Of a DNA stretch of 27,843 nucleotides, positions 1 to 27,843 are shown piece by piece. The translations under genes and the position numbers were made by a program. Positions within the stretch are counted from its first letter, which is position 1. Every line of letters begins with the position of its first letter. The notes beneath the pieces were generated by a model. The model was given only the letters and a program-made list of their open reading frames with translations. It had not been told where the DNA came from and ran no database searches. Where the stretch lies: IMG/VR virus record IMGVR_UViG_3300042731_002614, positions 1 to 27,843 of that record; one strand, 5' to 3'. The DNA is from a virus.

Positions 1-476
1 TTCACTCCGTCCCTGTGAGGGTATGAGTTCCAAAATTCATCAAATCGCCCAATAGATACTATTGGTTCTGGTTCTGGTTCTGGTATGGTTTTATTTGGGT
101 TTTCCGAAACAGAACCATTCGCTTTTTCTATGTCATTGTTTTTTAATGATTTAGGTCTTCCACCCTTGGAACCATTTTCTCTATTCTTTTGGATTTTTTC
201 TTGCGTATTTTTCCAGATTTTTTGCAGGTTTTTTTGCGTAATCTCGCCATTCTCTATGACAAGGAACTTTTCCAGGCGAGCCTTTACCTTCACCCATTTT
301 GCTTTTGTAAGACCTACAATCCTGGCTATGTCCTTGTCATCGTCAGGTACTGCACCATTCCGCCGCCACATGGCCGCAAGCAACAGAAGGTAAGCTCCGT
401 GCTCTTCTGTTGTCAGGTGGGTTGTATCTGCGATGTAGGCATCCCAGAACATAGGCATAGAAGGCGCCTGGCTCAT
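1..476 (-). CDS. DUF1376-type phage replication protein, 3' end cut by the window edge
   Basis: The frame is open from ATG at 476 to the left edge (158 codons), so the gene is partial. The N-terminal 75 residues match the DUF1376 pattern of phage replication initiator/helicase-loader-like proteins: MFWDAYIADTTHLT, then EEHGAYLLLL and an AAMWRRNGAVPDDD-type segment. It continues through a lysine/asparagine-rich linker with NGSKGGRPK (typical of this family) and a PEPEPEP stretch encoded by a 6-nt microrepeat at about 64-81. The last visible part, RFDEFWNSYPHRDG, is the usual start of the C-terminal domain in such proteins. A strong GGAGGAGG Shine-Dalgarno sits about 6 nt upstream. It follows the dnaB-like gene in the same operon, which fits a role in replication initiation. 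The family call is fairly safe; the exact biochemical role is inferred. Confidence 0.85.
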   Translation of the reverse strand, partial: MSQAPSMPMFWDAYIADTTHLTTEEHGAYLLLLAAMWRRNGAVPDDDKDIARIVGLTKAKWVKVKARLEKFLVIENGEITQKNLQKIWKNTQEKIQKNRENGSKGGRPKSLKNNDIEKANGSVSENPNKTIPEPEPEPIVSIGRFDEFWNSYPHRDGV

Positions 477-514
477 TTATACGCCTCCTCCAATTTTCTC
501 TTGGTATTTTTCAT
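473..514 (-). CDS. possible 13-residue leader/coupling ORF between dnaB and the DUF1376 gene
   Basis: ATG at 514 opens MKNTKRKLEEAYK and stops in TGA that overlaps the ATG of the DUF1376 gene (ATGA). A GGGAG-like ribosome binding site lies at the end of dnaB. The GGAGGAGG that serves the next gene is inside this ORF, so ribosomes translating it would run directly onto the next start. It may be a coupling device, a very small protein, or chance. Confidence 0.35.
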   Translation of the reverse strand: MKNTKRKLEEAYK

Positions 515-520
515 ATCACA

Positions 521-1912
521 TCACTCCCAAATCGCGTTCAGGGCCGGGTTGCACATCACCCTGGCAGTTCCGATAGCGCCCTGCCGCTGCTTTGCGACGA
601 TTATCTCCATGCGATTGTGCGCGGCATTCATTGCCGCCTCCCAAGCCTCCCTGCGCTCCATGTTCGAACCATCCGGTTCTTCGCGCGAGAGGTAGTATTC
701 ATCTCGGTAGCAGAACATCACCGTGTCGGCGTCCTGCTCAAGCTGTCCGCTTTCACGCAGATCGCTCATCATCGGCCGCTTATCTTCTCTGGATTCGAGC
801 TGCCGTGACAGCTGCGATAAAGCCAAGACTGGCACGTTCAGCTCACCGGCCAGCGCCTTGAGCGCCATGCTTATCTTGGTGATTTCCTCGTACCGGCTGT
901 TTGCTTTGGTGGTGAGCAACTGTGCGTAATCCACGATAAGAAGACGCATGTTTTCCTCACCGAGAATTCGCCTAGCCTGTCTGGCGCCGGCACGCAGTGC
1001 GCCGAGGTCGGAGAACTCGCGCGGCAGGAAAGTGATTGGCAGCTCAGCAACCTCCTGAACAGCCTGCTTGAAGGATTCAATATGTCCTTCGCTCATGCTT
1101 CCTCGCCGCATCGATGCGTATTCGACCGCCATGTTCTGGCGCACCGTCTGTTCCGAAATCGCCCGAAGCGCCATTGCCTCAGGATTCATCTCCAAGCTGC
1201 AGATCACGACGCCGTGGCCTTGTCGCGCTACGTTTAGGCCCATCGACAGCGCCACCGCCGTCTTTCCCATCGATGGGCGTCCGCCGAGCAGGATCAATTC
1301 GCCCGGGAATAAGCCAGAGACAATGCGGTCTAGCGCGTCGATACCGGAATGCACCGCCTGCCCGTCCTCGCCGTTGTGCGCCGCCACGGTTTGCTCATAC
1401 GCTATGGTGACGGCATTCATCATCGAAACAGGCTTGGCGCGCTGCGACGGTGCCGCTGCGAGCATTTCCGCCTCAAGTGCGGCCGCGATGTCAGCAGCCG
1501 ACCGTTCACCGCGCAAAACGGCAGCCCGTGCCTCCGCGGTGGCATCCAGGATGCGGCGCTTGGCTGCCATGTCGGATAGGATGCCGATATAATGATCGAA
1601 GCTGCTTTTTCCGGGCGCTGCGCCAGCCAGCCGCGCCAGGTATCTCTGGCCTCCGAGTTCTTCCATGCCTTCGCATCCGCGCGCCCATTCCGACATCGAA
1701 ACAGGGCTGACGAATGCACCCGCAAGATCGCGATCTCGCATTGCATCGAACATGGCCGCGTGAACGCCATCATAAAACAGACCCTTGCCGCCAGCCGCAG
1801 CGGTGCGGCCGATCAGTTCCGGCGACAGAAGCATCTGCCCGAGAACGGCCTGTTCTGCCTCCGCGATGTATGGTGCCTGATCTTCCTGCCTCAGCTGCGC
1901 GACTTCATTCAT
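521..1912 (-). CDS. dnaB: replicative DNA helicase, DnaB family
   Basis: A 463-residue hexameric replicative helicase, close to the usual DnaB length, unwinding duplex DNA ahead of the fork. Residues about 12-120 form the DnaB N-terminal domain (EAEQAVLGQMLLSPE). The RecA-like core has Walker A GGRPSMGKT at 210-218, the H1a region SLEMNPEAM at 239-247, Walker B LLIVDYAQL at 324-332, the H3 region LSQLSRQLE at 365-373, and the C-terminal KQRQGAIG with arginine-finger-type residues at 441-448. The ATG at 1912 lies in ATGA shared with the stop of the upstream 49-residue gene, indicating translational coupling. It sits in the left early operon with RusA, GapR and a DUF1376 protein. Confidence 0.97.
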   Translation of the reverse strand: MNEVAQLRQEDQAPYIAEAEQAVLGQMLLSPELIGRTAAAGGKGLFYDGVHAAMFDAMRDRDLAGAFVSPVSMSEWARGCEGMEELGGQRYLARLAGAAPGKSSFDHYIGILSDMAAKRRILDATAEARAAVLRGERSAADIAAALEAEMLAAAPSQRAKPVSMMNAVTIAYEQTVAAHNGEDGQAVHSGIDALDRIVSGLFPGELILLGGRPSMGKTAVALSMGLNVARQGHGVVICSLEMNPEAMALRAISEQTVRQNMAVEYASMRRGSMSEGHIESFKQAVQEVAELPITFLPREFSDLGALRAGARQARRILGEENMRLLIVDYAQLLTTKANSRYEEITKISMALKALAGELNVPVLALSQLSRQLESREDKRPMMSDLRESGQLEQDADTVMFCYRDEYYLSREEPDGSNMERREAWEAAMNAAHNRMEIIVAKQRQGAIGTARVMCNPALNAIWE

Positions 1913-2058
1913 TTTTGTTGCACCTTTTCAGCAATGCGGCGCGCCAGATCACCGATCTGCTGCCAGTTCCCGTTTTCCTGCCGTTGGTTTTCGGCGCGCT
2001 CTGGAATCTCATCCGCGCTCGTGCTGGCGTCCTCGTTGATCCGCTCGTTGAAGGTCAT
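1909..2058 (-). CDS. small hypothetical protein (49 aa)
   Basis: A 49-residue charged protein (starts MTFNERINEDAST, ends RRIAEKVQQK) with no recognised family. It is supported mainly by context: an excellent GGGAGGGAGGG Shine-Dalgarno directly upstream, an ATG overlapping the stop of the methyltransferase-like gene (ATGA), and a TGA overlapping the dnaB ATG (ATGA). The sequence looks soluble and helical with no cysteines and no membrane segment. Function unknown; a small replication accessory or merely a coupling gene are both possible. Confidence 0.75.
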   Translation of the reverse strand: MTFNERINEDASTSADEIPERAENQRQENGNWQQIGDLARRIAEKVQQK

Positions 2059-2594
2059 CCCTCCCTCCCGACAAACTCAATCGGCCCGCTGCCGCGAGCG
2101 TCGAACAGGTGCCAGGCGCAATTGTCCTTGCCGCTCGTGGTCGTGCCCTCGATCCAGATCAATCTGCCAACTGATACGACTTTCCGGCACAGGTGCTGGT
2201 ACGGCGCGCTCTGCTTTGTGTGAAGCCAGTCCGCGTCGAATAGGAGCCATGTCGGGCGCATGGCCGAGAAATGCTCAATCATCCGGTGCAGGATTGGGCG
2301 CGTCCAAACTGGGTTTGTGATGATGTGCGTTGCGCCGGTACAGTCCAGGTCTTGGAGCGTTACCGTCAGCGCGTCCAGGCGATACACGCACTCTACCTCA
2401 GGCTCGATATCTGTCGCCACAACGCACTCTGGACCGTATGCCTGAATGCCGCGAACCAGATCACCAGCCGCAGCACACGGCTCCCAGAACCTGACTCCCC
2501 ATGGCAAATGAGGTGCTAGGATGGCAGCGGCTCTCGGGTCAAATGTCCTGTATTTGTCTTTCGGCCTGCGCCGAAAGCTGCTCCGCTTTCCCAT
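2055..2594 (-). CDS. SAM-dependent methyltransferase-like protein (phage DNA N6-adenine type)
   Basis: With the start at ATG 2594 this is 179 residues. FWEPCAAAGDL (about 36-46) resembles the SAM-binding motif I and ITNPVW (about 92-97) stands where DNA N6-adenine methyltransferases carry the catalytic (D/N)PPW/Y. TWLLFDADW and WIEGTTTSGKDN further on match the phage family I recall. The catalytic motif reads NPVW rather than NPPW, so activity is uncertain. An in-frame ATG at 2612 exists, but ATG 2594 shares one base with the upstream stop (TGATG) and has GGAGG 8 nt upstream, so I prefer it. The stop overlaps the next small gene (ATGA). Most likely it modifies phage DNA, or is a degenerate homologue with a binding role. 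Confidence 0.75.
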   Translation of the reverse strand: MGKRSSFRRRPKDKYRTFDPRAAAILAPHLPWGVRFWEPCAAAGDLVRGIQAYGPECVVATDIEPEVECVYRLDALTVTLQDLDCTGATHIITNPVWTRPILHRMIEHFSAMRPTWLLFDADWLHTKQSAPYQHLCRKVVSVGRLIWIEGTTTSGKDNCAWHLFDARGSGPIEFVGREG

Positions 2595-3037
2595 CACGCC
2601 GCCCTCCGCCAAACCTCAGCTGCGGCGCGCAGCTCTTCAGCCGCCGCCGCCGCCATTTTCTGGGCGAGTTCGCGCTCTCGCCATTGCTCGATGGTGATCT
2701 TGTTCCAGCGCGTCAGCTCGCGCTTGGGCAGACCGAGGCGCGCCGCGGTCGTGCCGATACGCTGCTCATTGGTCTCGAAATGATCGGCCATTTCACGACG
2801 GCCAACACCGGACCGCCACATGGACGCGAAATCAGCCTCTTGTCCATGCCTGATCAGATGAAACCGTTCCCGCGGGTAGCTCGGCCGAGCTGGAAGACCC
2901 CGCGCCGCCGCCCGGCACCTGACCGCCTGCTCAGAGATATTCAGCCGCGCCCCGATTTCCGCCAGCGTCATGCCGTAGTCGTTCCACATGCGCGCGAATT
3001 CGGCGCCGGAGACCTTTTTTCCCCTATGCGATTTCAT
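2594..3037 (-). CDS. DNA-binding protein with two tandem helix-turn-helix repeats
   Basis: A 147-residue protein with two internally similar HTH units. Around residues 13-50 the unit is EFARMWNDYGMTLAEIGARL then SEQAVRCRAAARGLP. Around 68-105 the second is DFASMWRSGVGRREMADHF then EQRIGTTAARLGLPKR. Each has the pattern W-x-x-G-x-x-x-x-E-I-A...V-x-x-R-A-x-x-x-G-L-P that resembles GcrA-like or small phage HTH proteins. The C-terminus is alanine/glutamate-rich and helical. The start overlaps the RusA stop by 4 nt. A role as operon regulator or replication accessory is inferred from context only. Confidence 0.8.
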   Translation of the reverse strand: MKSHRGKKVSGAEFARMWNDYGMTLAEIGARLNISEQAVRCRAAARGLPARPSYPRERFHLIRHGQEADFASMWRSGVGRREMADHFETNEQRIGTTAARLGLPKRELTRWNKITIEQWRERELAQKMAAAAAEELRAAAEVWRRAA

Positions 3038-3390
3038 GGCGACACCTCGATCACGACCAGACCGCCTTTCACCACCTCTGCGAACGCCGGTGGAAACACG
3101 GGACGAAATCCACTGTCATCACAACCCATTGCATCGGCGATTCCGTCGATTGCCGCCTTCATCGGGAAAGCGAGATTTGCCACATCACGTCGCCGGAGAT
3201 CCGGCGGGTGATAGGTGAAGCGAAGGGTGGCGTGCGGCATGGACGTTTTGACCCCGGCCGCCAGCGCCATCCAGTGTGCGTTCTGCCGATAGCTCTTCTT
3301 CGCCTTGTGCGCCTTGATCCGGCGGACACGGTGACCGTTGCTGTAATTCGAGGACAGCTCCTTCGGAGGCCACGGCAAGACGACCTGCAT
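3034..3390 (-). CDS. rusA: RusA-type Holliday junction resolvase
   Basis: A 118-residue protein, the usual RusA length. It starts MQVVLPWPPKELSSN (RusA N-terminal strand P-P-x-x-x-L-S-x-N). It carries the RusA core PPDLRRRDVANL (about 74-85) followed by the MKAAIDGIADAM helix and CDDSGF. RusA cleaves four-way junctions as a dimer using acidic residues in the RRD and DD region. One canonical aspartate (DLDN in E. coli RusA) is alanine here (DVAN); I recall DxAN variants in other phage homologues, so activity may be retained. The ATG at 3390 shares a base with the upstream stop (TGATG). It probably resolves recombination intermediates before packaging. Confidence 0.9.
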   Translation of the reverse strand: MQVVLPWPPKELSSNYSNGHRVRRIKAHKAKKSYRQNAHWMALAAGVKTSMPHATLRFTYHPPDLRRRDVANLAFPMKAAIDGIADAMGCDDSGFRPVFPPAFAEVVKGGLVVIEVSP

Positions 3391-3668
3391 CAGACCATCC
3401 CCAACGCTTCTTTGTACATTTCCAGCACCGCCTCTTCCTCGGCAATGTCGTCCTTGTTGCGCTTGCGCAGCGCGATCACCTTGCGCATCACCTTGGTGTC
3501 GTAACCGCGGCCCTTGGCTTCTGCCATCACCTCCTTCTGCTGCTCGGCGATGTTCTTCTTTTCCATCTCCAGCCGCTCGAACCGTTCGATGAACTGGCGC
3601 AGCTCGGCGGCGGTGACGCGGTATGCTGCATCGCGTACTTCTCGGTCAGCATCGGTTTCCTTCATCAT
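3390..3668 (-). CDS. gapR: GapR-like nucleoid protein (DUF2312)
   Basis: With the start at ATG 3668 this is 92 residues, close to the length of Caulobacter GapR. The block VTAAELRQFIERFERLEMEKK is followed by KEVMAEAKGRGYDTKVMRKV, IALRKRNKDD and a helical EEEAVLEMYKEALGM ending, which is the DUF2312 pattern across its full length. GapR is a coiled-coil dimer/tetramer of Alphaproteobacteria that binds overtwisted AT-rich DNA and aids fork progression. A longer upstream reading (to 3734) is rejected because GGGAG lies 7 nt before ATG 3668 and that ATG overlaps the previous stop. Its place next to rusA and dnaB suggests it serves phage replication topology. Confidence 0.92.
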   Translation of the reverse strand: MMKETDADREVRDAAYRVTAAELRQFIERFERLEMEKKNIAEQQKEVMAEAKGRGYDTKVMRKVIALRKRNKDDIAEEEAVLEMYKEALGMV

Positions 3669-3841
3669 GCCGTATCTCCCTGTTTGATGTGATGACCCTC
3701 GACAGCCACCAGCGCAGCCTTGGCTTTCTGCCATGCCTTTCGCAGCTTGTTGCTGCGCTGGTGGCGTGCCTTGGCCTGCTCGAATGCCATCCTGGTCAGG
3801 TACTCTCTGGCGCGCGCTTCGATGATGTCCGCGCTGATCAC
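3665..3841 (-). CDS. small basic helical protein (58 aa)
   Basis: The frame stays open well upstream, but that part lies over another gene. The real start is GTG 3841, which overlaps the upstream TGA (GTGA) and has a textbook GGAGG 7 nt upstream. The product is 58 residues, starts with an ISADIIEARAREYL-type helix and contains a basic RHQRSNKLRKAWQKAKAAL segment. It is probably fully helical and could bind nucleic acid, but no family is recognised. The stop overlaps the gapR-like start (ATGATG). Confidence 0.75.
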   Translation of the reverse strand: MISADIIEARAREYLTRMAFEQAKARHQRSNKLRKAWQKAKAALVAVEGHHIKQGDTA

Positions 3842-4107
3842 GCCATTGCCTCCAAGGCAGTCAGGTCGCGATCGGTCCTCACGCGCATGTCGACGGTTCC
3901 GAACCAGCTTTCGCGGCTGGCAGAAGTCCGGCGATAGTCGGTCCCCCAGCCCCTGGACCGAGCGACACCCGCGCACCTCTGCATGCTCTCGCCTGTCAGC
4001 TCCGCCATATCCTCCAGCGTGCAGTCGCCGCCTGTTTCCTGGATCAGCCAGTGGATTTGATAGGCGATCCGCTCGATACGCGGGCTCTTGATCGGGTGGC
4101 CCATCAT
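3838..4107 (-). CDS. hypothetical protein, possible winged-helix-like N-terminus (89 aa)
   Basis: An 89-residue protein. Residues 10-60 (RIERIAYQIHWLIQETGG then LEDMAELTG and RCAGVARSRGW) look like a short helix-turn-helix/winged-helix unit. The tail SWFGTVDMRVRTDRDLTALEAMA is not recognised. ATG 4107 overlaps the stop of the upstream regulator (ATGATG), and the TGA at 3838 overlaps the next GTG. It is the second gene of the leftward operon, a position often taken by small regulators or host-takeover proteins; its function is unknown. Confidence 0.7.
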   Translation of the reverse strand: MMGHPIKSPRIERIAYQIHWLIQETGGDCTLEDMAELTGESMQRCAGVARSRGWGTDYRRTSASRESWFGTVDMRVRTDRDLTALEAMA

Positions 4108-4301
4108 GCCGCATCATCCTGTTGATTTTTTGCGATGTAATCGCGAATGCGGTCTGCGGTAGCAAGCGTCGGGCTGGCCTTGCCATCCTTCCAATCTTGC
4201 CATTGACCCCAGCGCGCATTGATCACATCGCGGAGAAACTTTTGCGGGCTGATATCTCGAGCCGTGCAAAAGAGTTCAATTTCTGAGATAAGCTGTTTCA
4301 T
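4104..4301 (-). CDS. small Cro-like HTH regulator, first gene of leftward early operon
   Basis: From ATG 4301 the product is 65 residues: MKQLISEIELFCTARDISP then a helical FLRDVINARWGQWQDWKDG segment and ATADRIRDYIAKN. This matches the small helix-turn-helix proteins common in rhizobial prophages (LISEIExFL...G...FG...V..L..G......ADRIRxFI). An upstream in-frame ATG (4337) would place the operator inside the gene and is rejected. There is no Shine-Dalgarno before ATG 4301. A promoter-like pair places the transcription start at or next to this ATG, suggesting leaderless translation as for lambda cI from PRM. An 18-bp near-palindrome lies inside the promoter, so autoregulation is likely. Confidence 0.75.
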   Translation of the reverse strand: MKQLISEIELFCTARDISPQKFLRDVINARWGQWQDWKDGKASPTLATADRIRDYIAKNQQDDAA

Positions 4302-4307
4302 GGATAT

Positions 4308-4337
4308 ATTATGGGACAATTGCCCCATAAAATGCAA
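4308..4337 (-). promoter_or_regulatory. candidate promoter for the leftward early operon
   Basis: On the minus strand TTGCAT (4337-4332) and CATAAT (4313-4308) are separated by 18 nt. The predicted start falls at about 4301, the ATG of the Cro-like gene. The palindrome at 4311-4328 fills the spacer. Confidence 0.55.
4311..4328. promoter_or_regulatory. 18-bp near-palindromic operator
   Basis: ATGGGACAATTGCCCCAT is symmetric except for one base pair, centred on CAATTG. It lies between the -35 and -10 of the leftward promoter. It is the probable binding site of the adjacent Cro-like regulator, an assignment inferred from position. Confidence 0.6.
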
Positions 4338-4360
4338 TGGGTATTTTTTCCTTTTTTACG

Positions 4361-4389
4361 TTGACAGGGTTTCTTTACCCAGATACCTT
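4361..4389 (+). promoter_or_regulatory. candidate promoter for the rightward early operon
   Basis: A consensus TTGACA (4361-4366) is followed after 17 nt by TACCTT (4384-4389), a moderate -10. The spacer contains GGGTTTCTTTACCC (4367-4380), a small inverted repeat with GGGT/ACCC arms that could be a second operator. Transcripts would start near 4396, leaving a leader of about 90 nt before the first gene. Confidence 0.5.
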
Positions 4390-4484
4390 TATATCACACC
4401 ACCCGACGAAGATGCACAGTCCGACCCGGGCATAGACCCAACAGGCAGCAGATCGCGATGGCGCATATGATAAGGGAGAGACGC

Positions 4485-4841
4485 ATGATATTCGCAAACC
4501 CAACCAGCCCCACGCTGGAAGAGCTGAACAAGATGATGGAGCGCAATGGCGGCTACCTCGATCTGAGCGGCACGTCCATCACAGCTCCGCCTGATGGCCT
4601 CAGCGTCGGCGGCTCCCTCTACCTGGAGGGCACGGATGTCCCTGTGATCTACAGAGATGAGCGCTGCTACGAGCTGCGCCGCATCATGTGCGGATCGGAT
4701 GAGTGGTGGGTTGCTGGATGCCGCCTGTTCACCAGCCGAGCCGCCGCACTCGCTCATTGGGGTTCCGACGATTACCAGGTTCAGTCGCGCGGAAGTGCAT
4801 TCTGCGAGGCAATTCGCAACACACCGCGCGAGGTGGCGTGA
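4485..4841 (+). CDS. hypothetical protein with one degenerate LRR-like unit (118 aa)
   Basis: ATG 4485 is chosen over upstream in-frame starts because AGGGAGAG lies just before it. Residues about 26-52 read GGYLDLSGTSIT then PPDGLSVGGSLYLEGTDVPV. This is one and a half units of a repeat I know from phage/bacterial proteins in which L-x-L-x-G-T-x-I-x-x-x-P-x-G-L-x-V-G-G-S-L recurs many times. Here the array is reduced to a single unit, followed by a tryptophan-rich WWVAGCRLFTS domain. Function unknown. It is the first gene of the rightward operon, and its TGA overlaps the next ATG (TGATG). Confidence 0.75.
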   Translation: MIFANPTSPTLEELNKMMERNGGYLDLSGTSITAPPDGLSVGGSLYLEGTDVPVIYRDERCYELRRIMCGSDEWWVAGCRLFTSRAAALAHWGSDDYQVQSRGSAFCEAIRNTPREVA

Positions 4842-5176
4842 TGTGGCTTCCTGAATTCACATATCATGTCATCGCGCGCTGGCCGGACGGGGACATTCTG
4901 ACCATCGAGCATGAGCCGACCAAGGACGCGGCATTCGACGCCGCCGCCGATGCCATCACGCAAAACCACTGCGAGGTTCGCGTCGAGATGATCGAGAGGA
5001 ATCCGGAGACCGGCGGCAGCCTCGGTGTTTCCGACGTGACCGCGATGATGCTCAGCGAGCGCGGGATCGATCTGTCGGCGCTCGATGACGCCGCCTGCGT
5101 CGATTGCGGTCATCAGGTCTGCCGGTGCGATGACGCATATGACGACTGGCACGAAAGCCAGGTCGCGGCGGAGTAG
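4841..5176 (+). CDS. hypothetical protein with C-terminal cysteine cluster (111 aa)
   Basis: The start at ATG 4841 shares a base with the previous stop and follows GAGGT. The N-terminus (FTYHVIARWPDGD then ILTIEHEPTKDAAFDAAADAI) looks like a small alpha/beta domain. Near the end, CVDCGHQVCRCDD contains four closely spaced cysteines plus a histidine, a plausible zinc-binding knuckle. No family was recognised. A much longer reading from 4703 is rejected because it runs through the preceding gene. Confidence 0.75.
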   Translation: MWLPEFTYHVIARWPDGDILTIEHEPTKDAAFDAAADAITQNHCEVRVEMIERNPETGGSLGVSDVTAMMLSERGIDLSALDDAACVDCGHQVCRCDDAYDDWHESQVAAE

Positions 5177-5180
5177 CTAC

Positions 5181-5381
5181 ATGATCAACCGCTTCATCAG
5201 TTCACTCACGGGACGCGACAGCAAGAGCGCGACCGACAGCGCGGGCGAGGTTTCCTCCTCCCTTACCTCGCCCGCGCACCATTTGTCAGACGAGGCGCGT
5301 ATCAACCTGATCTTGCGCCAGTATTACATAAGGAAAGCAATGGCGGCCTTGGACAAGGCTCAGTTTGAGAAGGAATGTTGA
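5181..5381 (+). CDS. small hypothetical protein (66 aa)
   Basis: It starts at ATG 5181 with CGGAG 7 nt upstream. It begins MINRFISSLTGRDS, has a serine-rich middle, and ends in a helix (EARINLILRQYYIRKAMAAL then DKAQFEKEC). No known family or transmembrane segment. It ends 1 nt before the next start. Confidence 0.65.
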   Translation: MINRFISSLTGRDSKSATDSAGEVSSSLTSPAHHLSDEARINLILRQYYIRKAMAALDKAQFEKEC

Positions 5382-5382
5382 G

Positions 5383-5622
5383 ATGAGCGCGCCTAAGACC
5401 GCAATTTGTCCTGAATGCAATAAAGTGGTCAGGCAAGGAAAACCAATGAGGCATCATTTGCATGATGCACACGGAATGACTGGCATGAAAGTGCATTTGA
5501 TAGCAAATCCGAATGATCGACAGGCTGCAAAAACGAAAACAGCACGACGCGCCAAACCTACTCCTCGGCACGTCGTTGGAATACCTCCATCAGATGATTT
5601 TGACGTGATAGAGGATTTTTAA
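5383..5622 (+). CDS. small zinc-finger protein (79 aa)
   Basis: It starts at ATG 5383 after AAGGA. Residues about 8-31 (CPECNKVVRQGK, then MRHHLHDAHGM) form a C2H2-type finger with CxxC and a cluster of histidines. The remainder is basic (KTKTARRAKPTPR) with an acidic tail DDFDVIEDF. A nucleic-acid-binding role is likely but unproven. The local DNA is more AT-rich than its neighbours, hinting at separate acquisition. The TAA overlaps the next ATG (TAATG). Confidence 0.75.
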   Translation: MSAPKTAICPECNKVVRQGKPMRHHLHDAHGMTGMKVHLIANPNDRQAAKTKTARRAKPTPRHVVGIPPSDDFDVIEDF

Positions 5623-5822
5623 TGATGCCAAACGAACCTCGTTTCCTGAACCTTCGCGACGGCGGAAACCTGCCTGAGAAGCCGATGCCGATCTGGCCCT
5701 TCATCATCGCTCTGGCCTTGTTCATCGCTCTGACGCTGCACTGCATCGATAATCTGATGACTCAGGCCACCTATGACCAGATCAACGCAGGACGCAGCGA
5801 CCATGTCTGCGGAAAATGCTGA
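5622..5822 (+). CDS. small single-pass membrane protein (66 aa)
   Basis: A 66-residue product with a polar N-terminus, one transmembrane helix (about 24-44, PIWPFIIALALFIALTLHC) and a short C-terminal part ending CGKC. ATG 5622 overlaps the previous TAA. Function unknown; small inner-membrane proteins of phage early operons often target host physiology, but nothing here proves that. Confidence 0.65.
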   Translation: MMPNEPRFLNLRDGGNLPEKPMPIWPFIIALALFIALTLHCIDNLMTQATYDQINAGRSDHVCGKC

Positions 5823-5833
5823 AAGGAAATACA

Positions 5834-6073
5834 ATGAGCAATCTAACCAATCCAACGGACAATTTGGAAGCTGCGAAGACTGTAGCAATTACTGGCCTAG
5901 TCGCTATTCTGGATAACGATGATCCGATGCGCGACGTGCTGAATGCATGGCAGATCATTCGCTTGGCAATATTTGCCGATCTTCGCTCTAATGCAGCTCT
6001 TTCCGATTTTATCGCTGCGGCAGAAGCCAAGGCCGACGAAATGCAGGAACTTCTTGACGGGATGGAACAATGA
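5834..6073 (+). CDS. small hypothetical acidic protein (79 aa)
   Basis: It starts at ATG 5834 with AAAGGAAA upstream. It is an acidic helical protein (NLEAAKTVAITGLVAIL then DNDDPMRDVLNAWQIIRLA, ending EMQELLDGMEQ). Its TGA overlaps the ERF gene start (ATGA), so it is probably translationally coupled to the recombination module. No family was recognised. Confidence 0.65.
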   Translation: MSNLTNPTDNLEAAKTVAITGLVAILDNDDPMRDVLNAWQIIRLAIFADLRSNAALSDFIAAAEAKADEMQELLDGMEQ

Positions 6074-6948
6074 GTGAAGTCACCAAAATTGATCGCCACG
6101 AGATCGTGCAGGAACAGCAGTCAGCAGATCCGATGGTCTCTATGATCGAGCGCGTCGTGATGAACCCTGATGCCGATCTGGACAAGCTGGAGCGAATGCT
6201 GGCGATGAAAGAACGCATGGACGCTCAGAACGCTAGCCGCGCCTACGCTGCCGCCCTGTCTGCCGCCCGCGCAGAAATACCGCCGATCATCAAGGATGCC
6301 ACGGTGGACTTCACCAGCCAGAAGGGCCGCACCCACTACAAGCACGAGACGCTGGCCGGCATCGCCAAGACCATCGACCCGATACTGTCAAAGCATGGCC
6401 TGTCCTATCGGTTCCGCACCGACCAGGGGAATGGCGGCGTCCGCGTCACCTGCATAGTGCAGCACATGGACGGCCACAGCGAGGAAACCAGCCTGTCCGG
6501 CTCCCCGGATGGCTCCGGCAGCAAGAACAGCTTTCAGGCGGTCGGCAGCGCGGTGACGTACCTCCAGCGCTACACGCTAAAGGCCGCTCTCGGACTGTCT
6601 GCCGAGGTGGATGACGACGGACAAGAAGCGGCATCAAGGCAGGAACAGAAGCGCGATGAGCGAGACAGAATTCAGCGCGAAATGTCTCATGAGACATATG
6701 ACAGAGCTGGGTATTTCGACGCCAATGCCGCCGCAAAGCGGATCATGGCGAAGTTGAATGGCGCAGACACGATTGATGATCTGGCCGCGCGCTGGAAATC
6801 CGAACAGCTAGTAATCGCCGAAGTGAAGGCTGAGAGCCAGCCGATGTACGACGAAATATGCCACACCAAGGAGGCGCGCAAGACCACGATCAGCGCAACC
6901 GAAAACAGCCAGTCGCCAGACATTGACGAAAACGAAATACCGTACTGA
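6070..6948 (+). CDS. ERF-family single-strand annealing protein
   Basis: A 292-residue recombinase of the ERF superfamily (P22 Erf-like), which anneals complementary ssDNA for phage recombination and circularisation. Residues about 55-180 carry the family pattern: AAALSAARAEIPPIIKD, KGRTHYKHETLAGI, IDPILSKHGLSYRF, and the signature KNSFQAVGSAVTYLQRYTLK followed by ALGLS and an acidic EVDDDGQ. The C-terminal third is charged and less conserved, as usual. It sits upstream of a coiled-coil protein, NinB and an HNH nuclease, a standard recombination cluster. Confidence 0.92.
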   Translation: MSEVTKIDRHEIVQEQQSADPMVSMIERVVMNPDADLDKLERMLAMKERMDAQNASRAYAAALSAARAEIPPIIKDATVDFTSQKGRTHYKHETLAGIAKTIDPILSKHGLSYRFRTDQGNGGVRVTCIVQHMDGHSEETSLSGSPDGSGSKNSFQAVGSAVTYLQRYTLKAALGLSAEVDDDGQEAASRQEQKRDERDRIQREMSHETYDRAGYFDANAAAKRIMAKLNGADTIDDLAARWKSEQLVIAEVKAESQPMYDEICHTKEARKTTISATENSQSPDIDENEIPY

Positions 6949-6959
6949 TGGAGAGAACA

Positions 6960-7655
6960 ATGACCGAAGAAGCACTAGCACCGCGCGACCACAATAATCC
7001 GCCTGACACTATCGACGAAATCACCGCCGCATTCGAGGCAATCCGCCTTGAGGCCGAAAACTGGCTCGACGGAGAACAGGTCGAGAACGAAGGCCAGATG
7101 AATGCCGTTGACGTGCTGCGCAAGGACATGCGCCGTATGCGTCTTGACCTTGAGGCAGGGCAGAAATCTGCGACTGCACCGCTCTATGACGCCTACAAGA
7201 GCGAACTGGCGCGCTGGAAGCCGACAATCGACGACGCCAAGCGCATCGAGAAGGGGCTTGTAGCAGCGGTTGACACGTTCAAGCGCAAGCTGGCAGCCGA
7301 GAAAGAGGAGGCGGAGCGCAAGGCCCGCGCCGAGGCCGAGCGCAAGCGCCGCGAGGCAGATGAAGCAGCGCGCAAAGCGAACGCTGCCGACATCGAAGCG
7401 CAGCGCGCCGCCGCAGCAGCACAGCAGGAAGCAGAGGAAGCGCAGCGCGCCGCAGCCAAGTCCAGCAAGGAACAGGTCAAGGGACTGCGCACGGTCACGA
7501 AGCACGAGATCGAAGACCACAAGGCGGCGCTTCACTGGATCGCAAAGAATGACCGCGATGCAGTCACTGCCTTCATCGAGGACTACGTGCGGCGAAATCA
7601 CAAAGACAAGACCATTGACGGAGTGAAGGTCTGGCAGGAAAAGGCAGCGTACTGA
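6960..7655 (+). CDS. coiled-coil protein of the recombination cluster (231 aa)
   Basis: The start at ATG 6960 is supported by GGAGAG just upstream; an in-frame ATG at 6948 overlaps the ERF stop but lacks a site. It begins with a DHNNPPDTIDEI segment recurrent in phage proteins beside SSAP genes. The middle (about 100-175) is a long alanine/glutamate/arginine coiled coil (KEEAERKARAEAERKRREAD type). A compact C-terminal domain follows (HEIEDHKAALHWIAKNDRDA then FIEDYVRRNHKDKTIDGVKV). Probably an accessory to ERF; the exact role is unknown. Confidence 0.8.
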   Translation: MTEEALAPRDHNNPPDTIDEITAAFEAIRLEAENWLDGEQVENEGQMNAVDVLRKDMRRMRLDLEAGQKSATAPLYDAYKSELARWKPTIDDAKRIEKGLVAAVDTFKRKLAAEKEEAERKARAEAERKRREADEAARKANAADIEAQRAAAAAQQEAEEAQRAAAKSSKEQVKGLRTVTKHEIEDHKAALHWIAKNDRDAVTAFIEDYVRRNHKDKTIDGVKVWQEKAAY

Positions 7656-8056
7656 TGACCCAAACAGTCATTCTCCGCACTGACACGCAGCGCTCTATCG
7701 CCAAGCGCATGATCGACTCCGCACCGGAAAACGGAGTGGTCAAGATCAGCGAACCGAAGCGAAACAATGACCAGAATGCCCGCATGTGGGCGATGCTGTC
7801 GGACGTTTCACGCGCCAAGCCTGAAGGACGCATGTGGCCGCCTGAAACATGGAAATGCGCCTTCATGCACAGCCTCGGCCACCAGGTGCAGTTCGCAGAA
7901 GGTTTGGACGGTTCAGGCCCGTTCCCGCTCGGATTTCGCACATCTCGCATGACCGTGCGTCAGATGGCCGACCTGATCACAGTTATTCAGGAATACGGCG
8001 ACCGGCACGGCGTTCAGTGGAGCGAACCGAACCCGTATGAACGAGGCGCAGCATGA
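7655..8056 (+). CDS. ninB: NinB family recombination protein
   Basis: A 133-residue protein matching NinB/lambda Orf, which binds single-stranded DNA and assists phage recombination. Key segments are RNNDQNARMWAMLSDVSR, the WPPETWKCAFMHSLGH region, RTSRMTVRQMADLI and YGDRHGVQWSEP. Length is near the family norm. The ATG overlaps the previous stop (TGATG), and the stop overlaps the following HNH gene (ATGA). Confidence 0.92.
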   Translation: MTQTVILRTDTQRSIAKRMIDSAPENGVVKISEPKRNNDQNARMWAMLSDVSRAKPEGRMWPPETWKCAFMHSLGHQVQFAEGLDGSGPFPLGFRTSRMTVRQMADLITVIQEYGDRHGVQWSEPNPYERGAA

Positions 8057-8415
8057 CCTCACGCCAGACGAAAACATGGATAGGAAAGCGGCCTGAGACA
8101 CAGGCACCGGCACGGGTAAAGGCGCGGATCATCATGCGTCAGGACGGTATATGTGCCTGCGGGTGTGGCGTGAAGCTAGGTCTTGCAGGTGAGCTGATCG
8201 AGTTCGACCACGAACAGGCGCTAATTCTTGGCGGGGCCAACGACGAGGACAACATGCGTGCCATGCGCCGACCATGCCACAAGGCAAAGACGCGCGATGA
8301 CGTTGCGCAGAAGTCAGTCGAGGCGAGGAAGCGCAACAAGCACCTCGGTCTGAACAAGCCGAAACGAAAAATGCCGTATCGGAAATTCGACGGAACGCCG
8401 GTCTGGCCTGAATAA
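8053..8415 (+). CDS. HNH endonuclease (120 aa)
   Basis: A small HNH nuclease. The core lies at about residues 22-80: a first cysteine pair in GICACGCG, the catalytic-type EFDHEQAL with aspartate-histidine, ALILGGANDEDNMRAM, and CHKAKTRDD as the closing metal-binding segment. The N-terminus RVKARIIMRQDG is typical of phage HNH proteins of Alphaproteobacteria. In this recombination cluster it may act in recombination or packaging rather than as a homing enzyme. Starts and stops overlap both neighbours (ATGA, TAATG). Confidence 0.9.
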   Translation: MTSRQTKTWIGKRPETQAPARVKARIIMRQDGICACGCGVKLGLAGELIEFDHEQALILGGANDEDNMRAMRRPCHKAKTRDDVAQKSVEARKRNKHLGLNKPKRKMPYRKFDGTPVWPE

Positions 8416-9476
8416 TGGAGGATAGATTGAAAAAGATTGAAAAACTCACCGATGAGCAAAAAGCTGCAATGCCGCGCTATGTCGAAAAGTGGCTCGGATA
8501 TGGAATCAGTACCGAGCCTGCTGATAGGCGACGTGCAGAATCTGCAATTCGAACGATGTACGAAATCTCTGAGTTAAAGCCGCCAATCATCGTTTGGTGT
8601 GACAGCCCCCTTTCTATGATTCTTTCCAAGGAGGCAATGGCCAGCGTCGGTTCCAGCGTCAGGGACAGCGTCTGGTACAGCGTCAGGGCCAGCGTCGGGG
8701 CCAGCGTCTGGGACAGCGTCTGGTACAGCGTCTGGTACAGCGTCAGGGCCAGCGTCTGGGACAGCGTCAGGGCCAGCGTCTGGGACAGCGTCAGGGCCAG
8801 CGTCTGGGACAGCGTCTGGGACAGCGTCAGGGACAGCGTCTACGGTCAACATGAAGCAGGCTGGATTTCGTTTTACGATTTCTTTCGCGAAGAATGCGGA
8901 TTGCTTTGCCAAACCGACAGGATGCGCGGATTTATCGAACTGACGAAATCATGTGGTTGGATTTTACCATGCGAGAACATCTGCTTTGCATCAGAACGTC
9001 ACTACATCTGCACGGTAGATGAGAACGGTCTGATCCACAATGAAACTGGCCCAGCCGTTGCATATCGTGACGGTTTCGAAATCCACGCATGGCACGGAAC
9101 GCGTGTCCCGTCGAAATGGATCATGTCACCTGATGAGGTCTATCCTGAAGAAGTGATACGCTGCGAGAATGTAGAACAGCGCGCCGCCGGATGCGCCATC
9201 ATCGGATGGGCGAAAATTGCCGACAAGCTGAATAGGCGTGTTATAGACGGCGACCCTGATAGCGACATCGGCGCTCTGGTCGAACTGACCATGCCTGGCC
9301 TGCCTGAACCTGGTCGATTCCTGATGGCGAAGTGCCCGCGCAACGGGACGATATGCGAGGGCGTTCCTCGCACCTCTGATATTGATGGTCTTCCCATCGA
9401 TACAGCCATTGCCGCGCAGGCATGGCGGGATTGCTTGCCGCAGGATGAGTACATTCACCCGGAGATTAGGTTCTGA
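8415..9476 (+). CDS. DUF6745-like protein with tetrapeptide repeat array (353 aa)
   Basis: The N-terminus ([18 protein letters not shown] and [14 protein letters not shown]) and the middle/C-terminal region ([44 protein letters not shown]) match the family I know as DUF6745. Between them residues about 77-144 consist of 17 copies of S-V-x-x (x mostly W/R then D/A/Y), encoded by a 12-nt tandem repeat. ATG 8415 overlaps the previous stop but lacks a Shine-Dalgarno. TTG 8427 has GGAGG 5 nt upstream and may be the real start (349 aa). Function unknown. A repeat of this type could fold as a solenoid or be a hotspot for length variation. Confidence 0.8.
8643..8846 (+). repeat. 17-copy 12-nt coding tandem repeat (S-V-x-x)
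   Basis: Units of the form AGCGTC + two variable codons run without interruption for 204 nt. The variable codons are TGG, AGG, GGG or TAC, then GAC, GCC or TAC, so third and fourth residues vary while AGCGTC is invariant. The period keeps the frame, so copy-number changes would only alter protein length in steps of four residues. Confidence 0.95.
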
Positions 9477-9988
9477 TGTCTCCTAAATATCTTGATCTGA
9501 CTGAAATGAGGTTTGGTCGTTTAACCGCGAAGCACACCAGCTTTAAGGAAACTGGAAAACACACAAAATGGCTTTGCGTCTGTGACTGCGGGAATGAGTT
9601 AAGTGTGACCGTGCAACGGTTGATGCGCGGAGACACGAAGAGCTGTGGATGCCTGCGCGACGAGAAATGCGCGGAAATAAATAAGACGCATGGGCTAACA
9701 GGAACGCGGCTTCACCGAATTTGGAAAGGTATTCTGAGCAGAACAAACAACCACGCTCGTCGTTCTTATCCATATTATGGCGGTCGCGGTATAATAGTTT
9801 GTGATGAATGGGGTGAAAGTTTTGAGGCTTTTCGAGATTGGGCGCTCGATAACGGTTATGCGTCAAATCTATCCATCGATCGCATAGACAATGATGGCGA
9901 CTATTCACCGGAAAATTGCCGGTGGGCCACCGCAAAGGAGCAGGCGGCAAATCGTCGCGCTCGATCTTGCTACCGAAAACAACAGTAA
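9476..9988 (+). CDS. HNH/AP2-like phage protein (170 aa), homing-endonuclease type
   Basis: The N-terminal ~65 residues have the pattern F-G-R-L-T...W-x-C-x-C-D-C-G-N...[12 protein letters not shown], a cysteine-rich (CxCxC, CGC) DNA-binding knob seen in phage homing-type endonucleases. The rest ([36 protein letters not shown], then [20 protein letters not shown]) matches the HNH-like C-terminal half, with SIDRIDNDG...NCRW as the nuclease-type core. The DNA is more AT-rich than surrounding genes, consistent with a mobile gene. It overlaps the preceding stop (TGATG). Its target site is unknown. Confidence 0.85.
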
Positions 9989-10012
9989 ATTCGCACCTGA
10001 AGGAGAAAAACC

Positions 10013-10360
10013 ATGCGCGAAGCAATTGCGAACCAAGGCGAAATCCGTATCGATAGTATCGATGTAATGCCAGACGCCGAAACCAAGCCGTTCGAAGAAA
10101 AGAACAGCAAAGGTTTCATCATCAGCCACAGCGAGAGCGGGCATCATCACATTCTCGGCGGGGATGTCGAGGTGATGGAGCGTACCGAAGCACCTGCTGG
10201 CGCCCGCATCCTCTATGCCATCGTGAAAGAGCCGACGAAGCTGTTTCAGGACGCCGCCGTTCCGCACCAGCCTGTCGATCTCGATCCCGGCATCTACGAA
10301 TTCCGCATCAAGCGCGAATTTGACCCGTTCGCTGAACAGGCGCGGCGCGTGGCAGACTAA
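10013..10360 (+). CDS. conserved phage hypothetical protein (115 aa)
   Basis: AAGGAG precedes ATG 10013. The segments GFIISHSESGHHHILGG, ARILYAIVKEPTKLFQDA and PGIYEFRIKREFDPFAEQ followed by ARRVAD form a pattern I recognise from conserved hypothetical proteins of alphaproteobacterial phages. The compact SGHHH cluster could bind metal. No enzymatic motif is evident and the function is unknown. Confidence 0.8.
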   Translation: MREAIANQGEIRIDSIDVMPDAETKPFEEKNSKGFIISHSESGHHHILGGDVEVMERTEAPAGARILYAIVKEPTKLFQDAAVPHQPVDLDPGIYEFRIKREFDPFAEQARRVAD

Positions 10361-10376
10361 CCATCCACTTCGGTGA

Positions 10377-10395
10377 CCGGCCCCGCGCGGGCCGG
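10377..10395. other. GC-rich hairpin in intergenic gap
   Basis: CCGGCCC and GGGCCGG form a perfect 7-bp stem around a 5-nt CGCGC loop in the 64-nt gap between two plus-strand genes. There is no T tract on either strand, so it is not a normal intrinsic terminator. It may act as an RNA stability or processing element. Confidence 0.5.
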
Positions 10396-10424
10396 CATCC
10401 CAAGCGGAAACGAAGGAGAGAGAG

Positions 10425-10619
10425 ATGGAAAATAAAACTGTTGGCGATCTGATCTTTGATGAGCAGGTCGAACGAGGTGCCGCTGCACTGCGAGCACATC
10501 AGATGGCGGGTCGATTCACTGTTTCTTGGGAAAATATACCAAAGGGACAGAAGAAAAAATGGATCACCGCAGCGGCCATCGTTCTTACCGCCTCGCGCGA
10601 GAAAGGCAGTACCGAATGA
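10425..10619 (+). CDS. small hypothetical protein (64 aa)
   Basis: A strong AAGGAGAGAGAG lies directly before ATG 10425. The protein begins MENKTVGDLIFDEQVERG, contains WENIPKGQKKKWITAAAIVL and ends REKGSTE. It looks soluble and helical and is not recognised. Its TGA overlaps the next start (ATGA). Confidence 0.7.
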   Translation: MENKTVGDLIFDEQVERGAAALRAHQMAGRFTVSWENIPKGQKKKWITAAAIVLTASREKGSTE

Positions 10620-10687
10620 CCATCCGCGAGAAACTGGCCGACTGGATCAGCGGCGGCGCCCGCATGTGCGAGGAGGCGATGAAATGA
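10616..10687 (+). CDS. very small protein (23 aa)
   Basis: ATG 10616 reads MTIREKLADWISGGARMCEE then AMK. Both ends overlap neighbours by ATGA, which supports translation as part of the operon. Similar very short MT(I/L)REKLAxWI proteins occur, as I recall, in other rhizobial phages. Function unknown; it may chiefly couple translation. Confidence 0.5.
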   Translation: MTIREKLADWISGGARMCEEAMK

Positions 10688-11040
10688 GCCTGATTGACGA
10701 CATCAAGCGAGACCGTGATGCCGGGACACCGGGTCCGTGGATACAAAATCTTGGAATGCTAACCAAATATGACGGAGATACAACTAAGCCAATTGAGGTC
10801 GCTGGTCTTGGTATGGCTCACTTCTCAGCTGGATCATTGTCATTTTGCCATCAAATCGCAAATTCCCGTCGCATAGCCCGTGTACCAGACATGGAGGCCG
10901 CGCTGCTGGCGGCTGAGAATCTCGCGAATGCGGTATCTGTTCTGAGCGGTGCAGCTTGTCTAGACGACGATGGGCCGAGTGACTGGGAGAATATGCGCTC
11001 CGCCCTAGTCGCCTACCGCGAGGCCACGAAACAGGCCTGA
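10684..11040 (+). CDS. phage hypothetical protein (118 aa)
   Basis: The start is ATG 10684, overlapping the previous TGA; the frame extends further upstream only through other genes. It opens MSLIDDIKRDRDAGTPGPW, with NSRRIARVPDMEAALLAAE in the middle and a helical DWENMRSALVAYREATKQA end. This arrangement (TPGPW...RRIARVPDME) recurs in small Ea22-like/ead-like phage proteins, which have no established activity. Confidence 0.7.
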   Translation: MSLIDDIKRDRDAGTPGPWIQNLGMLTKYDGDTTKPIEVAGLGMAHFSAGSLSFCHQIANSRRIARVPDMEAALLAAENLANAVSVLSGAACLDDDGPSDWENMRSALVAYREATKQA

Positions 11041-11076
11041 CCTACAACCACAACAACGAACAGAAGGATCACAACC

Positions 11077-11445
11077 ATGCCCCACCCCGTAGACATCCAC
11101 GTCGGAAAACGCCTTAAATCGCTGCGCCTGCTGCGCGGCCTGACCCAATCAGATGTCGCCAAGGCGCTCGGATTGTCGTTCCAGCAGGTGCAGAAATACG
11201 AACTCGGCCGCAACCGGATCAGCGCCAGCAAGCTCTACATGATCGCAGGCAAGCTCGGCGTGCAGGTCGCCTACTTATTCGAAGGCCTGGACGACACCGG
11301 CGACGGTGGCCCGGTGATCGAGGCGGAAACCGCACAGATGGCCGGGAAGATCGCCCGCATCGCCGACCCCGCCCACCGCAGCCGCATTATGGGCTTCGTC
11401 GACGCGATCCTCGACCTGCAGCAAGGCGCGGAGGCCGCGGCATGA
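11077..11445 (+). CDS. XRE-family transcriptional regulator (122 aa)
   Basis: A Cro/CI-type helix-turn-helix occupies about residues 8-65: VGKRLKSLRLLRGLTQSDVA then ALGLSFQQVQKYELGRNRIS and LYMIAGKLGVQVAYLFEG. The C-terminal half is an alanine-rich helical tail without a LexA-like peptidase site, so it is not a classic cleavable repressor. AAGGA precedes the start. Its stop overlaps the cytosine methyltransferase start (ATGA), so the two are expressed together. This could be an ordinary phage regulator or a controller of the methylase gene. Confidence 0.9.
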   Translation: MPHPVDIHVGKRLKSLRLLRGLTQSDVAKALGLSFQQVQKYELGRNRISASKLYMIAGKLGVQVAYLFEGLDDTGDGGPVIEAETAQMAGKIARIADPAHRSRIMGFVDAILDLQQGAEAAA

Positions 11446-12704
11446 AGTATGGATCGGTCTGTTCCGGAATTGAGGCGGCAACGCAAGCCTGGCATCCGCT
11501 AGGCTGGACGCCTTCGTTTTTCTCAGAGATCGATCCGTTCCCGCGCGCTGTTCTCGCGCATCATTACCCTGACGTGCCTCTGCATGGCGACTTCACAACA
11601 ATCGAAAGTGGCGACTATGACCCAATTGACCTTCTTGTCGGAGGAACCCCATGCCAATCATTCTCAATCGCAGGATTGCGCGGAGGATTGGGCGATGACC
11701 GTGGCAACTTGGCACTCGAATATCTTAGGCTGGCTGACCGACTGCGGACCAAGTGGCTGGTTTGGGAGAACGTCCCCGGCGTCCTGTCATCAAGCGGAGG
11801 ACGGGACTTTGGTTCCATTCTCGGGGGCATGGTCGAACTCGGGTATGGGGTCGCCTACCGAGTTCTTGACGCTCAGTACGTCAGAACACTGCCATTTCCT
11901 TGGGCCATTCCGCAGCGCCGGCGTCGTGTGTTCGTTGTCGGATATCTTGGAGACTGGCGACGTGCCGCAGCGGTACTTTTTGACGGCGAAAGCATGTCGG
12001 GGAATCCTCCGCCGCGCCGAGAAGCGGGGAAAGCAGTTGCCCCCACTATTAGCGCGCGCCCTACAGGCGGTGGCGGGCTAGGCACTGACTTCGATCTGGA
12101 CTGGGGATTGGTCGCAAACTCCGGTGATGTAAGCTATTGTCTTGCAGCAAGCGCACAGCAGAGCCTCGACGCCGAGACCGAGACCTTAATCGCGAGCGCG
12201 ACTGGCGACGTAAGTCACGCCCTGCGCGCAGAAGGCTTTGACGCCAGCGAAGATGGAACTGGGCGCGGAACGCTGACGATTGCCATTCAAGAGCGCGCCA
12301 TCAGCGAAAACCATAATGCTGGACCGGATGGTGCTGGCGTAAGGGATGACGGCGCAAGCTATACGCTTGAAGCTAGGTCTGTCTGTCAGGCTGTTGCGTT
12401 CGATACCACGCAGGTGACCAGCAAGGGAAATTACAGCAACCCGAAGCCCGGCGACCCGTGCCATCCATTGGCAGCAGGAGCGCACCCGCCTGCCATAGCA
12501 ACCACATGGGCTGTGCGCCGCCTGACCCCGACAGAATGCGAGCGCCTCCAGGGATTTCCTGACGGCTTCACCGACGTTCCGTGGCGCGGCAAAGATCACG
12601 CGCCAGACGGACGGCGATACAAGGCTTTGGGCAATTCATTCGCTGTGAATGTGGTCCAGTGGATTGGGCGGCGGATAGAAATGGTTGAGGCGTTCGATGT
12701 TTAA
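11442..12704 (+). CDS. C5 cytosine-specific DNA methyltransferase (420 aa)
   Basis: A DNA (cytosine-5) methyltransferase that transfers a methyl group from SAM to cytosine. Visible motifs are motif I GSVCSGIEAATQAW (about 4-17), motif IV GGTPCQSFSIAG with the catalytic cysteine near residue 70, motif VI WENVPG, motif VIII QRRRRVFVVG, and the late motifs LTPTECERLQGFPDG and ALGNSFAVNV near the C-terminus. A long glycine/serine/acidic region (about 185-350) separates the catalytic and closing motifs and probably holds the target recognition part. The first half overlaps another long open frame (11617-12081). It is coupled to an XRE regulator upstream and overlaps an HNH nuclease gene by 8 nt downstream. 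Likely roles are protecting phage DNA from host restriction or pairing with the HNH enzyme. Confidence 0.95.
   Translation: MKYGSVCSGIEAATQAWHPLGWTPSFFSEIDPFPRAVLAHHYPDVPLHGDFTTIESGDYDPIDLLVGGTPCQSFSIAGLRGGLGDDRGNLALEYLRLADRLRTKWLVWENVPGVLSSSGGRDFGSILGGMVELGYGVAYRVLDAQYVRTLPFPWAIPQRRRRVFVVGYLGDWRRAAAVLFDGESMSGNPPPRREAGKAVAPTISARPTGGGGLGTDFDLDWGLVANSGDVSYCLAASAQQSLDAETETLIASATGDVSHALRAEGFDASEDGTGRGTLTIAIQERAISENHNAGPDGAGVRDDGASYTLEARSVCQAVAFDTTQVTSKGNYSNPKPGDPCHPLAAGAHPPAIATTWAVRRLTPTECERLQGFPDGFTDVPWRGKDHAPDGRRYKALGNSFAVNVVQWIGRRIEMVEAFDV
11617..12081 (+). CDS. candidate overlapping gene in +1 frame of the methyltransferase (154 aa)
   Basis: ATG 11617 opens 154 codons entirely inside the methyltransferase gene, shifted by +1. 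The product begins MTQLTFLSEEP, contains GPSGWFGRTSPASC and SNSGMGSPTEF, then CSLSDILETGDVPQRYF, and ends with a basic helix CRGILRRAEKRGKQLPP. This is not the low-complexity composition expected of a shadow frame. I recall very similar hypothetical proteins (SLSDILETGDVPQRYFL followed by a GILRRAEKRGK segment) annotated in other phages; I could not check this. There is no strong Shine-Dalgarno (a weak GAAAGTGG). ATG 11584 is an alternative start. Function unknown. Confidence 0.5.
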   Translation: MTQLTFLSEEPHANHSQSQDCAEDWAMTVATWHSNILGWLTDCGPSGWFGRTSPASCHQAEDGTLVPFSGAWSNSGMGSPTEFLTLSTSEHCHFLGPFRSAGVVCSLSDILETGDVPQRYFLTAKACRGILRRAEKRGKQLPPLLARALQAVAG

Positions 12705-13293
12705 GTGCAAATCCTGCGGCGAAACAAAGCCGGATTCAGAGTATCGCATCCACAAAAAGGGGTATAGGATTGGCAAGTGCCGCGCTTGCGAGCGATCATA
12801 TCAAAGGGATTGGTATGCATCGCGAGGCGATTATGCTCGCAAGATGAAGCGGGACTACATGGCTCGATTGCGCGCATCCAATCCAGATGCCACCCGCGAA
12901 AAGCAACGTAAATGGCACGCAGCGAACCGTGAGAAGAATACCGCCAAAATGCGCGAATATTACGCCCGCCGATTTTTTTGGGCTAAGGCGTGCAAGCTGC
13001 GCAAGATGGGAGCTGCCAATTATACTGAATTGGCGCGTCTTTGGAAAAAGCAGCGTGGCTTGTGTGCATTAACCGGAAGACGGCTTTCGCGCGAAAACGC
13101 CGAACTCGATCACAAAATACCAAAGTCGCGAGGTGGAGGCGACGAGATTGACAACCTACAGTGGGTGACTGTTGAGGCCAATCGAGCAAAGCGTGACCTC
13201 ACTGATGGAGAATTTGCTGAGCTTTGCGGAGATGTCATGCGATGGATCGGAGACCGCATTCAGCTTGTTGAAGAACTGACCAAGGAGGGCTGA
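12697..13293 (+). CDS. HNH endonuclease with N-terminal zinc ribbon (198 aa)
   Basis: ATG 12697 overlaps the methyltransferase stop by 8 nt and follows GAGG. Residues 1-40 hold a zinc-ribbon-like CKSCGETK...CRACERSYQRDW arrangement. A long basic helix (RKMKRDYMARLRASNPDATR and so on) leads to the HNH core at about 125-175: LCALTGRRL, AELDHKIPKSRGG, IDNLQWVTVEANRAK. The aspartate-histidine and downstream asparagine are present, so it is probably active. The AT-richer codon use than the methylase suggests independent origin. It is either a free-standing homing-type nuclease or a restriction partner of the adjacent methylase. Confidence 0.9.
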   Translation: MFKCKSCGETKPDSEYRIHKKGYRIGKCRACERSYQRDWYASRGDYARKMKRDYMARLRASNPDATREKQRKWHAANREKNTAKMREYYARRFFWAKACKLRKMGAANYTELARLWKKQRGLCALTGRRLSRENAELDHKIPKSRGGGDEIDNLQWVTVEANRAKRDLTDGEFAELCGDVMRWIGDRIQLVEELTKEG

Positions 13294-13294
13294 C

Positions 13295-13588
13295 ATGAGC
13301 GTCACCCGAGACTATCCCCCGAGACTGATGCCCGCACCGCAGACGGCGCATCCAGTGGATCAGTTTGACGACGACCACTTGGCCGCCATGTGCCAGCCCT
13401 TGCGGATCTCAATCGCCTGGCCGAGCTGGCCGCAGGCAGAGCAGCGCATCCGCGGGGCGTCTTCGATCGTTACGCCGGCGATCCACTCCGGGCCGTCGGC
13501 ACGTTCAAAAATCGTTTCGTGGTGGCCGCAGAGGCATTCGATGTCGAGGAAAGGGCCAGGGATTCGATCGGTCATGCCGATCAGATAG
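13295..13588 (+). CDS. possible small plus-strand gene, antisense to a zinc-ribbon gene (97 aa)
   Basis: ATG 13295 has an excellent AAGGAGGG site 6 nt upstream and follows the HNH gene by 1 nt. The first ~22 codons (MSVTRDYPPRLMPAPQTAHP) look plausible. From 13360 onward the frame runs antisense to a convincing minus-strand zinc-ribbon gene and the composition becomes arginine/serine/proline-rich, as expected of a shadow. It may be a truncated gene whose 3' part was replaced when the minus-strand island arrived. Confidence 0.35.
   Translation: MSVTRDYPPRLMPAPQTAHPVDQFDDDHLAAMCQPLRISIAWPSWPQAEQRIRGASSIVTPAIHSGPSARSKIVSWWPQRHSMSRKGPGIRSVMPIR
13360..13575 (-). CDS. small zinc-ribbon protein (71 aa)
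   Basis: The product carries two cysteine pairs and a histidine-rich strand: DIECLCGHHETIFERADGP and, about 30 residues on, RMRCSACGQLGQAIEIRKGW. This is the spacing of small phage zinc-ribbon proteins. ATG 13575 has no good site of its own. A strong AAAAAAGGAGG lies about 40 nt upstream but leads into TTG 13610, which begins a 9-codon ORF ending in TGA 5 nt before ATG 13575. Translation may therefore rely on reinitiation. It is the most distal gene of the leftward island and converges on the plus-strand early operon. Confidence 0.75.
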   Translation of the reverse strand: MTDRIPGPFLDIECLCGHHETIFERADGPEWIAGVTIEDAPRMRCSACGQLGQAIEIRKGWHMAAKWSSSN

Positions 13589-13624
13589 AGCGACCAGCTG
13601 CAGCGATCAACGCGGCCTCCTTTT

Positions 13625-13777
13625 TTATATTCCCTCGTACCATTCAGCGAAACTAGGCCAGCGACTGCAGCAATAAATGTGCAACCAGTTTAGAGCCGCT
13701 GCCATGTCCCGCAGGTCGCCAGTGAAATTTTCACCACCTGAGCACTCACGCACACCATCGAATGTAGTTCCGCTTAC
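13625..13777 (-). other. in-frame continuation of the upstream gene beyond an amber stop
   Basis: After the TAG at 13778-13780 the same frame continues for 49 codons to TAA 13625. The sequence is protein-like: TTFDGVRECSGGENFTGDLR, then DMAAALNWLHIYCCSRW and FAEWYEGI. There is no convincing start or Shine-Dalgarno (only GTG 13753). It reads as the former or readthrough C-terminus of the 92-residue gene. Confidence 0.5.
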
Positions 13778-14056
13778 CTAGAAGAACGGCTCCGCTTGCA
13801 GTGGTGATAGCTCACCATCACCTGACCACATGTTCGCAAAGTACAGATAGAATTCGAAGCGAACGTCGCTGAACTGATGAAGGAAAAACCAGTAGTCACT
13901 TTCACCACACTGCCCCATTTCAACAAAGTCTGGTCTGGCGCGATGTAAGACGTCTATATGACGGAACGAAATATCGTCCTGCTCATATTCCTTGCGATCA
14001 GACCAATCACCATTGGAGAACTCGGAAATATCATAGGTCTCGATGCGATCTACCAT
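13778..14056 (-). CDS. hypothetical acidic protein (92 aa), possibly truncated by an amber codon
   Basis: ATG 14056 is chosen because AAAAAGGAGC precedes it; a longer frame upstream to 14332 runs through another gene and a hairpin. The product is acidic and aromatic: MVDRIETYDISEFSNGDW, a YEQDDISFRHIDVLHRARPD segment, DYWFFLHQFSDVRFEFYLYF and MWSGDGELSPLQAEPFF. No family is recognised. It stops at TAG 13778, after which the same frame stays open with coding-like sequence to 13625, so the native protein may have been about 142 residues. Confidence 0.65.
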   Translation of the reverse strand: MVDRIETYDISEFSNGDWSDRKEYEQDDISFRHIDVLHRARPDFVEMGQCGESDYWFFLHQFSDVRFEFYLYFANMWSGDGELSPLQAEPFF

Positions 14057-14079
14057 ACCTCGCTCCTTTTTCAGACCAG

Positions 14080-14106
14080 AAATCTTTGCACTTTCTGCAA
14101 AGATTT
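14080..14106. other. perfect 11-bp inverted repeat / hairpin between two small genes
   Basis: AAATCTTTGCA and TGCAAAGATTT flank a 5-nt loop. It lies between the stop of the 58-residue gene and the Shine-Dalgarno of the 92-residue gene on the minus strand. No T tract follows on either strand. It may be an mRNA processing or translation-control hairpin, or a protein-binding site. Confidence 0.8.
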
Positions 14107-14108
14107 CC

Positions 14109-14285
14109 TCACTCATACTTGGATTCGTTTGAACTGATAGGCCGTAATTGATCGACCCAGCGTTCGCATTTTCCCCAGGCTTCTTCCGTAGCTTCGCTGT
14201 CGTGTTCACGAATGGCACGTCGAAGCTTGTCGAAATCACGCAACATTGTTTCGGCGCGCGCTGCTTGCATGAATAATTCAGCCAT
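14109..14285 (-). CDS. small helical charged protein (58 aa)
   Basis: ATG 14285 follows a strong AAAGGAGCGAGCGAG. The 58-residue product begins MAELFMQAARAETMLRDFDK, continues LRRAIREHDSEATEEAWGK and ends WVDQLRPISSNESKYE. It is predicted to be a helical, highly charged protein with no membrane segment. The family is not known. The hairpin at 14080-14106 begins 3 nt after its stop. Confidence 0.7.
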   Translation of the reverse strand: MAELFMQAARAETMLRDFDKLRRAIREHDSEATEEAWGKCERWVDQLRPISSNESKYE

Positions 14286-14300
14286 CTCGCTCGCTCCTTT

Positions 14301-14489
14301 CTAGGATTCCTCACCGTCATCGACGGTTTCAATCTCGCCGTTGTCCCACCGCTTCTGAAAAGCGTAATAGGCCGCCCGGCTCAGCTTGACCTCTGACAGC
14401 GGCTTGACCGCATCGAGTACTTCCTGACCGCGCTTGCCGGTGCGCAGCATCATATCGGCCACCTCGACACGGGCTGGCGTCATTGCCAC
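14301..14489 (-). CDS. short HTH protein derived from a resolvase C-terminus (62 aa)
   Basis: The frame can start at GTG 14489 or ATG 14483, with GGCGGAAGG upstream. It encodes MTPARVEVADMMLRTGKRGQ, then EVLDAVKPLSEVKLSRAAYY and AFQKRWDNG. This is the layout of the C-terminal helix-turn-helix of serine recombinases (resolvase/invertase). The same frame continues upstream with more resolvase-like residues but no start codon, so this is either an expressed fragment serving as a small DNA-binding protein or part of a dead gene. Confidence 0.5.
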   Translation of the reverse strand: MAMTPARVEVADMMLRTGKRGQEVLDAVKPLSEVKLSRAAYYAFQKRWDNGEIETVDDGEES

Positions 14490-14600
14490 CGGCCTTCCGC
14501 CCTTTTCGCCACGCTCACGGGCGCGTGCGATCCCAGCCCTTGTCCGTTCAACGATCCTATCGAAACTTGATCCACTGGTACGTGATGGCCATGCCAGCGC
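14301..14600 (-). pseudogene. remnant of a serine recombinase (resolvase/invertase) C-terminal region
   Basis: From an in-frame TGA (14603-14601) the frame is open to TAG 14301. About residues 13-37 read FDRIVERTRAGIARARERGE then KGGRP, which is the conserved E-helix end of resolvases (F-E-R-x-L-I-x-E-R-T-x-A-G-L-x-A-A-R-A-R-G-R-K-G-G-R-P), followed by the HTH domain. The catalytic N-terminal domain with its serine is absent. No start codon serves the upstream part. A different small membrane gene occupies the DNA where the rest of the recombinase would be. Confidence 0.65.
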
Positions 14601-14624
14601 TCACTTTCTGGTTTCTTCTCTGGC

Positions 14625-14777
14625 CTATCGAACAGCCAAACAATGAACGAAAACAGCACCACCAAGGAAGCCAACAGAAAATGAAGCATCCGCTCCAAAA
14701 CCTATAGATTTCGCCCAGTAACCACCAATAGCTGTCAAAATTGCGATAGCAATTCCAGTTCGGATTTCACCAATCAA
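14625..14777 (-). CDS. small two-helix membrane protein, TTG start (50 aa)
   Basis: TTG 14777 has AAGGAG 7 nt upstream, and that site overlaps the TAA of the preceding mini-gene. The 50 residues form two hydrophobic segments, IRTGIAIAILTAIGGYW and ASFSVGFLGGAVFVHCLAV, separated by a short polar turn. This could be a holin-like or other small inner-membrane protein. ATG 14782 reads only two codons in another frame, so TTG is required. Function unknown. Confidence 0.5.
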   Translation of the reverse strand: MIGEIRTGIAIAILTAIGGYWAKSIGFGADASFSVGFLGGAVFVHCLAVR

Positions 14778-14788
14778 AACATCGCTCC

Positions 14789-14887
14789 TTAGCTGGACCG
14801 CGCCCGGGACACCCGGACCGCGCTCGCGTTTGCTTCCTGCACCACCATTTCAAGCAGCTCGGTAATGTAGTCACCCACGATTCTCAT
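14789..14887 (-). CDS. very small protein (32 aa)
   Basis: ATG 14887 lies inside the 3' end of the RHH gene (17 nt overlap) and encodes MRIVGDYITELLEMVVQEAN followed by a basic tail. Its TAA overlaps the Shine-Dalgarno of the next gene, an operon-like arrangement. It is amphipathic and helical. Evidence is compositional and positional only. Confidence 0.4.
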   Translation of the reverse strand: MRIVGDYITELLEMVVQEANASAVRVSRARSS

Positions 14888-15032
14888 CGAGAAATTTCTC
14901 GATTGCCTTGGCAACAACAGCATTCTGCGGCGGCGGGAAGTCCTGCCGCGCGATCCACGCTTTCAGCCGCTCTACCAGTTCAGGTTCGATGGTGAGCGTC
15001 ACCATCTGCTTTTTCCGAGCCATATCTTTCAT
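14871..15032 (-). CDS. ribbon-helix-helix (CopG/Arc-like) DNA-binding protein (53 aa)
   Basis: The 53-residue product reads MKDMARKKQMVTLTIEPELV, then ERLKAWIARQDFPPPQNAVV and AKAIEKFLDENRG. A positively charged lead, a short beta strand (MVTLTIEPEL), a first helix (LVERLKAWIARQ) and a second helix after the PPP turn are the RHH fold. RHH proteins dimerise and bind short palindromes. ATG 15032 or ATG 15023 may be the start; the promoter places transcription start at about 15034, so the message could be nearly leaderless. It heads the leftward island and sits beside three palindromes, so it probably controls them. Confidence 0.8.
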   Translation of the reverse strand: MKDMARKKQMVTLTIEPELVERLKAWIARQDFPPPQNAVVAKAIEKFLDENRG

Positions 15033-15040
15033 GGCTCTAA

Positions 15041-15069
15041 TCTATGCTTTACGCGTAAACAAGTGTCAA
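15041..15069 (-). promoter_or_regulatory. promoter of the leftward small-gene island
   Basis: On the minus strand a consensus TTGACA (15069-15064) is followed after exactly 17 nt by CATAGA (15046-15041). The spacer contains the perfect palindrome TTTACGCGTAAA. The predicted start is about 15034, 2 nt before ATG 15032. Confidence 0.6.
15048..15059. promoter_or_regulatory. operator candidate 1, perfect 12-bp palindrome
   Basis: TTTACGCGTAAA lies between the -35 and -10 boxes of the leftward promoter, the ideal place for a repressor. The adjacent RHH protein is the likely ligand. Confidence 0.6.
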
Positions 15070-15083
15070 TACAGTTATTGACA
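15064..15083. promoter_or_regulatory. operator candidate 2, inverted repeat carrying both -35 boxes
   Basis: TGTCAATACAGTTATTGACA has perfect 7-bp arms and a 6-nt centre. Each arm contains a TTGACA, one facing left and one facing right, so a protein bound here would cover the -35 boxes of both divergent transcription units. The rightward -10 (about 15101-15106, GCAATG) is weak. Confidence 0.55.
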
Positions 15084-15087
15084 AGTA

Positions 15088-15105
15088 ATTGCATGTTGGT
15101 GCAAT
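15088..15105. promoter_or_regulatory. operator candidate 3, ATTGCA-N6-TGCAAT
   Basis: Perfect 6-bp arms separated by TGTTGG. The centre is 23 bp from that of the second palindrome, about two helical turns. It would overlap the rightward -10 region. Confidence 0.5.
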
Positions 15106-15106
15106 G

Positions 15107-15276
15107 TGCCTGCGTGGATGGGGACCAACTGCTGGGGGACGACCACGAAAACGTTAAGGGTCAGCAGTCTGTGTCGAGGAACAGGCCACCACGTGCGAAC
15201 CGTGGGCTGTAAATCTGAGGGAGTGACTGGGCGCTCCTAAAATACCCCCAGTCTTAAAAATCCCCCGGAGGCCGAC
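15107..15276 (+). other. 170-nt structured leader, possible regulatory RNA
   Basis: I see no gene in this stretch. It contains several pairings: ACTGCTG 15128-15134 with CAGCAGT 15162-15168; a bulged stem 15181-15193 with 15201-15210 closing a 7-nt loop; GACTGGG 15225-15231 with CCCAGTC 15247-15253. GGAG 15220-15223 can pair with CTCC 15234-15237, crossing the last stem as a pseudoknot or alternative fold. The Shine-Dalgarno GGAGG for the next gene is preceded by CCCCC that could pair with GGGGG at 15134-15138. It could be a riboregulated leader, an attenuator or a small RNA. Confidence 0.45.
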
Positions 15277-15723
15277 ATGGCACTACCATACGCATCGTCC
15301 ACCGCTGGACAGGCTCGCGAAAAAGAAATCCGCGACACGCTTCGCAGCGTAGGCGCCAGCGCTGTCGGGTTCATGGTTGACGACGACAGAGATCAGATCA
15401 TCGCGCAGTTTCGACTGCACGGGCGCGAGGTGACAATTCCTGTGCGCGTTGGAGCCTATGCAGATGCTTGGCTTCGCGAGAACAAGAAGGGCCCGAGAAC
15501 CAAAGAGGCCGATCACATGGCGAAAGCGCGCAAGATCGCGGAGAGCGCGGCTTGGGCGATTATGGCCGACTGGATCAAGGCGCAGGCAGCGATGATGGCC
15601 GCCGGGTTCCTCGATACCGACGCCGCTTTCCTTCCCCACATTGCCCTTCCGGACGGCCGGCGGGCGATCGAAGCAATCACCGGTGGCGACCGGCCGATGT
15701 TGCCGCCACCGACAAAGTCCTAA
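15277..15723 (+). CDS. conserved phage hypothetical protein (148 aa)
   Basis: GGAGG precedes ATG 15277. The start MALPYASSTAGQAREKEIRD, the FMVDDDRDQIIAQFRLHGRE strand region, AYADAWLRENK and the IMADWIKAQAAMMAAGFLD helix followed by AAFLPHIALPDGR match a conserved family I recall from rhizobial phages and prophages. No catalytic motif is evident. It is the first gene of a rightward unit following the leader. Confidence 0.8.
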   Translation: MALPYASSTAGQAREKEIRDTLRSVGASAVGFMVDDDRDQIIAQFRLHGREVTIPVRVGAYADAWLRENKKGPRTKEADHMAKARKIAESAAWAIMADWIKAQAAMMAAGFLDTDAAFLPHIALPDGRRAIEAITGGDRPMLPPPTKS

Positions 15724-15740
15724 AACCGCCGGAGGAACCC

Positions 15741-16106
15741 ATGGAACTATCGACCGAAGCAAAGCGATCATTGGCGGCGTGGTTCGGCGGCGGGGATACA
15801 GGCTCGTCATCGGAGACGTTGGCGGTGGCCGCCCTGACAGGCTTTGCACCGGATCACGCGAGCTACCCTCACGACCCGAGCGACTTCGGTCGCTGCGCCC
15901 GCCTCATCCATAACGTCCCCGAGGTGAGAGAAGCCGCATTTGCCGCGCTGGCGCAGCACGGGACCGTGTGGCCCCGTCTGATCGAGGCATGGGATGATAT
16001 CCACCAGTGCATGGCCGAAGAGTGCGGTATTGCGTGTGAGAAAGGTCGGAGAGCGTCAAAGACCTACGAAGCCATGCAGGCGATCATCTACGCGAAGTCC
16101 ACATAA
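15741..16106 (+). CDS. conserved phage hypothetical protein (121 aa)
   Basis: GGAGG lies 5 nt before ATG 15741; an upstream extension to 15468 overlaps the previous gene and is rejected. Residues WFGGGDTGSSSETLAVAALT, SYPHDPSDFGRCARLIHNVP and AWDDIHQCMAEE form a pattern recurrent in phage proteins of Alphaproteobacteria (G-D-T-G-x-S-S, YPHDPxDxGRC). Function unknown. Confidence 0.8.
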   Translation: MELSTEAKRSLAAWFGGGDTGSSSETLAVAALTGFAPDHASYPHDPSDFGRCARLIHNVPEVREAAFAALAQHGTVWPRLIEAWDDIHQCMAEECGIACEKGRRASKTYEAMQAIIYAKST

Positions 16107-16121
16107 CCCCAGGAGTCCGAT

Positions 16122-16454
16122 TTGACCTGTATCCTAAAGAAATTTGAAGTGAGCGTTGCAGGCTACGGTTCAGCAACATTCTTCGCCAAGGACAAGAACC
16201 AGGCCCGCGCCCGGGCATTTCGATCCCTACAGGGCGAAAACGACGCGATCACGTTCAAGCGCTTCCTGCAGATCGTCGGAACCATCGAACAGAAAGAAAT
16301 GCCGCATGGATTTGGCGCTCCAATTCTCGTGAATGGAAAGCCAGCTCATTTCCTCGAACACGCAGGCGGCAATTCAATCCGGTTCTGCTACCCGGACAGC
16401 GATCAGATGCTGATCGTCCATGAGCTGGACGTGAGCCAGCCCGAAACTGTCTAA
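16122..16454 (+). CDS. hypothetical protein, TTG start (110 aa)
   Basis: TTG 16122 has AGGAG at good spacing. The N-terminal half (KKFEVSVAGYGSATFFAKDK followed by ARARAFRSLQ) resembles a small beta-alpha domain in which the AxxARxxAxR helix follows a strand. The C-terminal half carries GFGAPILVNGKPA and a short strand pair. No confident family assignment. Confidence 0.7.
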   Translation: MTCILKKFEVSVAGYGSATFFAKDKNQARARAFRSLQGENDAITFKRFLQIVGTIEQKEMPHGFGAPILVNGKPAHFLEHAGGNSIRFCYPDSDQMLIVHELDVSQPETV

Positions 16455-16475
16455 CAATCGCCCGGAGGCATCATC

Positions 16476-16628
16476 ATGATCATCAGGAAAACATGGGAAC
16501 GTCTTGCCTATGACCGCAAAGGAATTGGCGGACACAACAGGTCCAGAAACTACCTCGACATCTATACCGGATGGTTCCTGTTCGGAATTTTCCCGCTCTA
16601 CATCTCTCGAGATCGCAAACGCCGCTAA
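16476..16628 (+). CDS. small membrane-associated protein (50 aa)
   Basis: CGGAGG lies 7 nt before ATG 16476. The product has a basic N-terminus (MIIRKTWERLAYDRKGIGGH) and one hydrophobic stretch, TGWFLFGIFPLYI, ending in a basic SRDRKRR tail. It is probably a small inner-membrane protein. Other frames over this region give cysteine-rich shadow products and are discarded. Confidence 0.6.
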   Translation: MIIRKTWERLAYDRKGIGGHNRSRNYLDIYTGWFLFGIFPLYISRDRKRR

Positions 16629-16648
16629 TCCAGAAACCGCAACTCACG

Positions 16649-16677
16649 AAAAAGCCCCGCTCGGAATAACCGGCGGG
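16649..16677 (-). terminator. rho-independent terminator of the leftward late operon
   Basis: Read on the minus strand, CCCGC and GCGGG (with an inner CCG/CGG and one bulged base) enclose a short TTATT loop and are followed by GGCTTTTT. It stands about 95 nt beyond the Rz1 stop. The plus-strand downstream side has no T run, so it serves the minus strand. Confidence 0.85.
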
Positions 16678-16771
16678 ACTAACTGTGGGGACAGTTTCAT
16701 ATCGAGCACCCACACTGGATGCAATCAAACCTAGACGGGTCTCCTTTCTGTTCTATTGACATTGATGCCGG

Positions 16772-16972
16772 TTAGCGACCGGCGGCGCATCCAACATCCA
16801 TAAGCGATAACAGGCTTGCGCCAGCGACCTTAGACTGCGGTCCGCCATCTTCCAGCAGCGCAACGTTCAGATCATTGCGGGCCGATTGTGTACCGTCACA
16901 GATCGCGCTGTTTATACCGATCGCGCAGGAACTTATCAGCAGCATCGGCGTCATTCGGAGTATCAGCCTCAT
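16772..16972 (-). CDS. Rz1-like outer-membrane spanin lipoprotein, nested start in Rz
   Basis: ATG 16972 lies inside the Rz-like gene in another frame. The 66 residues begin with a signal sequence MRLILRMTPMLLISSCA whose lipobox ISS|C would give a lipidated cysteine near residue 16. The short mature part (ICDGTQSARNDLNVAL and so on) ends CAAGR. An o-spanin pairs with the inner-membrane spanin to fuse the membranes at lysis. A hairpin GCCGGT...ACCGGC (16767-16783) spans its stop codon. Confidence 0.75.
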   Translation of the reverse strand: MRLILRMTPMLLISSCAIGINSAICDGTQSARNDLNVALLEDGGPQSKVAGASLLSLMDVGCAAGR

Positions 16973-17135
16973 CCATCCGCTTCCTTGTTTGCTTGTAATC
17001 TTCCAATTCGCGCCGTTCTGCCGCCTGTCGTCCTTCGTGGCGACCATATGCACGGGCCGCGAGGATAGCTGCCAGAAACGTGGCTATGGCGCTCAGCGCT
17101 CTGCCAAGACGTGACGAAACCAACCAGGCGATCAC
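16896..17135 (-). CDS. Rz-like inner-membrane spanin (79 aa)
   Basis: GTG 17135 overlaps the previous TGA (GTGA). One N-terminal transmembrane helix (about 10-28, GRALSAIATFLAAILAARAY) is followed by a charged coiled-coil periplasmic segment (RQAAERRELEDYKQTRKRMD). This is a short i-spanin. The Rz1-like gene begins inside it, the classic nested arrangement. Acts at the last step of lysis with the lipoprotein partner. Confidence 0.75.
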   Translation of the reverse strand: MIAWLVSSRLGRALSAIATFLAAILAARAYGRHEGRQAAERRELEDYKQTRKRMDEADTPNDADAADKFLRDRYKQRDL

Positions 17136-17332
17136 GACACTGCCCCGCGCAAACCGATCCCTGCTAGGCCCATATTGATCAGCACAGGCGCTGACAGCCC
17201 CGTGGAGTTGCGGAGTGCTTCGGATAGTTCCTGCCAGCCATGAACTGGTTCAAACGCAATCACAAGGCCACATACAAGCGGCGTGACGCTGGCCCACCAT
17301 GTGAGCGATCTCGGCTTGAAATATCTGTTCAC
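17132..17332 (-). CDS. small two-helix membrane protein, holin-like (66 aa)
   Basis: GTG 17332 overlaps the endolysin stop (GTGA) and has GGAGG just upstream. Two hydrophobic segments (about 10-28, LTWWASVTPLVCGLVIAF, and about 48-64, APVLINMGLAGIGLRGAV) flank a polar region. This MNRYFxPRSLTWWA type I recall from small membrane proteins next to lysis genes of alphaproteobacterial phages. A holin role is likely by position but not proven. Confidence 0.65.
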   Translation of the reverse strand: MNRYFKPRSLTWWASVTPLVCGLVIAFEPVHGWQELSEALRNSTGLSAPVLINMGLAGIGLRGAVS

Positions 17333-17943
17333 TTCTTACCTCCAAAGATTGTCGCGAAGATTTTCAGTATAGCAGAAAACAGGCTTGGACTGTCGACTTT
17401 TTCAACCACATGATCTGCGACAGGCGGCTTCGGTTCTGATTTTGCGTCGTGAACAGCCTTCATCAGCGCAGAAATCGAAACGTGCGCCTTGTTGAGCCCA
17501 TCGCCTGCATAATAGCTTTGTCCGCGCGGCCGCCTGCCGCGACGGTCCTTGATAGTGCATGGCATACTGGCCCATTCCTTGGAGATGTTTTGTGCAAAGC
17601 GAACTGCAGGAATTTCACCGCGCAGATAGTCATTCAGACCGCGGCGCCGCAAGAGAACAAGCGCAACCCTACGCTGGTTTTCTTCGCTGAAACGATCAGT
17701 CTGTTTCAGACCTGCTCCTAGATATGCGCCGCGCAATGTATCCTCAAGAAACTGCCATTTTCCAACCGCCTCGCTCATATACTTGTGGTCGATGGAATCC
17801 TGCCACGCCAGAACCTCACCAAACGTCATCGAAGTGACTGGCTGCTTCGGTCGATCAGCCTTATCGATGCGTCCCCAGATCGCATTCGGATCGCCTTCGC
17901 TTTCCGGCTGCGCAATGAAATCCAAAAGATCGTTCACAGACAT
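17329..17943 (-). CDS. endolysin, lysozyme-like / GH104-type muralytic enzyme (204 aa)
   Basis: Residues about 5-150 show a lysozyme-like fold pattern: LLDFIAQPESEGDPNAIWGR with a likely catalytic glutamate in PESEG, FGEVLAWQDS, a KYMSEAVGKWQFLEDTL segment corresponding to A-G-x-Y/W-Q-x-L in GH104/lambda R relatives, DRFSEENQRRVAL, EWASMPC and GQSYYAGDGLNKA. It cleaves peptidoglycan at lysis. The C-terminus (about 185-204, SLFSAILKIFATIFGGKK) is an unusual hydrophobic/basic tail that could anchor it to the membrane. There is no N-terminal signal, so release would need a holin. AGGGG precedes ATG 17943. Confidence 0.85.
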   Translation of the reverse strand: MSVNDLLDFIAQPESEGDPNAIWGRIDKADRPKQPVTSMTFGEVLAWQDSIDHKYMSEAVGKWQFLEDTLRGAYLGAGLKQTDRFSEENQRRVALVLLRRRGLNDYLRGEIPAVRFAQNISKEWASMPCTIKDRRGRRPRGQSYYAGDGLNKAHVSISALMKAVHDAKSEPKPPVADHVVEKVDSPSLFSAILKIFATIFGGKK

Positions 17944-17944
17944 C

Positions 17945-18184
17945 TTACCGTCCCCTTTCGTCCTGCACGGCCTCGACTCGCGTTATGCGCTCTCCATGCA
18001 CTTGCAGAATATTGGTGATTTCTTTCTGGTTGCTCTCGATGGAATCAAGCTTGGACATGATAATCTTGGTCGGGTCTTCATAGCCATTCTTGACGATCTT
18101 CTGCCGCCAATGCCAGATGATCAGGCCGATAAACAGACCCGGAAGCCCATATGCTTGTAGCAGTTCATTTTCCAATGGGGTCAC
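17945..18184 (-). CDS. membrane-anchored coiled-coil protein of the lysis block (79 aa)
   Basis: GTG 18184 has GAGGG 8 nt upstream and overlaps the previous gene by 20 nt. One N-terminal membrane helix (about 11-26, YGLPGLFIGLIIWHW) is followed by a coiled-coil SKLDSIESNQKEITNILQVH region. Its stop is 1 nt from the endolysin start. Such proteins beside endolysins may be antiholin or hemolysin XhlA-like partners; the specific function is unknown. Confidence 0.65.
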   Translation of the reverse strand: MTPLENELLQAYGLPGLFIGLIIWHWRQKIVKNGYEDPTKIIMSKLDSIESNQKEITNILQVHGERITRVEAVQDERGR

Positions 18185-18599
18185 GGTGCATGCCCTCGAT
18201 CATTAGCCAGAAATGCATAGGAACGAACAGGACACTCGCATAAATTGCGATAACAAACTCACCGCCTGTAAACGCCGCAGAATACGATAGTAGAGCAAAC
18301 TGAACTGTCTGGATCAAAGCGCCGAACGTCACCATTTTTCGCATGATTGGCCTGATCAAACCTATAAGCGTCATCGCGCTTGCTGCCATCATGATGAAGG
18401 CCCAGAATTCAGCATTGAACTGATACGCGAAACTTCCCCATGTCGCCTCAGAATATCCTACCTGATCCGTCATTGAATCTACCCAGAACAGGCACCCGAT
18501 ACCGAACAGAGCGGCCTCGATCATGCAAAGAATTGGACGATAACGATCGAGCTCATGATCGCGTCCAAGGATTACGTGCAAGACATTAGTGTCAAACAT
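18165..18599 (-). CDS. four-helix integral membrane protein (144 aa)
   Basis: GGGGAAGG precedes ATG 18599. After a polar start (MFDTNVLHVILGRDHELDRY) there are four hydrophobic stretches at about 24-40, 65-83, 88-108 and 115-135 (for example FWAFIMMAASAMTLIGLI and FVIAIYASVLFVPMHFWLM). It lies among lysis genes and may be a holin or another late membrane protein. No family was recognised. Confidence 0.65.
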   Translation of the reverse strand: MFDTNVLHVILGRDHELDRYRPILCMIEAALFGIGCLFWVDSMTDQVGYSEATWGSFAYQFNAEFWAFIMMAASAMTLIGLIRPIMRKMVTFGALIQTVQFALLSYSAAFTGGEFVIAIYASVLFVPMHFWLMIEGMHRDPIGK

Positions 18600-18649
18600 A
18601 CCTTCCCCTCATTCCACCTAAAACTAGCATGTCAAAGCGAACACGCCAA

Positions 18650-19003
18650 CTAGTTGAGCCATTTCCGCCTCGCATATGCTATCGACCAGACGAACAGCGG
18701 TCCCACAGGAGCCAATACGCCTATACCTGACACATAACCGCCTGAGATAAGCGCAGCCCACCCACCGACGCCGCTCAGCCACGCCAGCAGGTCAGCGGTG
18801 TAGTCATGTTTTGTAGCGCCTTGGTAGCGAAGCTGAATCCACTCCCAAGCGATGATTCCGAACCCTGCGGCAAATATGGCCAAAACCATTGGTATGAGCA
18901 TCGACGAAACACCAACCAAGGCGGCACCGAAGATGCAGTGCATACCTTGGTTATTGCCGCCCCCGTATGGATCACCGGCGAAGTCGTCTGGTGCGAATAT
19001 CAT
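18650..19003 (-). CDS. three-helix membrane protein (117 aa)
   Basis: ATG 19003 overlaps the fibre gene stop (ATGA). The N-terminal MIFAPDDFAGDPYGGGNNQG is polar. Hydrophobic segments follow at about 24-55 (GAALVGVSSMLIPMVLAIFA, then AGFGIIAWEW), 77-92 and 94-110. EWIQLRYQGATKHDYTADLL between helices is the pattern E-W...Q-R..G..K.D...D.LAW seen in small phage membrane proteins of unknown function. Possibly part of lysis or superinfection exclusion. Confidence 0.65.
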   Translation of the reverse strand: MIFAPDDFAGDPYGGGNNQGMHCIFGAALVGVSSMLIPMVLAIFAAGFGIIAWEWIQLRYQGATKHDYTADLLAWLSGVGGWAALISGGYVSGIGVLAPVGPLFVWSIAYARRKWLN

Positions 19004-21513
19004 GACAACGTCAGTGTACCAGTGCGTACCACTCCGTCAGATCCTTTCAACTTGAACGTCAGCGTCGTATTATCCGTCGCTTCGATTACCACGTCACCGT
19101 TATCGACCGGTGTTACGCTGCTGCCAGGGGTGAACCCAAACGTTCCGTTAACGTCGAGGCCGTAATCAGGGACAGTTTCGTTGATAGCCACGCGGCCATT
19201 AGCGGCCAGCCGCATCGTTTCGGTGTTTCCGGAATGCAGTGCCACGAATCCTGTTTCTGATCGAGCACCTACCCTGAACTCACCACTGTTGTAATTCCAT
19301 GACATGATCGCACCAAGGCTATCGCTAGGTGTGGAAAAAGCGATAGCGCCAACGCTCGCATCCGGATGCAGAATGTTTATACCCGTGGCACCACTTCCCT
19401 CAACCATGATCTGGTCATTAAAGCCATAACCAGTTGCTCCGCTTGCGCCGCTGTAAACGTGAACCAATTTATCCGGTGTAGTCGTACCAAACCCGACCCT
19501 GTGATTGGTTTCGTCCACATGAAGCGTATCGGTGTCGAAGGACACGTCACCGCCTTCAAAAGAGATGCCACCCGTTGTGGACTTGAGATACGCCTTCAAT
19601 GTGCTTTCTGTGGTAAACGACAGGATAGTTGCATCGTCAGGATCTGCTGCGCCAGTGCGATCTACATAAAGGGACGCAAGATCGTTCCTGAACCCGATCT
19701 GGCCGTTGTAAGCAGCGTCGTCTGTGCTTGCATTTCCATCTGCGAAGAAAGTGACCCGTGGCTGTGACGTGCTGTTACGTCTCCCCAACTCAACTATCGG
19801 AGAACCTCCGACAACCCTGAAACTGTTATCATATGCGCCAGCGACTTTGGCACGACTAAGGAAGTCGCTATTGGGGGTTCCATCCGTGTACGTTTCGTCT
19901 GTTCCAATATACCCGGAACTTGATACAAATCCGTCGCTTCCGTCATTGAAGCTAATGCCGTCATAATGGAACCCGATCTTAGCACCGGTAGTCCTGAAAC
20001 CAGTAGTCCATTTGGCGTCGGCGCTACCGCGGGCCAAGAATGCATGTCCGCCGCCATTATCTCCAGAATTCGATAGGTCGATCCCGTAGAAATGGAACGG
20101 ATGCTCATTCCGGTTGAAGTCATCATCGGCCTCTGTGCCGGTATTGTTGAAAAACCCACCTTCGAAGAATGAGCCGGACGTATAGCCAAAGGTTGCGCCG
20201 TCTGTTTCCGTCAAGAAAATGTTCGAATTCTGACCCCAGACTTTGTTCAGCGGGTTAATGATGACGTTTGCCCCGTCTCCAGGAGTGCTGGCAACAGCCG
20301 CTGCATATGGGTTAACTGCACTCGCCTTGTACCATTGCTCCACAACGAATGTATCAGGCGCAGATTCCGGCGACCAGCTTACCAGCCGAGTGGTGTGTCT
20401 GGTCGAACCACCGGTTCCATCCATTGTTCCGGATGTGTCGATAAACATCCCGACGCGGAGGTTCCGAGCCTCTGGCTCAGTCAATGGTGTGGCGATAGTA
20501 AAACCAGTCGATGTGAAAGCCGTGGCATTCGTGCCGCCATTGATCTTAACTTGTGTGTTGTCGCCGATGGCTGTGTACAAGGTTGCACTACCACGTTCGT
20601 GTTGGTACGCCTGCGTCTCTACTGTGTCCGGGTCATAGCCAGAAATTCCCGCCTCACGGTCACCCAGCGCCCCACTGCCCATTGTCACAGAAAATCCGGC
20701 ATTGTCTTTCTTGTTTGCGAACCCCCTCATGTGGATGCCACGTTCATTGATTACCGGAGCATTGAGATAGGTCCAGTTCAGGTTCGATCCATCTACTGTG
20801 CTGCCGATTCGAACACCCCCGTCTACAAGCCATGTCAGGGATCGCTTGCCGACGTCTAGTGCGGATGTGATAACATACCGGCTGCCGTCAGCCGTCTTGG
20901 GGACGAACAACGTATAGCTGGGAAGTTCCCCATCTTCGAGAGTTTCAGGGATTGTGTCGGCATCAGGCAGGCTATCAATCGCCGCTTGGAATGCGGTAGT
21001 ATGGTCTGTTTCACTGCCGGTCAAGAAAGATCCAACCGAGACGAACCCTGCGGAGTTGATGATTTCGAATCCAGGGATATCTGAGACCGAAGTCGCTCCG
21101 CTAGACGCCTTATACCAAACATCATTTGCGGTCACGATATAACCGTCTTGAGATTCGTTTTCATTCGCGATCTGTCGTGCTCGCCATTCCACCAGACGCG
21201 CCCGGGTGCTGAAATTGGGACCGGCCTCATAGAATTTCACATCGCCTGCCGTGACGCCATGATTATCAGATGCATCGAAGGCCGCGATTTCATAAAGCAG
21301 ACCATCTACGACCAGAAATTCACCTTCTTCAACCGTGTGGACGGTGCCAGTGGTATACGTCAGATTCGTGTCAGCCGTGAGTTCCGAATAAGTTTGGAAT
21401 TCCAGACCAGACCGGTTCAAAATAATCTCAAGATCTGATTTTGCGGGCTGATATGCATCGCTGCGCGGGCTTCCGAATAGTGCGAATTCTACAGATTTAC
21501 GGGAAGTTGCCAT
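19000..21513 (-). CDS. tail fibre / tailspike-like protein (837 aa)
   Basis: A long glycine/serine/threonine- and aspartate-rich beta protein placed right after the tip protein. The N-terminal ~100 residues (RKSVEFALFGSPRSDAY, then TYTTGTVHTVEEGEFLVVDG) are an attachment-type domain. About 165-400 resemble a parallel beta-helix (FQAAIDSLPDADTIPETL and a repeated THTTR/GGxxxR style). The C-terminal quarter has fibre-like units such as NHRVGFGTTTPDKLVHVY and a closing SDGVVRTGTLTLS. It likely binds the host surface and may degrade polysaccharide, but no catalytic site was identified. GAGGAAA precedes ATG 21513. Confidence 0.85.
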   Translation of the reverse strand: MATSRKSVEFALFGSPRSDAYQPAKSDLEIILNRSGLEFQTYSELTADTNLTYTTGTVHTVEEGEFLVVDGLLYEIAAFDASDNHGVTAGDVKFYEAGPNFSTRARLVEWRARQIANENESQDGYIVTANDVWYKASSGATSVSDIPGFEIINSAGFVSVGSFLTGSETDHTTAFQAAIDSLPDADTIPETLEDGELPSYTLFVPKTADGSRYVITSALDVGKRSLTWLVDGGVRIGSTVDGSNLNWTYLNAPVINERGIHMRGFANKKDNAGFSVTMGSGALGDREAGISGYDPDTVETQAYQHERGSATLYTAIGDNTQVKINGGTNATAFTSTGFTIATPLTEPEARNLRVGMFIDTSGTMDGTGGSTRHTTRLVSWSPESAPDTFVVEQWYKASAVNPYAAAVASTPGDGANVIINPLNKVWGQNSNIFLTETDGATFGYTSGSFFEGGFFNNTGTEADDDFNRNEHPFHFYGIDLSNSGDNGGGHAFLARGSADAKWTTGFRTTGAKIGFHYDGISFNDGSDGFVSSSGYIGTDETYTDGTPNSDFLSRAKVAGAYDNSFRVVGGSPIVELGRRNSTSQPRVTFFADGNASTDDAAYNGQIGFRNDLASLYVDRTGAADPDDATILSFTTESTLKAYLKSTTGGISFEGGDVSFDTDTLHVDETNHRVGFGTTTPDKLVHVYSGASGATGYGFNDQIMVEGSGATGINILHPDASVGAIAFSTPSDSLGAIMSWNYNSGEFRVGARSETGFVALHSGNTETMRLAANGRVAINETVPDYGLDVNGTFGFTPGSSVTPVDNGDVVIEATDNTTLTFKLKGSDGVVRTGTLTLS

Positions 21514-21527
21514 TTGATTTCCTCAGT

Positions 21528-23630
21528 TTAGATTGTCACGCTTTCAGGGCCTTCGAGCGTTCCCGCAACCCCGCTTGAATTGATGGGCTCGGCCCAGTAG
21601 CTCCATCCACCAGATCCAACCCCAATGTCCGTCCAGCTATCGGCACTAGATGGGATGCCGTATTCTGTATGAACCAAAATAGCGTCATTGAAATCGGTGC
21701 TGTCATCGGCGCGATAAATCCGCGTTCCGAAATAGTTCGCATCGTTCGGCGCCGTGAAATCGATATCGACATCGAGGCCATTGACCGTGGCAGTGAATGC
21801 CGTCAAATCTCCCGGAGCGGTGCTGTTCGCGATAACGGTGATTGTCCCAGGTGTTGTCGGCGCCCAGTCGCCAACACGATATGATCCTGTTCGGTTCCGT
21901 GCTTGATATTCATAAGTTTCGCCGTCGATCAGACCGGTCACGCGGACTTGGTTTTCACCTTCTGCTGCGGTTACTATCTGCCATTCAGTTTCACCTTGAA
22001 CGCGCAACTGCACCTGCTGAACCAGACTTGCGTCCGTTGCTGTCCATGAGAAATCAATTCCGCCCGCATCGACCGTAGATGCGCTGAGACCTGCGACATC
22101 AGGAATATCATCATTGTTTGTTACACTCCCGTAATCCGGCCGGGTCGGTTCCTCGGTCGCCGCAACGAAATCGAAATCCGTGGACGAAACGGAATTTGCG
22201 GTGAGAGTGAATTGAGAAACGTTCTCGCGCACCAGCTCGCCGACTTCAAAATATTCATCGATGCCCATTTCAGCATGAACGAGACGGAAAAATCTCTGTC
22301 CGATTAGTTCATAACCGTTCATACCGATGGTTGCGCGAAGCTGGTATTGAGATCGCTTCATTTTCGCGATCCGTTTCGCGATCCTTGCGGCTTGGTTATG
22401 ATTGTTGATCATGTATAACTGCGGCTCATCACGAACCGGAATTGTCACATCGTTTTCCACCCAAGTTCCGGATGGCGTTTCGCGCCAAGCGTTTTGGGGT
22501 TCGACGTAGGTGACGACCACTTCGTCTACAGCATTAGACCCCCATTGGCCTTCGCTTAGTTCCAGCGCGAAACAATCATCCGCCGAAAGCGTGACGGTCG
22601 GTGTGATCCAGCGACCGAGCTTGAACCCGACTTTGCCATCCGTTCGTTCATAGATGAAAGCATCGCAAGCAGCGGCCATCTGTGCGCGCTGGCTCTCGAA
22701 TTCCTGTTCATCAGAAATCACGCCATTGAGCGTCCAAAGAGCTTGCGTTTCGGATTCAGCATTCGTCACCGAAATATCTGCAACATCTGCTTCATCGCCT
22801 ACCTCGTCCCAATCGACCTGACGACCAAGGCGATTGACGATCCAATGGGCCAGCACTAGGGCTGCGTTATTGCTGTACCCAGTGGATAAATCTCGCGGAT
22901 CATAGATGTCATTGGCGCCATCGATGACCGGCGCATATGACCACTGGCGACCATTTGGATAAACCTTGCTGAATTCAGACTGTGGCGGCCGCTTTGCCCA
23001 AATCGTTGCGCCAGCCAGACCCTCGAAATCGTGGCTGCTGGTAATCTCTGTGAACGCCGACACAAGGCCTGAATTCGCGGTCTGTCCGCTGCTGCCGTCG
23101 AAGGCATCTACCCGTCCGTATCCTGCGATAGGAGCCGTTGTGATGTTCGTCAGACTGGTATCCGTCTCGCTGTTCAACGTGACGACACGTTCATCAAGCC
23201 AATGTTCAATGAAACCTTCGATCTCATGCGCTGCAAGGATCGGCACATAATATCGCTTGCTGTCAGTGAATCCGGTAAATCCGAGTGGCCCGCCCTTGCG
23301 TGCTCGTCCATAGACATATTCGGCGTATGATTTCGCCTGTGCAAAATTAACCATTCTGTCAGATGGCGGTGGCGTTCCAATCCCTGGAGAAAATAATTTC
23401 GCTGCGAGAAGCGATAGGCCGATGCCTACCACTGTGCGCACGAGAAATCCGCCAACCACAGTCCCTGCGAATGATGCGCCAGCGGCATATGCTGCAGTTG
23501 CCGCAAGTGCTGATCCGCCGGCAACTCCAAGAGCTCCAGCCAACCATCCGACAACTGGCGCGGCGTGCGCCGGTTCCGGAGTTAGCGCTGTTGTCCCCAG
23601 AAGTGCGAGGATCAGTAGTTTACGCCTCAT
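21528..23630 (-). CDS. tail tip / host specificity protein with FN3-like domains (700 aa)
   Basis: The position (after NlpC/P60-like and before fibre) and layout match tip attachment proteins of lambda J/GTA gp15 type, though it is shorter. It starts with a Sec-like signal: basic MRRK, hydrophobic LLILALLGTTALT and an AHA-A site near residue 23. Glycine/alanine hydrophobic segments follow to about 85. The hub region runs about 90-480 (AKSYAEYVYGRARKGGPLGF, VTYVEPQNAW, ARIAKRIAKMKRSQYQLRAT). Two fibronectin-III-like beta domains follow (FSWTATDASLVQQVQLRVQG type; DIDFTAPNDANYFGTRIYRA). It probably contacts the receptor and starts injection. Confidence 0.88.
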   Translation of the reverse strand: MRRKLLILALLGTTALTPEPAHAAPVVGWLAGALGVAGGSALAATAAYAAGASFAGTVVGGFLVRTVVGIGLSLLAAKLFSPGIGTPPPSDRMVNFAQAKSYAEYVYGRARKGGPLGFTGFTDSKRYYVPILAAHEIEGFIEHWLDERVVTLNSETDTSLTNITTAPIAGYGRVDAFDGSSGQTANSGLVSAFTEITSSHDFEGLAGATIWAKRPPQSEFSKVYPNGRQWSYAPVIDGANDIYDPRDLSTGYSNNAALVLAHWIVNRLGRQVDWDEVGDEADVADISVTNAESETQALWTLNGVISDEQEFESQRAQMAAACDAFIYERTDGKVGFKLGRWITPTVTLSADDCFALELSEGQWGSNAVDEVVVTYVEPQNAWRETPSGTWVENDVTIPVRDEPQLYMINNHNQAARIAKRIAKMKRSQYQLRATIGMNGYELIGQRFFRLVHAEMGIDEYFEVGELVRENVSQFTLTANSVSSTDFDFVAATEEPTRPDYGSVTNNDDIPDVAGLSASTVDAGGIDFSWTATDASLVQQVQLRVQGETEWQIVTAAEGENQVRVTGLIDGETYEYQARNRTGSYRVGDWAPTTPGTITVIANSTAPGDLTAFTATVNGLDVDIDFTAPNDANYFGTRIYRADDSTDFNDAILVHTEYGIPSSADSWTDIGVGSGGWSYWAEPINSSGVAGTLEGPESVTI

Positions 23631-24060
23631 ATCCTACGCTCCAGATCGCCTCTGTGCCGTCAGCGCATAGTAGCGGCGATGCAGCACGTCGGTTGATAGT
23701 CGTCGTTCCATTCGGTCCCTTGCAGCCCCATGCCGAGCCCATCCAGATCGCACCACACGGGCTTACACGTCCATCTGCATCCCGTGCCAAGATGATAGCC
23801 ACATCGCCGGGTCGCTGTTCTGTCGTTCGCTCAAGACCGGCTGCAGAAAAATAATGATCGACCACACCGGTCGGATTTCTGAAGAACCCTGTTTCGCGCT
23901 GGCAGCTGCCGCGGCTATCATATGTTCCGCGCACGTTCTCTGCCGGGTCAACGCCGCGAACCTGCATGATCCAATCGCAAACGCAGGTAATGCAGTCGCT
24001 CTCGCCCCAGATGAACGGAAGCGATGCCCATCTGTGGAGCTCTCGATACAGTGGTGTCAT
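23620..24060 (-). CDS. NlpC/P60-like tail protein (DUF6950 type, 146 aa)
   Basis: ATG 24060 overlaps the previous stop (ATGA); an extension to 24192 runs through that gene. Residues about 13-30 read SLPFIWGESDCITCVCDWIM, where W-G-x-x-D-C provides the likely catalytic cysteine of the NlpC/P60 fold. GDVAIILARDADGRVS and CGAIWMGSAWGCKG supply the histidine-poor second half, where a clear catalytic histidine is not obvious. The family functions in tail tip assembly or local peptidoglycan cleavage during entry. In GTA-like tails the same slot holds the gp14 peptidase. Confidence 0.8.
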   Translation of the reverse strand: MTPLYRELHRWASLPFIWGESDCITCVCDWIMQVRGVDPAENVRGTYDSRGSCQRETGFFRNPTGVVDHYFSAAGLERTTEQRPGDVAIILARDADGRVSPCGAIWMGSAWGCKGPNGTTTINRRAASPLLCADGTEAIWSVGYEA

Positions 24061-24644
24061 CCGAATAGTTTCTCTTCCTCGAAATCGCTGGTCGGCATGT
24101 ATTCCAATGATGGATTTGCAGATCCGATCAATCTCGCATGACCTTCCGTGTTCAGGATAATCCGCCTGGCCGACTTGCGATCTTCTGACCACGATTCAAA
24201 TGACACAGATATGGATCGGTTCTGCGCGCCGTTCGCCGAAAATGTCATGGTTCTCATGATCCGCTGCATCCATTGAATCGGCGCGATTGTGGGAGCATAA
24301 AATTCCGCTTGTGATCTGATCGGCTGAACATAGAACGTGATGTTCCGACCGGCCACATAATCCAAACCAAGCGATTTGACTTGATCAACCAAATCTGTGG
24401 CATTCGGATCTTGAAAATATGACAGCGTGACAGAACCTGCCGGCGCATTACCGTCCATCGCCAGTTCGAGATTATTCACTGCGATGAGCTGCGACCCATA
24501 CCAGACATTGCTATTGCTGTCGGTAAATACGCCATCGGTTCCGATGATGAACCTGGCAGTTCCATCGGCTGTTTCGATCGCGCATAGATCAAGTGCAGCA
24601 ATCACATTTTCTGTCTGGTCATATGTTGACGGGAAAAAGCTCAT
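24057..24644 (-). CDS. minor tail protein, GTA gp13/DUF2163-like position (195 aa)
   Basis: ATG 24644 overlaps the previous stop (ATGA). A beta-rich protein: ALDLCAIETADGTARFIIGT, NSNVWYGSQLIAVNNLELAM, SVTLSYFQDPNATDLVDQVK and a DYVAGRNITFYVQ strand, then RTMTFSANGAQNRSISVSFE. The layout resembles distal tail proteins that sit between the tape measure and the NlpC/P60-like protein. The specific DUF2163 link is inferred from gene order, not from a clear motif. Confidence 0.75.
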   Translation of the reverse strand: MSFFPSTYDQTENVIAALDLCAIETADGTARFIIGTDGVFTDSNSNVWYGSQLIAVNNLELAMDGNAPAGSVTLSYFQDPNATDLVDQVKSLGLDYVAGRNITFYVQPIRSQAEFYAPTIAPIQWMQRIMRTMTFSANGAQNRSISVSFESWSEDRKSARRIILNTEGHARLIGSANPSLEYMPTSDFEEEKLFG

Positions 24645-25309
24645 CGGTTGAGAACCTCCCGAAAATTCAACTTGACGATCGAAGCATATGATCCAGTGTA
24701 AACAGGATTTCCCATACTTTCTTCGACGGCTTCAAACAGGCCGACGCCTTGCAATTCTATCGTGTCATCTGCAGCAATCGCAGATCGCAACGGCATTTGA
24801 AGCGTGATATCATAGACATATTGCGATACCTGCAGAACGGACGTGACCATGAACGGCCAATCGTTGTGGCTCATGATCTGACCTTCATTCGGGGCCGCGC
24901 CGGTGTCGGTTACATCGATGCGAAGCGAAGTCGCTCCGGCTGCAACTGCCGTTACTGCAGTGCATGTCGGATCGTATGAAAATCCGTAGCCATTGCTGAA
25001 AAACACACCCTCTGAAAATGGAATTCCGTTCGGAAGATATGTTCCGTTGTACCCAATCGGATCATCCATTTCGATCTTGTATATGCCGACCATCCCTTGG
25101 GCCTCGGCACGGATAGCCCGCCATTGTGCGAGTTGCTGATCTTGCAGAAAAACGCTAGGAGTTCCGACCCAGCGCGGAAAAGCATTGTAGACCGATTGCG
25201 TGAATCCGCTGTTCGTTTCACCAACAGATTGACCGCGCCATGCGATGTCCCAGGTGAAATCAAGCGATGTAAGCAGGCTTTGTGGGACGATAATGGTCGG
25301 ACGTTCCAT
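24641..25309 (-). CDS. minor tail protein (distal tail component, 222 aa)
   Basis: ATG 25309 has AAGGG upstream; GTG 25315, which overlaps the tape measure stop, is an alternative start. Segments include SLDFTWDIAWRGQSVGETNS, FTQSVYNAFPRWVGTP and WRAIRAEAQGMVGIYKIEM, then a beta-sandwich-like DPTCTAVTAVAAGATSLRID. Its slot directly after the tape measure equals that of the distal tail protein/gp12 in GTA-like clusters. The tail role comes from order and composition. Confidence 0.75.
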   Translation of the reverse strand: MERPTIIVPQSLLTSLDFTWDIAWRGQSVGETNSGFTQSVYNAFPRWVGTPSVFLQDQQLAQWRAIRAEAQGMVGIYKIEMDDPIGYNGTYLPNGIPFSEGVFFSNGYGFSYDPTCTAVTAVAAGATSLRIDVTDTGAAPNEGQIMSHNDWPFMVTSVLQVSQYVYDITLQMPLRSAIAADDTIELQGVGLFEAVEESMGNPVYTGSYASIVKLNFREVLNR

Positions 25310-25311
25310 GA

Positions 25312-27810
25312 TCACCCTTTCCGCATAGTGTATTCGTCGATATTCGTGCCAGTGCGCCGATCAGTCGCCCCGATGATGTTCGGTGCAGCCCGAGCTACCA
25401 CGTTGCCGCTGACCCGTTCGATGACAGGCACGATGTTGCCATTATCATCTACACGAACGCTCACCTCAACAGTTCCGCCAGATTCGCCGGATGACCGCAC
25501 GCCAAGACGACCACGTCGATCACGCTCAAGCGGCATGATCGCTTCTGGACCGGCCTCCCCCATCAAACCAGCACCATTGCGCATCGGGAATACTGTGGGC
25601 CCGGAAACAACACCACCATCAGCGAAAGCCATGACATTACCGCCACTGAAAACATTTCCGTTCGCACTCGCTACCAAAGGACCGAATATTTTACCAAGTC
25701 CTATGCTGCTGAACAGTGATGTGAAAGCATTGCTGAGTATTTGATCGGCAAGATTATCCAGAACGCGACCCACTGCTTCTCCCATGCTTTCAGCGCCGCG
25801 GATCGCACTGGAAAATGCAGCTCCGAAACTTTCATCGATGGATTTTGCGGCATCTACCAGCGCATCTGTTTTCTTTTCGATTTTATCGATATTCGTGCCC
25901 AGAGATTTGGCAGCTCCGAAACTTTCATCGATGGATTTTGCGGCATCTACCAGCGCATCTGTTTTCTTTTCGATTTTATCGATATTCGTGCCCAGAGATT
26001 TGGTCGTCACTTCGATTTCTGTGCGAAGCTGTTGTTCTTTGGTCATTTGCTCCGACATAGTGCCAGTTACGGCCCTAGCTGCTCGATTACGTGCCAGTTC
26101 CGCTTCGGCCAGAAGGCGTTCTGCTTTCGTCAAATCACGCGTGGCCTCTGCTTCGATGCGTTTTCCCATTTCCGTCCCGAAAGGCATCGCAGCACCAGCC
26201 TCGGCAAGTCGCGCTTCGGCTGTTTCATTCATCGCCTGCACTTTTGCGAGTTCTGCCTTAGCTGCAGCAACAGCGCTATCGGCAAGTTTATAATTGCTAT
26301 TGGCAACATCGATGGCACTGGCGGCTGCGCTTGGTGCAGCAGTTCCATAGAACGCCGCCAATTCGCCGTTCAGAGCAGCAGTGGCAGCGGCAGCATCATA
26401 AGAAGCGGTCTCAGAATCATTCGTGTTTTTCTTGAATACCAAGAAATACGACGCAGCACCGGCCACCAGCCCAGCCAGCAACCCCCATGGTCCTGTAGCG
26501 GCCCATGCCGCCACTCCGAGCGCCCTCAATGCTCCTGCGGCAGCGCCGGCGGCTCCTACAATCGTACCAAGCGAGGCGACGATATTCGGTATTTGCGTTG
26601 CTGCCAGACCGATCATGGCAGATGCCATAACATCGATGTTCTCGGCCAGATAGGACACCGCCGATACGGAAGCTTCAACCGCCGGAACGAACACTGTCAG
26701 CAAAGCATTGCCGATGCGCAATCCAATCGTACCAAGTTCGCCAAGCGCCTTATTCAGTCGCTGGGATAGCTGTTTCTGAACCTTGTTCAGCGCCTCATCG
26801 GTTGCCCCAGCCTTGTTCGCCATGTCTGCCATGATACCGGAGAATTTCTCACCAGCGCCGCCAGAAAATGCCAGTGCAGCGTTCAGTGCTTCGACTGATC
26901 CGAACAGTTGCGCCATCGCATCCGTGTTACCGCCGGTCTTGTCGATGATCTGATCGAGAAATTTAGCGAGCCCCATTGCTTCAAGCGACTGCGCATCAAA
27001 AGCAATACCGAGCTGCTTTGCCGCATCTGATGCCTGCTTGGTCGGTGCCACGACACTGGCTATCACCTGCCGTAGGCCGGTCGTCGCCATGGCGGTTGTT
27101 TGACCCTGAGTAGTCAGAGCTGCGACACCTGCAACGATCTCATCAAAGCTCACGCCTGCGGCTGCAGCAATTGGCACAACCTGCCCCAGCGCAGACCCCA
27201 ACTCGCCAACCGTCGTTTTACCGGCTTTCATGCCGACAAATAGAGCGTCGGATGCCTGCGCGGCGGTCAGACCTTGGGCGGAATATGCGTTCATCGCTGT
27301 GGTCAGCGCGTCCACGCCTGTCGTCACATCTGTTACGCCGCCAATCGCCAGCTTATTCGCTTGATCCAGAAGTTTCGTCGCTTCTGCAACGCTGCCAGCG
27401 CCAGCACTGATCGCCTGATAATACGCTTGGACCTGAGCCGTTGCAGTTCCTCCATACGCCTTGGTTAGATCAATTGCTCCCTGAGTGAGTGCGTCAAGTT
27501 CTTCAGGCGTTCCTTCAATGAGCGTGGACGTTTCAGCCAATGCAGAATTGAAATCGCGGGCCACGGAAATCGCCCGTCGAGCACCTTCTATACTGGCGTA
27601 ACCAGCAGCAATAGCTCCGAGGCCACGCGCGATCTTCGATGCCATACCAGATGTTTTCTTGAATGCGGCATTTACGTTGTCCGAAGACCGCTTGACATCA
27701 TCAGTCGCGTCTTCAACGCGCTCGGATGCTTTGATGAAACGGCCATACTCATCACGGGCGCGTTTCATCTGCGTGGTATCGACAGCTATGCCAAGCTTCG
27801 CAAGATCCAT
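25312..27810 (-). CDS. tail tape measure protein (832 aa)
   Basis: It sets tail length by spanning the tail tube. About residues 80-380 form the phage tape measure core: ARDFNSALAETSTLIEGTP, QAYYQAISAGAGSVAEATKL, VGELGSALGQVVPIAAAAGV and LTTQGQTTAMATTGLRQVI. Membrane-like helices follow at about 395-470 (ASLGTIVGAAGAAAGALRAL). A helical charged region (about 510-665) contains an exact 31-residue tandem duplication. The C-terminus FADGGVVSGPTVFPMRNGAG followed by LMGEAGPEAIMPL is the lambda H-type ending. ATG 27810 follows AAGGA. Confidence 0.95.
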   Translation of the reverse strand: MDLAKLGIAVDTTQMKRARDEYGRFIKASERVEDATDDVKRSSDNVNAAFKKTSGMASKIARGLGAIAAGYASIEGARRAISVARDFNSALAETSTLIEGTPEELDALTQGAIDLTKAYGGTATAQVQAYYQAISAGAGSVAEATKLLDQANKLAIGGVTDVTTGVDALTTAMNAYSAQGLTAAQASDALFVGMKAGKTTVGELGSALGQVVPIAAAAGVSFDEIVAGVAALTTQGQTTAMATTGLRQVIASVVAPTKQASDAAKQLGIAFDAQSLEAMGLAKFLDQIIDKTGGNTDAMAQLFGSVEALNAALAFSGGAGEKFSGIMADMANKAGATDEALNKVQKQLSQRLNKALGELGTIGLRIGNALLTVFVPAVEASVSAVSYLAENIDVMASAMIGLAATQIPNIVASLGTIVGAAGAAAGALRALGVAAWAATGPWGLLAGLVAGAASYFLVFKKNTNDSETASYDAAAATAALNGELAAFYGTAAPSAAASAIDVANSNYKLADSAVAAAKAELAKVQAMNETAEARLAEAGAAMPFGTEMGKRIEAEATRDLTKAERLLAEAELARNRAARAVTGTMSEQMTKEQQLRTEIEVTTKSLGTNIDKIEKKTDALVDAAKSIDESFGAAKSLGTNIDKIEKKTDALVDAAKSIDESFGAAFSSAIRGAESMGEAVGRVLDNLADQILSNAFTSLFSSIGLGKIFGPLVASANGNVFSGGNVMAFADGGVVSGPTVFPMRNGAGLMGEAGPEAIMPLERDRRGRLGVRSSGESGGTVEVSVRVDDNGNIVPVIERVSGNVVARAAPNIIGATDRRTGTNIDEYTMRKG
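25817..26002 (-). repeat. exact 93-bp in-frame tandem duplication in the tape measure gene
   Basis: Bases 25817-25909 and 25910-26002 are identical over 93 nt (31 codons). The encoded unit starts KSLGTNIDKIEKK and ends SIDESFGAA, at about residues 604-634 and 635-665. No mismatch separates the copies, so the event is recent or under gene conversion. Confidence 0.97.
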
Positions 27811-27813
27811 GAA

Positions 27814-27843
27814 TCAGTCCTTGAAACGATCTGTTGGCGCTTT
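27814..27843 (-). CDS. 3' end of the gene upstream of the tape measure
   Basis: Nine sense codons (KAPTDRFKD) followed by TGA lie before the tape measure ATG. In this slot phages normally encode a tail assembly chaperone. Too short to identify; the frame is chosen because it ends just upstream and leaves a normal spacing. Confidence 0.4.
   Translation of the reverse strand, partial: KAPTDRFKD

What the first reader, a model, noticed from the sequence alone, without database searches (positions are those of the whole stretch)
11617..12081. A second protein-like reading frame inside the cytosine methyltransferase gene
Seen: the +1 frame is open for 154-165 codons across the catalytic half of the methyltransferase, and its product has ordered composition, with a CSLSDILETGDVPQRYF block and a basic GILRRAEKRGK helix. 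From memory, closely similar hypothetical proteins are annotated in other phages, and the overlying methylase segment (LGDWRRAAAVLF, PPPRREAGKAVAPTIS) is also conserved. If both hold, this DNA encodes two conserved proteins at once, and the small one may act with the methylase.
Basis: partly seen in the sequence, partly recalled or inferred. Interest (0 to 1): 0.78.

Follow-up and report, generated by a model that had tools for sequence, protein, structure and literature searches.

The report
Second gene hidden inside phage methylase
The same stretch of phage DNA encodes a DNA-methylating enzyme and, in a shifted reading frame, a second small protein that natural selection has preserved across phages of very different hosts, so a common phage gene turns out to be two genes in one.

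Summary
Confirmed and extended. Window 11617-12081 (+) is a 154-codon ORF in the +1 frame of an intact C5 cytosine methyltransferase gene (11442-12704). It is not a chance ORF. In 94 nonredundant relatives, synonymous change in the methylase falls to 19-22% of expectation in part of the overlap and is near normal outside it. The +1 frame holds 13 stops against 266 expected. Conditional omega for the small frame is 0.10-0.13 at its C-terminus and above 1 in flanking controls.

In Firmicutes phage methylases found with the methylase alone, 61 of 62 have no +1 stop (0.11 expected), the +2 frame behaves as random, and the profile match to the window family exceeds a codon-permuted null. Ordinary cellular C5 methylases show no such effect. 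Start codons and Shine-Dalgarno sites are conserved. Every strong match examined is nested +1 in a methylase, phage P1 dmt included, except one (L549), where the domain is fused in frame to the end of a methylase whose nested copy has decayed.

Function is unproven; I favour a methylase partner protein. PHROGs labels it "DNA methyltransferase", and I found no paper describing it. Other phage methylase families carry their own nested +1 genes.

The parts
11442..12704 (+). C5 cytosine DNA methyltransferase gene, 420 aa, frame 0
   Evidence: Pfam PF00145 E 3.3e-44; similar to M.HhaI over motifs I-VIII and IX-X
11617..12081 (+). nested gene in the +1 frame, 154 aa, ATG start, stop 12079-12081
   Evidence: synonymous constraint, stop depletion, conditional omega
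11929..12078 (+). conserved C-terminal core of the nested protein (CSLSDILETGDVPQRYFLTAKACRGILRRAEKRGKQLPPLLARALQAVAG); opposite methylase codons ~163-212, just after motif VIII
   Evidence: synonymous ratio 0.19-0.22 over methylase codons 166-195; omega of small frame 0.10-0.13 over codons 161-205
11986..12075 (+). predicted helical hairpin, residues 124-153
   Evidence: AlphaFold2 pLDDT 94-98
11584..11616 (+). possible N-terminal extension from an upstream in-frame ATG; not favoured
   Evidence: many relatives have a +1-frame stop 7 codons before the aligned start
11077..11445 (+). upstream Cro/CI-type helix-turn-helix gene, overlapping the methylase start by ATGA (context)
   Evidence: PF01381 E 3e-14
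12685..13293 (+). downstream HNH endonuclease gene overlapping the methylase end (context)
   Evidence: PF01844 E 1.6e-5

Best explanation
A true nested (overprinted) gene. Frame 0 encodes a C5 cytosine methyltransferase; ribosomes that start at an internal ATG make a second, small basic protein from the +1 frame of the same mRNA. SHOWN by comparative sequence analysis: both frames are under purifying selection, the small frame most strongly in its C-terminal ~45 residues (a predicted helical hairpin), and start codon plus ribosome-binding site are conserved across relatives. INFERRED: the product is translated, and it works as a partner of the methylase made from the same transcript, binding the enzyme and/or DNA through the basic C-terminal hairpin to tune its activity or targeting. 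I put the dual coding at about 0.97; the confidence given here is for the whole statement including the partner role.
For: Stops: 13 vs 266 expected in 94 relatives; 61 of 62 Firmicutes-phage methylases, found with the methylase only, have none vs 0.11 expected, while the +2 control frame gives 685 vs 683. Synonymous ratio 0.17-0.23 at the core, ~0.9-1.0 outside. Methylase third position diverges less than first position only in codons 161-200. Conditional omega of the small frame 0.10-0.13 at the core vs >=1.15 in flanks; methylase omega in the overlap 0.06-0.26. SD >=4 nt at 83% (main) and 94% (Firmicutes) of starts vs 24-26% of other internal ATGs. Main vs Firmicutes small-frame profiles score 146 vs 61-91 for codon-permuted nulls. 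Cellular C5 methylases: 124 vs 130 stops. Partner role: every strong match nested +1 in a methylase, and L549 carries the domain fused in frame to a methylase C-terminus (E 7e-14) with the nested frame decayed.
Against: No ribosome-profiling, proteomic or biochemical evidence. The window's own start lacks a clear Shine-Dalgarno (AATCGAAAGTGGCGACT-ATG). Most of the protein is predicted unstructured. Nesting alone would force co-inheritance with the methylase, so association is weak evidence of joint function. Only one fusion was found.
Confidence: 0.55

Rival explanations
1. The nested gene is real but its protein does something unrelated to the methylase (for example a counter-defence or host-takeover factor); it merely lives inside the methylase gene.
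For: Same sequence evidence for coding. Disordered small basic proteins are typical of phage counter-defence (general knowledge). Occasional intact small ORF beside a broken methylase, L290.
Against: No unnested copy found except the methylase fusion L549; a free-standing function would be expected to escape the overlap more often.
Confidence: 0.35
2. The +1 frame is read only by programmed frameshifting, giving a methylase N-half fused to the small-protein C-terminus.
For: Selection is strongest at the C-terminal end, and P1-type genes seem to have lost the N-terminal half of the small frame.
Against: Conserved internal start and Shine-Dalgarno, and a +1-frame stop just upstream of the start in many relatives. 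No slippery site was sought systematically.
Confidence: 0.07
3. The synonymous conservation reflects an RNA or DNA element, not a protein.
For: Synonymous constraint alone cannot separate the two.
Against: The constraint follows codon periodicity of the +1 frame, stops are avoided in +1 but not +2, and tolerated changes are the ones synonymous in the small frame; no Rfam match.
Confidence: 0.02
4. A chance ORF kept open by the methylase's own conserved residues and codon bias.
For: A single GC-rich gene can be open by chance (probability about 0.035 for the window gene).
Against: Shuffles that keep amino acids and codon usage predict 266 stops where 13 are seen, and 404 where 31 are seen, all 31 in one sequence.
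Confidence: 0.01

Closest known systems
phrog_16143 ('DNA methyltransferase', 139 aa) and annotated nested CDSs such as Streptococcus phage P0092 gp45
   Same: Streptococcus phage small-frame proteins score E 1.9e-81 against it; 70 of 72 members of the window family match it, best E 4.8e-13
   Different: Its name appears to be carried over from the overlapping gene; the small protein has no Pfam methylase match. The window protein itself matches only weakly (E 3.6e-4) and has a C-terminal hairpin that the Streptococcus form lacks.
Overprinted nested genes of viruses (reviewed in PMC8227390)
   Same: A second protein encoded in an alternative frame of an older gene
   Different: Here the host gene is a catalytic enzyme of large tailed phages, the nested gene is spread over very distant phages, and one copy appears to have moved out of the overlap by fusion.
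ShiLan-type out-of-frame HNH insertions in phage methylase genes (PMC11855218)
   Same: A second ORF out of frame with a phage methylase
   Different: ShiLan is an inserted homing element; here the methylase's own conserved motifs are read twice, and no HNH domain is present.
phrog_1008 ('DNA methyltransferase', 329 aa)
   Same: Also a +1-frame product nested in a phage C5 methylase family, under the same kind of dual constraint
   Different: About 300 codons long, with no profile similarity to the window protein beyond null

Membership tests
Overprinted (nested) gene | Alternative frame stays open in relatives beyond expectation | tested here: met
   13 vs 266 stops; 61/62 stop-free vs 0.11 expected
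Overprinted (nested) gene | Purifying selection on the nested frame, independent of the host gene | tested here: met
   conditional omega 0.10-0.13 at the core, 0.23 in codons 121-160 given methylase-nonsynonymous change, weak in the N-half
Overprinted (nested) gene | Conserved start and ribosome-binding site | tested here: met
   the window copy itself has a weak site
Overprinted (nested) gene | Demonstrated translation product | not testable with these tools
   no expression data available
Overprinted (nested) gene | Restricted to a subset of the host gene's family (younger than the host gene) | tested here: met
   26 ordinary cellular C5 methylases show random stop numbers in +1 (124 vs 130)
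DNA methyltransferase (the PHROG label of the small protein) | C5 methylase domain in the small protein | tested here: not met
   no Pfam or NCBIfam match
phrog_16143 | Profile match over most of the length | tested here: inconclusive
   window protein E 3.6e-4 over residues 50-126; other members down to 4.8e-13
ShiLan-type out-of-frame homing insertion | HNH endonuclease encoded out of frame in an inserted segment | tested here: not met
   no HNH match, and the overlapped segment is the methylase's own motif IV-VIII region
Beta subunit of a split C5 methylase | Target-recognition region with motif IX in the partner protein | tested here: not met
   no Pfam match; motif IX-X lies in the window's frame-0 methylase

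The most novel reading that the evidence does not exclude
Phage C5 methylases form a class of two-component enzymes in which the second subunit is written in the +1 frame of the first: a short accessory protein in the window, Firmicutes and P1 families, and longer partner proteins in up to three further methylase families whose frame 0 seems to lack motif IX. Having both subunits on the same bases would fix their linkage and co-production, and L549 would be a lineage that converted the nested subunit into a fused domain.
Probability: 0.35. Interest if true: 0.93.

Novelty: new variant of a known kind. Interest (0 to 1): 0.82.

Why it matters
Long same-strand nested genes are thought rare in large DNA phages, and annotation pipelines suppress them. 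This one is found in phages or prophages of Proteobacteria, Acidobacteria, Planctomycetes, Actinobacteria and Firmicutes, with a weaker +1 match in a Methanobacterium virus, and sits in phage P1 dmt, a classic laboratory gene. It has been hidden under the label 'DNA methyltransferase'. It gives a strong natural system for how two proteins evolve on the same bases, with one apparent case of escape (L549), and suggests that phage orphan methylases have an unrecognised partner.

Tried and rejected
Chance ORF: rejected. RNA element: no Rfam hit and the constraint follows +1 codon periodicity. Known domain: none in Pfam, NCBIfam, PADLOC or PDB sequences. Structure: AlphaFold low confidence for the window family outside the C-terminus and for nearly all of the Firmicutes form, so no fold search was run. 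Unnested copies: searched in viral contigs and about 900 cellular genomes; one fusion (L549) found, and a viral-contig scan with its domain returned nothing. Several weak matches (14-24 bits) without a methylase nearby are treated as chance. Homology of the small protein to phrog_1008: not above null. Motif IX in the +1 products of other families: noticed by eye, but methylase HMMs do not match them beyond one 1.5-bit hit, so it stays a lead. Homology of the window family to the third family was not above null directly (90 vs 67-97), only through the Firmicutes form (125 vs 86-95). Literature searches found no description; only openly licensed papers were searchable.

Full report
WHAT IS THERE. 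The window is a 27,843-base virus record with phage genes around the locus (DnaB helicase, ERF recombinase, minor tail protein). At 11442-12704 (+) lies a 420-aa C5 cytosine methyltransferase (PF00145, E 3.3e-44; similar to M.HhaI), starting on the ATGA of an upstream helix-turn-helix gene and overlapped at its end by an HNH gene. Within it, 11617-12081 is a 154-codon ORF in the +1 frame. It spans methylase motif IV to about 50 codons beyond motif VIII. For this gene alone an open frame has a chance of about 3.5%, so the window by itself proves little.

RELATIVES. A search with the small protein found 345 confirmed viral loci (best 80 kept); one with the methylase found 31 loci independently of the small frame. 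The +1 relation is universal: 311 of 312 small-domain matches in 280 loci lie purely +1 of a methylase, and the remaining one lies over a frameshifted methylase, L028 (some loci come from the same contig, so these are not 312 independent cases). A further 82 of 82 do so among relatives of Thibault gp104, and the strong matches among 200 Brucella-related, 200 Acidobacteria-related, 248 Actinobacteria-related and 244 Undibacterium-related genomes do so with one exception. Phage P1 dmt carries a shorter form, and 493 of 5,426 E. coli genomes hold a match to the P1-type core, mostly on plasmid records.

SELECTION ON THE SECOND FRAME. In 94 nonredundant methylases the ratio of observed to expected synonymous codon difference is 0.9-1.0 outside the overlap, 0.4-0.7 in most of it, and 0.19-0.22 over methylase codons 166-195, returning to 0.87 after codon 211, where the small ORF ends; the 23 methylase-found sequences give the same shape. 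Over codons 161-200 the methylase third position, which is the second position of the small frame, diverges less than the first position; nowhere else by a clear margin. Stops in +1: 13 seen, 266 expected; 89 of 94 sequences have none, 6.4 expected. Counting single changes by their effect in each frame, the conditional omega of the small frame is 0.13 and 0.10 at the C-terminal core, 0.23 (given methylase-nonsynonymous change) in codons 121-160, about 0.7-0.8 in the N-terminal half, and above 1 in flanking controls; the methylase is also under selection in the overlap (0.06-0.26). At the core the small frame is more conserved than the methylase frame (78% vs 70% identity).

INDEPENDENT REPLICATION. 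Firmicutes phage methylases were collected with the methylase sequence only; synonymous shuffling predicts about 6.5 stops per gene in their +1 frame, so a long open frame is very unlikely by chance. Of 62, 61 have no stop (0.11 expected); the 31 stops seen are all in one gene; the +2 frame shows 685 against 683 expected; and the synonymous ratio drops to 0.17 at the same place. Profile comparison of the two +1 products scores 146 against 61-91 for codon-permuted nulls, so they are homologous beyond what the methylase imposes. As a negative control, 26 cellular C5 methylases show 124 stops against 130 expected; three further genes in that sample with no stop are nested-gene types themselves.

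TRANSLATION SIGNALS. A start codon is found in 90 of 94 window-type and 62 of 62 Firmicutes genes; a Shine-Dalgarno match of at least 4 nt precedes 83% and 94% of them, against 24-26% of other internal ATGs. Many relatives also have a +1 stop 7 codons upstream, so translation must begin after it. The window copy itself has a weak site.

MECHANISM. Shown: two coding frames, both selected. Inferred: both are translated from one mRNA by internal initiation, and the small protein assists the methylase. Reasons: no unnested copy except L549, where a recognisable copy (E 7e-14) forms the C-terminal domain of a complete methylase whose nested frame is full of stops, a gene-fusion argument for joint action; and the basic helical hairpin could bind DNA or the enzyme. 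Against certainty: nesting by itself forces co-inheritance, and there is no biochemical evidence.

COMPARISON WITH THE KNOWN. PHROGs holds Streptococcus forms as phrog_16143 under the name 'DNA methyltransferase', and some records annotate both frames, e.g. P0092 gp44 and gp45. I found no paper that recognises the dual coding. The nearest is the out-of-frame HNH in the ShiLan insertion (PMC11855218), which is a different thing. The kind, an overprinted gene, is known; its breadth, its host gene and the escape by fusion are new to my knowledge.

A WIDER PATTERN. While checking PHROG hits I found that phrog_1008 proteins are themselves +1 products of another phage C5 methylase family (73 genes: 10 stops vs 239 expected over codons 40-340, synonymous ratio down to 0.24). 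A third family (L597-L613, 12 genes used: 1 stop vs 48 expected) and probably a fourth (L633, one gene) do the same. The third is related to the Firmicutes small protein by profile comparison above null; phrog_1008 is not. In these families frame 0 seems to lack methylase motif IX and the +1 product has a segment resembling it by eye, but HMM tests did not support this. If right, phage C5 methylases would include two-subunit enzymes written in overlapping frames.

Noticed in passing
L376:1439-2506(-) with 1447-2403(-); L377; L378-L457: A second phage C5 methylase family carries a ~318-aa +1-frame gene (phrog_1008), dual-coding over about 300 codons; where frame 0 is free (codons 166-285) the +1 frame dominates (omega 0.09 vs 0.92 for the methylase).
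   Followed up: yes
L597:1245-2138 with 1291-2124; L598, L599, L600-L613: A third C5 methylase family with an almost completely overlapping +1 ORF of ~278 aa; frame 0 appears to lack motif IX, and the +1 product contains 'RWLxGSERLxIMGFAxDWM'.
   Followed up: partly
L633, +1 ORF in the methylase ORF 1354-2343: A probable fourth family: +1 product with 'TWPRSGMMRNG ... FTEWMMGVPKGWT' nested in a C5 methylase, no +1 stop in the tested stretch (4.5 expected).
   Followed up: no
L549:340-1893: A complete C5 methylase with the small-protein domain fused in frame at its C-terminus, while the nested frame has decayed: an apparent escape from overlap.
   Followed up: partly
L294 (Mycobacterium phage Thibault) 620-2421: Methylase interrupted by an HNH gene with the methylase frame still open across it (ShiLan-like); the small frame survives as annotated gp104.
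   Followed up: partly
L114 (phage RCS47 dmt) about 2500-2605: The sequence just before the PCQ-type motif looks like the C-terminal end of an intein (HSYILNGAVVHN|CQAF).
   Followed up: no
window 12685-13293: HNH endonuclease gene overlapping the 3' end of the methylase gene; a similar HNH-like ORF seems to follow the methylase in relative L066.
   Followed up: no
phrog_16143 and phrog_1008: Both PHROG families are named 'DNA methyltransferase' although their members are the alternative-frame products without a Pfam methylase domain: a labelling error that spreads into phage annotation.
   Followed up: yes
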